NCBI GenBank assembly: GCA_015680905.1
Contig: CM027377.1
Span: 59,417,501 to 59,481,500 of the forward strand
Direction: 5' to 3'
Length of the DNA: 64,000 nucleotides
DNA from: Coptis chinensis
Lineage: Eukaryota; Streptophyta; Magnoliopsida; Ranunculales; Ranunculaceae
Made by a program: the position numbers and the translations under genes. The stretch's first letter is position 1; every line of letters starts with the position of its first letter. The notes under the pieces are model-generated. The model made no database searches. It saw nothing but the letters and a program-made list of their open reading frames with translations, and was not told the origin of the DNA. Of this stretch, positions 1 to 64,000 are shown piece by piece.

Positions 1-12
1 AACCCACCGTAC

Positions 13-1983
13 ATGCTATCATGCAAACTGAAAGCGTTAAAGGCTGTTCTTAAGGGCTGGGCTCGCTCCTTTTGTTATGATGCCCATAGGCTTGTGGAGG
101 AAACAAGAGAAGAGCTGAGACATCTGCAAGTGAGACTACAGGTGAACCCTCTAGATTCTTATTTATGCTGCCAAGAGAGTGCCACAAGGCGCAAACTTTG
201 TCTTTTGATCAAGATGGAGGAGGCGGACCTTTTTCAGAAGACTAATATTGAGTGGCTTTGTTTCGGGGAAAAATGTAATGTTTTTTTCTTTAATGCTATA
301 AAGGAGAAGAAGTCTAGGAGCGTTGTATGGTGTATAAAAGACAAGGAGGGATATCTCAGAGAGGGCCAGATGGAGGTGAAAGATGCTTTTATTGAGTACT
401 ACAAGGACCTTCTGGGTGTCACCTCACCTACTACTTGTGACCGTGCAGTCTTAAATGATCTTATTATCGCTGAAGTGGATAATTGCACAAGTCTACAGCT
501 GGCTACCCCTATCACTGATGCAGAGATAAAAGAAGCTCTTTTTGATATGAACGATAATAAAGCTCCGGGCCCTGATGGGTTTAACGCTTTCTTTTTCAAG
601 AAGTGTTGGGATGTTGTTGGCAATGATGTAATAAGAGCCATCCAGCACATTTTCCAACATAAGCAGATGCCTAGAGGTATAAATTCCACAATCCTTAGTC
701 TTCTTCCGAAGAATAGAATGTCTTCTAGTGTTGATTCTTTTAGACCTATAGCATGTTGCAATATTATTTATAAATGTGTATCTAAAGTTCTCACAAACAG
801 AATGAAATTATGTATTTCTTCTTTGATTTCTTGTGCACAATCGGCTTTTGTGCCTGGGAGGACTATATAGGATAACTTGTTGCTTGCTCATGAACTTTTG
901 CGAGGTTATGGCCAAAAGAGAGGACCAAAGAGGTGTGCAATAAAGCTGGACATCAAGAAGGCCTACGACTCTATAAGCTGGAATTCCCTCTTGGTGATCC
1001 TGCAGAGATTTAAGTTCCCCCCGTTGTTTGTTGAATGGCTAAAGATGTGCTTCTCATCCCCGTTTTACTCCGTTCTAGTTAATGGGACACCTGAAGGATA
1101 TTTTGAAGGAAAGCGAGGGCTAAGGCAAGGCGACCTGGTCTCTCCGTATCTTTTTGTTCTTGTGATGGAGGTGTTAAGTGCTATGCTGCAAAAAGGGCTT
1201 AGGTCTAAGTCTATCCATGCTCACTCCAAGTGTAGAAAGATTGGTATCTCGCATCTTTGTTTTGCCGATGATGTTATGCTTTTCTGTAAAGGTGATATGG
1301 AGTCTCTTCTGGCGATAAAAGATATTTTGGCCGCATTTTCTAATGCAACAGGGCTACAGCTCAGTAATGCAAAATCTACCCTCCTCACGGGTAGCATGTC
1401 TGAGGAAGAAGGGCTACAACTTGCAGAAGTTCTAGGAATCTCCTTGGTTACTCCTCCAGTCTCCTACCTAGGCCTACCTCTCACGGCCACCAGATTAGGT
1501 ATTAAGGAATGCCTCCCACTCATTGAGAAAATAACGGGGAGAATTTCAAATTGGAAAAATGCAGCTCTTAGTCGAGCAGGAAGGGTGCAGCTTGTTCAGT
1601 CGGTCCTCTCCTCCTCCCAAACATATTGGGCGAAAACCTTTGTTTTGCCAAAAACAGTGCTGGATAAGGTGGCAAAGCTATGTAACAGGTTTATCTGGGC
1701 TGGACCTTCCATGGAGAGAAAGATGCATCATGCGAGTCATGAAACCATGAGAGTGGCCAAAGATCAAGGTGGGCTTGGGCTGCTAGATCCTAGAACTTGG
1801 AATAAAGCGGCTTACTGTGGGCTTGTTGTCAAGATTGCTCAGGAATATGATTGCTTGTGGGTGAAATGGACATGGGAGCATCGTATAAAGGGGGGACATT
1901 TTTGGACTATGAAAGAACCCAAGGACTGTTCCTGGGTGTGGAGAGGCATCCTTAGGCAATGTGGAGGCTACGGAAGAGTGTGA
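13..1983 (+). pseudogene. LINE ORF2 reverse transcriptase domain
   Basis: This part of ORF2 copies the element's RNA into DNA at the nicked target. Visible RT motifs in order are NKAPGPDGF (about 560), RPIACCN (about 742), SAFVPGRTI before DNLLLAHE (838-900), KLDIKKAYDSI with a catalytic Asp (about 945), the RQGD segment (about 1125) and the FADD box (about 1261). A TAG at 868-870 interrupts the frame inside the normally continuous GR-x-I-x-DN-x-LLAHE block, and the same frame resumes immediately, so this is a single nonsense change. Around 1960-1983 the frame shifts. The gene is therefore dead. The Asp-Asp pair of the active site is still present. Confidence 0.92.
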
Positions 1984-2871
1984 GATACTGATTGGCGATG
2001 GTTTGAAAACGAGCTTACGGCATGATCCGTGGGTGTTACGTCCTTTGATCTTCAACGCCCAAGCTAGAGAAGCGCTAGCGACTTCTATTCCCGATGATGC
2101 TTGTGTTGGATCGATTATTGAAAATGGGAGTTGGTCTAATGTCATTTGTCAATTACCAAGCTGCTTAACTAAAAAAGTGTATCATGGAAACGGAGGTAAA
2201 CAACTTCTTGACAGGAGGATCGAGTCATCCGGACACCAACAAGTCTTGGTCGCTTCTCCCTTGCATCGGCTTATCTCTCGGCTCAAGAATATTCGAGGAA
2301 AAGTGAAATGGTTCAAGCTTGTTTGGGGTAAGTTATCGGTGCCCAAACACTCTTTTTTACTGTATGGCAGCTCTTCTCTGGATCCTTGCCCACCCAAAAT
2401 CGACTTATGTTCAAGAAAGTCATAAATGTATCCAGCTGTTGCCTATGCACTGGTCACGCGGAATGTTCTTCGCATCTCTTTTTTTACTGCGCGTTCTCAA
2501 CGCAAGTTTGGGCGAGGATAAAGCTAGCTTTGGGTTTGTCTGGGCAGGTGAAGAAATCACATGAAGAGTGGTACTTCTTAATGAGGCTATGCAGAGCGAA
2601 CTCAATGCAAAATGAAATTCTGCGGGCTTTCACGTGCGCAACAGTCCATGCGATTTGGAATGAGAGGAACTGGCGTCTAAAGAAAGGCAGGAAAAGATTA
2701 CCAAGTATCTTGAGTATGCAGATTCTAAATGATATGAAAGTGTATCTTGGAAAAACACTGCAGTCTATAAAGGAGAGCCATGCGATGCGGGTGCTGCTGA
2801 AAAGACTAGGAATAGAAGGAAACTACCGCCCGGTTGAGGAACGATTGGTGTATTTGGTCAAAGCCGAATGA
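1961..2871 (+). pseudogene. LINE ORF2 C-terminal part with zf-RVT Cys/His region
   Basis: This continues ORF2 after a frame change. The 1961 frame carries the GDG-x-x-TSLRHDPW motif typical of the region after the RT in plant L1 ORF2. The 2290-2350 stretch (WFKLVWGKLSVPKHSF) matches the start of the zf-RVT domain. The 2386 frame carries the Cys/His cluster (CCLCTGHAECSSHLFFYC) followed by the usual W-rich segment. At least two frame changes lie between 2170 and 2400, so nothing long could be made. The zf-RVT identification rests on motif order, not on a search. Confidence 0.85.
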
Positions 2872-2927
2872 TCAGTACGGTCTTTGAATAATCGATGGTT
2901 ATTTGAAACTTCGGTAAGGCAAGGTAT

Positions 2928-3354
2928 GGTGGGCTAATGAGAAACACAGATGGCAAGGTCCTCTTTGGGTTTACTGGATCGTCAACATCTCTTTCGATTA
3001 GCCGGCAGAACCGCGCTAGGAGTCATGAGAGGCCTACAAGGAGTCATCGGTTGGGGAGTAAAGTTTAATCGCATGTACAATCGACTCCATGAGGGTCATG
3101 CGATTCTGAACTTGAAGGAGGAGCCACCTTGGACGGAGAGGAATAGCTTAGCACAGATAAAGCGCATTATTGTTGAGTTTGAATTGGTGGACTTTGAACA
3201 TGTTTCTGAGAGAAGGGAATCAGCTGCAGATTATTTATCTAAGCTTAGTGATTCTATAGATGATAGTGTTTTGTATTTCATTCCCCTTTTAGACCAAAGA
3301 CTGCATGTTTTGGTCAAAGAGGATGAAGAGGGTAAGTTGTACTTGAGATCATGA
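2928..3354 (+). pseudogene. LINE RNase H domain remnant (RVT_3 type)
   Basis: Plant L1 elements often end ORF2 with an RNase H domain. Here one frame from about 2928 reads GGLMRNTDGKVLFGF, the usual first strand of that domain. A second frame (2950-3354) reads ALGVMRGLQ, then PPWTERNSL, then FEHVSERRESAADYLSK, matching the middle and the end with its H...N/E.AD..A pattern. A frame change near 3000-3050 separates the two. The first catalytic Asp is not obvious. It is the last coding trace of the LINE. Confidence 0.75.
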
Positions 3355-3360
3355 TCACTC

Positions 3361-3825
3361 AGATATGCCACATAAAGTATCATACTGGGAACCGCTTTCA
3401 TAATAGTTAACACACTGCAATATGTTATATAGAGTATCATATTCCAAATTATACCACATAAAGTGTGATATGCATAACTTTTATCATTTCAAAAGACTCA
3501 TGGACTGACAAGTTCCAACAATCGCTAAATCTTCTGAGAAGCTTAGCAACAACTGCTTTAAACAACACAAATACTCTGCATTGTTCAGTTGCACATCTCT
3601 TTCTCTTACATAAAATATCTGACATGCGGAAAAACACCTAGCCATCCTCACTACAAAACTTCTCAACATTGAATTTTTCTAGAGTGTTGTACCCAATATC
3701 ATAACTTGGAACATCACCACCAGGAACATGACCAACTTCACCATTAGGAACATCGCCACCACAAAATCCTATAAGTTCAACAAAAAATAAAAATAAAAGA
3801 GTTGTGTGAACCGTACAATCTAAGT
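3361..3825. other. Spacer between LINE and FAR1/MULE remnant
   Basis: No confident gene is seen. Three short imperfect copies of a CACATAAAGTATCATA-like motif lie at about 3369, 3427 and 3453. A minus-strand open stretch (3484-3669) could be a degraded distal exon of the neighbouring FAR1-type gene but has no recognisable motif. Confidence 0.4.
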
Positions 3826-4640
3826 TTACACTATAACGTCATCACCATCTAAGTTAAACAAGTGCGAAACCAAAACATGTGTCGTACCTTGCTTACCATT
3901 GTGTTTATACGGATGTGGACACCTAGGCTTTCTGTGCTCCATAGATTGGCAGTAGCTACACTTGTACTTTTGAGATCGCAGTGTTCCTTTATCCAATCTC
4001 ACTAAGGCCACGAAACAAACAACATTTACTTACTTATAACCCAAAGAAATAAAATGTCATGTACTCCAAAAGGAATTTTCTAAAACTAAACGTGAGATGT
4101 ACATGCATGCATGTTCTTATATGTCTTCCCACACCTTGTAGTAACATATTTTGATATAGGTAAATGATAAACGGACACTCTTATCAATGCACGCTATCTA
4201 CAAGTCTATACAGAAATGAATTTTATAACGTCTAACTTTAACTTACACCATGTATCTCTGTTCAACTCATCGTCTTCCTCACGTAGGTCGACAACTCGAG
4301 CAGTGAATTCAACATAGTTGTGGTTAATACTTGGACCTGTAAAATAGTGCAACACAACAAAAATGTTGCCAAAATAAAGTAGAATCAAAAACTAATCAAA
4401 ATATACAATTGTAAATATAGACATTACAAAGTTGGGACCATACCAAAGAAAAAATCGCAAAGGTAAATAAAATTTACCTTCGTCCTACGGATGCAAGAGT
4501 GTGAATGTGGGTTTTGTGTGACCTGTCTGACCACAATGGCCACACTTATTCTTTTTGGTCTCATTGTGACCTTGTAATCTGCTAGGATTTTGCGGTCTGC
4601 CTTTGGATTTTACATGTGAGGGTCATTAACAGATTGTCGA
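3826..4640 (-). pseudogene. Distal exons of FAR1/MULE-type gene with zinc knuckles
   Basis: Three minus-strand pieces lie downstream of the transposase body. At about 4500-4580 a segment reads CGHCGQTGHTKPT, a CX2CX4H zinc-knuckle start whose fourth ligand position holds Thr rather than Cys. At about 4245-4340 an open stretch begins after a TTTTACAG acceptor and ends at GTGTAAG-like bases, so it may be an exon of unknown content. At 3826-4011 there is a full CX2CX4HX4C knuckle (CSYCQSMEHRKPRC). FAR1-related and MULE proteins commonly carry such a knuckle after the SWIM domain, so these are read as its C-terminal exons. Their linkage is inferred. Confidence 0.5.
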
Positions 4641-4890
4641 TGTGTGGTTTTAGGCGGAGTAAAAGGCATCTCAAAAGGAACACGTGGGCTGCCTTCATAA
4701 GCTGGTGAAGTCTCATCGCCTCATCGGTTATTGGATTTTCCAGTGGACTGTTAGGCATCTCAAAAGGAGCATGTAGACTGCTTTCAAAAGTAGATGGAGT
4801 TCGATTCTTTCTAGAAAAAGAAGTTAAAAAAACTTTGAAAGCTTCGCTGCTTTCCGCTGTTTGGGAGGCCCACGAACATATCTCATTACA

Positions 4891-5355
4891 TTAGGTTGTA
4901 AGATCACTGAAATGTATAACAGAGGCCGCTTGGTCAGGAAAGTTGGGATTGCTTAATGGAACAACCGATTTAGCATCCCGTGTCCATCTCCTTAAAAAGC
5001 AGCCCTGAGGTATAACACCAATGTCCTCATGTTTGTAAACTGAAATGATATGTCTACATGGAAATCCAGACGACTCAAATATCCCACAAGAATAACTAGC
5101 ATCATGCAATACAACATTGTATCTCACAGTCGACTTTTTTTGCCTGTTCAAATGGCGACTCATGGTGTACACACGAATATTGTCACCCACATCTTTTTTA
5201 CCCACATTTTTTTTAGCATCTGCAATGTACATCACTTCATCCTTTAATTGCTTCTTAAAACAACCAAAAGCAGCTCGAGTATAGATAGATGCAGCCTGCT
5301 TTGCATATTCGTTCAAGTGGGTATGAAGGACTGGTTTGGTTACTGTCGTCATCAC
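4891..5355 (-). pseudogene. SWIM zinc-finger part of FAR1/MULE transposase
   Basis: This is the C-terminal SWIM domain of a FAR1-type Mutator transposase or FAR1-related sequence (FRS) protein. The motif reads SCGIFESSGFPCRHIISVYK, which fits the family pattern CxC/SCxxFExxGxPCxHxxxV. It is followed by YIxxRW-like residues (GCFLRRWTRDAK). The SWIM finger helps bind DNA or partner proteins. A stop separates this segment from the transposase core upstream (5371-5646, same frame). Confidence 0.85.
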
Positions 5356-5370
5356 CTCTTCCTCGTGCTT

Positions 5371-5944
5371 TCAGTGACGGATATTTGCAACGACCACTTC
5401 CATTTTTCCAAACAGCTCAAACAACTGCAGTCCATCTTTCACATGAAGCCAAATTACGGAGTTTATACTCTCGCAACGTTGGATGCTTCTGCAACCGGCA
5501 AAGAACTCACCATGGATATATGTTTTTGCCCTTATCTCTTTTTTCATGTATATCATATTCACCCATTTGTTATTACTGACTTGGAATTTCTTCATGAGTG
5601 TTTCCCACCTTTCTTCGAACTCATTGGACGAGCACTTCATAAACATAATAGAGCAGAAATCTTTTGAAAATCCAAACGATGTGGATATTTTTTAAGCAAT
5701 TTTTCATAATGTGCAAACAGCACAAGCAGTGTTTCAAATTTGGGAGAGTAGATCTCACAGCCTCGCGCATCGCCGGATCACCATTAGTGATCACTAACTT
5801 AGGGTGTTTGCCATGCATCACACCAACTAAAGATTTCAATACCCACTCGTAAGACTCCACACACTCACTCGTCAACAATGCAAAACCAAACACTACTGTT
5901 TGTCGATGGTTGTTCACTCCAGCAAATACAACAATCGGCATCAT
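5371..5944 (-). pseudogene. MULE-type transposase core (DDE)
   Basis: Two open segments (5944-5621 and 5646-5371) form the MULE transposase core. The first reads MPIVVFAGVNNHRQTVVFGFALL, then LVITNGDPAMREAV and HCLCCLHIMKN, which match the FAR1/Mutator catalytic region around the second Asp and the CLWH-like block. The second reads FEERWETLMKKF, then CRSIQRCESINSV, the block around the last acidic residue. The two segments are in different frames, and stops lie just upstream of 5944 in the otherwise conserved LLFDSTY-x-x-x-Y-x-MP region. Transposase activity is therefore lost. Confidence 0.87.
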
Positions 5945-6145
5945 GTACTAGTTGCTCTAGTATGTTGAATCAAACAACAATACATCTCCAAAGCAACTAT
6001 AGTCCGCACGTGAGGTGGAATCTACCCAAAACAGTCTAACCAGCTGCCCACCCTCATTTAAGTAATAATTGTAATGAAATAAGAGATCTCCCTTCACCTT
6101 GTTATCCATAAAAGCCAGCAGTGTGTTGGCGTCACCATCAATACA

Positions 6146-6846
6146 TCAATTTCTCCTATCAACCCCCATATGATTATACAAGTCTTTCTTAAAAAAACCA
6201 ACACTTGAGAAACCTCCAGCCCTATGTACAAAAACATCCATCACCTTGCATTTACAAACACCAACATCAACTAGGCTCGTAGCAAATTGCAAATCTTCTT
6301 CACTTACATTTCTATATGGTCTTAAGAACATGGAGCTCGGATCTGGTACAAGTGGATGTGTGTGTTCCCCAATAAAATTCTTCACAACCCACAAATTTGA
6401 TTCAAAATCATAACCAACTTCAAAGCGGACTTTACATTTAAACCTAGTGATGGGCTTCGACTCTCTGGATTCGATGTCGCGTTTGCTTCTAGTGGCATTG
6501 TTTATATTTCGTTCACCGGCAACTGAGCATATAAATATCCGCTTAACACGAACACTATTTGTACGCATTCTATAAGTACCTTTACGAATACTAAAACCAA
6601 CTAACTTTGCATATTGATTGTAAATTGCGAAAGCCTCCTCAATGGTCTTGAACCGCATAGAATAGAATGTTGCTTTGTCTGCTTCGAAAACTCTACTAGC
6701 CTCACACCCGTCACTGTCTCTATCACTGTTCTCATGAATTTCAACATTTTCACCCTCCCCCATAGATGACACATCCACAAAATCACTATCCTCATACATA
6801 AAACTATCAAAATATGCATTTCGAAGCCAATCTTCTTCATCGTCAT
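6146..6846 (-). pseudogene. FAR1-type N-terminal DNA-binding domain
   Basis: The protein N-terminus is acidic (MYEDSDFVDV...), then carries a FAR1 DNA-binding domain of the WRKY-GCM1 zinc-finger class: FKTIEEAFAIYNQYAKLVGFS, RxxxxRxxxRVKRIFICS, TRFKCKVRF, then VVKNFIGEHTHPL with the terminal HxH. This segment is in the same frame as the first transposase segment downstream and is separated from it by stops. The start at 6799 is the first Met before the domain. It could be an element transposase or an FRS host gene; no terminal inverted repeats were found to decide. Confidence 0.87.
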
Positions 6847-6849
6847 AGA

Positions 6850-8850
6850 AAGTGATTCATCATCGGATCGCTACATGAAACAAGTGCACTTTTAGCGCAT
6901 ATTCACTTGATTTCATACTCTACGAAGTAATCACAGTGGTAATAGTAAAAAAAAAAACATAAATGCTTGAACAGTAGAATGGTCAGAACCAAATAACTAT
7001 GGTGCTCAAACCATATACCACTTTCGAAAATTTCAATCTCAAGTTCATTTGATTCAATGCCAACTTCATTTGACATTAGAAACAATCAATGTTCTTATTC
7101 ATTTGACATTCGAGAAAAGCTAAACATGATACACCTTTCTAACCGTCATAATAATATTGCACATCACTTTTTAAATGAACAAAAGAGTAAATGTGTGTGA
7201 TTTACGATTCCCTAAACACTTTGCATTCAAATTGTCTAAATCACACACTATTCAATTGTGAAATTTTACCCAGACATGAAAAAGAGAAGGAGCCAAAAGA
7301 GAAATCAACTAACCTCATACTTAGAATTGTTGAAGATCAAAGTACACTGCGAGAAATGGAGGCAAGGATTATCCAGTTGAACGGATTTTAGTTCGCGCCA
7401 TATGGAGATTAGAGGGAGAGAAGATGTGTTGTTACTTTCTTACCCTTAACTATTCCTTTTGCTTGTGGCATACTCCTATTAAACTACTAGATGTAGCATG
7501 CTCCTATTAAGCCACTATATGTAACATATGATTTAATATCCAACAACAAATGACATATTGTAGTCAACTACATGAAAAAATGAATTGAACACTGGAGAAA
7601 AGTTCTTTGTTATGCTGTTAGGGTTTCCTTTTATTGTTGTTGTTATTAGGGGTTTTTTTTTAGTAGAGGGATAAGGAAAGCTTCTTCGTTGTTGTTGGTT
7701 CCATTATTACTGATGATGGTTTTTTTAGGAGGGTTTTAAGATGGAGAAACTTATGAAATATTTCGAATTGCCACCGACATTACGCAATGGAAAGTTATTC
7801 AATATTTGTTTCCGAGGGAAAAATAACATGATCACTGATAACTCCTCCGTCTTCAACAAACGCAGAGGAATCTTACACTAGAAGTAAAAACCGATCAAAT
7901 TCAATGTTTAAAAATTGTTAGAAGGTTTGTTTGTCCCCTTGTTTGTGTGTTTTGTTTTTCTAGGCTCCCATTGTTTCTATTTCTAGGTATTTTGATCTTT
8001 TTTGTTTTTTCTTGTTTTTGCTTTCTCACTGTATTACACTAACGAAGGTGAACAAATCCGAAAACCACAATTTCAGTAATACAAACTCCGAACAAACTAA
8101 AAATGAGTCATTGAAAGCAGGTCACTTATTTCAAGCAAGATGAAGTACATATATGATGGACCATGAGTCATTGAAAGCAGATCACTTATATATCAATTGG
8201 ACAATGGGTAAGACATTCACAAACCAGATCTGAGCTGAATAATTATTTTCAGTTTTATACCCAAGATTAGAAAATATCCCTACATGAAATATGGTCAGAC
8301 ACACTCTTCGTAAAGTAATACCCCATATTTCTTAGGCTCTCTTCTTCAGGAAGAACACAAGAGGGCATGTAAACAGTCAAAACAACGACAGCCCAAGTGC
8401 TCAGCAAACATAATGGATTCCATCCTTCACATTTATAAAACAGTCAAAATATACCTAAATCAAAGTGGTAGTTAACAAGTGAATATCAAAATACAATTCA
8501 GTTGTGTAACTTGAAATTACATGGCGAGGGGCAAAACAAGAACCATACAACATCTGTGCCAATGGTACATACAGCAACACTGCAAACTGAATGTTTGAAA
8601 AGCTGTTGATAAGTACTCTGTTACTGTGTAGGCATATGACTTAAACTAATTATTTATTGGGACTCGTTTTTCCTACATTCCAGGATGACACTAAACAATC
8701 CTAATGTTGGACTCATAAGAGCAACTGTGAGATATCTCAAAGTGGACAACTTACAATGGTACTATCATTTTCTCAAGCTCAGTGGAAAAACAACCTGAAA
8801 AAAGGACCAGAAAAGTTTCCACCTATACTACTGTTAGCCATGACGGTGTG
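6850..8850. other. AT-rich stretch with no gene recognised
   Basis: No coding signal convinces. A direct repeat of about 25 bases (ATGAGTCATTGAAAGCA, then G or A, then TCACTTAT) occurs at about 8103 and 8163, exactly 60 bases apart. The left part would be the promoter side of the minus-strand FAR1-type gene. The right part lies 3' of the minus-strand exons at 8854-9874. Confidence 0.4.
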
Positions 8851-8853
8851 CAA

Positions 8854-9874
8854 TCACGAGTTCTTGCGAAAGGATCTTTGACCTAGTTCCAGCTTACTCT
8901 TAGTCTTCATTTTTGCTTTAACCCTTGACTTTGACATCAGTGTCTGTACTGTGTTTGCAAAATTCCCAACAACCATTACAACCAGAAGGATCCCACAAAC
9001 TACTACCTACAAAAAAGTATTGCACAAGAAAAACATTTTTCTACTAAATCAGCACTAGGGGAACAAATTAGCATCAAAAGAGAATGTGAAGCGTAACCAA
9101 CACTTGGTAAAATTCTATCACATGAAACTTCCTTACCTGCCATTCCGAGACAACGCCAACTAGTGTAGTTTTAAGTTGTAAGAGCCCAATGTATGCTTCG
9201 AAACCCTGAAAATAAAGGAAAATTCTAATAATAAGACAATAACGAAGTCCACGCTCATCAATAATGTTAAACAACATTTCACTGAAACTGAGTTTCTGTT
9301 TACAGATAATTACCAACTTAATCATTTACATCTTCAAATTGTCAAAACACTGGAATTTATATTCACATGCTACACCATTTATTTATACTTGCATTGGATC
9401 ACCAACCTACTGCACTGGGTATATATATATGTGGTCAACCTATGTTATACGAGTAAAGCAGCAGTAAACTTGACACGCAATCACAACTTTTTTGAATAGA
9501 TTACTGCAATTACTGTCAACATCTGAAAACAGTTAACTAGCTAACCATAAATTTACTATGAACGAGCTTCAAAGTTTCACAAGCCTTTATTGAATGGGCC
9601 TAAACCATGTGGAGAATGTCACCGGTAACTAATAGATTCTTGTTAAGATTTTATTTTGTCACAGAATCTAGCTCTTATCAGAAGGGGATCAATGGAGAAA
9701 AATGTAGACACTAGAATGGAGGAAACCCAGAGTGACATTTTTCTTGAATAAAAGAAAAATATGACAAAGCTACAGCCAATCACTCACCTGTAATATAAAA
9801 AGTATGGGGCAAAAAAACCACAATTGACCTTCTACACCAGCAGTTTCTCCCCATACGACATCCATTCTCTTTGC
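8854..9874 (-). pseudogene. Three consecutive exons of an unidentified membrane protein (C-terminus)
   Basis: Three minus-strand exons have clean splice signals and all are in phase 0: 9788-9874 (29 codons), 9137-9205 (23 codons) and 8854-9006 (50 codons plus TGA). They encode GQLWFFCPILFILQ, then AYIGLLQLKTTLVGVV, then a strongly hydrophobic stretch CGILLVVMVVGNFANTV and a basic Lys/Arg-rich tail. This predicts two or three membrane segments and a cytosolic basic C-terminus. I do not recognise the family. The maintained phase suggests a once-real gene. Upstream on the same strand come TRA1-derived exons, an unlikely natural partner. The piece is labelled pseudogene because no start or N-terminus was found. 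Confidence 0.6.
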
Positions 9875-11063
9875 CTGAAAATTTGAGAGGAAGAAACCAA
9901 AACGATAAAAAAAAGTTAGGGCCACCAGAGTTATCACATATGAAGAATGTCAAAGATGAGAAGAATGGGATCTGTAAAAAAGATTAACCAATCCCCACCA
10001 CAAGAACCCTGTGTTTCAGAATCAGACAATTGGTTCATAAAATTATGGCAAACTTAAAAAGTTCCACAACTACATTTGAGGTGTGGACATTCTCACAGGG
10101 GGATGAGCACGTGGGAGAGCATTGGGAGTGCTCTCCTGTTGTATCATGTCTTGATTTCAATTTTTATTTTATTTTGTTTTCTTCCTTGCTTCTTTTATTC
10201 CTTGTAATAAAGCGCATTTCGTCCTACTCTAAAAAATAAGATTAATACATCACATTAATCAAAAATTATCACCTACAGTAAATTCCAAAGTTTCTAAGTC
10301 GGATCATGCCATCTCAAATTATTGATTAGAGCTTGAACTGTCAACTTAAGTTGCAAACCCTTTACCAAGTTACATATGCGTCGGAGCAGTGAACTTAAAT
10401 AAGGAAGTTGGCGTTTATACATGGATCATATCCCAAGAAACGTTTGTGACTTGATTGACTTGGAACAGTGAGAATGTGAGTTTATTCATTTTTAGTAACA
10501 TAGGAGGTTTACTCCCATAATGTTAAGGGCGGCATAAGCAAGCCCAAGGGAGCCAGGGACATATTAAGTTTGACTCGTAAACAAACTCAAGATAGCTAGT
10601 CCACCTAGAAATTTTTTATTAGGCTACTTCTTTGTAACAACAATCTCGTAAATATATTAACATTCTCATAAAAAAATTCCAATCTGAAATCTCTATTCCC
10701 ATCAAATGTAGTTAATACTAACAAAAAAATTCTGGACAGTTTATTTTACTGTTAAATGGAGACTTTGTTTCCACGGTAGAAATTTCAGATTTGATTAAAT
10801 CTTTGGGAAATATTTTATGTAGCTAGGAGACCAGATCTACAGAAAAGTAGACAACCCAAAATTTCTAAGTGAACTAATATCACAAGTTTCTTAACGTGTC
10901 AAAGTTATATATGCAGTACCCTTCACTTGCATGAAAGAGAAATGAATGATAAATGACAGAGCAATGGTATTTACGTGATAGACATTGATTACCAACAAAG
11001 TAAGTCATAAAATATTCATAATGCAATCTACATGAAACTACGACGAAAGTACAAACAAATCAT
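9875..11063. other. Intron-like AT-rich sequence
   Basis: No exon with both splice signals was found here. The stretch lies between the membrane-protein exons and the TRA1-derived exons on the same strand. Confidence 0.4.
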
Positions 11064-11069
11064 GATTAC

Positions 11070-11279
11070 CTCTTTCAAGTAGCACTGAGGAGCCATTCCT
11101 TTAATCCGAGAAATAGAACACTCCACATTGTTGGTAATTTTATGCTTAAAATCAGAAGGATTCATATTACATCCAACACCATTGGGGAACGTGGACAGCC
11201 CTGATGGTCTTCTCCAAGACCAATAAAGAAGCTCATCACAGAAAAACATAGCCAAATGATACCACATATGTTCACATTG
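11070..11279 (-). pseudogene. TRA1: TRA1/TRRAP C-terminal kinase-region exon fragment
   Basis: A 70-codon exon in phase 0 is bounded by TTTTGCAG and GTAATC splice signals. It reads MWYHLAMFFCDELLYWSWRR, then NPSDFKHKITNNV and SRIKGMAPQ. This matches my memory of the last part of plant TRA1 (TRRAP), the catalytically inactive PI3K-like scaffold of SAGA and NuA4 histone acetyltransferase complexes. In real TRA1 the next exon would give the final FATC-like tail. Here the next exons downstream belong to a different, membrane-type protein. It is a fragment, not a gene. Confidence 0.78.
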
Positions 11280-11363
11280 CTGCAAAATTTGAAATTATAA
11301 AGAAATTAATATGGCTACAAGCTGAATAACAACTGTATGGAAAATTCTGATGGTAAAACTCAC

Positions 11364-11521
11364 TTTAGTTGGAACCAGTGCCTGCCCTGCAGCACACATA
11401 GCAGACACAATTAGACCTTCCACTCTGAAATGGGAGAAGAACGTCTGCATATTTCTAGTCAGTCGGAATGGCACTGGTTCACTAGACTCCACCATTCCAT
11501 TTGCATCAAAAGCTGGATGAA
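11364..11521 (-). pseudogene. TRA1: TRA1/TRRAP kinase-region exon fragment (preceding exon)
   Basis: The segment reads HPAFDANGMVESSEPVPFRL, then TRNMQTFFSHF and VEGLIVSAMCAAGQALV, ending at a GTGAGT donor. This is the plant TRA1 block directly before the exon at 11070-11279, so the two retain native order and spacing. The upstream end runs straight into a tandem repeat at 11522 with no acceptor, showing that the piece is cut. No other TRA1 exons were found upstream. Confidence 0.78.
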
Positions 11522-11935
11522 AGTATCATTTACCATAAATACCTTTTACAGGTATCTTCTGAAGAATATAGCAATCCTGAGTAAAATATCCTTTACCAGA
11601 AATACCTGTTACAGGTATCTTCTGAAGAATATACCCATCCTGAGTAAAATATCATTTACCAGAAATACATGTAACTAGTATCTTCTGAGAATTTATTCAG
11701 AAGTTAGCCATTCTTAGAAGATACATATAACTTGTATTTCTGGTAAAGTCTATTTGACTCAGGCTGGCTATATTCTCCAAAACTTACCTATAACAGGTAA
11801 CTTATGGAGAATATAGTCATCTTGAGTATAATATCATTTACATAAATACCTGTTACTAGTATCTTCTTAAGAAGATAGCCATCCTGAGTTTGCTATTATC
11901 CTTTACCAGAAACACCTGTAACAGGTAATCACACT
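11522..11935. repeat. About 60-bp tandem repeat with an inverted copy
   Basis: Units carry TATCATTTACCAGAAATACC, then TGTTACAGGTATCTTCTGAAGAATATAG and CATCCTGAG, starting near 11522, 11583 and 11645. A copy at about 11695-11770 runs in the opposite direction, and further forward, more diverged copies lie at 11790-11935. Within each unit TACCTGTTACAGGTA is itself a palindrome. The array abuts the TRA1 exon fragment. Confidence 0.85.
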
Positions 11936-11986
11936 GTGAGAGGATAGAGGAGTAGCCTGAAACCATACCTGATAAAAATACATCTA

Positions 11987-12102
11987 CATCTTCTCAAACC
12001 AAGCTCTTGTAGCGTAATCGCCAACGAGTTTTGGCTTCAAACAATCCAAACTACGATAACTCCTCGGTGATTACGCTACAAATTCTTGGATTTGAGAAGA
12101 TG
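11987..12102. repeat. Long imperfect hairpin (about 43-bp arms)
   Basis: The left arm (11987-12029) and right arm (12059-12102) are near-perfect reverse complements with about five mismatches, around a spacer of about 29 bases. The core CTTGTAGCGTAATC pairs with GATTACGCTACAA. The sequence could be a small foldback element or a MIRNA-like precursor. Confidence 0.85.
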
Positions 12103-12396
12103 AAGAGGTTTTTTTAACAGCAAAGGTTCAGCCTACTCCACTCGCAATGTGATCACTGATGATGCCTACAAAAGGGTAAATGAAATTGGTCTGCCACTCG
12201 AAATTTCTCATACCTTAGCACACTCCGTTTCCTTAATCCCAAACAAGCAAATAAAACCATATCCAACTCCGAAAAAATCATATAGCATAACTGCCTAGAT
12301 CATGATTGCTTGCTTCAAAGTAAATACACAGCTCGACATACTCACACGACATACTCACACGAGGCACGGGAATTCCTAAATTTGCTAAAAAAAAAC

Positions 12397-12400
<4 letters not shown>

Positions 12401-12430
<30 letters not shown>

Positions 12431-12431
12431 A
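12401..12431. repeat. (TA)n(TG)n compound microsatellite
   Basis: About eight TA units are followed by about eight GT units. Confidence 0.9.
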
Positions 12432-12717
12432 AAGAATATATTGCAATGCAATGCACCTGCCTACCCAATTCAATTGCTGCTAAACCAACACTCAGTGGCA
12501 ACAAATAAGATTTTTAAGGTACCGGCCTCTTTAAGGTATATGTAAATTTCATTTTTATAGGTGTCTTTTCAAACAATAAAGCAATCAACTTAAATACTAG
12601 TACCAGTACCAAGACAACTAACCGCCACTCGCCAACTTCCACTCAAAAGGGGAAAATTAACATAAAAGAACACTGGAAACTACCTGGTCTTGAGGTCACC
12701 AAATGGGGTTGTAATAC

Positions 12718-12774
12718 CTGCTTGGATGGAAAGAGTCGCTTAAGAAATATGAGGAGACGGAAGTTTGAAGAGGC
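12718..12774 (-). pseudogene. Small exon-like segment, family unknown
   Basis: A 19-codon phase-0 open segment (ASSNFRLLIFLKRLFPSKQ) is bounded by TTGTTTCAG and GTATTAC on the minus strand. A second open piece (12775-12865) reads GADPHVKEIMNML and lies immediately upstream after another TTTTCAG. I recognise neither. They have the same orientation as the TRA1 and membrane-protein exons and may belong to the same captured patchwork. Confidence 0.35.
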
Positions 12775-12879
12775 CTGAAACAAAATTGTATGGTAGAGAC
12801 GATGTTGGGGTTAGACAAAGTTAGTAACATATTCATGATCTCCTTAACATGGGGATCGGCTCCACTGAAAATCAGCAAA

Positions 12880-13700
12880 ATATGAAAGTTATCTTGTTAT
12901 ATACATAATCGACGGCCTTCACGAACTAGGAAACAGGAAATGGCCATAACTCATCAACACCATTAGTGCTTCATTTTAAGTTTAACTGCATGAAACCTAA
13001 TTCTTAATAGTCCCTATAACTACATGAACCCACAGCTTTTTCCTATTTGTGTTATTTTTATATTCAGTAAAAATCAATACATTATTATGATAAAAATGTA
13101 GTTTTAAAACTTGCATTCCCATAATCCCATTAAAAAAAAATGATTTATGATGATCGGCATTGTATCAAGAACAGTTGTTAAAATCAGCGTGTGCATACAC
13201 TCAACTTTTAGTTCAACTTAACACAAGTAGAGAATCCCAGCCTCAGGTTAACATAATTATTTGGTGTTTAAAGAAATGAAGATAATCTACTGAATTATGA
13301 AAAGTAAAATCATGCCAGCGAGAATGAAACTTAAACGAGTAATGATCAAAGAGTTATCATTAAACCTTAAAACAAAAAATGAGAGATTTTTTTATCCGAA
13401 AAGCCAGGGTGCACCCAAATACCTCATAACGGACTTGTTAACGTCTGGGCTAGAGAGATCGATGCAGTTAAGTACTAAAATCTTCGAATTCTCCATTATC
13501 CAGAAATAATAAATTTTTTGTTTTGTTTTTATTGAAGCACCGCTCTCTTCTCTTCTTCTGGTTTGGCCGACATTAAAGAGTTTTTGGAGAGAGAGAGTTT
13601 AGGGAAGAGGGAGCCCTTTTACGTTTTTTACCCAAAACTTAACACCCGCGCCCTCTATATGTAATACTAGTTTTAGGACCCCCAGCATACGCGCGACCTC
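12880..13700. other. AT-rich stretch, no gene recognised
   Basis: A CT-rich run near 13540-13570 (read on the plus strand) could be a 5' leader of a minus-strand transcript. Otherwise nothing stands out. Confidence 0.3.
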
Positions 13701-13796
13701 GATCCAATTTATTATACATGCTGAAATATACTTTAAAAATTAGCATTGGATCCAATTTATTATACATGCTGAAATATACTTCAAAAATTAGCATTG
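13701..13796. repeat. 48-bp tandem duplication
   Basis: Two adjacent 48-bp copies (13701-13748 and 13749-13796) start GATCCAATTTATTATACATG and differ at only one base, so the duplication is recent. Confidence 0.95.
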
Positions 13797-13919
13797 GTTT
13801 TAACTGGGCAATATTCTAAAAGCTTACTACAGTCCTGATTGCTTTGGTTGTGACCAATACTCATAAAACTTACTACACATCAATGCTAATATACTAATTG
13901 AACCTCGGTATTTATTGTG

Positions 13920-14441
13920 ATGCTTTCTTTTACTTTATTATCAAATCCTTCTTCTTGTCTTTGTTGCTAATATCTTTCCAACTAATTTTCTCATTTTTCT
14001 TCATCTCTTTAATTATTTCCTTGAGCTCAAAGATCTTGTCTTTGTTTTCTTTTTCTTCAATCATACAATCTAGCATAACGTTTTTTATGGTGTCAAGCTG
14101 AATTTGTTTTTCTTCAACTTCTTTTCTTTCTTCAAGAGTTCTTTGAAATTGAAGTCTTCAATTTCTATTTCACGTTCATCTTTTATAAATTTTATTGCAT
14201 TAAAAGTAGCCGAATCTTGTGCTTTTTCTATAAAATATGCAGGGCTTCCAGAGAATTCTTTAACTATAACGTCTTCATTATTAAAGAATATGTCTTTTGG
14301 TACGTGTACTGTTACACTGTTGATGAATCGTCCATTTTCTATTTTTGTGTTGTACACCGGATCTTGTTCAACATCAAGTTCTGCTTCTAGAATTTCCTTT
14401 AACAACTTATTTTTATATAATTTGTAATTTTCGTACTCCAT
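13920..14441 (-). pseudogene. dsRNA-binding-domain-like protein with coiled-coil tail
   Basis: The minus-strand frame from ATG at 14441 reads YKNKLLKEILEAELD, then DPVYNTKIENGRFINSVTVH and AQDSATFNAIKFI. This follows the layout of a double-stranded RNA-binding domain (helix, three strands, A-rich helix). Around 14130 the dsRBD frame runs out into Lys-rich codons and ends at 14085. An overlapping frame continues as a Glu/Lys-rich coiled coil (LDTIKNVMLDCMIEEKENKD) to a stop near 13930. Either a frameshift or an intron separates them. Its upstream region is shared with the RPA1-like gene at 44 kb. Family assignment is by pattern only. Confidence 0.5.
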
Positions 14442-14880
14442 GACCTTGCAATATAATTTTGTATATAGAAAAACATAATTAAATATATGAAACTTATAAG
14501 AATAGATATTTGGATTAAATTAAATTCTTTGCTATATAGGTAAACAATATTGAGGAAGATAAGAAGAATTGTTTACCTTAACCGTTTGTTTACTATGTGT
14601 ATGTTCTTGATCCAATACACTTTAATTTATGCAATGAGAAAGGCAGAATGATTGTAAATTTCTACATATATAGGTTTTTTTATGTCAATTTATTAGAATT
14701 TCCTATGTGATTAGAAGTTCAGTTCGTGTATGATTCTAACTTCGTATATATCTAAAATTGGAAAGTAAAGTAGATCACGTATTGTGTTTTGAATTTTCTA
14801 TCTATATCCATCAAAATTATGTATTGTGGCAAGTTTAATTATGTCTAAACAGTCATGATAAAAGAAATAGTTTACATCAA

Positions 14881-15432
14881 AACAGTCGTTATTCTGATGG
14901 GATGGTTGATTGTGATGGGATGCATGACTCATATTGTCTATTGTAAAGTCTCACATATGGAACAACTAACAATGATATAAAAGATGATTGTGGATGCAAT
15001 GTATAGTCTAATTGTGATGTAGGAAAGATGAGTTTATTAGTAAGTTTCTAATTGTGCTATAGGAAAGATGAGTTTATTAGTAAGTTTAAGAACATAAAAA
15101 CTTGTATCTCCTTGACTTTTTTTATGATTTTTTTAATCAATATCCTAATAGGTCAGAGAATAGCAGAGAGAAAACGTACCTTTTAGCAGACAATCAATAA
15201 TAGATAAGAATATGGCTGCTAGATATTGGAGATGAATAAGTCGGAGGTCACAAAAGTTATAAGATACTACTTCTCCTTATTATATAGGCGATTGTGTTTG
15301 TTCTCTAGATAAGGTTTTCTAATTTGATTTGTAATCTATTTCTAAATTGGCTTGGATTTATGTCCGGCAGTAATTTTATTATTAATATGTATCTAATCTA
15401 AGTTTGACTCTTATAATTCCTAAAAAATAGAG
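14881..15432 (-). repeat. Upstream block shared with the RPA1-like gene (other copy 44307-44790)
   Basis: Landmarks in the same order at both sites include TTCTGATGGGATG, GATGCAATG/GATGCGATGAATAGTCTAATTG, AGATATTGGAGAT, GAGGTCACAGAAGTTATA-like bases, TTTGATTTGTAATCTA and CTTATA-x-x-GTTCCTAAAAAATAG. The copy at 14.9 kb lies upstream of the minus-strand dsRBD-like frame and the copy at 44.3 kb upstream of the minus-strand RPA1-like gene. The block probably holds a promoter carried by a shared transposon family. Confidence 0.8.
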
Positions 15433-15620
15433 TTGGATCAGACACAACAGACATGTCTTTCTAATATGTGTACTGGTACTACTTGCTAGTGTACTACTTC
15501 CTTTAGAATGGGTTCTCTATATCTAGACCTATTGCTCTCACACATCGTCAGAAGGGCACCAACTGCATGCTCTCGACTCTAAAGAGATCCGTTTTCGAGT
15601 ACTTCGACCACTGCAAGTAC

Positions 15621-15625
15621 TCTAC
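15621..15625. repeat. Target-site duplication TCTAC, left
   Basis: TCTAC directly precedes the 5' LTR of Athila copy 1 and recurs directly after its 3' LTR at 39631-39635. Confidence 0.9.
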
Positions 15626-16920
15626 TGATAAGCACCCAAAACTGTAATATCAAACCCCATTGAGACATATAAATTTGATTGGTTAATTATGTATTTAATA
15701 ATCATGAAATAAGTATGTTTTCGTACTTTTGTAGGTCTTCGCAGTAAACATGAAAATATTGGTTAAACCTGCGTTAAAGCAAGGGGAACGATGTATATAT
15801 GAATTCTTCCAAATCAGCCATGTGAAGCCCAACAAATCCGCACAGAAGTATCAAACTTCTGAAGCTCCCACCTCTTGAACCAAGACTCCGAATGCGACAA
15901 GTGAGCTGCTCAGATAATCAGGGCGATTAACTCTACGCATAGATGGGAAGTTATAAAATTGCCAAAATACCGAACTGCCACTGCACTGCACATGGACCCA
16001 CTATGCGGGCCTGCAAGATTTGATGAGTTATCATACAAGTCAAGAATAAAGTTAGATGAGATTAGGTGTTAATAGTGAAAAAAGATAGGTGTCACTTTGT
16101 TGTGGATTGTGTGGTTAAGAAGAAAGTAAATGTAGTTTGGTGTTTCACGTGGGAGGAAATGAGATTTCTCTCAAATGGAGAAGAAAACAAAACAAGGGGG
16201 GGACACTCCATTTACTCTCTTGACTTCTTTTCCTTTACCATGTATTATTTTAGTTCCTTAGTCTTAGATTTTATTTTAGTTTTAGTTTTTGGTAGAAAGC
16301 TTGTAATAGTTTTAATGGAGGAAACCTTGTGTTCTTCTAGTTAAAAACAAATCTAAATGCAAGTGAGTTTATATAGATAATTTCTTCTTTTTGTTCTCTC
16401 TCTCTATTTTTACATTCTACACTTGTCATCCTTTATCCCAAGGATCATGAGCTAACCTTCCCTTTGTGGGGAGTTAATAATACTCATGTGAGGGAAAATC
16501 TTTGTTATTTGGTTTAGTAAGTTGTTTAGGAAGAACAACTAGACCTACATCATATCCCAAAATGATAGTTGGTGTAGAGTCTAGTTAGGGATCAAAGTGA
16601 TGAGCTTAGAGATAAATCATTGCTTTGGTTCTACATGCTAGCATGTATGAAGCTTAGAGATGAGTCATATATGTTAGGGATCAAGTTTTCTTTTATTAGG
16701 ACTTGTCTAAGAGTTCTAGGAAGATTAAGATGCACTTACTAAAATCAAATAACAAAAGTTATTTTCACATGAGGAGAATTAACTCTCCATTTTCATTTTA
16801 AGTAAAATTTTATCGTGTCTTAGTTGCATGTTTACGTAACTTAATGTTTTCAATTTTTGTTTTCGCATTTTGGCCAAGGAAGAGATTCAAATCTCTAACA
16901 TATACTAAAGGTGAATATCA
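15626..16920 (+). repeat. 5' LTR of Athila copy 1
   Basis: It starts TGATAAGCACCCAAAACTG and ends GGTGAATATCA. It matches the 38116-39630 LTR over most of its length, though the two differ in length, and it is related to the 48274-49717 LTR. Reading frames within it are not genes. Confidence 0.93.
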
Positions 16921-16923
16921 AAA

Positions 16924-16942
16924 TGGCGCCACTGCCATTCTA
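16924..16942 (+). other. Primer-binding site of Athila copy 1
   Basis: TGGCGCCACTGCC begins three bases after the LTR. Athila and related elements typically carry TGGCGCCGTTGCC-like sites complementary to the 3' end of tRNA-Asp, and this is a slightly changed version. Confidence 0.75.
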
Positions 16943-18655
16943 AAGACCAAGGACTTGTGCTACAGACTGGAAATTGACCCAAGTGGAACCCCCACCCTCA
17001 TCTTTCCTTCCGTTTTTGCTGTTTTCTATGTTTTTGTTTTATTTTCAAATTTTTGCCTCGCAAATGACCTGACGATCATCGGATTTTTTGATGTACTTCC
17101 AGGAACAAAAAGTTAGGTCCGGGAAAGTAAACTACACAAGAATCTAAGGTTGCTGTGAAAATTTTAGCTCAAAGTGGGAGAATCCTCCGCATGCACGGTA
17201 CTGGACTCGCGTCCGCAGGTGTAACCCACGTCCGCGGGTGTCGTAACTCTTTTGCTGCTCATGTTCTAGCTCCAGCATCCCCTGATCTATCTTGATCCAT
17301 ATCCAGGCCTAATTCTATGGAACGGTAACAGAAAATTCAAATATCTTCTGGGATTAATTACGTCGACGGATTGAAACGTGTGTTTCATTTCTTTGGCGAC
17401 TAGTGTGACGCTATAGGTTCCAAATTTTTACTGTTTTTGTATGAATGTCATGTACGTAGTTATTATGTACTAGTTTATGGATTATTATTTACGTATTAGC
17501 CTAGAAATATGCACGAATCATGTTCATATACACGTAAATATTTATATATGATTAACTGGGCATGAATTGCATATCAATGTATATATACATATAAATGGTA
17601 CTGTTTTGCATGGTTATATGTCTTTCTACGTATAAGTGTCTATTGTTGCATGTTTAGTATTTCTCTACGTATAAGTACACGTCTTATATAATACTTCGAT
17701 TTTGTCAAGAAAGAAGAGAACATTCTAACGAGGGTTAAAATATGAGTTGGGTAAGTTGTTTCTAAACCCTACGGGGTGAAGCTGCTCTCTATATGACACT
17801 CGCAATCTCAATGAGTATTGCCGAAATCGATTTATTATGCAATACAAGAGTCATATTTTAGTTTATGTATAATACGTTGCATGTTTAGTTTTAGCATTGT
17901 CGTATTTATATGCGTACGTATACTATATTCGCATGCTACTGTATTTACATGCGTATGAGTGATTCAAATTTGCATGTTACTGTTGATATACGTCTACGTA
18001 ATATAGATCTACAAATTAGCGTACATATACGTATTACTGATATATATTTGCATGTACGTATAGAAGTATTTATCGATGATACAACATTGCCTATTCATAT
18101 AGTTATACGTATGAGTAGAGTATCTTCACATGCTACTGCATCTAGTATTGTATGAGTAGATCGTATTTGCATGCTTGTAATTTCACCCTTGCATAAATCT
18201 TAAAAAAAAATTAAGAATGACCTTGCATAAATTTTAATTCCATAAATCTTAATCATATTCCAACGGTGTCTAGGAAACTTGAAAGATTGAGGTTACTTAA
18301 TTAGAACCGTGCTTGCACGGAAAGCCTCATATTTCTCTTGTAACCTAGCCGTTGGTTTATACACACGTATTCCTCACTTCACTGCTACATTAGCAGCAGC
18401 TTAGGCCTACGTTGTTCAACTCCAAAATCTTTAAGAGAATCATAAAATTCAAGTAATAATAAGTTTATTCTGTCAATTAGATCTAATTTTATGCTTGCAT
18501 GAGATTAAGGTCTGGTTCCACTAAAGAATTTGAACATATATACATATCGTCAAAAAAAATACGATAAGCAACTGCGTAAGTTCTCACCTTAAAATTGTTC
18601 TTCTTCTGTTAATTACCTTCATCAAGTTCCTTCGTCGCCATTAACTTCTGCAGTT
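16943..18655 (+). other. Untranslated leader of Athila copy 1
   Basis: About 1.7 kb lie between the primer-binding site and gag. The leader contains a CG-rich patch (17205-17245) with two copies of CGTCCGC-purine-GGTGT, unusual in this AT-rich context, and then a stretch rich in TACGTA. The same order is seen in copy 3 (about 49720-50200 and 51715-53065). Short open frames here look accidental. Confidence 0.7.
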
Positions 18656-19860
18656 ATGGCCGATGATCCTCCACCAGCTGAGAAGCCCCTGTCGGACTTC
18701 TATATTGCATTACAGGAAGGACCTTCTTCATGCATCAAACTTGAGGACATTTTCGGTGATTTTCGTATCCCACCAAATGTTTTTAGTTTGTTACCTGTGT
18801 ATCATGATTTGGATCATGAAAAACCGTACAATCATCTTCGTAGGCTTCAACAAGTGGCCACAACATTTTACCATCCAGCTATCTCTAAGGAACAACTCTT
18901 GTTTCGGCTATTTCCATTCACTTTAGCAGAAAAAGCGCCAATTTGGCTTGCAGGACAATAGCCACAATCCATAGACACATGGAATAAACTTGTTCAAGCT
19001 TTCATGCTTCAATTTTACACTCAAAAGAAAACTACTAAAATACTTCAGAAAATTCAATTCTTTCGTCAAAATCCTCATGAATCCTTTAAGGAAGCATGGA
19101 GTCACTTTACTGATCTTCTTTTAGAATGTCCTCCTCACCAACTAGACAAAGCCGTCCTTGTTCGTTCCTTCTTTAATGGACTTTCTGATCATCAAAAAGA
19201 AACTCTTGATATAATGAACGGTGGTTGCTTCATGGACAAAGGAGCTACTGAAGCATATACTTTTCTTGAAAAACAAGCGAAAAAAGGTACACACTGGGGT
19301 AACACTGAATCGTCTAGGTCATCAAAGGATACTATTACAAAAGCTACATCTATTTTTGAGGTAAAACCCGATCCTGAATTAAAAAATTTGATAGAATCTT
19401 TAACTAAAAAAGTAGATGCCCTTGCAGTTCAAGTAAATGATCAACTACCAAAACAGGTTATGAACATTGACACCTCCCCATGCGTTCTTTGTCTTAGTTC
19501 TGACCATCCTGATGCATATTGTCCCTTGTTATATGCTTCCTATACTCAACCATCGGAGGAGGCATGTGCATTCAACATTCCTAATGCACCTTGGAGACAA
19601 TATCCGAATTTCGCTTGGCGCCAAAATAACTAACAGCTGGGGGCTCCTCCAGGTTTCGCTAATCCACCAGTTCGACCAACCAACAACTTTATTCTTTACC
19701 ACCAAGGAAATAATCAGCAATACCAACAAAGTCAATCAATTTCAAAATACTTCTGATGCTAACTATCAAACCAACCGTGACAATCAACTTACCTTTTCTC
19801 GATGCCTTAAAGCTATTGCAAAAACATGCAAAATTTCTGAAAGATATGTGCACCACAAAA
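18656..19860 (+). pseudogene. gag of Athila copy 1
   Basis: The start is ATG at 18656 (MADDPPPAEKPLSDF). The capsid-type retrotransposon gag region follows (EKPYNHLRRLQ, then WSHFTDLLLECPPHQLD). A CX2CX4HX4C zinc knuckle reads CVLCLSSDHPDAYC near 19480-19530. This protein would form the particle that packages element RNA. It aligns throughout with gag of copy 3 (53066-54486). The copy is broken. Confidence 0.88.
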
Positions 19861-20388
19861 AAGAGAACTAATGTTCCTCAACAAGCATTCCTCACTAAAC
19901 TGTTTCCATCCATCACCGAACACAATGGTATAGTCAAATACAAGGACCTTGGTAGACCAACGGTTCCATGCACCTTAGGTGACAAATATACGGCTACTGT
20001 GCTACTAGACCTAGGAGCTAGTGTGAACTTACTTCCATATTACTTATTTAAACAACTAGGTCTTCATGAGCTGAAACCTACCACCATGACTCCACAGTTA
20101 GTCGATCGTTCCATTAAGTATCCAAAAGGAATTGTGGAAAACGTCCTTGTAAAAGTCCAAGACTTTTTCTATCCTGTCGACTTTGTTATTTTGGATACAG
20201 AAGTTGCTTGTGATTCCATTCCTATCATCTTAGGACGTCCGTTCCTAGCAACTGCTAATGCTCTTATTAACTGTAGGGATGGTTCCATTACCATGTCCTT
20301 CGGAAATCTTTCGGTCGAGGTAAATGTGTTCAAGATGATGAAACAAATTCCAGAGCCTGACATTGATGGTGAGGTGAACAGGGGTTGA
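19860..20388 (+). pseudogene. Aspartic protease region of Athila copy 1
   Basis: The retropepsin-like active site LLDLGASVNLLP lies near 20002-20037, followed by the ILGRPFLATANA block that closes the fold. It would cut the Gag-Pol polyprotein. The Asp-Leu-Gly-Ala-Ser form of the catalytic triplet is usual for plant Athila elements. It matches copy 3 at 54768-55378. Confidence 0.88.
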
Positions 20389-20584
20389 CAAAGATTAAAG
20401 CAAAGAGTATTTAACAAACACTTTTCCTGAAGATGAAGTATACCAATTTCTTTCCTTTAGCGATTCTAAATTTGAAGACGATGATTATGCACAAGAAGTA
20501 AATGAATTATTAGAGTCAATACCATTATTTAACTCTACAACTGTGATGTCCAGTGATTTGGATTAACATCAATCTGTTTACTCT

Positions 20585-22340
20585 ATGGAAGACGACTTTC
20601 CTCAAGAATCTTTAATACCCACTCCACCCGCCCCTGACTTAAAACCTCTTCTTTTGGAATTAAAATACGTACATCTTGATCCAGATGGTAGTCATCCAAT
20701 TATTATATCATCTCAATTGACTGACGATCAAGAATCTCGTTTAATAGATGTCATTCAACAACACCGTTCTGCTATTAGATGGTCCCTCGATGACATTAAG
20801 GGCATTGACCGTAATGTATGCACCCATCACATACATCATGAAGAAAATGCTAAGATGTCGCGTGAACCGCAGCATCGTCTAAACCCAACCATGAAAGATG
20901 TGGTACGAGAGGAAGTTTTAAGATTACTCGATGCAGGTATTATTTACCCTGTCTCCGATAGTGTTTGGGTGAGTCCAATTACGTTGTTCCAAAGAAACGG
21001 CATTACGGTTGTGCGCAATGATAAAGATGAATGCATCTCCGCTCGTATTCTAATGAAATGGCGAATATGCATTGATTATCGCAAACTTAATGCAGTCACT
21101 CGTAAGGATCACTTTCCACTGCCCTTCATCGATCAAATGCTTGAACGGTTAGTCGGTCATGTGTATTATTGTTTTCTTGATGGTTATTCAGGATATTTTC
21201 AGATAGTCATAGATCCTGCTGATCAAGAAAAGACTACGCTCACCTGTCCTTTTGGTACATTTGCATATAAACGAATGCCTTTCGGCCTTTGCAATGCACC
21301 TGGTACTTTCCAACGTTGCATGCTTCACATTTTCAGTGATATGATTGAACGTTTTATGAAAGTATTCATGGACGATTTCTCAATATATGGAGATTCTTTC
21401 GATAGCTGTCTATCAAATCTTGAAAAGGTCTTTACACGTTGTGAAGAGAAAAACCTTGTTCTTAATTGAAAAAAATGTCATTTCATGGTTAAAAAAGGAA
21501 TAGTTTTAGGACATATTGTTTTAAAAGACGGAATCGAAGTCGACAAAGCTAAGATAGAAAAAATTGCTTCACTTCCTATACCAAAAACAGTTCGCGACAT
21601 TCGCGTCTTTACACATTGTGAAGAGAAAAACCTTGTTCTTAATTGGAAAAAATGTCATTTCATGGTTAAAAAAGGAATAGTTTTAGGACATATTGTTTCA
21701 AAAGATGAAATCGAAGTCGACAAAGCTAAGATAGAAAAAATTGCTTCACTTCCTATACCAAAAACAGTTCGCGACATTCGTGTATTTTTAGGACACGCAG
21801 GTTTCTATAGGAGATTTATTCAAGATTTCTCAAAGATTGCTCGACGTTTGACCAACCTCTTTCTTAAAGATGCCACTTTTGACTTCAGTTTCAATTGCAA
21901 ACTAGCTTTTAAGACTTTAAAATCCGCCTTAACTACCGCTCCCATAATTCAACCACCTGATTAGTCTAAACCTTTTGAATTAATGTGTGACGCGAGTGAC
22001 TATGCTATTGGAGATATACTAGGGCAACGCCGAGAAGATAAGCCAATTGTTATTTACTACGCGAGTAAAACTCTTAATGAAGCTCAACGTAACACCACCA
22101 CTGAGAAAGAGTTTCTCGTCATTGTATATGCCTTGGATAAGTTTCGTCCTTACCTAGTAGGTTCTTCCACAATTGTCTACACTGACCATGCGGCGCTTCA
22201 TTACCTATTAGCGAAAAAAGATGCAAAACAAAGATTGATCCAATGGATTCTCCTTTTGCAAGAGTTTACCCTAGAAATTAGAGATAAAAAAAGTTGCGAA
22301 AATGGGGTTGCAGACCATTTATCAAGACTTGTCAGTGATG
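20585..22340 (+). pseudogene. Reverse transcriptase and RNase H of Athila copy 1
   Basis: RT blocks include WRICIDYRKLNAVTRKDHFP, YCFLDGYSGYFQ, FGLCNAPGTFQRCM and the catalytic FMDDFSIYGDSF near 21367. The connection block FLGHAGFYRRFIQDFSKI follows, then the Ty3-type RNase H starting CDASDYAIG near 21986 and ending ADHLSRL near 22313. Together these copy element RNA into DNA. The wording is closest to the Athila lineage. It is broken like the rest of the copy. Confidence 0.92.
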
Positions 22341-22399
22341 TTGATACTGATACTGAACCTATTTGTGATTCCTTTCCGAATGAACACTATTCCATTTTT

Positions 22400-23700
22400 T
22401 CATCCCCTTGGTACGCTGACATAGTAAATTACTTAGTTACCGAGGAAGTCCCTTCATCTTGGTCTCGTAATGACCGAAAAAAGTTCTTATCCACTGTGAA
22501 ATTTTTTTTCTGGGATGATCCCTACCTCTTCAAGTATTGTTCCGACCAACTAATCCGTCGTTGCATTCCCGACTGGGAACACAATGACGTGTTATCCTTC
22601 TACCATGAACAATCTTGTGGTGGTCATTTTAGTGGTAAGAAAACAGCGGCCAAGGTTCTACAATGTGGATTTTATTGGCCAACACTATTTAGAGATGCAC
22701 ATGAGCATTGCAAAGCATGCAACCGCTGCTAGCAGCTAGGACGCATTACTCAACGCAATATGATGCCCTTAAATCCCATTTTAATTATGGAAATCTTTGA
22801 TGTATGGGGCATCGACTTCATGGGCCCCTTTCCAAATTCTCATGGCTTCCTATACATACTGGTAGCAGTTGACTACGTGTCAAAATGGATTGAGGCATTG
22901 GCATGTCGTGCTAATGATCATAAAACGGTCGTTTTGTTCGTCAAGGAAAATATTTTCTCTCGATTTGGCATTCCAAAAGGTATAATTAGTGATGGGGGAA
23001 ACATTTCTGTAATAAAATTTTTGAATCATTAGTAAAGAAATATGGAGTCACACACAAAGTGGCAAATCTGTATCATCCTCAAACCAGTGGCCAAGTAGAA
23101 GTCTCTAATAGAGAGATCAAATCCATTTTGGAAAAAACTATGAATCCATCTAGAAAAGACTGGTCTCTACGATTATCTGATGCCTTGTGGGCATACCGAA
23201 CAGCTTTTAAGACACCAATAGAGATGTCTCCTTATCGCCTCGTTTTTGGAAAACCTTGTCACCTACCGGTTGAACTTGAGCATCGTACTCTATGGGCCAT
23301 CAAAAGCCTCAATTATAATACTAATGCGGCAGAGGCAAAGAGAAAATTGCAGTTAAATGAGCTTGAGGAAATTCGGAGTGATGCCTATGATCTCTCGAAA
23401 TCTTATAAAGCCAACATGAAAAAAGTGCATGACAAGCACATATTGAGAAAAGATTTCAAAGTTGGTCAAAAAGTTTTGTTGTATAACTCAAGATTATACA
23501 TTTTTCCAGGAAAATTAAAAACTCGATGGTCTGGTCCTTTCATTGTCTCTGCTGTCACCCCTTATGGGGCTATATCTTTAAAAAACGTAAATGATGACAG
23601 CAAATTTCAAGTAAATGGCCAACGTGTTAAACATTATCATGAGTTGCGCTCTCCAGATGTCGAAGAGACTCTTCTCAAAGATCCAGTCTACACAGACTAA
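22400..23700 (+). pseudogene. Integrase of Athila copy 1
   Basis: The HHCC zinc-binding region ([20 protein letters not shown] to CKACNRC, about 22600-22732) is followed by the DDE core ([20 protein letters not shown], then [18 protein letters not shown]) and a C-terminal [11 protein letters not shown] block. It joins the DNA copy to the genome. No chromodomain is seen, as expected for Athila. Confidence 0.9.
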
Positions 23701-23862
23701 TAGATTCACTGGTGTACTTCTTCACATGTGATATAAACAGGAAAAGTACGCCATTAGGGTAGCTGGGCCCTCTTCTATTTTGTTTTCTAAAATCCCTAGA
23801 GTGTGTGGTTGCAAGCGCCGGAACCTTAGTCCACAAAAACTCTACTTCAGAACTGAGTATAA

Positions 23863-24207
23863 ATGTATTCTGTTAATCGAGCAAACGTGCCTTCTGGTAA
23901 ACAATGGGTACCAAAAATTTCAACTCCTTCCTTCTATTCCCTTTTCTATTCTCTTCCTCGCGAACTTCAGCTCATCATTTGGTGTAAATCTCACCCATCT
24001 CGAATAGGTAATGGTCATAGTACTTTTGCTCGAAAGCAATGGGCGAAAAGGATGGGGTGGTGTATGAATTGTCAAACACCTTTCTGTCCAGGTCTTGATC
24101 TACTATCCGATATGAGCCGGTATAAGGTATATTATTGTCTAACACCAGCTCAGCAGGAAAAACTTTATCGTCGTCCCATTGCTCCCACAGGTTGGGATTC
24201 GTCTTGA
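23863..24207 (+). CDS. Small Cys-containing ORF downstream of pol, Athila copy 1 (unknown family)
   Basis: A 114-codon open frame begins ATG at 23863, 160 bases after the integrase end. It has a region SLPRELQLIIWCKSHPSRIG with faint F-box-like spacing, then CMNCQTPFC, which could bind a metal, and ends PTGWDSS. The same protein-level sequence is found at the same place in copy 3 (58683-59028). Conservation between two insertions shows it is an element part and not chance. I cannot name a domain. It may be an accessory protein or a spliced extension; its expression is unknown. Confidence 0.6.
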   Translation: MYSVNRANVPSGKQWVPKISTPSFYSLFYSLPRELQLIIWCKSHPSRIGNGHSTFARKQWAKRMGWCMNCQTPFCPGLDLLSDMSRYKVYYCLTPAQQEKLYRRPIAPTGWDSS

Positions 24208-25143
24208 GGATCTGACGTTAAAAGAATCAACTTGTTTATACTCGTGTCTTTTATTTTCACCTTTGCACTAAGTGTTGTGCACAAAGAGAGACGTGATAGG
24301 CAACATCGGATGGTCCCTCATTCGCATGGGCAATGGATTTCACTAGGCCAACCCCAAATAGTTTTCTATTTGATGACAGTTCAGGGTGGTTTGAGGCTAT
24401 ACCATATGTACTAAGGGTAATATTATTATTAGACCATTGCACATTGGTCATGGATGGTACCGTCCTGAACCCTAGGCCCCCAAAACATAAAGGTTAAGCC
24501 ACAGTCTGGCTGGATTGGGTTCGCCCCAGAGCCGACATGACAGTTGCCTGATATTACAATAATGATTTTCTTCTTGAAGTCCGGTGTTGTTAACACGTTC
24601 ATCTCCCCTTGTACATTTGTATATAAAATTTGTAAAAAAAAAAAATTGAGGGGTTGCGTTCTATTTTTACAAGATTCATCCCCCCCAAATAAAAATAAAA
24701 AGGTTTGAATGTGATTTTGTCATTTTCCAGTGGATGGCATTTTTCATGCTGATCGTTTTGATATGTCATTCGTTCAATTTGGAGTTAAAATGAATCGAAA
24801 TTCTACGTTTGAAATTTCGAACCATTTCAGAACATATGGGTAATTTCCGGTTTTACTATGGGCTTGGGCCAAAAATTGGACCTGACCAAAAATCACGCGA
24901 TCCGTCACAAAAACCCACATGCGGGGGCATCCCAGCGTCGCCCCTCACTTTCTTTTCCCCAAAATCTGGATCTTGGTTCCCCATAGAAATCCTTCCGGCA
25001 AGACGCAGCATCACATCGCGACCCTAAATTTGATCGGTAAGACGCGGACCCTACACCACCAATTCATCCAATTTTTTTACACCAACATCCTCCCCCTCCA
25101 AGACAACCAATATAGGCCCTCAAAAATCCAACTCGATCCCTCT
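24208..25143 (+). other. Noncoding spacer of Athila copy 1 between accessory ORF and late ORF
   Basis: It contains blocks shared with copy 3, such as TACCATATGTACTAAGGGTA and GGTACCGTCCTGAACCCTAGG (copy 3 at about 59283 and 59339). It probably carries transcript signals for the late ORF. No other gene is seen. Confidence 0.6.
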
Positions 25144-26088
25144 ATGGCTGGAAATCGGAGAATCACAGTTGAGAGAAAATTTTCAAATCTCTATAATTCC
25201 GAAATGTTTTATCCATTTTTCGATGGGGAAATTGCTAGTAGAGAGTGGGAATATCTTTTGCATCGAATTCCAGCTCATTATTCCGAAGATTTAGTGTTGA
25301 AGTTCTATAACAATGGAGGTTTTCGGGGGAATGAGTTTTGGATTACGGCGGATGGGTTGGAACGTGAACTCACGTTGGAATTGATTTCGACAATGACGAA
25401 TATTCCAATCAACTCCGATAGTGCGACACTGTTGATTTCGGAGTATCCGAATACAATGGAGTTGATGTTTGACACTCTTCTCGAGGGTGAATACAATGCT
25501 ACCTCGAACTGCGTGTACCAGCACTCGCTCAGACGTAACCAACTAGCCGTTACTCAGTGGCTGGCTTACAACGTCATTGGAACTTCAAAAACATCTTATA
25601 TGAACAAGACATTCTTACACCTGTTGTGGATCCTCCAGGAGAAGAAGGATACCTTCTGTATGGTCCATTTCTTGGGCCATATTCTTACGTCTGCGTCAAC
25701 CAGGTCAGCTCCTCTTACTGTACTTGTTACTCAGCTTATGCTTAACTTAGGGTTCCAGTTCGCTAGTCCTTTAACTCCAACAAGGTCTTTTGAAAATTTT
25801 GTGATTTTTGAGACTTGTGTCATGGATCACTGGGACCCTATAGCGAGAGATGATATCGAGCGTAATAACGTACCTCCTCCTCCTCCTTCACCACCCAACT
25901 GTTTTAATGAGGATATCATGCGCCGAATCAGCACTAGCATGCATAGGATGTTTCTTCGTCAGGAAGAGATGCTTACTTCCCAAAATGACTTCCAGCAAGA
26001 AATGCGTAATCGCAAAGGCCATTTCCAGAGAATGATGATGGCAAATCAGCAGCAATTCCAAGATCAACTGCTACGCAAGCATCTGTAA
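25144..26088 (+). CDS. Late ORF, putative plant transposon protein domain, Athila copy 1
   Basis: A long open frame starts at ATG 25144 (MAGNRRITVERKFSNLYN), chosen because the copy 3 homologue starts with similar wording at 60640. It has YPFFDGEIASREWEYLL, YSEDLVLKFYNNGG and a hydrophobic mid part, then a Pro run (PPPPPSPP) and a Met/Gln-rich coiled-coil C-terminus. This matches the plant-only domain often found downstream of pol in Athila-like elements, in the place where an envelope-like gene would be. Its function is not established. It appears open throughout, unlike gag and pol here. Confidence 0.7.
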   Translation: MAGNRRITVERKFSNLYNSEMFYPFFDGEIASREWEYLLHRIPAHYSEDLVLKFYNNGGFRGNEFWITADGLERELTLELISTMTNIPINSDSATLLISEYPNTMELMFDTLLEGEYNATSNCVYQHSLRRNQLAVTQWLAYNVIGTSKTSYMNKTFLHLLWILQEKKDTFCMVHFLGHILTSASTRSAPLTVLVTQLMLNLGFQFASPLTPTRSFENFVIFETCVMDHWDPIARDDIERNNVPPPPPSPPNCFNEDIMRRISTSMHRMFLRQEEMLTSQNDFQQEMRNRKGHFQRMMMANQQQFQDQLLRKHL

Positions 26089-26628
26089 AAACAGTCGAGC
26101 AGAGCTAATTTCACATTATCAAAAATTCTAAATTTTTTACAGGAGGAACCTCGATTCGTCAGGAGCTTCCAGTAAAAATTTGAGTATTGTTTGACCTGTT
26201 TTGACCACTTAACTAGTTGCTTGTTTTCAGTGTGTTTCTGCAGCTTTTTAGGACCAAGGTCTTTGGAAGAACAGTCGAGAAGAAGGATCTGTAAAACTCC
26301 AAATAATCCAAATTGTTTACAGAATCATCCCTGACACGTCAGGAGACTCCAGTAAAAATTTCGTGATTTTTAGTGCTCTTTTACTTATTTATTCAATCGA
26401 TTGTTTACAGTGTGTACAGAAAACTTCTCACTGGACTCTGCAGGATTGAACAGTACAGAAGAGAGACTTAGCAAGCTCCGATTGCTCTGAAATTTTACAA
26501 GCTACTTTCTGGATGTATCAGGTAGCTGCTATAAAATTTTCAAAATTTTTGGACTTGTTTTGCTTGCTGTAACAGTAAGTATTTCTCTTCCACCGTGAAT
26601 CCCCTGTTAGCGGTTTCATAATTAGCAT
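26089..26628 (+). repeat. Three 180-bp tandem units in the leader of Athila copy 2
   Basis: Units start at 26089, 26269 and 26449 with (G)AACAGT-x-x-AG-x-AGAG-like bases, then TTTTACA, CGTCAGGAG-x-x-TCCAGTAAAAATTT and GTTT-x-CAGTGTGT. The spacing is exactly 180, though the units have diverged and the third is the least similar. Confidence 0.75.
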
Positions 26629-26715
26629 TAATAGTTAGCATCATATAGTTTGATAATATAATTTAGTTAATTAAGTGCATATTAGATTATTTTATATAGC
26701 TTTATTATTTAGTGC

Positions 26716-28797
26716 ATGAAAACTTGGTTTCGTGATTCACCTCATAAATGTTTAATCAGAAGAGCTAATTCTTGTAACAATCTTCCAATTCTGGTTTTGG
26801 AGGAGACCACACCATCGAACTCAGGATCTGATTCTGAATCTAAAACACACACACCACTAGTAGACTTAGAAGATACACCAGAGAGAGTACCATTAGCCGC
26901 CATGGCTGATCAAAGAACTCTTAGCACCTTGTTTCAACCTATCGCGGTTCAACCACCGAACTGCATAGTGATGCCCGACAATAACAATAACTATGAGATT
27001 AATCCCACCATTCTTAATATGTTGCCAAGATATTATGGCAAAATAAATGAAGAACCGTATAATCATCTGAGTAAGTTCTTGAGCATATTAAGTACTTTTA
27101 AAGCACCTCGTCTTTCCCCTGAAGAGACTAGATTAAGGTTGTTCCCATTGACTTTTGAGGATGCCACACTACGTTGGTATAGATCCCTACCCTCTAATTA
27201 TATAACTACTTGGGAGCAACTATCACAAAAGTTTATGAAACAATATTACCCTTTACGTAAGACTGAAGCCATGCAATTGGCTATTTCAACCTTCAAAGGA
27301 AAACCTAATGAAGAGTTTCATACAACATGGGATAGATTTAATGATTTACTTGTCTGTTGTCCACATCATGGTTTTGACATACTTAATATTGTACATTACT
27401 TTAGAAAAGGTCTTTCACCTATGAACTGTCAGTTAATTGAATCAATGAATGGAGGAAGATTTACTAGTCTTACTCCTGATGAAGCCTACATTTTTTTGCA
27501 AAACTTTTCTGAGAGTTCTAAGGATTGGGCCAATAGTAGTGACCATGAGGACATGTCACGGGTAGATAGGGGGATGAGTTTTAATAAACCAGGTATGTAT
27601 GAGGTTAGAAACGATAATGATCAAGAATTAAAAGCTAGACTAGTTAGTTTAACTACAGGAATCGAAAACTTAAACAAGAAATTTGATTCATTCACTTTAA
27701 ACCCTCCAAGGAATAATCAACCTCAACAAGCAATGAGTGTCAATCAATTTTGTGAAAATTGCCTTACTACAGATCATGACACCTCAGTTTGCTCTATGTA
27801 TGTTGCTCAAGGTATTAATGATGTTTGTGCTTTTAATACATTCAAAAGACAGGGTTATCAAAATAATTTTAATAACAACAACAATTATAACCCAGATCTT
27901 AGAAATAACTCAAACAATTCATGGGGACAAAATATGTCTCCACAGCAAAACCAATATGGTTTTCAAGGTAATCAAGGGATTAATAGGCAACAATACATAA
28001 ATAGAGGCGCAGTAGTACCTTCTCCTCAATATCAAAATCAACAACAACAAACAAACATGAACAGAGAATTAGCTATTGATCCTATGGCTAATCACCAAAC
28101 CCAACCCAACACCATAGATGAAACCATGAAAGCTTTAGCCACCGAAACCGAGAATGAATTCAAAAGAATTGACCAAAAATTCGATGTTATGACTCAACAG
28201 ATGAGCCAACAATTCAATCAGATACTAGCTAGTTTAGCCGAGAGACCCAAAGGAAGCTTACCAGGCCAACCTGAACAAAATCCAAAAGGTAAAAATGTTT
28301 ATCAAGTTGAAACCACCCCTTCATCCGCATCCACAGAGGGAGTTAACTCGATATCTACCTTTAGGTCAGGAAAGAAAGTAGATAACAAAGTCGACATACC
28401 TGATTCTGATGAAGTTGTTATAACAAAAGATAAGGAAAAGCCAGTTGAAACTAAAAAAACCAAAGAGCAAGTAACCGAAAAAATTCCACCCGCACCATTC
28501 CCCTCTAGGTTAAAAGATAACAAAAAGGAAGCACAATATAATGAGATCATGAATATTTTTAAAAATCTACATATCAATATTATTTTTCTAAGTGCAATTA
28601 AACAAATGTTTTCCTATGCCAAATTCATAAAAGACCTAGTAAAAAAGAAAACAAATATCCTAAAAGAAGTTTTCCTTGCACAAGGTTGTTCATCCTTTCT
28701 ACAGAACCAAGCCGTAGTAAAACATAAGGACCACAGTAGTCCTACAGTTATGTGTAGAATAGAGAGGACTACACTGATCAAGCATTATTGGATTTAG
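26716..28797 (+). CDS. gag of Athila copy 2
   Basis: An unusually long open frame of 693 codons. The likely gag start is the internal ATG at 26902 (MADQRTLSTLF), which sits in GCCGCCATGG, an ideal initiation context; the first 62 codons may be an upstream extension. The capsid region reads EEPYNHLSKFL, WEQLSQKFMKQYYP and FNDLLVCCPHHGFD. A CX2CX4HX4C knuckle reads CENCLTTDHDTSVC. It is followed by an Asn/Gln-rich stretch and the pre-protease PPAPFPSRL block. It remains open although the rest of the element is decayed. Confidence 0.85.
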   Translation: MKTWFRDSPHKCLIRRANSCNNLPILVLEETTPSNSGSDSESKTHTPLVDLEDTPERVPLAAMADQRTLSTLFQPIAVQPPNCIVMPDNNNNYEINPTILNMLPRYYGKINEEPYNHLSKFLSILSTFKAPRLSPEETRLRLFPLTFEDATLRWYRSLPSNYITTWEQLSQKFMKQYYPLRKTEAMQLAISTFKGKPNEEFHTTWDRFNDLLVCCPHHGFDILNIVHYFRKGLSPMNCQLIESMNGGRFTSLTPDEAYIFLQNFSESSKDWANSSDHEDMSRVDRGMSFNKPGMYEVRNDNDQELKARLVSLTTGIENLNKKFDSFTLNPPRNNQPQQAMSVNQFCENCLTTDHDTSVCSMYVAQGINDVCAFNTFKRQGYQNNFNNNNNYNPDLRNNSNNSWGQNMSPQQNQYGFQGNQGINRQQYINRGAVVPSPQYQNQQQQTNMNRELAIDPMANHQTQPNTIDETMKALATETENEFKRIDQKFDVMTQQMSQQFNQILASLAERPKGSLPGQPEQNPKGKNVYQVETTPSSASTEGVNSISTFRSGKKVDNKVDIPDSDEVVITKDKEKPVETKKTKEQVTEKIPPAPFPSRLKDNKKEAQYNEIMNIFKNLHINIIFLSAIKQMFSYAKFIKDLVKKKTNILKEVFLAQGCSSFLQNQAVVKHKDHSSPTVMCRIERTTLIKHYWI

Positions 28798-29450
28798 GTG
28801 CTAGTGTGAATTTGTTACCTTACTCAGTTTATAAACAGCTAGGGTTAAAAGACTTGAAACCAACAAATGTTAGACTACAATTAGCTGATAGATCTATTAA
28901 GATTCCACGAGGGATAATAGAGGATGTGATTATCAAGGTCTCTGATTTTTATTACCCCTTTGATTTTATAGTTCTTGACACTTTACCTACAAATGGAAAC
29001 CAAATTCCTATCATCTTGGGTAGACCATTCTGAGCTACAGCAGAAGCTTTAATTAATTATAGGAATGGGAACATGTCTATCGCTTTCGGGAATATGAGAG
29101 TAGATGTAAATATATTTACACTATTTAGAAACCCTGACGATGATATGGAAAGGATGGATGATCTATGTGTAGTACACACAATAGCTAATAAAAGTTTTAG
29201 AAACACTCACCACAAAGATCCATTTTTATCATGTGTATCACAATTAGGCACAAATTATAACAAGCATAGTGTTATACACCAGACTAATGCATTGCTAGAT
29301 GCAACCCATCCACTAGACACTGGTCAACCTCATGAAAAAATAGAAGACATTCGAGCATCTTTATGTCAAGCTACTTTTAATCGTAGATTTATCAAAGATT
29401 TAATTAAGATGACTCGCCCTCTACTAAAATGTATAGGCCACGCATGGAAA
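28788..29450 (+). pseudogene. Protease and trace of RT, Athila copy 2
   Basis: The protease active site DLGASVNLLPYSVYKQLGL starts at about 28791 and the closing IPIILGRPF block is near 29010. Further on, FNRRFIKDLIKMTRPLL near 29375 recalls the segment after the RT palm. Most of RT, RNase H and integrase is not recognisable, so the pol region is a relic. Confidence 0.8.
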
Positions 29451-29539
29451 AGAAGGAAGATAAAAAGAGCAAAAATTGGATTACAAACAAGTTTTAAGTC
29501 TAGGGAATCTGACTATAAAAGACCCACAAATTTATAAAA

Positions 29540-31230
29540 TTAATTACCTAAGCTAGTTAGGGGGGTAACCTTAAGTTTCCCCCATCTGTGTCGACTGGCG
29601 ACATTAAACATAGCGTTTATGGGAGGCAACCCAAGTAGTTTAAATAGATAGTAGCTCATGACAAGGAAATCGAACAAAAAAAAATAATAGAATAAAATAG
29701 ATCGTGCACTAACTCAGGTTTGAAAATATAAAGCTAAAGAATTTGGTGAGTTGATGATTCTTTAGCTTTTTATATATCTAACTGTGAGTAGTTTTCTCTA
29801 AATCCAATTCAAACAATGATAGAGGATTAGGGAAGTCCCAATATAACCAGGATAACTAACCCAATTCATGCAAGGAAAAAGAGGGAGAGTGCGATAGATT
29901 TTGGAATTCGAGTTCAAATAGGAGTTAGAATTTGCCCAGCGTCAGGAAGCTATAGCTTTACGATTAGGACTAGTAGAGACGTGGAGCACTTCTAAAACTT
30001 CCCCTATAAAGCTATATTTTGTAGTGTCTCCTGAATTCACTACTTCAACACTTTTTACATCTCTGTATTCTCTATCCCATCACCACAAAAAGTTCGGGAA
30101 GGAGCTTGAAGTATCAAGAGTACGGAGAATTAATCTATTTTTAGTCGTTATGGTATAGTATTAGGAAAAGGGTACGTAGAAGTTAATTTTATTTCCTACT
30201 GTCATGGGATTAGTTGTTTTTAATTTCTTAAAATGTCAATAGTTTATGGAGTGAGTGATTAGTTTTTATGAATAAGAATTAAATTGAATTGATATGAGCT
30301 ATGAAGTGTATGCGTGATGCATATATATGTTAAGTTGTGCTTTAGTAAGGTGGAATTCTTCTCTATTACGGACTAGTTCTTTATTCCTGACTAGTAAGTT
30401 AGAATCCTACTTTGTTTTGGATCCCAATCCTAATCAAAGTATAAATATAATTATTTTGGGCCTAAAAACTAAAAAAAAACCCAATCAACTAGGCTTTTAT
30501 TATATAAAACAAAGAAGGCCCGATACTTTCTTTCACTCATCACCTCCATCATCTTCCTCCAACCTCACTAAACAATATAACAACCCTCCTTCAACCAAAA
30601 CCAGAAGCTATGGCTTCATCTTCTAGTCTACCCCAGACGTGGCACACTTCCTAATCGGCAAGTATTAACTTCGGTCAGTTCACACAATGTTTTAAAATTA
30701 AAAATCTGGAACTCTAGATTTCCAAATAGTGGTGTTGGACGTCATATTCTCCTGATAAGCTATCACCCAATTTTAGAATTCTCTAAATTCTAGAAGCTCT
30801 CGATTGCATTCAGTAGAGATGGTTTCTATTTTTGTCACTGTTACAATGTGGAAGAGAGAAGAACAAGAGGGGTGATCAGGAGGTTTTGGTTATAAAGAAG
30901 GAATGGTAGATTGGTTAGGTTAATGGACTACGTTAAGACAGCATGGCTTTGGGCTCCTTAGCTCTATTTCGAGTAAATCACAATTGTTATCTACATGCCA
31001 GTGCCCTAGTGTGGTCTCAGTCAAACTTCATTACATGTGCAGGCGTGTAGTGACTTTATTTAATTATTCTGGTATCCTCGTTGGCCATTTTTATTGGAAG
31101 AGTTTAGGTGGATAAACTAGTTATTGTAAGTAGGGGTGATAAGAAGGTTTTGGGTATTTGGTTTAAGTTTGCGCTTGAAAAAGATTTAGGAGAAAGAAGG
31201 TTCTGAACTGATAGATTTTATACAGAGCAA
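29540..31230 (+). other. Post-pol noncoding region of Athila copy 2
   Basis: It begins with a GTTAGGGGGGTAA tract and a GGCGACATTAAACA...GGGAGGCAACCCA block, a signature seen after pol in Athila-like elements. The later part has a CT-rich stretch near 30530-30600 that could be the leader of the late transcript. Confidence 0.6.
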
Positions 31231-31996
31231 GTGTTTAAATTTTCAGTCTCGTCCCTGTGGTTTTGTTGTGTTCTCTTACCCCCGTGTCACACAATAATGT
31301 TTGGCCCATACACATTAACCCAGCTCAAGGACAAGTTTGCAAACAGTTGCACATGGCAACTAAACAAAAGATTCATGCAGAACTCTGTTATGGAGAATCC
31401 TGTGATAACAATGCCATGAACGGATATTTTTTAAACAAAAATGTGAAAATCGCCGTTGGGACTGTCTCTTTTATTCTAATGGAGACATATATCATGAAGG
31501 TATTGTTCGACGTTTCTACGACTGCAGAATCGATTATGAAGAGGTGAATGGGAAAATGAAACTGTATTGGGATAATGACTCTGAACCCACCATCATCACC
31601 CCTGATTTTCTAGTAGAAAAAATGGGAATTTCAGCACACTATGGACCACAAACAAAGGCAAAACAATCATGTGATTATCGAGCTGTGCTGGGAGAAAGAG
31701 TAGAAGTAGATTCTGCAAATCGTGTTCGAGTTTGCTCCCTTCAGGTGAATCAAATTTTGACATATCGTTGGATTTGTGATAATGTGATTGGGTCGAGTAA
31801 TTGTTCTACAATCTATGAACCTGGTGGTCATATCCTATTTGTGTTAATGAAGAGGGATAGCAAAATTTGTTTGGGAAATACTTTAATGAAGAATATTATA
31901 GAAAGGAAGAATGCAAATCATGGGTATCTCATCCTTCCAGCTTTTATCACTAGGCTTTTGTGCGAGTTAGAATTGTTTAGTGGCGAAATAGTTTAG
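31231..31996 (+). pseudogene. Late ORF remnant, Athila copy 2
   Basis: Overlapping open frames include LTYRWICDNVIGSSNCSTIY and HGYLILPAFITRLLCELELF near 31750-31980. These resemble the second half of the plant transposon protein domain, which ends with a hydrophobic LP-x-x-ITRL segment. Position after pol matches the late ORF of copy 1 at 25144. The assignment is by pattern. The copy is broken. Confidence 0.5.
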
Positions 31997-32497
31997 GCGG
32001 AAAGAATAGAACTTAAAGAAGGACAGATTCCCAGGCAGATTTTACACTGTCCACCTGGATTTTGGGAGCCTAGTTTATTGACAGATGAGGGTGAACCAGT
32101 TTTTGGTATGACACCAGCTCATCACGACCCTGATTCCCCACCTCCTTATTTTGAAAACACTAGTGTCTTTGATGCTCAAATGGATCTGAATGTGTGAGAC
32201 ATGGGTTTAACATTATTTAGGGGTATGCACAAATTGTATAATTATCAGAAAAACAAGGAGGAGATGAGTATTCAGCGACATAAGGTGTTGATGGAACATA
32301 TTCTTATGCTCCAGAATAACAAAGCTGAAACATTTGTTCAAAAGAGAGGTCGTCCAAAATCGAAATAGAGTCCTTTATCTAGGATTATGTATTCCAGTAC
32401 TTCTTCATATGATCACTCATGTACTTGATTGTCTATTATGGTTTTATCACTTTTATTTGTAGGTAGAGACAAATCTTGTATTCCGTGCAACAATGAA

Positions 32498-32559
<62 letters not shown>

Positions 32560-33649
32560 TTGTTTAAATTTTTATTTTTATTTTTCAGTCATGGCATTTG
32601 TACATGTGACTCTTACATTCCACTCTAGTACCTTTTCTCTGTCTTTTTAGAGACGTATAACTCTAGGGATTTAGCACATGACAAATATTTAGTCGTTGTA
32701 GTAATTATTGATCCTTATAAATCACCACTCTTATTTGTTTTGTTAAGGATATAAATTCTACAGATTTTAGCTGATGTAATTTTGCACGCATTTAAGGTAA
32801 TATCCCTCCTTCTCTGATTATTTCAATTATGGTAAGCTTTCAGTTATTTTATTTAGTCATTGAGGACAATGCCTAATTTAGTTAGGGGGGTGAGAATTAA
32901 AATTTTGCAATATTTTAATTACAATATTTGGAAAGTTTATATGTGAATCATGGTGATTATAGGTGAAAAGTATATTTTTATCGTTTAAACTGGCTAATGA
33001 AATTGGAAATTATAAGTCATGACCAGGATTAGTAAGACTTTTAGACTAAGTTTCTATTACTAGAAATAGATCTAACTGATAAAAGTCTTAGTCTAGAGTA
33101 AGTTCATATAATACACCACTAGAGGAATTTCAAATGAAAAAGCAGCTTAAACTTCTACCAAACTAGAAGATTAGTACAGAGACTTGACCTGTGAGACTTG
33201 AGCCTTTCAATTTTAATTTCTTGGAGAGTCTTTATGTAAATCTGAGTCCAAGTTGACTCAACCATTTTTCTGTGCTTAAATTCGTTGTGTAGTCTCATTC
33301 ATTCTTGATTTGGTCAATCACGAGGTAGCATCAACTGGGGAGATAGCTATTAGGTCTTGTAGTCTATTCAAAGCGGAATATCATACTGATAAGTCAAGTA
33401 GTGAACCAATCAGCCTTTATCCCACCTAGTAGGATTATCATGTTAACCACTTTTGAGCCTTATATATTAAACCTTTTATTCTTAAATCAATCATCTCAAA
33501 CCCAACTCCAGATAAGGAGTATATCTCATATTATTAGCCTTATCCATATTTCTGAGGATTTCTAAAGAACTAAAGAGAAAGCTAGAACGAAGAAGATTTT
33601 GAAGGAAATTTTACCAAAGTCAAATGAAGAAAATCATTCCTTTTGCTAA

Positions 33650-33684
<35 letters not shown>

Positions 33685-34380
33685 GAAAAAAAAAAGAAAT
33701 ATAAATAATTGAGCAAAAGTAGTGATAGAGTTCAAGTGTTGCAGTTTACAAGTGAAGAAAATTTCCAAGAAGGTCAAAAGCACAAAGTCTTTAGTATATT
33801 CTCAGAAATTTTTGAATCATTTTTACACTTTTCTTGTTAATCTGTCCTAAGCCCTGTTTTAATACCCAGACTTATCACTAAAGTATGATATGAAGTTTAG
33901 AATAGGTGAGAGGATGCTAAAGTGAAGGACCCGACACTTCAAATGTGATTGACATTCTTTCCATGAGACTTTATTTATATATTTGCAAATTTCCGTCTTT
34001 CTGACTAAATATGTGGGATGTTCTACTTTTTACTCATTTCCCTGCATATGGAGGTAAAATAGAAAACTTATCTGAGAGATATTTCCTTGTGAGTGTATGA
34101 AATGGTGAGATTTGAAGTCAAAATACTAATCCAAAGGTGAGGTAGAAATTCCGTTGCTTGGAAAAGAGAAATGAATCAAAATGGTTAAAAATGAATAAGC
34201 TCTAGTTAGGATGATTAGTCAGTCTTTTCTATCTTTATGAATAGAACCTTAGCCTAATGTTTTATGATCATGGGTATGATAAGTAATAACCTTTTGATTT
34301 AGACATTTTAACTGAAAAAGTTGTTTTCTCTAGATTTCACCATAGTTCATATGTAAAATTGATTTTTTGTGGGTATATCA
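31997..34380 (+). other. 3' noncoding region of Athila copy 2
   Basis: No gene is seen. It contains an (ATT)n run at 32498-32557 and an (AAT)n run at 33648-33677. A TTGAGGACAATGCC...GTTAGGGGGGTG block near 32860 resembles an internal polypurine tract. Confidence 0.65.
32498..32557. repeat. (ATT)n microsatellite
   Basis: About 20 ATT units. Confidence 0.95.
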
Positions 34381-34396
34381 ATCTAAAAAACCCTCA

Positions 34397-34466
34397 CGAG
34401 GTTATAACTCGGCCCTTTAAGGGTAACTTAAAGGTTTAAAGCCTTGTTGCATATGGTAAATGCAAC
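34397..34466 (+). other. Three-hairpin 3' RNA motif, Athila copy 2
   Basis: Stem 1: CGAG 34397-34400 with CTCG 34408-34411. Stem 2: CCTTTAAG 34414-34421 with CTTAAAGG 34427-34434, five-base loop. Stem 3: GTTGCAT 34446-34452 with ATGCAAC 34460-34466, seven-base loop. The same layout recurs in copy 1 at 37938-38006 with compensating changes in stem 2. It lies about 105 bases before the polypurine tract, so it would be in the 3' part of the element RNA. Confidence 0.8.
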
Positions 34467-34556
34467 CACGATGCCTGCGAAAGTAAGTTAGTTTATTATT
34501 TAATTAGTATTGTTAGCTTTGAACACTTCTCTAGTATACCACATATTTGCTAAGAG

Positions 34557-34582
34557 ACTAGCAAAATGCTAGTTGGGGGTTA
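34557..34582 (+). other. Hairpin and polypurine tract before LTR of Athila copy 2
   Basis: ACTAGCA-AAA-TGCTAGT forms a 7-bp stem. It is followed directly by TGGGGGTTA, the tract that primes plus-strand DNA, and then the LTR start TGATAAGTGC. Confidence 0.8.
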
Positions 34583-36110
34583 TGATAAGTGCTCAAAAGT
34601 AATGATTTATAACCCCAATTATGTGTATGTTAGTCTCCATTTTATATTTAAATATTCTAATATGATGTAATTTGAGTTTTTGTAGGTCAAAGAACCTAAA
34701 TATGAAATATGGAGGGAAAAGAAGTCAAACAAGTAAAAAAAAGGAGTCCTTTGGGAATTGACTAAAAAGGCCTAGGGCAAAAATGTCATATTTCTCTCCA
34801 TAAGTGCCAAGCCTAATGGGACTCTAAAAGAGGATAATAATTGAGTTAGAAGAGTCTTCAATCTGATCTCAAAGCCTTAATTTTGACTTCATAGGAAGAT
34901 GAGATCAACATGGAAAAGAAGTCAGAGTTTCACAAGAATTAGGAAACTGAAAGCTGTCAGAAGCTGCAGCTTGGGAAATAGCCTGCAGGGAAAAGTGGGC
35001 CACGTCCAACTTTGGTCTAAACGAATTTAACGTTTTCCAGGATTGTTTCTAGAAAGATTACAGAGAGTTTGACACCAAATAAATATAGGATTCGGATCTC
35101 TATCCAGACGAGCATGTAAGCCAATATATAAGGCACAAAAACCTTAGTTTACAGGATCTAGGAAATTTAGTGTTTGTATCTTAGATCTAGAATTAAGATA
35201 GAAGAAAGTTCAGACCTTTTCACCATTAATAGCTATAAAGATTATTCCTTTTCATATTGTGTTCATAGCATAGTATGAGGGGTTAATCTCCCTTCTCTTG
35301 GGAGGGGAGATGAAGCACTTTTCATATGTTTTAGTTTAGTTCTTCTTCTATCATGTTTTAGTTTAAATCCCTCATTGAGTTTCTTCTTATTCGTCCATTG
35401 ATCTAACGCTCCTGTGGAGGTTAGGAGGTCTTAGGGTAATTCAAGATTGTGTAGAGCCAAATACCACAAACCCTATATTCTTTTCTTCTAGTTTTTAGTG
35501 TTCTAGTGTGATGATTGGATTCTTTATGGCACCTCAATTAGTTGTATGGTTAATGCCACATGTGGATTTTCCATGGCACCTAGAGTTGTATATTGAATGC
35601 CACTTAAAGCACAATTTGGTTAGATAGAAGATATCATTGGAGATTGAAGAAGTATTTGATGGAAAGATAGAAAGCACGTTGAAAGCCATATACTATCATC
35701 ATGGTTATGAGCATAAGGTTTGTAGGTATGGTGAGTTTCTATTGGTGATTTATATTAAGCATGATAGATAGATCTATTAGACTAATTCTATGATTTTGGT
35801 GGATTCATCTCTCCCAAGATATTCTTTCTCTTGATTCATATTCATATATTTAATTTAGTTTAGTTTATGCATAGTTTAAATCTCAAATCAAATCAACCAT
35901 ATATTAATTATTACTTAGCCACATCTTTTACTTGCATCCATTAGAGTAATTTAGATTAGAAATTTCTATTATCATCACTTAGTTATTTAGAGTAGGATTG
36001 ATACCTTGCTAGCCACTATACTAATCAATATTTAATAGGCTAAGTAAGATTTGCAAAAGATACGTAACACAAATAACGACACAAATAATTACGTGTTGCG
36101 TACTTTTTCA
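34583..36110 (+). repeat. LTR (3') of Athila copy 2
   Basis: It starts TGATAAGTGCTCAAAAGTAATG, preceded by the polypurine tract. The layout resembles the copy 1 LTR (pyrimidine-rich middle, GGGTTAATCTCCC) but the sequence is clearly distinct. The end is placed at TACTTTTTCA near 36110 and is uncertain by up to about 90 bases. Confidence 0.65.
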
Positions 36111-36342
36111 GTGCCCACCAAACAAAATCATTCGCTCATTAAGGTTTAGGCAATGGAAACATCTCGCTCGGTACCTGAGGCATGTTCGTTGTTACCCGAA
36201 GGATGAAAATATGAAGAAACATTTGAACAAATCCGGAGACAAAGAATGGGCAGAAATTTGGCAGACTATTATCTTTTGGCGCGATGCAAAGGAAATGCAT
36301 TTCCTTATTGAGGATGTCATACCTACACATTATGTTGGATGG
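36111..36342 (+). pseudogene. Unidentified coding-like segment
   Basis: An open plus-strand frame reads RQWKHLARYLRHVRCYPKDE, then KEWAEIWQTIIFWRDAKEMH and ends VGWTAA. Composition is protein-like (Trp, charged residues) but no family is recognised. It lies directly right of the copy 2 LTR, so it may be part of copy 1's late region or another captured fragment. Confidence 0.35.
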
Positions 36343-37937
36343 TAAATTTGAGCTTGTCATTGTACATATATCTAGCTAAAAATTATGTTTCATGTGTTAT
36401 TGTCTTTCATTATTTCGTGTGCTATGTTTCATGTGCTATTATACATTTCATTGTTCCTTTCTGTATAATATATTATGTTCTCCAACCTTTCTGTTCCAGC
36501 AATCTAGCCCTAATTTTGCTCACGGTTCTCAGGTAATTTCTCTCTTTATTTATTGATACTTCGAGGACTAAGCATCATTCTGTTTGGGTTCGAGGACTAA
36601 GCATCATTCTGTTTGGGGGTGCTTTTAACCTGTAGCAAAAATTAGGCAAATTGTAGCATTTATATAGTTTTTATTTTCTTGTTAATAATTGTACTTAGTG
36701 ACAAAGTCTTGTTTCCTTTTCAATGATGAAAATTGTCTAGAAATCTCACATTAGTATCTGAATTAGGATTCGTTTTTAAAAAACTTGAGATAATACGTAT
36801 GCAATAGTTTATACATCTTTTCATGAACATTCATGTACTGAGTATTATCGAGTGCACATAGTAGTAAGTTTCTGGAACCAACAATTAGTTACTTAAACGA
36901 TCAATCCTGTGAGAATCTAACCAAAAAGCCTCGATATGTGTGATATATGAGTAATGACATAGAGGAGTAGTTTTTCCGATTAGAGAAAATCACGCGTCTA
37001 CTTACTTGATCACCACCCGAACCCTAGGCAAGAATTTAGGCCTTTTTTGGATCGACATAGCTAAAAAAATTCTTACCTGTTACAAATTTCACCGCTAGCC
37101 ACTCCACTGAACCTTTCATCAAACCTTTCACTTTCACCAAAAATTCATTACCCATCTACTAAACCAAATAAAAGAACCTACCTAAGTGATGAGTATGAGA
37201 AATAGGATGAAATGTGGAAAAATAAAGAGAAAGACTTGTCCCAAATAAAAGTCAGTCACTTGCTTCAGGAAAGAAAAATAGAATCATGTTCTTAAGTTAT
37301 AACAAAAAAAAAAAAATCATCAGTATCCAGAGGCTTAAGAACAAAGTTGGAAAACTCAATTAGAAGAAGGAAAGAAAACAAAGATTTCTCTAGTATAAAT
37401 ATCTTGAAGACCTTATTCCCTCATACTCGTAAATTTTGATTATCCATTTTCATTTTCTTCTACATCATCACCTAAGCCCCCATAATACCTAATAAAGACT
37501 TCTAGCTTATTTAGGAGTAGGAAAGTGTGATAATAAGTAGTAGACGTGATTGATCGACCTCGGCTCCTCTAACTGTCATTGAGATGTGAGGAAACGTGTG
37601 CCCACTGCACACTGGAGTTAACGAAACCTGAGTGAAAATTTTTTGAGTGAATTTGTGTTTCGACACAGCCCTGTGAGAACCCATTTAGGTACGCTCTCCG
37701 AAAGATCTAGAAACGACCCTGCTAGTACATTTCAATGAAAAGTTCACTGCATGTATGATCATATGTAGATGTTTTAATTATTGAATACATATTAACTTGA
37801 GTTTCAAAGAAATCAATCCTCGTTCCCTGCTAAGGAGATGTATGGATATCTGAGATTAATTTAGGAAACGAGTTTTTTGTCACTATGTCGTTGTAGTTTA
37901 AATGAAGTTTGTGAGTATCTTCTCTGGAAAACTCTCA
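36343..37937 (+). other. 3' noncoding region of Athila copy 1
   Basis: No gene is seen. A 29-base unit ending in GTTTGGG is repeated in tandem at 36560-36588 and 36589-36617, looking like a duplicated internal polypurine tract. Confidence 0.6.
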
Positions 37938-38006
37938 CGAGGCTATAACTCGTCCACTAGGGAATTCCTAGTGGTTTAAGGCCTTGTTGCATATGGTCAA
38001 TGCAAC
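37938..38006 (+). other. Three-hairpin 3' RNA motif, Athila copy 1
   Basis: Stem 1: CGAG 37938-37941 with CTCG 37949-37952. Stem 2: CCACTAGG 37954-37961 with CCTAGTGG 37967-37974, five-base loop. Stem 3: GTTGCAT 37986-37992 with ATGCAAC 38000-38006. Stem lengths, loop lengths and the 11-base linker between stems 2 and 3 equal those of copy 2. Confidence 0.82.
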
Positions 38007-38080
38007 TGCACTCTGCGAAACGAGAATTAGTTAGGACTACACATTTTTTGCCACTTATCTATTTTAATGTCTCTTCTTTG

Positions 38081-38115
38081 CTTGAGGACAAGCAAAGTGC
38101 TGTTTGGGGGTAGTA
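38081..38115 (+). other. Polypurine tract before 3' LTR of Athila copy 1
   Basis: GAGGACAAGCAAAGTGCTGT, then TTGGGGGTAGTA, directly before TGATAAGC. A bulged stem (AGCA with TGCT) precedes the G run as in copy 2. Confidence 0.8.
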
Positions 38116-39630
38116 TGATAAGCACCCAAAACTGTAATATTAAACCCCATTGAGACATATAAATTTGGTTAATTATGTGTTTAATAATCATGAAATAAGT
38201 ATGTTTTCGTACTTTTGCATGTCTTCGCAGTAAAGATGAAAGTATTGGTTAAACCTGCGTTAAAACACGGGGAATGATATATATATGAATTCTTCCAAAT
38301 CAGCCATGTGAAGCCCAACAAATCCGCACAGAAGTATCAAACTTCTGAAGCTCCCACCTCTTGAACCAGGACTCCGAATGTGACGAGTGAGCTGCTCAGA
38401 CAATCAGGGCTATGAACTCTACACATAGATGGAAAGTTGTAAAATTACCAAAAGACCGAACTGCCACTGGACTGCACGTAGACCCACTATGTGAGCCCAC
38501 AAGATTTGATAAGTCGTCATACAAGTCAAGACAAAGTTGCAAATAATTGGTGCAAAAATGACACCTTGCATGTAGTTAATAAAGTTAGATGAGATTAGGT
38601 GTTAATAGTGAAAAAATATAGGTGTCACTTTGTTGTGGATTGTGTAGTTAAGAAGGAAGTAAATGTAGTTTGGTATTTCACGTGGGAGGAAATGAGATTT
38701 CTCTCAAATGGAGAAGAAAACAAAATAAGGGGGGGGTGGGGGGGACACTCCATTTACTCCCTTGACTTCTTTTCCTTTACAATGTATTATTTTAGTTCCT
38801 TAGTCTTAGATTTTATTTTAGTTTTAGTTTTTGGTAGAAAGCTTGTAATAGTTTTAATGGAGGAAACCTTGTGTTCTTCTAGTTAAAAACAAATCTAAAT
38901 GAAAGTGAGTTTATATAGATAGTTTCTTTTTTTTGTTCTCTCTCTCTATTTTTACATTATACACTTGTCATCCTTTATCCCAAGGATCATGAGCTAACCT
39001 TCCCTTTATGGGGAGTTAATAATACTCATGTGAGGGAAAATCTTTGTTATTTGGTTTAGTAAGTTGTTTAGGAAGAACAACTAGACCTACATCCTATCCC
39101 AAAATGATAGTTGGTGTAGAGTCTAGTTAGGGATCAAAGTGATGAGCTTAGAGATAAGTCATTGCTTTGGTTCTACATGCTAGCATGTATGAACCTTAGA
39201 GATGAGTCATATATGTTAGGGATCAAGTTTTCTTTTATTAGGACTTGTCTAAGAGTTCTAGGAAGATTAAGATGTAATTACTAAAATCAAATAACAAAAG
39301 TTATTTTCACATGATGAGAATTAACTCTCCATTTTCGTTTTAAGTAAAATTTTATCGTGTCTTAGATGCATGTTTACGTAACTTAATGTTTTCAATTTTT
39401 GTGTAGTAAAGAAACCAAGTATTTAGTATTTACACAATCATAGCTAAACTTACTCACTAGTTTCCTAAAAGAGTAAAACCAAGTTGTAAGTGGTCCTAGA
39501 ATTTAGATTGGTTCAAATCCCTACTCCAAATTATATGAACATGAAGATCGTGAGTAAGGAAATACTTTGTTTTCGCATTTTGGTCAAGGAAGACATTCAA
39601 ATCTCTAACATATGCTAAAGGTGAATATCA
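38116..39630 (+). repeat. 3' LTR of Athila copy 1
   Basis: TGATAAGCACCC...GTGAATATCA, about 1.5 kb, matching the 15626-16920 LTR and followed by TCTAC (39631-39635), the right-hand target duplication. Confidence 0.93.
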
Positions 39631-39762
39631 TCTACCTTCTTAAGCTGTCAACGTATTCCTTCCCTCATCAAAACCCAGCAAAGATTCTAAGAGAGCAGTG
39701 CATTTCTCAGGTGCTACTTGCTAGAATATGTGTACTGGTGCTACTTGCTAGTGTACTAATTC

Positions 39763-39984
39763 TTGTTTGGTTCACTATTGCAGATTATACGTAATGAAAT
39801 TCGAGATGGTAAATCTGACAAAGAGATCTACAAAAGGCTTGAGAAGGATTATGGAGAGACAGTGCACTACTGCTATTTGGCTATCCCGGGTCAGTTCATA
39901 AGTATTTCTCTCGATGGTCTAAAAGAAGAATTCAATCATATTTCATTTTGTACTAATCTCACTCTGGATATTGGAGTAGGTTGA
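39763..39984 (+). pseudogene. CCMH: CcmH-like exon fragment (cytochrome c biogenesis)
   Basis: After an intron-like end (CTATTGCAG) the frame reads IIRNEIRDGKSDKEIYKRLE, then KDYGETVHY. This matches the middle of plant mitochondrial CcmH, a membrane-anchored thiol-disulfide protein that helps attach haem to cytochrome c. The segment expected after GETV (APKFD...) is missing and the frame soon loses resemblance. The CxxC motif would lie in a preceding exon, which is not seen here. This is a gene fragment. Confidence 0.6.
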
Positions 39985-42002
39985 CCTTGGGTAGGGAGAG
40001 TCTCAGCAATTGCAAAAGAGTATATCTAGACCGATCTCTCTGACATAGTGGGAAAGAGGAAAGTGGCTGAAGTAGTTCCAGCTACTGATCAAACTCTGTT
40101 ATTGCTGCCACATCCATCAACTGTTGTAACAAATTGGTCATGTTTCTAGCTTGTATAAAATGAGTCATGTGGATAATTATAAGAGACTAGACGAACAGCT
40201 TATCTCGAAATTTTAAACAGCAACAGTTCTACCTTATGTGACAACATGCGGTTTACCTTGATGAAGAAGTTGATGGAACCTTCTAATCTAACAACCCATG
40301 CTACTTTGAGATGCACATTGATGCATGTTTGGAGGTGATCTGAACAGTTCTGCTCCGTTTGTATTCTCAAGAGCTGACGCTACTGAGTCACTGAGTTATG
40401 GAGAGTTTGTCGTGCCACGTCAGCAACACCGATTCTTTTTAAGCCGTTTGACTTAAGTTCAAGTGATGAAAATATGCAGTGCATTTTGACGAGAACTAAA
40501 TAGTGTGTTTTTTTACTTTTTATTTTTATTTTTTGCAAATAGCCAGTGTTGTATTAATAGCAGATAAGTGAGGTTCTTACAATGAAGAGGAAAGCCATCA
40601 CCATCCAAATTTTACTATGGCCTCATTATCCAAGCTCACCCATGCTTCTATACCATCACCACCAGTCCATGTATCCATTAGTATTGTTAGAGAGGAACAT
40701 GGAAGGAAGAAGAGCCTACCGTGGGCTTATAAGTTATCCTTTAGAATATTATTGTTCCAAGTTACAAGCTGATAATGCGGTATTGTGATAAGGAATAGAT
40801 GGGTCCAGATGGTCACATCCTTCTTGGTGGGGGTAGTCTTCATCAAAGGATGTAAAGAAGAAAATTAGCAAGGAAAGTTTTATTGATACATTGCACTGAA
40901 AATTCAAGACTCCAACAAAAGAAAAAGGTAACGTTAGATCAGGAGGTTCTTGAAGACGTAACAGCAATATATTTTCAGAAAAGGGATCGCTATCACGAGC
41001 GGAATCAAGATCACCATCACCTTCACCATCCAAGCAAGTATCACGTTGTCAAAGCTTTGCAGACAGGGCCCTTGCTCAGCCACTTCCACTTCTTGGGGTT
41101 CACCCCTGGAGCGTAGGCCGCATTGATTCTGGCATCAGTATATCAAGACCAAATTAATACTGTACTAAGACCAGTTTAGGAATAAAGCATGCAGCAAGAA
41201 TCGGCCAGATCTAACCATCAAGAATCCAACTGATCATCATCTTCTCCAAGATCTTGCATGTATAGTATCTGTTAGTGTGTTCCCTTGCCCGCCATAACTC
41301 ACGAATGCAACCTAGTGTCTTCTCTACCCCTCTGTCCTTCATCAGTTTCCTTATTCTCTTTGAATCATTGTGTTTCCCATCAGTTGCTTACATGTTATAC
41401 AGTATAACATATATACAGTATAACATAGGCTCCACTATGATTCTAACTGAAAGAGCCTCTAAGCTACAACACCTACCGACCGTGGTTTTTGGTGATCATA
41501 GCAAGAAGTCAGAATTGCTCTCCTAGCAATTGCTACTTCAGAAGTGCTACACGAATATGGTATTCTTTGCATGACTTCTTTTGACTCTTCAAATAACTCA
41601 GCTCAGCTAAGAAAGTCTGCCAAACATCCCTAATGTCCACTCTTCGGTTGAACACCACTATAGTAGCCATGCTATTTAATATTCTGTGAACTTTCAAAAG
41701 GCATGCCTGAATACCTAATAAAAATTCAATATAGCAATAGCCTTTCTAAAGTAAGCATATCGTCCAAGAACCAGGGGTGCCAACAACTAGTTATCCAATT
41801 TAGGTAAATAGCATGCAACAAATGTTGGGTAAATTTAACCCTCAAGAATCCAACAGCTTGTACAAAAGAATAACTTTAGTAAAAAATAAAAAGGCATAAA
41901 CATTCTATTGCAATAACAAACTAATGTATGCTAATAATATCCATGTCTGTTGCATTGGCAAGTATAAATTAACAATATAATTTTGCTAGTAAATTATTAA
42001 TC
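39985..42002. other. Mixed stretch, possible gene scraps, none identified
   Basis: Short coding-like pieces occur, such as DIVGKRKVAEVV on plus near 40045 and YAPGVNPKKWKWLS on minus near 41065-41120, plus a GC-richer patch at 40930-41130. None could be assigned. A small perfect palindrome (ATGTTATAC, A, GTATAACAT) lies at 41392-41410. Confidence 0.35.
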
Positions 42003-44258
42003 TTATTTGTCTTCACTTGTTTTGCAAACTTTCTTGTTTGGTGGTTGGTCGTCTTCTCCCTTGTTTGAATCTTCAATGATGGTTGTGACACTTCCATTCA
42101 AATGGACTTTTGAATTAACGATGTGGAATCTGATGGGTTATTTTTGTATTATGAGAGGCAATTCTACTTGCAGGTTCAACATAATTGACCAGTGCATCAT
42201 AGTTTATCTGAAATTGAAAAAAAAAATAGTATAAAGATGTTGTATTGTTATATTATGCTACACAAAATAAAGCAAACTTAGACTGTAGTAATTGTTCTAA
42301 TGATAGATATGGATTGTACCTTTGGATTTTATTCTCCGTTGTAATAGTCGTTGTGAAGTGGAAAGACTTTAGAAATAGTGAGGGAATTAATGTTTCGTTC
42401 TTTGTTGAATTTTGTGACTCTTATCTGGAATATAGCCGTATGGCCAATCAACTTCCTGAATTCCTTTTTAGCAAACTTTGTTCCATTCTCCTATAAAGAT
42501 ATATCAACAGCCAGTTAACATAAATTTAGAAGTTATCTATATTAGTTGGCAATTTATGTATAAATAATCTACCGTTGAATCTATTGTGATTAATTCCGCT
42601 GCGCTCTTTTTCATTAAAGTTAATGCCACTTCTTCAAATGCAGTTGCCCTTACAGTGGCTGTCTTGTCCTCAATATCAAACTTTAGGATGTACCTAGAAA
42701 TTTAATGTACGTTTAGTTGATATACCATGCTTCATATATTGTAAGTGATACTTGATCAAAGAGTCTTACTTTTGAATTGGGTCGACGACACCATGCTTTG
42801 TGCAATCATATCCTTCTGCATTCGTATTCAACTTCTTTCCACAGTTGGGGTTTGGGCAAGCGTTGTAATACCAACCATTTTCGTGCATCACTTTTATTAT
42901 GGATGCCTTGCATGCGAAGTACTTTTCCTTCAAAGTAATAAGTCATTAAACGTTGTATTGTTTTATTTTTTGTAAGTAGCTCATAAGAAGAAGTAATTCA
43001 CGTCTGAAAAAAGATCTGTCACAGAATTTGTTATCTCAGACAAACACCTCCTGTTTTGGGTCATTACTTCTTCGGTACTTTTCGATGTCTTCATTTGCTC
43101 TTCTTGTATTTCGACTTCCATTGGACTGTGAAAAAGTTATTTTTTTTTCAGTTTTATTTCTATTAAACTGATTAATTATTACTTTGCGATAGTTCTATTT
43201 GATTGTACCTATTTTTCATAACGGTAAATTCTGGAATTTTTGGATTCTGGTATACTTTTGTTGCTGATGTTGTAGAAAGAGAATATGTTCCTATCATATA
43301 AAGTTAATTTTAGATAATATTTCACTTATAAATGAATAAATGAATAAATGTATTGATATAATGTACCGTTAAAGTAACTAACGGATGTTGAACTTATTAT
43401 TAATACAATTCTCCTTGAAGTGTTTTGAACTATCCAATCTTTGACATTGTTTGCATTCTCACCCCAAATAGTTACCGCTATAAAAGAGTTCCTACAATAA
43501 TCATGCAACAATTTTTAGTTAGTACAAAGCCTGATTATGTTGTATAATAAGTTGTCAATTTGGAAGACTTACCATTCATCTATTAAATATATTTTCATCA
43601 TGGTAGTTTTATTTTTATTTTTCTTTAGCTTTTCTATTGGTTGTGTCCACGTTTTGACTATTCCGATGACATGTAGACATTGAAATAGAATTGTGTTATG
43701 ACATAGCAATTATGTTGAGTACTTATTGTTTTAGTGAATGTAGATGTAGTATTTACCTGTTAGGTGTATGTTGTCTTTTCTTGACGACACTTCAGAAAAA
43801 TTTGTGAAGTTAAATAGCTGTTTTGGAAACTGTATATCTTCTTCTTTGGATGGCTTCAAGATCGTATTCCAATTGAACATAATGATGTAGTCATGATTAA
43901 CGGGTCGGTATACTTTTTCATATATTTTGAATGTAGAAAACTCTTCCATGTAGTAGATTTGCACCTCCTTCAACTGTGGTTTATATTTGAACACAAAGGA
44001 AATTGGGATTTTGGTATGTATCTGATCTCCCTGTTAGATTTTAAAATTGTCAGATCATAAAATTTCATGTATCTAATATTTGCAATTTTTTAAAATACTT
44101 ATACTTACATGCTCATCTATCAGCAACATGTCTAAACTTTTGATTTTATCTGTATTGAAGTCAGTTGCTTCCCATATTCTACTCACTCTGACTTTTATTC
44201 TGTAACTTCCATTGGTGTCATTGATCTCCTTTATGCTTTTGTATCCTTTTTCAGCCAT
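42003..44258 (-). CDS. RPA1-like single-stranded DNA-binding protein (Helitron-type), multi-exon
   Basis: Minus-strand exons: 44109-44258 (MAEKGYKSIKEIND, phase 0 donor GTAAGT), 43757-44030 (FVFKYKPQLKEVQIYYMEEF), about 43573-43680 (VIGIVKTWTQ), 43367-43491 (SFIAVTIWGENANNVKDW), about 43010-43128, a zinc-finger exon around 42760-42932 (WYYNACPNPNCGKKL, then YDCTKHG), about 42590-42720 (YILKFDIEDKTATVRATAFE), about 42370-42480 (KKEFRKLIGHTAIFQIRVTK) and a last one ending at 42003. This is the N-terminal OB fold, middle OB fold and zinc-bearing C-terminal OB fold of plant RPA1. Plant Helitrons often carry such genes beside their helicase. The acceptor of exon 3 is not visible, so function is uncertain. 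Confidence 0.85.
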
Positions 44259-44306
44259 GTTCCTATGCAAAAAGTTAGCCTAAATCAAACACTCGAAAAT
44301 TAAAAT

Positions 44307-44790
44307 AGTTGTTGTTCTGATGGGATGTTCAATTCTGATGGGATTCATGACTAGTATTGTTCATTGTGAACTAAAATTTGTAATGTCTAAGAAGATTGCA
44401 GATGCGATGAATAGTCTAATTGCATATGAGATGAGTTGTGCTATAGCAAGTTGAAAAACATAAAAGTAATATATTAATAGATTTGATGATCATAGAATAG
44501 TAGGGAGAACTGAGAAAACATACCTTTGAGCAGTCAATTAATAGACCAAGATTATGTTGCAGTTGAGATATTGGAGATTAATCACGAAGGAGGTCACAGA
44601 AGTTATAATAAATTGTTTCTCCTTAGTGCCCTTTATATAGACCATTGTGTATTTTTTTTCTTAAAGAAGGTTTTATATTTTGATTTGTAATCTAAATTAT
44701 AAATTTATTAGAATTGTTGTATGTAGAGTTATGTTATTAGAGAGTAGATATCAAATATGATTAGGACTCTTATATAGTTCCTAAAAAATA
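44307..44790 (-). promoter_or_regulatory. Probable promoter region of the RPA1-like gene (shared block)
   Basis: It lies directly upstream of the RPA1-like ATG and matches 14881-15432 upstream of the dsRBD-like frame. It contains TATATAG-like bases near 44635 and 44774 (read on plus). Boundaries are by eye. Confidence 0.5.
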
Positions 44791-45005
44791 GGCAAGCTTA
44801 CCATTAGTCTAAGTATGTCTTCAATTGCCTGTCTAGGCTCAGAAAGCCGAGAAATGGGATTATTAATTGCAAGTTCAAGCACTTTCAGTTTCTCCTGAGA
44901 GTGAATCCAAAATGGGAGAAGAGACGAATCATAAGCCAAAAGTGACTTGAAATCAGAGAGCCTGATTTCAATTCTGATGGAATTAAAGGAAGAGAGATTT
45001 ATCAT
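44781..45005 (-). pseudogene. LRR-like fragment of F-box type, minus strand
   Basis: A 74-codon frame reads LLPFWIHSQEKLKVLELAIN, resembling the Trp...KL-x-x-LEL step of F-box/LRR proteins. It is opposite in direction to the FBD pieces just to the right. It is short and weakly supported. Confidence 0.35.
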
Positions 45006-45147
45006 TCATTTCCTATGACGGTTTTCCAGGTACATAGACAAAGTTTGCCCAATTTTTTTTGTCCACATATTATGTCTAATAGAAAATTGGAGAAAGTAAG
45101 GTTCTGCCACGTGTTGTTGAAGTCCATCCAACTTCATTTTCCTCTAG

Positions 45148-45833
45148 GCATTTAAAAGTGAAAACATGGCTCTCCAAATACAGCATCCAGGGCATAAAGT
45201 ACCTTTTGGAGAACTTATGCAACCTGGAAACACTTACCGTTGAAATAACTAAGGTAATTAAGAAATTTGCATTGTGCACTTAAGTTTTGTTTGTGTGAGT
45301 TGTGAGTCAATTCCGAAATTCAATTAGGTCTACGTGATTCTATTATTATTAGCAATTAGTCTTGTTTATTTACGAACTAAGGTGGTGAAGAAATATGCAT
45401 ATTACTGTACTCTATAACTTCGTTAGTCGTGGTTGAATAGTTTTATTAAATTGCCATTTCTGAAATCCCATTAAATATTATCCATAAGCATTGTTCAGAA
45501 CATTCAAATAGGATCAACAGAATCCACTTAATTTTTCATTTATTGCAACTGCTTCTCTTTCTTTCCATACATTTCACAGTATCCACAAGTTATGCTTCTA
45601 TAGCTAATGTTTTGTGTTTGTTTAGCCAAAGGTCAAAACTGTTGAAATATGGGAGTTCCAGGAGGCAGCAGAAGTTGTATCAGATTATCGGTTTTGTAAA
45701 CTTAGGTTTGTTTAGATTCGTAACTTTCAAGGATATGTGAATGAACTTGAACTTTTCAAATCGATGCTAAAGAATGCAGTTGTCTTGGAAACGTTGACCG
45801 TACTCACCTCCAGAAAGCATTCATCTGACATCT
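45148..45833 (+). pseudogene. F-box/FBD/LRR-type gene fragment
   Basis: The first exon (about 45148-45253) reads HLKVKTWLSKYSIQG, then LLENLCNLETLTVEITK and ends at GTAATT. The second (45626-45833) follows a TGTTTAG acceptor: PKVKTVEIWEF, then IRNFQGYVNELELFKSMLKN and AVVLETLTVL, ending TAA. This is the LRR-to-FBD end of plant F-box proteins, which select targets for ubiquitination. An in-frame TAG at 45714-45716 breaks the FBD part and the F-box itself is absent. It lies between Helitron helicase and RPA1 genes, so capture by the Helitron is possible. Confidence 0.7.
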
Positions 45834-46746
45834 AAGATGCTACTATTTTCCACTCTTATATTAAGGATATCTTGGAGGAGAGACTACTCTTACTTAGAGT
45901 TTTACATGTATGATTTCTTGAAACTCCTTAACATTATTTCTTGTTTTCAGTGTTGCAATTTATAGTCATTTTTTATACTATGTTGTCTTAGTTTGAATTG
46001 CTTGCATTTTGGAATTTGCAGAACTCATATATGAGCTTTTATTCTAATGGATACTGAAATGGATTATATTGTATATGCTTAAAATATCCTAATAATTACA
46101 TTGTTTACACCAAGGGTGAACAACTCATTTGGTTGTTCATCTATATGATTAATTGAATATAGTCATAGTGGATCAAGTGTTGTTAGGTTATTTACCATTC
46201 AGAAAAGTTTGTTTTCCTCGGTCTTAAAACATTTATTAAATATATGGATCATATTCATTTTATCATAAAATTGAATCTCGTATAAAAAGGGGATTGGCCA
46301 TATATTGTAGTTTTTTTAAAAAAATATGTAACTTGCTAGACTTTTTGTGATCTCCAAAACCACTCCAGCATTTTCATATGGCTTTACAGGGACGGAACTA
46401 TGCATGTACTGCTCGAAAGGTTGGCTACTTTGATTTGTCCCACACTATTTCACGAGTAAGTCCGACATCACTACTTTTTTTTCTCTTTTATATTTCTCCT
46501 AATTCTTCTTCTATTTATTTTCTGACTCCCCCCTCCCCCTTTTTTTTTATCCTTACTTCTTCTATATATATATATATATAGTTTGATATCCATGGCCTTC
46601 TTCTACTTTATTGCATGGGGTTCTTATTCTCTACGGACTCATTCCAGAAGAAAGAAATGAGAAGAAAGAGATTGTGACTCATTCCAATTATAAAATCAAA
46701 GAGAAGCTCTATCATTGGTAACGTACAATTAACTACTCAAAATCTA

Positions 46747-46814
<68 letters not shown>

Positions 46815-47191
46815 CAACGAACTACATTACATCAAAGTCAACAACAGGTCTATTTCTATATCTACTTTTTCTATTATTAGTCTAGCATATATAATGTAGA
46901 AATTCTCCAATCTCTTAAATTGAATTCATATAAAAAATATGCTCATTACATTGTATATAAAATTGTTCTTATTGAAAATGCTCCAGTAGGTCCGTATTGT
47001 TTTCCTCACCTGTAAATATGAGAAAATTAAACAAAATAATTTTTTATAAGTAATAATATTATAAGAATAGTATAATGTAGTTTGAAAAGTGCCTTTTCAA
47101 ATATCTGTATTATGTGAAACCGTATTCGCTTCATCAATAGATCTATTGTTCCCACTGTTTCTTGATGTACCTATTTGAATCATTGTAGGAA
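45834..47191. other. AT-rich stretch with microsatellites
   Basis: No gene is identified. A 26-codon open piece at 46378-46455 (MALQGRNYACTARKVGYFDL) ends at a GAGTAAGT-like donor but has no known relatives. It holds a short (TA)n at 46564-46581 and a long (TA)n at 46748-46812. Confidence 0.5.
46748..46812. repeat. (TA)n microsatellite
   Basis: About 32 uninterrupted TA units. Confidence 0.95.
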
Positions 47192-48273
47192 TTACAGAGA
47201 GTTGGTTTGATTTTGAATACTAAATCGTATGTATGTACTTTCTAAAGGTCGCCAGTAAATTGTATTACCTGTTGGCAAGTTGTTGAAAACTTCCTGAAAG
47301 ACTATGTTCTGTGTGTGGCCATAGGGTTCACCGTCTTTACGCGTTACCAGAATCTTCAATCCTTCCCGTGAGTTTGTTCGCGAGACAGCAACATACAATT
47401 GTCCATGGCTAAAAACAGGCTTTGGAAGGTAGAGTCCGACATGTTTCAAGGTCTGGCCTTGGCTTTTGTTAATAGTCATTGCGAAGCAAATTTTTATCGG
47501 GAATTGTAGTCATTTTAAAACGAATGGCCATTTCGTTTGATTGGATGACGTGACAATACGGTTTATTGAGACTTCTTGTCCTATGTTTCTCCTGGTTAAA
47601 ATCTCTGCCCTGATAATTCTATCGATAAATTCTGTCACTATTAGCCTTGTCCTATTGCAAAGACGTAATCTAGGATTGATGTTTCGTAGGAGCATAATCG
47701 GAACGCCTTTTTTTAACTCAAGGGCATGGTTTGGCATCCCAGACAGTTGCAGTGTGGTAAGGTATTCCGTGGGGAACAAAATGTCTTGGTTTCTTATTTT
47801 CCCATTGACTGGGCAAATTGAGTCCGCACTTAGATATTTCTTTGACTCTCCTGGTAGAGTTGAAAGAATGAACACATTCACTTCTTCTACGCAATCATTT
47901 GTTGGTGCCAAAATACACATGTCCTTTAGGTACTTCTGTTCGCTGTAGTTTTGCAAGATATCAAGATAAGTGCTTGTCACAATTTGCTTTATTGGATCAT
48001 CCCCTTCTGGTATTAGGAACTCGTCTAAAATTTTTATCCAGTTTGCATCTTCCCATTCATTGATTGCTATGATCGACAATTTGCCTTCTCCCACATCTAG
48101 AACCCATTGGATGAACTGTGATATTGACTCGGCCTTTGTTGGATCAAGGTCTTTCTTTTGGAGGCGCATATTTGTTATCAGCACAAATGCCCGACAATAA
48201 TCCCACAGATAAGATTTGTTTAGTGAAGCAGCCACCACCTGTTCCCTTGTTGATCTCTCAATGACGGGGAGTG
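47192..48273 (-). pseudogene. Helitron helicase (Pif1-like), C-terminal half
   Basis: The minus-strand frame reads AASLNKSYLWDYCRAFVLIT, MRLQKKDL, CILAPTNDCVEEVN, LKKGVPIMLLRNINPRLRLC, then MTINKSQGQTLKHVGLYLP and LYVAVSRTNSREGLKIL. These are the late motifs of the Pif1-type helicase of plant Helitrons, which unwinds DNA during rolling-circle transposition. An in-frame TGA at 47510-47512 stands where Arg is usual (FVLK-stop-LQFPIK), probably a CGA to TGA change. The N-terminal half and Rep domain are cut off by the LTR element beginning at 48274 and would lie right of the window. Confidence 0.9.
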
Positions 48274-49717
48274 TGATAAGCACCCAAAAGTGTATTATGA
48301 AACCCCGTTGAGACATATAAATTTGGTTAACTATGTGTTTAATAATCATGAAATAAATATGTTTTCATACTTTTGCAGGTATTCGCAGTAAACATGGAAA
48401 TATGGTTTAAACCTGCAATAAAGCACGAGGAACGACATGTATATGAATTCTTCCAAATCCGCACAGAAGCATCAAACTTCCGAAGCTCCTACCTCTTGAA
48501 CCAGGACTCTGAATGCAACAAGTGAGCTGCTCATACAATCAGGGCGATGAACTCTACGCATAGGCGGGAAGTTGTAAAATTGCCCAAAGACCGGACCGCC
48601 ACTGGACTGCAGATAAGACCCACTATACGGGCCCGCAAGATTGGATGAGTCATCAATCATAGAGCATGTCAAGACAAAAATGACAAATTATTGGTGCAAA
48701 GTTGACACCTTGCATGTAATTAATTAGATTAGGTGTTAATAGTGAAAAAAAGGCAAGGTGTCACTTTGTTTTAATGTGGTGGATAAAAATGGAGTAAATG
48801 TGGTTTGATGTTTCACATGGGAGGAAATGAGATGTCTCTCAAATGAAGAAGAAAAAAAAAACAAGGGGACACTCCATTTACTCCCTTGACTTATTTTCCC
48901 TACCTTGTATTATTTTAGTTCCTTAGTCATTCATATTATTTAGTTTTTTGTTTGGTAAGAAAGCTTGTAATAGTTTTAATGGAGGAAACCTTGGTTTTCT
49001 TCTAGGAAATAAATAAAAAGCAAGTGAGTTTAGTTAGTTTTTCTTCTTCTTCTTTCTCTCTCTTTTGTTCTTCTAGCTTGTAATTCATCATCCCAAGGAT
49101 CATGAGCTAACTTCTCTTTTGGGGAGTTAATCCATCTCATGTGAGGGAGAATATTTGTGGTTGGCTTGGTAGGTTGTTAGGAAGAACAACTAGACCTGCA
49201 TCCTATCCCAAAATGATAGTTGGTGTAGTGTCTAGTTAGGAATCAAAGTAATGAGTTTAGAGATAAGTCATTGCTTGGTTCCACTTGCTAGCATGTATGA
49301 ACTCTTTAATGAGCCATACATGTTAGGGATCAAGTTTTCTTCCATTAGGGCTTGTCTATGAGTCTAGGAAGAATCAAATGAACCTGTTCAAATCAACAAC
49401 TAAATGTTATTTTTACATGAGGAGGATTAGCTCTCCACCTTTTCTTTAGTAAATTGAATTTTGTATTAATTGCATGATTTCAAATCTTAATGTTTTTTCT
49501 TTAATGTTTGTATAGGAAAGAAACCTAGCAGTAGTAGTAAACTTACTCACTAGTTCCCTAAGAGTAACAACCAATTTGTAATTGTCCTAGACTTTAGGTT
49601 GGTTCGAATCCTTATTCCAACTTTACGAAACGAAGATCATGAGTAAGGAACTTTGAGTTCGCTTTCGCATCAAATTAGAGAGTTAAATCTCTAAATACAT
49701 AGAAAAAGCTAATATCA
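48274..49717 (+). repeat. 5' LTR of Athila copy 3
   Basis: It starts TGATAAGCACCCAAAAGTG, ends GCTAATATCA, and is related throughout to both LTRs of copy 1. Confidence 0.92.
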
Positions 49718-49720
49718 AAC

Positions 49721-49739
49721 TGGCACCGCTGCTGTTCTA
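49721..49739 (+). other. Primer-binding site of Athila copy 3
   Basis: TGGCACCGCTGCTG lies three bases after the LTR, the same place and type as in copy 1 (tRNA-Asp-like site, slightly changed). Confidence 0.7.
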
Positions 49740-50200
49740 AAGTCATAGGACTTATGCTACAGATTGGAAGTTGCATCAAGGGGGAACCCCCACTCTCTTC
49801 CTTTCTTCCTTTTAGTTCCGTTCTTACGTTTTTTGTTAAATTTTGTATTTTTGTCTCGCAATAGACCTGTTCGCTCACGGATTTTTTGTTGCACTTCCAG
49901 GTACCAAAAGTTAGGACTGGGAAAGTATACTGCAGGCAATTATAAGACTTCTGTGAAAAGTTGAACTAATTGTGGCATATTTGACACGCGTGCGCGTGGA
50001 AAGTCTCGCGTCCGCAAGTGTAGGCCGCGTCCGCGGGTGTATTTCCTTGTTTGCTTCTCCTGTTCAACCTCCAAAGATCCATCGATACACCCCCGATCCA
50101 TATCCAGGCCTAACTCTCTGAACCAGTACCTAAAAATTTTGAATATCTATTGGGATTAATCACGTCGACGATTGAAACGTCTGTTTCACTCTTTGGCGGT

Positions 50201-51714
50201 TGATAAACATAAAAATGATAGAGTTTACCTACGAAATGAACGATGAAACTCAAAACGTAAGTAAACTAAAACTATTTACGTGTCTATATTTATCAAAGTT
50301 TCTACTCTCAATTCTATCGAGATAGAGTGGAGTAACAAATTCGTTCCACTCCTAGTGCTCTAGCATGGAATGTTTTCTAATCTAATTAGTCGGTCTTAAG
50401 TCTAATGAGAGTTTCATTTGAGGGAATTATATACTACGATACAATATGAAATTGATTATTTGAATTTAAACTACTTAATGCTATGGAAATATGATTGTTT
50501 TGAATCTAGATAAAGGATTAGAGGATTTGAATCCACCTCGAATCCAACTTGATAACCTAGCATAGGTTCTTGTATCTCGATTCTTTACGTTCTTACGGCA
50601 AGAATTTCGAGTCCTAATCCCTAGTGTTCATGGCATTTCTACCAAATACTAACTAGCATGTGAGGTCGTCCACCCATTCTCATGGCTTAATCACGACCTT
50701 CTAGAGTGGAATAGATTCTACAATGCTTCTACACTATACCACTAAGTTTTCATCAAAGCTTCTTCATCAACCCCTCTAATGGAGGTTTTAGCCTCGAATC
50801 ATCAACCCATCATTTCCCATTGAATTATAACTACACATCATATCAAAATTCTAACTTTACTAATCTAAATTAACAATAATTGAAATCTAATTAATTAACT
50901 AAGAATGAAATAAGAACAAGAATTTAAACTAGATCTATAAATGCAAATGACAAAAATCGAAATTGAATAATAATAACTATTTTATTTATCTAATTAAATG
51001 ACTAACAATCATTCAAGGAATTAAATAAAAACAAGATATGAAACTAATTAAATTAAACTAATTAAATCTAAGGAAAACTAGATCTAGAATTAATTAATGG
51101 AGGCTACTAATCTAATCTTTAATCTAGGTCTAACTATCTACCATTAACAAAGAGCTAAGCTTTTGTTTTTATACTTTCAGATCCAAAAATCGTGCATGGG
51201 CTTGGAGCCATGTTTTGGGCCAAAGAATCAGGCCCAAAACCCAATTCTTTCAGTCCAAAAAGGCCTCTTCAGCTGCAGTTGGCTTCAACAGACTTTTTGT
51301 CTACTTTTGCTCCTTTGATTGGGTCAAGGCTTGGACCATTGGAAATCTTTTTCCGAGCCGGTCGTTTTGACATAAGGTAGGCCTCATTCCGAGGTCTGAG
51401 TCCAAAGATACGACCTTCGGAAGTTCTCACGACTTGTGTGTCAAGTTTACGCCCAGCGTCGACTTTTCAGCTTTTGACCGGGCTTTAGAAAGGCTTTATC
51501 TTCTTGAATCTTGGCCTTTAATCACGGAACTCCTTAGTAACCGACCTTTGCTCCTTTATCTCGTTAAAGTGGCACATTTCTGCACATAATGGACTTTGAA
51601 GCCTGAAATGCATAAAAACACGTAATCAGTGTTAACTCTTAATTATTACTCACATAATTGGTCTAAAAGTATGATTATTAAGGGGTTAAAACTACAGTTT
51701 TGGGCTCTTATCAG
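50201..51714 (-). mobile_element. Solo LTR of a related Athila-type family
   Basis: On the minus strand it starts TGATAAGAGCCCAAAACTG and ends TTTATGTTTATCA. It is flanked by GCGGT on both sides (50196-50200 and 51715-51719). With no internal region, it is a solo LTR left by recombination between two LTRs. Its start resembles copies 1-3 but the body is different. Confidence 0.9.
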
Positions 51715-52519
51715 CGGTTTAGCGGGAAGCTACAGGTTCCAACGTTTTACTGTTTTTTTTATTGCATGAATGCCATGTACGTAGTTAATATAAATTAGTT
51801 TATGGATTATTATTTACGTCTTAGGCTAGAAATATGCATGAATCATATTAATACGCCCGTAAATATTTATATGCGATTAAATGGGTATGAATTGCATATT
51901 AATGTATATGTACATACCAATGGTACTGTTTTGTATGGGTATCTATATTTATATGTATAAGTGTCTATTATTGCATGTTTAGTATTTCACATTATCATTA
52001 CGATTGTCTAATAAGTCGATTTTGTCAAGAAAGAGGAGAACATTCCAACGAAGGTTAAAATCTGAGTTGGGTAAGTTATTTCTAAACCTACGGGTAAAGT
52101 CGCTCTCTATATGACTTTCATAATCTCAATGAGTATTGTCGAAATTGAATTATTATGCAATACAAGAGTTGTATTTTAGTTTATGTATAATACTTTGCAT
52201 GTTTAGTTTTTTGTCGATTTATCTGGCATGATGTATACTATATTAGCATGCTAATACATTTAGATAACGCATGAGTTATTCAAATTTGCACATCGTTGAT
52301 ATATCGTACATTTAATATCGATTTACAAATTAGTGTACATATAATATCATCGATGTATATTTGCCTCAGTATGTATGGAAGTATTTATCGATGACACAAG
52401 CTTGCCTATTTGTATAGCTATAATTATGAGTAGAGTATCTTCACATGCTACCGTACATAGTATTGTATGAGTAAATCGTGATTTGCATGTTTGTATTTTA
52501 ACCCTTGCATAAATCTTTA

Positions 52520-52525
<6 letters not shown>

Positions 52526-52579
<54 letters not shown>
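52526..52579. repeat. (AT)n microsatellite
   Basis: About 27 AT units, followed by an imperfect TTA/TAA run. Confidence 0.9.
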
Positions 52580-52582
<3 letters not shown>

Positions 52583-53065
52583 AATAATAATTATTATTAT
52601 TAAAAACAAATTAAATTAAAATTAATACCGCCTTTGCATAAATTTTAATTCCATAAATCTTAATCATATTCCAATGGTGTCTAGGAAACTTGAAAGATTG
52701 AGGTTACTTAATTAGAACCGTGCTTGCACAGAAAGCCTCCCTCATATCTCTCTTGTGACCTGGTTGTTGGTTTATGCACACGTATTCCTAGCTTCACTGC
52801 TACGTTAGCAGCAACTTAGGCATATGTTGTTCAACTCTAATGCTTAAGATAATAATAAAATTCGAGCCCTCCTAAATTCCTTCTGTAAGTTAGATCTAAT
52901 TTTATGCTTGCATGAGATTAAGGTCTGGTTCCACTAAAGAAATTGAACATACCTATCATCGAAAAAAATACGATAAGCAATTGCGTAAGTTCTCACCTAA
53001 AAATTACTCTTCTTCTGTTAATTACCTACATCACGATCCTTCGTCGCCATCAACTTCTCGTCATT

Positions 53066-54486
53066 ATGGCCGACGATCCTCCACTGCCAGAGAAGCCCCT
53101 CGGACTTCTATATCTTTGCATTACTGAGGAAGGACCTTCTTCCCGTGATCAAACTTGAGGACATTGTCGGTGATTTTCGTATCCCACCAAACGTTTTCAG
53201 TTTGTTACCTATATTTCATGGTTTGGAGCACGAAAAACCTTACAATCATCTTCGTAGGCTTCAACAAGTGGCAACAACATTTCACCATCCAGCAGTCTCT
53301 AAGGAACAACTCTTGCTTCGACTATTTCCATTCACTTTAGCGGAAAAAGCGTCAATCCGCTAGCGGGAGGAACAGCCACAAATCCATAGATACATGGAAT
53401 AAACTAGTTCAAGCTTTCATGCTTCAGTTTTACACTCAGAAAAAAACAACTGAAATGCTTCAGAAAATTCAATTCTTTCGTCAAAATCCTCATGAATCCT
53501 TTACAGAAGCATGGAGTCATTTTACTGATCTTCTATTAGAATGTCCTCATCACCAACTGGACAAAGCTGTCCTTGTTCGTTCATTCTTTAATGGTCTTTC
53601 TGATCATCAAAAAGAAACTCTTGGTATAATGAACGGCGGTTGCTTCATGGACAAAGGAGCTACTGAAGCTTATACTTTTCTTGAAAAACAAGCGAAAAAA
53701 GGTACACACTGGGGTAACACTGAGTCGTCTAGGTCATCAAAGGACAATGTTACAAAGGCCACATCTATTTTTGAGGTAAAACCTAATCGAAATAAAAATT
53801 TGATAGAATCCCTAACTAAAAAAGTAGATGCCCTTGCAGTTCAAGTAAACGATCAACTACCAAAACCAGTCATGAACGTTGACACCGCCCCATGTGTCCT
53901 TTGTCTTAGTTCTGACCATCCTGATGCATATTGTCCCTTGTTATATGCTTCCCCTACTCAACAATCGGAGGAGGCATGTGCATTCAACATTCCCAATGCA
54001 CCGTGGAGACAACATCCGAATTTCGCTTGGTGCCAAAATAACCAACAAATGGGGGTTCCTCCAGGTTTCGCTAATCCACCTGTTCGACCTACCAACAATT
54101 TTATTCCATACCGCCAAGGAAATAATCAACAATACCAACAAGGTCAATTTCAAAATAATTCCAATGCTAACTATCAAACCAATCGCAGCCTTGTTCCAGC
54201 TAATCCAGATCCCAACTATAATCAACAACTTCTCAGCAATAATCGTGAACTACTACCTGTTGCACAACCTGCGCAACCCGTTTCGGATAGGTCAAACGAG
54301 ACTTTCTTAGCCTACATGAACCAACAGTCTCAAATTTTAACGTCTATCCAACAATCACTTCAACAATTCATGCAAGAAAAGAGTCGAAGGCGTGTTTCTG
54401 TCGGACAAGCAGTTCCAAACCCTAAACCCAAGAAAACGACCTTTGAACTTACTAATGCACGGTACAAGCACCTCCAATCAAGGTGA
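53066..54486 (+). pseudogene. gag of Athila copy 3
   Basis: The start is ATG 53066, in the position of copy 1's gag start. Capsid region wording (EKPYNHLRRLQ, ESFTEAWSHFTDLLLEC) and the CX2CX4HX4C knuckle CVLCLSSDHPDAYC match copy 1. A Gln/Asn-rich tail follows (NNQQYQQGQFQNN). It is broken. Confidence 0.88.
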
Positions 54487-55378
54487 GGTGCATGCAATCA
54501 CTACTTTACGATCTGGAAAAACGGTAGACAATCAAATACGTATGCCAGATGATCAACCAAAGGAATCCGAAGGTTCCAATGAATCTATTTCTAATAATGA
54601 ACCTACGGACGATTCACCAAATCAAACAAAGTCAACATCTCAGAATTTAGGAAATAAGCAAGAAGACCCCTTTTCCAAATTCCGCCCCAAGGCACCGTTT
54701 CCTGCACGCTTGGCAAAGAATGAACCTGATGAGAATTTTGCGCAAATTCGAGAGACTTTTAAAAATTTGACGATCAACTTGCCTTTTCTCGATGCCTTAA
54801 AACTATTACCAAAACATGCAAAATTTCTGAAGGATATGTGCACCACAAAAAGGAGAACTAATGTTCCTCAACAAGCGTTCCTCACCGAACAGTTTCCATT
54901 CATCACAAAACACAATGGTATAGTCAAATACAAAGACCCTGGTAGACCAACGGTTCGATGCACCTTAGGTGACAAATATATGGCTACTGCGCTACTAGAC
55001 TTAGGAGCTAGTGTGAACTTACTTCCATATTACTTATTTAAACAACTAGGTCTTCATGAGCTCAAACCTACCACCATGACTCTACAGTTAGCCGATCGTT
55101 CCATAAAGTATCCAAAAGGAATTGTGGAAAACGTCCTCGTAAAAGTCCAAGACTTCTTCTATCCTGTAGACTTTGTTATTTTGGATACAGAAGTTGCATG
55201 TGATTCCATTCCTATCATCTTAGGACGTCCGTTTCTAGCAACTGCTAATGCTCTTATTAACTGTAGGAATGGTTCAATGACCATATCCTTCGGAAATCTA
55301 TCGATAGAGGTAAATGTGTTCAAATTGATGAAACAAATTCCAGAGCCTGACATTGATGGTGAGGTGAACAGGGGTTGA
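54486..55378 (+). pseudogene. Protease region of Athila copy 3
   Basis: It carries ITTLRSGKTVDNQ, the pre-protease PKAPFPARL block, the active site LLDLGASVNLLP near 54994-55029 and IPIILGRPFLATANA. The order and wording are as in copy 1. Confidence 0.88.
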
Positions 55379-55559
55379 CAAACATTCCGAAAGAGTATTT
55401 AACAAACTCGTTTCGAGAAGATGAAGTGTACCAATTTCTTTCCTTTAGCTTAATCCGAAGTTTGAGGGCGATGATTATACACAAGAAGTAAATGAATTAT
55501 TAGAGTCAATACCATTATTTGACCTACTACGATCGTGATGTCGAAGAACTTGGATGAAC

Positions 55560-57180
55560 ATCAATCTGCTTTTCTTGCATGGATGATGACTTTTCTCAAG
55601 AATCTTTAATACCCATCCGCCCACCCCCGATTTAAAACCTCTTCCTTCGAATTAAAATACGCATGCCTTTGATCCAAATGGTCGCCACCCGGTTATCATT
55701 TTTTCACAATTAACCGATGATCGGGAAGCTCGTTTAATTAATGTCATTCAACAACATCGTTCGCTATTGGATGGTCCCTCGCCGACATTAAAAGGCATTG
55801 CACCTCGTGGTGCACCCATCGCGATACACCTTGAAGAAAATGCTAAGATGTCGCGTGGAACCGCGTCGCCTAAACCCTACCATGAAAGATGTGGTGCGAG
55901 AGGCGAAGTTTTAAAATTACTTTCGATGCGGGTATTATTTACCCTATCTCTCGATAGTGTTTGGGTGAGTCCAATACACGTTGTTCCCAAGAAATTTGGC
56001 ATTACAGGTTGTGAAAATGATAAAGATGAATGCATTTCATTTCAGATTCGATTGAAATGGCGAATAATATGCATTGACTATCGCAAACTTAATGCCGTCA
56101 CTCATAAGGATCACTTTCCACTCCCATTCATCGATCAGATGCTCGAACGTTTAGCCGGTCATGCATATTACTGTTTTCTTGATGGTTATTCAGGTTATTT
56201 TCAGATAGTCATAGACCCTGCTGATCAAGACAAGACCACGTTCACCGTCCATTTGGTACATTTGCATATAAACGAATGCCTTTTCGCCTTTGCAATGCAC
56301 GGTACTTTCCAAAGCTGCATGCTTCACATTTTCAGTGATATGGTTGAACGTTTTATGGAAGTGTTCATGGACGACTTCTCCATATATGGAGATTCTTTCG
56401 ATAGTTGTCTATCAAATCTTGAAAAAGTCTTTACACGTTGTGAAGAGAAAAACCTTGTTCTTAATTGGGAAAAATGTCATTTCATGGTTACAAAAGGAAT
56501 AGTTTTAGGACATATCGTTTCAAAGGACGGAATCGAAGTCGACAAAGCTAAGATAGAAAAAATTGCTTCACTTCCTATACCAAAATCAGTTCGAGACATT
56601 CGCGCATTTTTAGGACACGCAGGTTTCTATAGGAGATTTATTCAAGATTTCTCAAAGGTTGCTCGACCTTTAACCAATCTCCTGCTTAAAGATGTCGTTT
56701 TTTATTTCAGTTTCAATTGCAAACAAGCCTTTGAAAATTTAAAAATCGCATTAACTACCGCTCCTATAATTCAACCACCTGATTGGTCTAAACCTTTTGA
56801 ATTAATGTGTGACGCGAGCGACTATGCTATTGGAGTTGTACTAGGGCAACGCCGAGAAGATAAGCCAGTTGTCATTTACTATGCGAGTAAAACCCTTAAT
56901 GAAGCTCAACGTAACTATACCATCACTGAGAAAGAGTTTCTCGCCATTGTATATGCTTTGGATAAGTTTCGTCCTTACCTAGTGGGTTCTCCAACTATTG
57001 TCTACATCGACCATCGCGGCACCGTTATCTATTAGCGAAAAAATATGCAAAACAAAGGTTGATCCGATGGATTCTCCTTTTGCAAGAGTTTACTCTAGAA
57101 ATTAGAGATAAAAAAGGTTGCAAAAATGTGGTTGCAGACCATTTATCACGACTTGTCAGTGATGTTGATACTAATACCGA
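55560..57180 (+). pseudogene. Reverse transcriptase and RNase H of Athila copy 3
   Basis: RT blocks include CIDYRKLNAVTHKDHFPLPF, YCFLDGYSGYFQ, the catalytic FMDDFSIYGDSF (near 56368) and FLGHAGFYRRFIQDFSKV. RNase H starts [14 protein letters not shown] and ends VVADHLSRL. Broken copy. Confidence 0.9.
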
Positions 57181-57219
57181 ACCTATCTGTGATTCCTTTC
57201 CAGATGAACACTTGTACTC

Positions 57220-58527
57220 TATTTTTTCGTCCCCTTGGTACGCTGACATAGTAAATTACTTAGTTACCGAAGAAGTCCCTTCATCTTGGTCTCATAATGA
57301 TCGGAAAAAGTTCTTCTCCACTGTGAAATTTTATTTCTGGGATGATCCCTACCTCTTCAAATATTGTTCCGGCCAACTAATCCGTCGTTGCATCCCCGAT
57401 TGGGAACACAATGACGTGTTATCCTTCTGTCATGAACAATCTTGTGGTGGTCATTTTAGTGGTAAGAAAACTACGGCCAAGGTCCTACAATGTAGATTCT
57501 ATTGGCTAACACTATTTAAAGATGCACATGAGCATTGCAAAGCATGCAATCGCTGCCAGCAGCTAGGACGCATTACTCAACGCAATATGATGCCCTTAAA
57601 TCCCATTTTAATTGTGGAAATCTTTGATGTATGGGGCATCGACTTCATGGGTCCATTTCCAAATTCACATGGCTTCCTATACATACTAGTAGCAGTTGAC
57701 TACGTGTCAAAATTGATTGAGGCATTGGCATGTCGTGCTAACGATCATAAAACGGTCGTTTTGTTCGTAAAAGAAAATATTTTCTCTCGATTTGGTGTTC
57801 CAAAAGCTATAATTAGTGATGGGGGAAAACATTTCTGCAATAAAAATTTTGAATCATTAGTAAAGAAATATGGAGTCACGCACAAAGTGGCAACTCCGTA
57901 TCATCCTCAAACCAGTGGTCAAGTAGAGGTCTCTAATAGAGAGATCAAATCCATTTTGGAAAAACTATCAATCCATCTAGAAAAGACTGGTCTCTACGAT
58001 TATCTGATGCCTTGTGGGCATACAGAACAGCTTTTAAGACACCTATAGGGATGTCTCCTTATCGCCTCGTTTTTGGAAAACCTTGTCATCTGCCGGTTGA
58101 ACTTGAGCACCGTGCTCTATGGGCCATCAAAAGCCTCAATTATAATACTAACGCGGCAGGCGCGAAGAGAAAATTGCAGTTAAATGAGCTTGAGGAAATT
58201 CGGAGTGATGCCTATGATCTCTCGAAATCCTATAAAGCCAACATGAAAAGAGTGCATGACAAGCACATATTGAGAAAAGAATTCAAAGTGGGTCAAAAAG
58301 TTTTGTTGTACAAATCAAGATTACACATTTTTCCAGGAAAATTAAAGACTCGATGGTTTGGTCCTTTCACAGTCTCTGCTGTCACCCCTTACGGGGCTAT
58401 TTCTTTGAAAAACGTAAATGATGACAGCGAATTTCAAGTAAATGGCCAACACCTTAAACATTGTCATGAGTTGCGCTCTCCAGATGTCGAAGGGACTCTT
58501 CTCAATGACCCAGTTTACATAGACTAA
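57220..58527 (+). pseudogene. Integrase of Athila copy 3
   Basis: The HHCC region ([14 protein letters not shown] to [11 protein letters not shown]), DDE core ([39 protein letters not shown]) and C-terminal GKLKTRWFGPF are all legible, more completely than in copy 1. Confidence 0.9.
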
Positions 58528-58682
58528 TAGATTGTACTTCTTTCCATGTGTTTAAACAGAGAAAGTACGCCATTTGGGTAGTCGGGCCCTCTTCTATTTT
58601 CTTTTCTTTAAATCCCTAGAGTGTGTGGTTGCAAGCGCCGGAACCATAGTCCACAAAAACTCTATTTCAGAACTGAGTATAA

Positions 58683-59028
58683 ATGTCTTCTGATAATCGA
58701 GCAAACGTGCCTCCTGGAAAACAATGGGTACCAAAAATTTCAACTCCTTCTTTCTCCTCCCTTTTCTATTCTCTTCCTCGCGAACTCCAACTCATCATTT
58801 GGTCCAAATCTCACCCATCTCGAATAGGTAATGGTCGTAGTACTTTTGCTCGAAAAGTTTTATTTGTTTAAAAAGGATGGGGTGGTGTATGAACTGTCAA
58901 ACTCCTTTCTGTCCAGGTCTTGATCTTCTATCCGAGATGAGCCGGTATAAGGTATATTATTGTCTGACACCAGCTCAGCAGGATAAACTTCGTCGTCGTC
59001 CCGTTGTTCCCACAGGTTGGGATTAGTC
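58683..59028 (+). pseudogene. Small Cys-containing ORF downstream of pol, Athila copy 3
   Basis: This is the homologue of the 23863-24207 ORF of copy 1 at the same distance from the integrase. It carries VPPGKQWVPKISTPSF, LPRELQLIIWSKSHPSR and CMNCQTPFCPGLDLLSEMSR. The copy is interrupted. Its recurrence marks it as a regular part of this family. Confidence 0.6.
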
Positions 59029-59123
59029 TTGAGGATTTGACGTTAAAAGACTCACATTCGTCTTGAGGATCTGACGTTAAAAGACTCACATTCGTCTTGA
59101 GGATCTGACGTTAAAAGACTCAA
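59022..59123 (+). repeat. 34-bp unit repeated three times
   Basis: Units 59022-59055, 59056-59089 and 59090-59123 carry GTCTTGAGGATCTGACGTTA and AAAGACTCA. Copy 1 has a single unit at 24199, so this is an expansion private to copy 3. Confidence 0.93.
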
Positions 59124-59528
59124 CATGTATATACTCGTTTTTCCCTTAGCACCAAACATGGTGCCCAAAGAAAGTCGTGATATGCAACATCGGACATTTC
59201 CTAGTTCGTGCGGGCAATGGATTCATCCAGACTAACCCGATCAGTTTTCTATGTGACTGTATCAAGGGGCGGTTTGAGGCTATACCATATGTACTAAGGG
59301 TAATATTATTACTATACCATTGAACATTGGTCAGGGATGGTACCGTCCTGAACCCTAGGCCCCTATAACATAAAGGTTAAGCCACGAAACCGGCAGGATT
59401 GGGTTCCCACCGAGCCGACATGAAAGTTGCCGAGTTAAAAGTTGTTGTGATGTGTTGTTTTATTTGGATTTCGGTGTTGTTGACACGCGTTCCTTTCGTC
59501 TTGTACATTTGTATATAAAAGTGTAAAT

Positions 59529-59558
59529 AAATAAAAAAAAAAAAAAAAAAAAAAAAAA
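59529..59558. repeat. Poly(A) run
   Basis: About 30 A with few interruptions, inside the post-pol spacer of Athila copy 3. Confidence 0.9.
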
Positions 59559-59887
59559 GTTTGAATGTGATTATGTCATATTCTAGTGGATGGAATTTTT
59601 AATGCCGATCGGTTGATTTCTCATAATTTTGTATCTCCAGACGGTTTGAATGAGAAATTATTTAAGTTATGCACTTATTGTAATTCCTACTATATTAGTT
59701 GTCCCTTGATGCATTGGGCCTACTCTCAAAGCCCAACGGTCAGAACCAAACGAACTGATTCCAACGGTCAGATGCCCAACGGTCAGAAATCAAGTTATAA
59801 ATCCAACTCTCCTTTTCCACTTTCACTCATTCCCTTCTCTCCCTCTTCACAAATTCTTTTTCACAAATTCTCAGTTTTTTGAACATA

Positions 59888-60007
59888 ATGAATCAAATAG
59901 AGCGATGGGAAAAGGAGCAACGCAAATGGGCTATCACAGTATTCGTGATAACAGTGTTTATCATTATTCTCTTGTCACTCATGCATAACATGATCCAGAA
60001 CATCTAG
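59888..60007 (+). CDS. 39-residue membrane-segment micro-ORF in Athila copy 3
   Basis: The frame ATG 59888 to TAG 60005-60007 reads MNQIERWEKEQRKW and then a single strongly hydrophobic stretch AITVFVITVFIIILLSL. It is preceded by TATAAATCC at about 59795 and a CT-rich leader. A charged head and one membrane helix make a plausible small type-II membrane peptide. No counterpart was seen in copy 1. It could be accidental in AT-rich DNA. Confidence 0.4.
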   Translation: MNQIERWEKEQRKWAITVFVITVFIIILLSLMHNMIQNI

Positions 60008-60159
60008 ATCTATGTAACCGTCTCTTTTTCTTATTTTTATTTTGTATATTAGTATGTGTGTTAAATAATTCTCACACATTTGTACGGGTTACGTATTAAA
60101 TGGAGAAGTTCCGTATTAAATATTTGTGTATATTAGTTGTCTTTTCCTCTCTAAAAAAT

Positions 60160-60165
60160 AAATAA

Positions 60166-60203
<38 letters not shown>

Positions 60204-60205
60204 GT
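60160..60205. repeat. (AAT)n microsatellite
   Basis: About 13 AAT/ATA units. Confidence 0.9.
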
Positions 60206-60639
60206 AAATAAATAAACAAACCATAACAAAGAAAGGCCATCCAAAACTCACCAAAATAATGGATACACATGGTGTTCAGAGAAAATCGCGCACGCTACAA
60301 GGTACGCATAACACTTGTCACACATGCAGCTCGATTATTCTATCCATATTCTATTACTGAGTTATGATCATCATTTCTGAAATTACGTGTAAGTCTAACT
60401 ACCCTATAAAACTTTCCTCTGTATTTTCTAACATTGAACCATCTCATTAATTGTATTTGGATATCTGACATGACATGACTTACTGTGGATCCCCTTTGAT
60501 GTTGTTCATAATCACATGGGTCATTAACTACACTTGGAATCCATATGGGTACAGACTCATAAATTGGCTATAAATCTCTTCTTTTTTAGCCATTCTTATT
60601 CAAACAATTTTCACTATCCTTCCTTCAGTAATACTATCA

Positions 60640-61718
60640 ATGGATCAACCAAGAAAAATAACGGTAGAGAAAGACTACCTGAAAACTTTCAAAGATGGCC
60701 GGTTTTCTCCTTATTTTGACACTGAAATCATACGTCGCGGATGGACGCCTCTTCTATATCATTCAGCAGCTGGTTATTCCCGAGAATTGGTTTTGATGTT
60801 CTACCAATTTAGCGGATCTGAAAATGGAAAATTCTACTTCAATGCCTATGGACAACGTTTGGAATTAACTAAGGAAATGATCTCCGACATACTTCAAATC
60901 CATTGAATACCTGGGGTCCCTTTTTTCAAGAGTCATCATTTGATTCCGCCAAAACTTTACTACGAGCTACCGTGATCTCATGACGAAGTCGGAAATACAC
61001 ATCACATGGTTCTTCAACGCTCTTTGAAATAGAATCAACGTGTTGTGCTCCACTGGTTGGGACACAATGTGGTAGGTACATCACACCAATCAGAAGTCAC
61101 AAAGCCTCAACTTCACCTACTTTGGATTTTGCAGACTCAAAGAGATGACTTTTGTCTAATCCAACACCTCTGAAACGTAATCACAAAGAAAACAAGAAGG
61201 TCAGCACCCCTACCCACTTTAGTAACGCAGATTATGATGCGTTGGGGTTATCCAGTAATTTCTCCAGAGACACTCCTTCAAAGAGCACAAATAAAAGTAC
61301 TCAAAACAGATTACTCCGTTGGTTTTGGACTCCCCGACTACGATAGAGGAACGAGCGACCCAAGCTCAAAATTGACCATTTATTTGATGAGAATGCCATC
61401 TTTGAACATTATTAATCCCATGGAAGGCATTAAACTTCTTCATCGGGGTTTGAGGGAACTACACATTTCGTCGAGAATATCATCATCACAACTCTTCGGG
61501 ATTTCCAAGATCGTCAAGCAATGCATGATGTTGAGCGGGGAGGAGATCTTGGAAAATCATTCTCAGCCCTTGCAAAATCCGCTCTCCTAATGGAAAATCA
61601 AAGCGTACTCTCTCTTGCCCGAAAGGGGACATTCGGATGCAACTTCGGCCAACAAATGGAAGAACTAAATAGTCTGGTGCACGATATGCGTCTCCAAGAT
61701 CAACATAACAATCCATAA
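60640..61718 (+). pseudogene. Late ORF (plant transposon protein domain), Athila copy 3, first
   Basis: The start MDQPRKITVEKDYLKTF aligns with copy 1's late ORF start (MAGNRRITVERKFSNLY). It continues with FSPYFDTEIIRRGWTPLLYH and YSRELVLMFYQFSG. Later fragments to about 61718 keep the direction, with a Met/Gln-rich end. It is broken. Confidence 0.65.
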
Positions 61719-61960
61719 TTTTCTACTATTACTAAGTCCATAAATAAATACTCATATATGTTATTACATTTTTTCGTTGTATTATGAATTTTGTCTTACT
61801 TTTGTGTCTTCTTTTGTATGAAATGCTTAATAGGATTGTCATCATTTGCGTTGTGACTAATATAATTTAACATGTGCTTACAGGAGGGTCTATTCTCTTA
61901 CATACTCATTTATTCATCTAGTTTGCCTTTGTCGTTACCTATTTCTCTACTTTATCCACT

Positions 61961-62557
61961 ATGGCATCTTCATCAAACGTGGTACCTCCCAAACTCATTC
62001 CTGAGCAATCCTTTCAGTCTATGATGGATTCCAATACCTATGGTCATCTCTTCCGTGACTACATTACAAACATCGGATGGTCTTCCCTAATTCTTCAACG
62101 ACCAAACTTATTCTCGAAGTTTGGCTGCATACTTTTATGCTAATATGGAAGACACACCAGCATTCAACCATGTGCATGGTTTCTACTTAGACGGGTTCAC
62201 AATCCAAGTTGGTGACACACCTCATATCTTTTCTGAACAACAACTTGCACTAACTTTGGATCTTCCATATCACGATCTTGTTGCATCATGGCATTACATC
62301 TATCATAATTCTTACCGTGCCTTTCAGTGGCAAGCGTTTCGTGAAACTTACGGTGATGGTCTTGAGATTAAACGAGAAGGAAATGGACATGTGGCATGGC
62401 GTGACGTCACCATTCCCTTGGCAAGCATGACCATGAACATGGGGACTGCGATATTATTTGTACTCCTGAACATTATGGGAGATTGACATTTTTCTACTGC
62501 CAATGAGGCTGCTTGCGTTGTATTCGGTGCCCTAGCTCGAGGTCATAGATTATTTAT
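61961..62557 (+). pseudogene. Second late ORF of Athila copy 3, cut by copia insertion
   Basis: ATG 61961 (MASSSNVVPPKLIPEQSF) begins a second protein. A following stretch reads YFYANMEDTPAFNHVHGFYL, FSEQQLALTLDLPYHDL and VTIPLASMTMNM. The FYANM...G and FSEQQL pattern is that of a plant transposon protein domain, and it differs from the first late ORF. It stops where the copia LTR begins. Broken. Confidence 0.55.
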
Positions 62558-62678
62558 TGTAATAGTAGTCCTATTGGGCCTATACTTGGGCCCAACCTAT
62601 GTACACTGTAACTCTGTTATTATAAATAGAGGATGGGTCTCCCTTTGAGACCTAACTTTTACTGTCTCTCTTTCTACA
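62558..62678 (+). repeat. 5' LTR of copia element (121 bp)
   Basis: It begins TGTAATAGTAGTCC and ends CTCTCTTTCTACA, with TATAAATAGAGG at about 62621 as a good TATA box. The left boundary is inferred from TG and the body-sequence break. Confidence 0.7.
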
Positions 62679-62992
62679 TGGTATCAGAAAAAACAGGAAG
62701 AGAGAAGTAAGGAGATCAAACCCTAGTCACCACCCTTAGCCACCACCCTAGCCGCCACCCCCCTTCCTTCTTCCCGGCTCGGCAAATGACGATATTGCTA
62801 CCGACTGTGCCATTGAGCTGCTTCATCCGATCGGCCGACTTTATCTTTGCCTCCTCTTTGTTTTCGGTAGGTTTTGGCGTTTATCACGGTTTTCGGTTGG
62901 TTTCGGCGTTTATCACATTTTTCCCGGAGGTTCGGCGATTATAACTTTTTTTCTCACATCAAGGTACTATTCTTTGCACTATATCCCTTATC

Positions 62993-64000
62993 ATGACGGA
63001 TAACGACTCTAAAGGTACGGATGATGTCTCCTTGTTGAATAATTTCTCTTCTTCGAAGAAAATTATTACCGCTCTTCTTAATGGGCGGAATTTCCACTCT
63101 TGGGCTCGTTCTGTTCGCTTATTTTTAGGGGCCAAAGGGAAGATGGATTGGCTTGTTCCCAACAAGATGATTTGTCCAATTAATATAGACCCTACCTACA
63201 ATAGTTGGTCCATGACCAACTGTATGATTCTAAGTTGGTTGTTCAACTCTATGGAGCCTGATGTCTATGAGATGTTTACCTTTTATGAGACTGTTGATGG
63301 TTTGTGGGCTGCTTTCTCCGAAATGTATGCTACTATGAACAATGAGGTTCGAATTTATGAGCTCTACCGTGAGTTGGGTCAGGCTACACAGGGGGCTCTT
63401 TCTGTCTTAGCTTACTTTGGGTACTTAAAGAAGCGCTGGGAGGAGCTTTCTACTTACACTTCCCTATCCAGTATTACTGGTATGACACCTACTATTATGG
63501 CCGCTCTTCAGAAGCGTGAGGAGAAACAGAGAATTCATCAGTTCCTTATTGGTCTTCACTCTGATTTTGAAGCCATTCGCACTCAAGTTCTCAATACTGC
63601 ACCTCTTCCATCTCTTGGTGAGGCGTATGCCATTATTGAGAAACATGAGCGTCGTGTTCGGATTACTTTTTCTCCAGTGGTTTCTGATGCACCGTCTTCT
63701 ACTGATCAGATGGCGTTTGTTGCTACTACTCGACCCCAGGGGTCTTCTGTTGGCTTTCGTTCTACTGTTCCATCCGGGAACACTCGTGGACGCTTTTGTG
63801 ATCATTGCAAGGGCAGTGGCCACCTTATTGATAGTTGCTATCAGTTGCATCCAGAGCTTCGTCCCAAGAGGGGGTCGAGGGGCTTAGGAGGCAGCAAGCC
63901 TCGTATTGCAGCTATTGCTGATATTTCTGGTAGTCATCATTCAGGGGGAGTTTCTGAGGATTCTGGGACTTTTACCCAAAGACAGATTGATCAGCTTATG
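62993..64000 (+). CDS. copia gag(-pol), open to window edge
   Basis: The frame from ATG 62993 is open for 336 codons to the edge. It reads LLNGRNFHSWARSVRLFLGA, then WLFNSMEPDVYEMFTF, then ALQKREEKQRIHQFLIGLHS, the copia-type gag layout. A zinc knuckle CX2CX4HX4C reads CDHCKGSGHLIDSC near 63797-63838. Protease and later parts lie outside. Its good preservation compared with the Athila copies marks it as the youngest insertion seen. Confidence 0.88.
   Translation, partial: MTDNDSKGTDDVSLLNNFSSSKKIITALLNGRNFHSWARSVRLFLGAKGKMDWLVPNKMICPINIDPTYNSWSMTNCMILSWLFNSMEPDVYEMFTFYETVDGLWAAFSEMYATMNNEVRIYELYRELGQATQGALSVLAYFGYLKKRWEELSTYTSLSSITGMTPTIMAALQKREEKQRIHQFLIGLHSDFEAIRTQVLNTAPLPSLGEAYAIIEKHERRVRITFSPVVSDAPSSTDQMAFVATTRPQGSSVGFRSTVPSGNTRGRFCDHCKGSGHLIDSCYQLHPELRPKRGSRGLGGSKPRIAAIADISGSHHSGGVSEDSGTFTQRQIDQLM

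Follow-up and report, generated by a model that had tools for sequence, protein, structure and literature searches.

A conserved block with three predicted hairpins near the 3′ ends of divergent Athila-type retrotransposons, a candidate cis-acting RNA element

The 64,000-nucleotide stretch of Coptis chinensis DNA that we analysed (the window) contains Athila-type LTR retrotransposons, one of which lies inside another. The outer one, element A, is read on the + strand and is bounded by a 5′ LTR at 15626-16920, whose first four bases were inferred from the alignment, and a 3′ LTR at 38116-39630, which starts TGATAAGCACCC; the two LTRs are 91% identical. Three bases after the 5′ LTR lies the primer-binding site (PBS) TGGCGCCACTGCC (16924-16936, + strand), which we take to be of the tRNA-Asp type. 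A frame at 18962-19630 encodes a Retrotrans_gag domain and is followed, in order, by protease, reverse transcriptase, RNase H and integrase zinc-binding domains, with the pol pieces (protease, reverse transcriptase, RNase H and integrase) at 19714-23700 (+ strand). After pol, a + strand frame of 400 amino acids (24886-26088) occupies an env-like position; it had no Pfam match at E values up to 0.05, and it is 38% identical over 221 amino acids to positions 60637-61272. The polypurine tract (PPT) of element A, TTTGGGGG, lies at 38103-38110 (+ strand). Features of the Athila lineage are thus present in element A, namely the gag and pol order between an LTR pair, a PBS of the tRNA-Asp type, and the extra frame before the 3′ LTR. 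We also noted a second, partly duplicated PPT-like site, CGAGGACTAAGCATCATTCTGTTTGGGGG, at 36540-36625 (36612) of the window; the motif described below lies about 1.3 kb further downstream. Element A resembles Athila and Calypso in its PBS type, in the extra frame after pol and in the extra PPT-like site. One extra PPT is described for Athila4 and Calypso in the relevant passages of PMC2829016.

Element B is nested within element A. Its Retrotrans_gag-encoding gag gene lies at 26716-28797 (+ strand), and its product finds its best match in Cornus florida (43% identical over 90% of the element B Gag). The element B PPT, TTGGGGG, is located at 34573-34579 (+ strand) and is followed by the 3′ LTR from 34583; no 5′ LTR of element B was found within the window. 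Between gag and the 3′ end, element B carries an inverted repeat of about 61 bases (32497-32566 and 33647-33710), whose arms are 84% complementary and 1.1 kb apart. A third Athila-type element begins with a 5′ LTR at 48278-49694 (+ strand), and its 3′ end falls outside the window (L114:1359), where its 3′ LTR matches the 5′ LTR with 97% identity. A frame for a Pif1-type helicase lies on the - strand at 47510-48349, and its first 72 bases overlap this 5′ LTR. Its position next to the LTR start at 48278 suggests that the third element was inserted in Helitron-like sequence.

Near the 3′ ends of both element A and element B, we located the same series of three inverted repeats, all on the + strand. 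In copy 1, which belongs to element A, stem 1 spans 37938-37952 and pairs CGAG (37938-37941) with CTCG (37949-37952), the pattern match to the stem-1 core extending over 37934-37952; stem 2 spans 37954-37974 and pairs CCACTAGG (37954-37961) with CCTAGTGG (37967-37974) around the loop GAATT; and stem 3 spans 37986-38006 and pairs GTTGCAT (37986-37992) with ATGCAAC (38000-38006). Copy 2, which closes element B, has the same stem 1 at 34397-34411 (CGAG, 34397-34400; CTCG, 34408-34411), a stem 2 at 34414-34434 that pairs CCTTTAAG (34414-34421) with CTTAAAGG (34427-34434) around the loop GGTAA, and the same stem 3 at 34446-34466 (GTTGCAT, 34446-34452; ATGCAAC, 34460-34466). When checked on the sequence, all six arms of each copy were where the original prediction had placed them, and its loop sizes of 7, 5 and 7 bases, its 11-base gap between stems 2 and 3 and its distance of about 100 bases from stem 3 to the downstream PPT were also correct. 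Stem 2 differs between the copies at pairs 3, 4 and 7, and all three changes are compensated, as had been claimed. The cores of stem 1 and stem 3 each matched twice in the window, compared with means of 0.01 and 0.00, respectively, in shuffled sequence. Conserved bases are also found in the unpaired parts, with TATAA in loop 1, TTTAARGCCTT in the linker and ATGGTNA in loop 3. Since the genes of both elements and both motif copies are on the + strand, the hairpins would be present in the sense RNA. There the motif follows the last frame and precedes the 3′ LTR, as would be expected of a transport element of the CTE, RTE or MTE type.

The assignment of the two copies to different Athila-type families was upheld by their LTRs, which differ, and by their proteins: Gag is 31.8% identical over 324 amino acids, and the protease is 57.6% identical over 132 amino acids. 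When the element A region 36200-38130 was compared with the rest of the window, its sole match was to element B at 34366-34466 (E = 3e-15, with 78% identity over 102 columns). With element B as the query, the match extends past the PPT into the first bases of the LTR, with 69% identity over 261 columns. In three global alignments of the two families, identity per 40 bases was 65-87% within the block and mostly 30-60% outside it. A block of about 100 bases that includes the three hairpins is therefore strongly conserved across two very different families. Preservation of the whole block in spite of such divergence in Gag argues that it is functional and that it is read by something other than Gag.

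A fourth inverted repeat adjoins the PPT. In copy 1, it spans 38077-38096 (+ strand) and reads TTTGCTTG-AGGA-CAAGCAAA, just upstream of the PPT, and in copy 2 it spans 34546-34565 (+ strand) and reads TTTGCTA-AGAGAC-TAGCAAA. Between the families one of its pairs is changed on both sides, from T-A in family A to A-T in family B. Among the 75 family A and five family B copies listed, family B is predicted to form an overlapping hairpin in its place.

To see how widespread the motif is, we searched a single plant genome, that of the host (935.6 Mb). Allowing up to two mismatches, the stem-1 core gave 16,901 matches (8475 + 8426), compared with 73 (35 + 38) for a reversed-pattern control, while a stricter pattern, bounded by the 3′ arm of stem 1 and the 5′ arm of stem 3, gave 6,423 matches and its control none. 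The third element of the window, which was recognised by its LTR and pol, likewise carries the motif at its 3′ end, starting about 184 bases before the 3′ LTR. So that copies would not be selected by the motif itself, we then sampled PPT/LTR junctions. Of the first 34 distinct junctions in the list for contig C1, 32 have the motif, a proportion that applies to families with a TGATAAG-type LTR, as the junction pattern requires. This count combines 14 junctions matched by eye to listed motif places, at distances of 108-168 bases, with 18 of 20 that were fetched. At the two junctions lacking the motif, L094 and L111, the LTR is preceded by unrelated DNA, as is expected of a 5′ or solo LTR. All 18 fetched junctions with the motif are family-A-like, and when G-U pairs and small shifts were allowed, all 18 had a complete stem 2, 16 a complete stem 1 and 13 a complete stem 3. 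Family B occurs in two forms. The B1 stem-2 arms recur in three further copies (L115, L116 and L117), in which pairs 3-8 were set by the search pattern, and with one mismatch in two others (L118 and L125), but among the first 100 listed places of the stricter pattern the B2 form outnumbers B1 by 13 to 1.

The compensated changes in stem 2 had been described as difficult to account for unless structure is under selection, and we examined this view with a larger alignment of 10 hand-picked rows, four of them from family B. Under the three-hairpin model, 96.3% of cells are paired, compared with 29.5-42.6% when the arms are slid, and both this value and the covariation score exceed those of all 500 column shuffles. 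Other measures do not exceed the shuffles: the number of double-changed pairs, three, was reached by 271 of the 500 shuffles, and the five further pair types fall below the shuffles, all 500 of which reach five. The double changes are in stem 2, where all four family B rows have them at pairs 3 and 4 and two rows have one at pair 7, whereas stems 1 and 3 have no double change between the families. In a simulation that held the number of changes fixed, the B1 stem 2, with three compensated and no broken pairs, had a chance of 0.0007, and in a simulation of the same type the B2 stem 2, with two compensated and two broken pairs, had a chance of 0.047. The compensation in stem 2 thus stands, but it is confined to this stem and to the one split between families A and B, so the evidence that the fold, rather than the sequence, matters for the motif is only partial.

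We next considered variation within the families, using 57 family A and 11 family B copies, a set that leaves out 34 copies selected for broken arms. Every position of stem 3 is paired in 51-57 of the 57 family A copies and in 10-11 of the 11 family B copies. Pair 1 of stem 3 is G-C in 18 of the 68 copies, G-U in 40, A-U in eight and unpaired in two, with no A-C. In the family B copies, pair 6 of stem 2 is T-T in 10 of 11 and pair 7 is T-T in nine, which is the B2 form. The invariance of stem 1 in copies L009-L058 results from their retrieval by an exact stem-1 match. Among 23 copies in which both outer 5′ bases of stem 1 are changed, none has both pairs restored and three have one restored, as expected under decay after insertion. 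Eleven copies have both outer 3′ G's of stem 2 changed, a set that is uninformative on single changes, which do occur; one of these copies (C4:101529795) has a double-changed pair beside a broken one. Neither the 23 copies with changed stem-1 arms nor the 11 with changed outer stem-2 3′ G's yielded a new lineage, and no match to two patterns of the motif, to two of the PPT hairpin or to a reverse transcriptase query was found in viral_contigs. With no third lineage found that has its own stem sequences, the covariation rests on a single split.

This pattern of change bears on two readings in which the fold in RNA is not under selection. In one, template switching of reverse transcriptase within inverted repeats would have equalised the arms of stem 2, the sequence being conserved for other reasons. 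All double changes between the families being in stem 2 and at one split is in keeping with it, as are the mostly uncompensated variants within families and the multiplication of B2 despite two broken pairs. Conversion of arms would by itself leave the order, spacing, loops and linkers of three repeats unexplained, although this objection is weak, since conservation of sequence suffices for stems 1 and 3; we consider the reading doubtful. In the other, the block would act as DNA or during reverse transcription, either as a palindromic protein site or in connection with plus-strand priming near the PPT. The similarly short distance to the downstream PPT in both families, the extra hairpin directly 5′ of the PPT and the conservation of the linkers would all fit such a role. 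A palindromic DNA site, however, accords poorly with the mismatched stem-2 arms of B2 and with the predominance of G-U at pair 1 of stem 3, which breaks the DNA palindrome at its edge, and we regard this second reading as rather improbable.

Predicted stability differs between the families. Copy 1 folds better than all 200 of its shuffles (z = -3.2), while the fold of copy 2 is unremarkable (z = -1.3, with 17 of 200 shuffles at least as good). For the isolated stem-2 hairpin, the energies are -12.9 kcal/mol in family A, -9.0 in B1 and -4.4 in B2. In longer sequence context, the mean pair probability of stem 2 is 1.00 in the five family A copies folded, copy 1 among them, and with flanks it is 0.19-0.23 in copy 2 and 0.00-0.01 in two B2 copies. 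A competing rod-like fold, which lacks stem 1 and pairs ACGAGGYU with RGCCUUGU so as to enclose stem 2, is preferred by the minimum free energy structure of copy 1 and by RNAalifold on the 10 rows. On these rows, the rod pairs 95.4% of cells, comparable to the three hairpins, and among nine copies energy favours the three hairpins in five and the rod in four (three hairpins versus rod: -24.9 versus -27.0 in copy 1, -21.4 versus -20.0 in copy 2 and -14.3 versus -22.3 in L095). We rejected the rod as the main model, as widely held changes break its pair 6 in nine of 11 family B copies and its pair 2 in eight of 51 family A copies, a comparison that is unequal for stem 1 in that most copies were selected by an exact match to it. 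The three hairpins are therefore kept as the main predicted model, with the rod as a possible alternative state.

We searched databases and the literature for known counterparts of the motif. Rfam 15 returned nothing at the motif in the window at E values up to 1, and only sub-threshold matches at E values up to 10; with no match above a curated score, a ribozyme or other known RNA was rejected. A duplex with plant tRNA-Asp was also rejected, 98 and 61 of 300 shuffles being at least as good, as was a duplex with the 5′ region of element A itself, for which 17 of 20 shuffles were at least as good. The original prediction had known of no description of the motif, and in agreement with this no paper was found with any of five motif strings, a result that does not by itself establish absence from print. 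Among the matches listed for literature on Athila or on transport elements, titles and opening parts of abstracts held no description of the motif, and by title those listed for the PPT-hairpin strings look unrelated. Passages of PMC2829016, PMC1142308 and PMC7264820 mention no hairpin element in the 3′ linker of Athila and Calypso. The Sireviruses, which are Ty1/copia elements and thus belong to a different superfamily, resemble the motif-bearing elements in having a conserved non-coding motif and an inverted repeat near the PPT, at the 3′ end of a plant LTR element, according to the passages of PMC2829016 on this region. The Sirevirus repeat has its first arm next to the PPT and its second within the 3′ LTR, whereas stems 1-3 are short local hairpins at least about 100 bases upstream of the PPT, and the fourth hairpin, like them, has both arms upstream of it.

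Parallels in kind also come from animals. The CTE has a 3′ position. The RTE of mouse IAP, the MTE of musD and the retroviral CTE are structured cis elements that export the full-length transcripts of LTR elements, as set out in part of PMC12786077. The Athila motif, with its predicted fold, would be of the same kind, a cis-acting structure carried in the sense transcript of an LTR retrotransposon. It differs in matching no Rfam family above threshold and, with respect to musD, in being described here as local hairpins, the musD element using pseudoknot and kissing-loop motifs in the portion of PMC12786077 that describes it.

A second parallel is provided by Ty3, and it bears on the reading that the block serves packaging or dimerisation, with hairpins that join two genomic RNAs or bind nucleocapsid, chiefly through the self-complementary GAAUUC tip of the family A stem 2. 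Stem 2 of family A, together with its loop, is a near-perfect palindrome, and passages of PMC11381356 report that Ty3 RNA dimerises by a short palindrome at a hairpin tip and that the minimal Ty3 element includes part of the 3′ UTR. The Ty3 dimer site, however, is located 5′, whereas the motif is 3′, and neither B1 (GGTAA) nor B2 (GGGAA) has a palindromic tip; retention of the block at 32% Gag identity also speaks against a Gag-specific signal. We consider a packaging or dimerisation element unlikely.

The reading we prefer, with a probability of a little under 0.4, is that the motif would act in cis in the 3′-terminal part of Athila-type genomic RNA, be read by a host factor and serve export foremost, a proposal built on sequence comparison and analogy. 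According to this model, Athila-type Ty3 elements carry the block, transcribed in the gag-pol sense, in the non-coding 3′ part of their genomic RNA, where the three short hairpins and the fourth at the PPT would display the conserved bases of the loops and linker. A host RNA-binding factor would then read the block, more probably than the element's own Gag, because the block is nearly unchanged while Gag shares only a third of its residues, and this binding would promote the fate of the full-length unspliced RNA, above all its nuclear export. What we infer is action of the motif as RNA, formation of the hairpins in the cell and a role in export, the last from the position and strand of the motif, from its conservation across Gag types and from the animal precedents in the part of PMC12786077 cited above. 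A broader formulation, in which families of Athila-type retrotransposons with divergent Gag have in common an RNA element for transport or packaging that is served by a conserved host reader, seems to us rather doubtful as a whole. If true, it would be, as far as our searches show, the first transport or packaging element located in a plant LTR retrotransposon. Being 100 bases long, present thousands of times and naturally variable, with B2 as one example, the motif would provide a defined RNA suited to reporter tests.

Two minor observations concern sequence variants of the block. Odd variants recur at the same few sites in several copies (L106, L107, L109, L029, L042, L043 and positions 34410-34416 of the window) and add CG, with CTCGTCC read as CTCGGCCC and CTCAGCGAAAC as CTCAAATAAAC; they may be base-calling errors of the assembly linked to methylation, as opposed to evolved differences, and they blur counts of variants. 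In addition, the linker reads GGTTCAAGGCC or GGTTCAAAGCC in one A1 group (L010, L013, L029, L031 and L032), which recalls a tRNA B-box, presumably by chance, as most copies have GGTTTAAGGCC.
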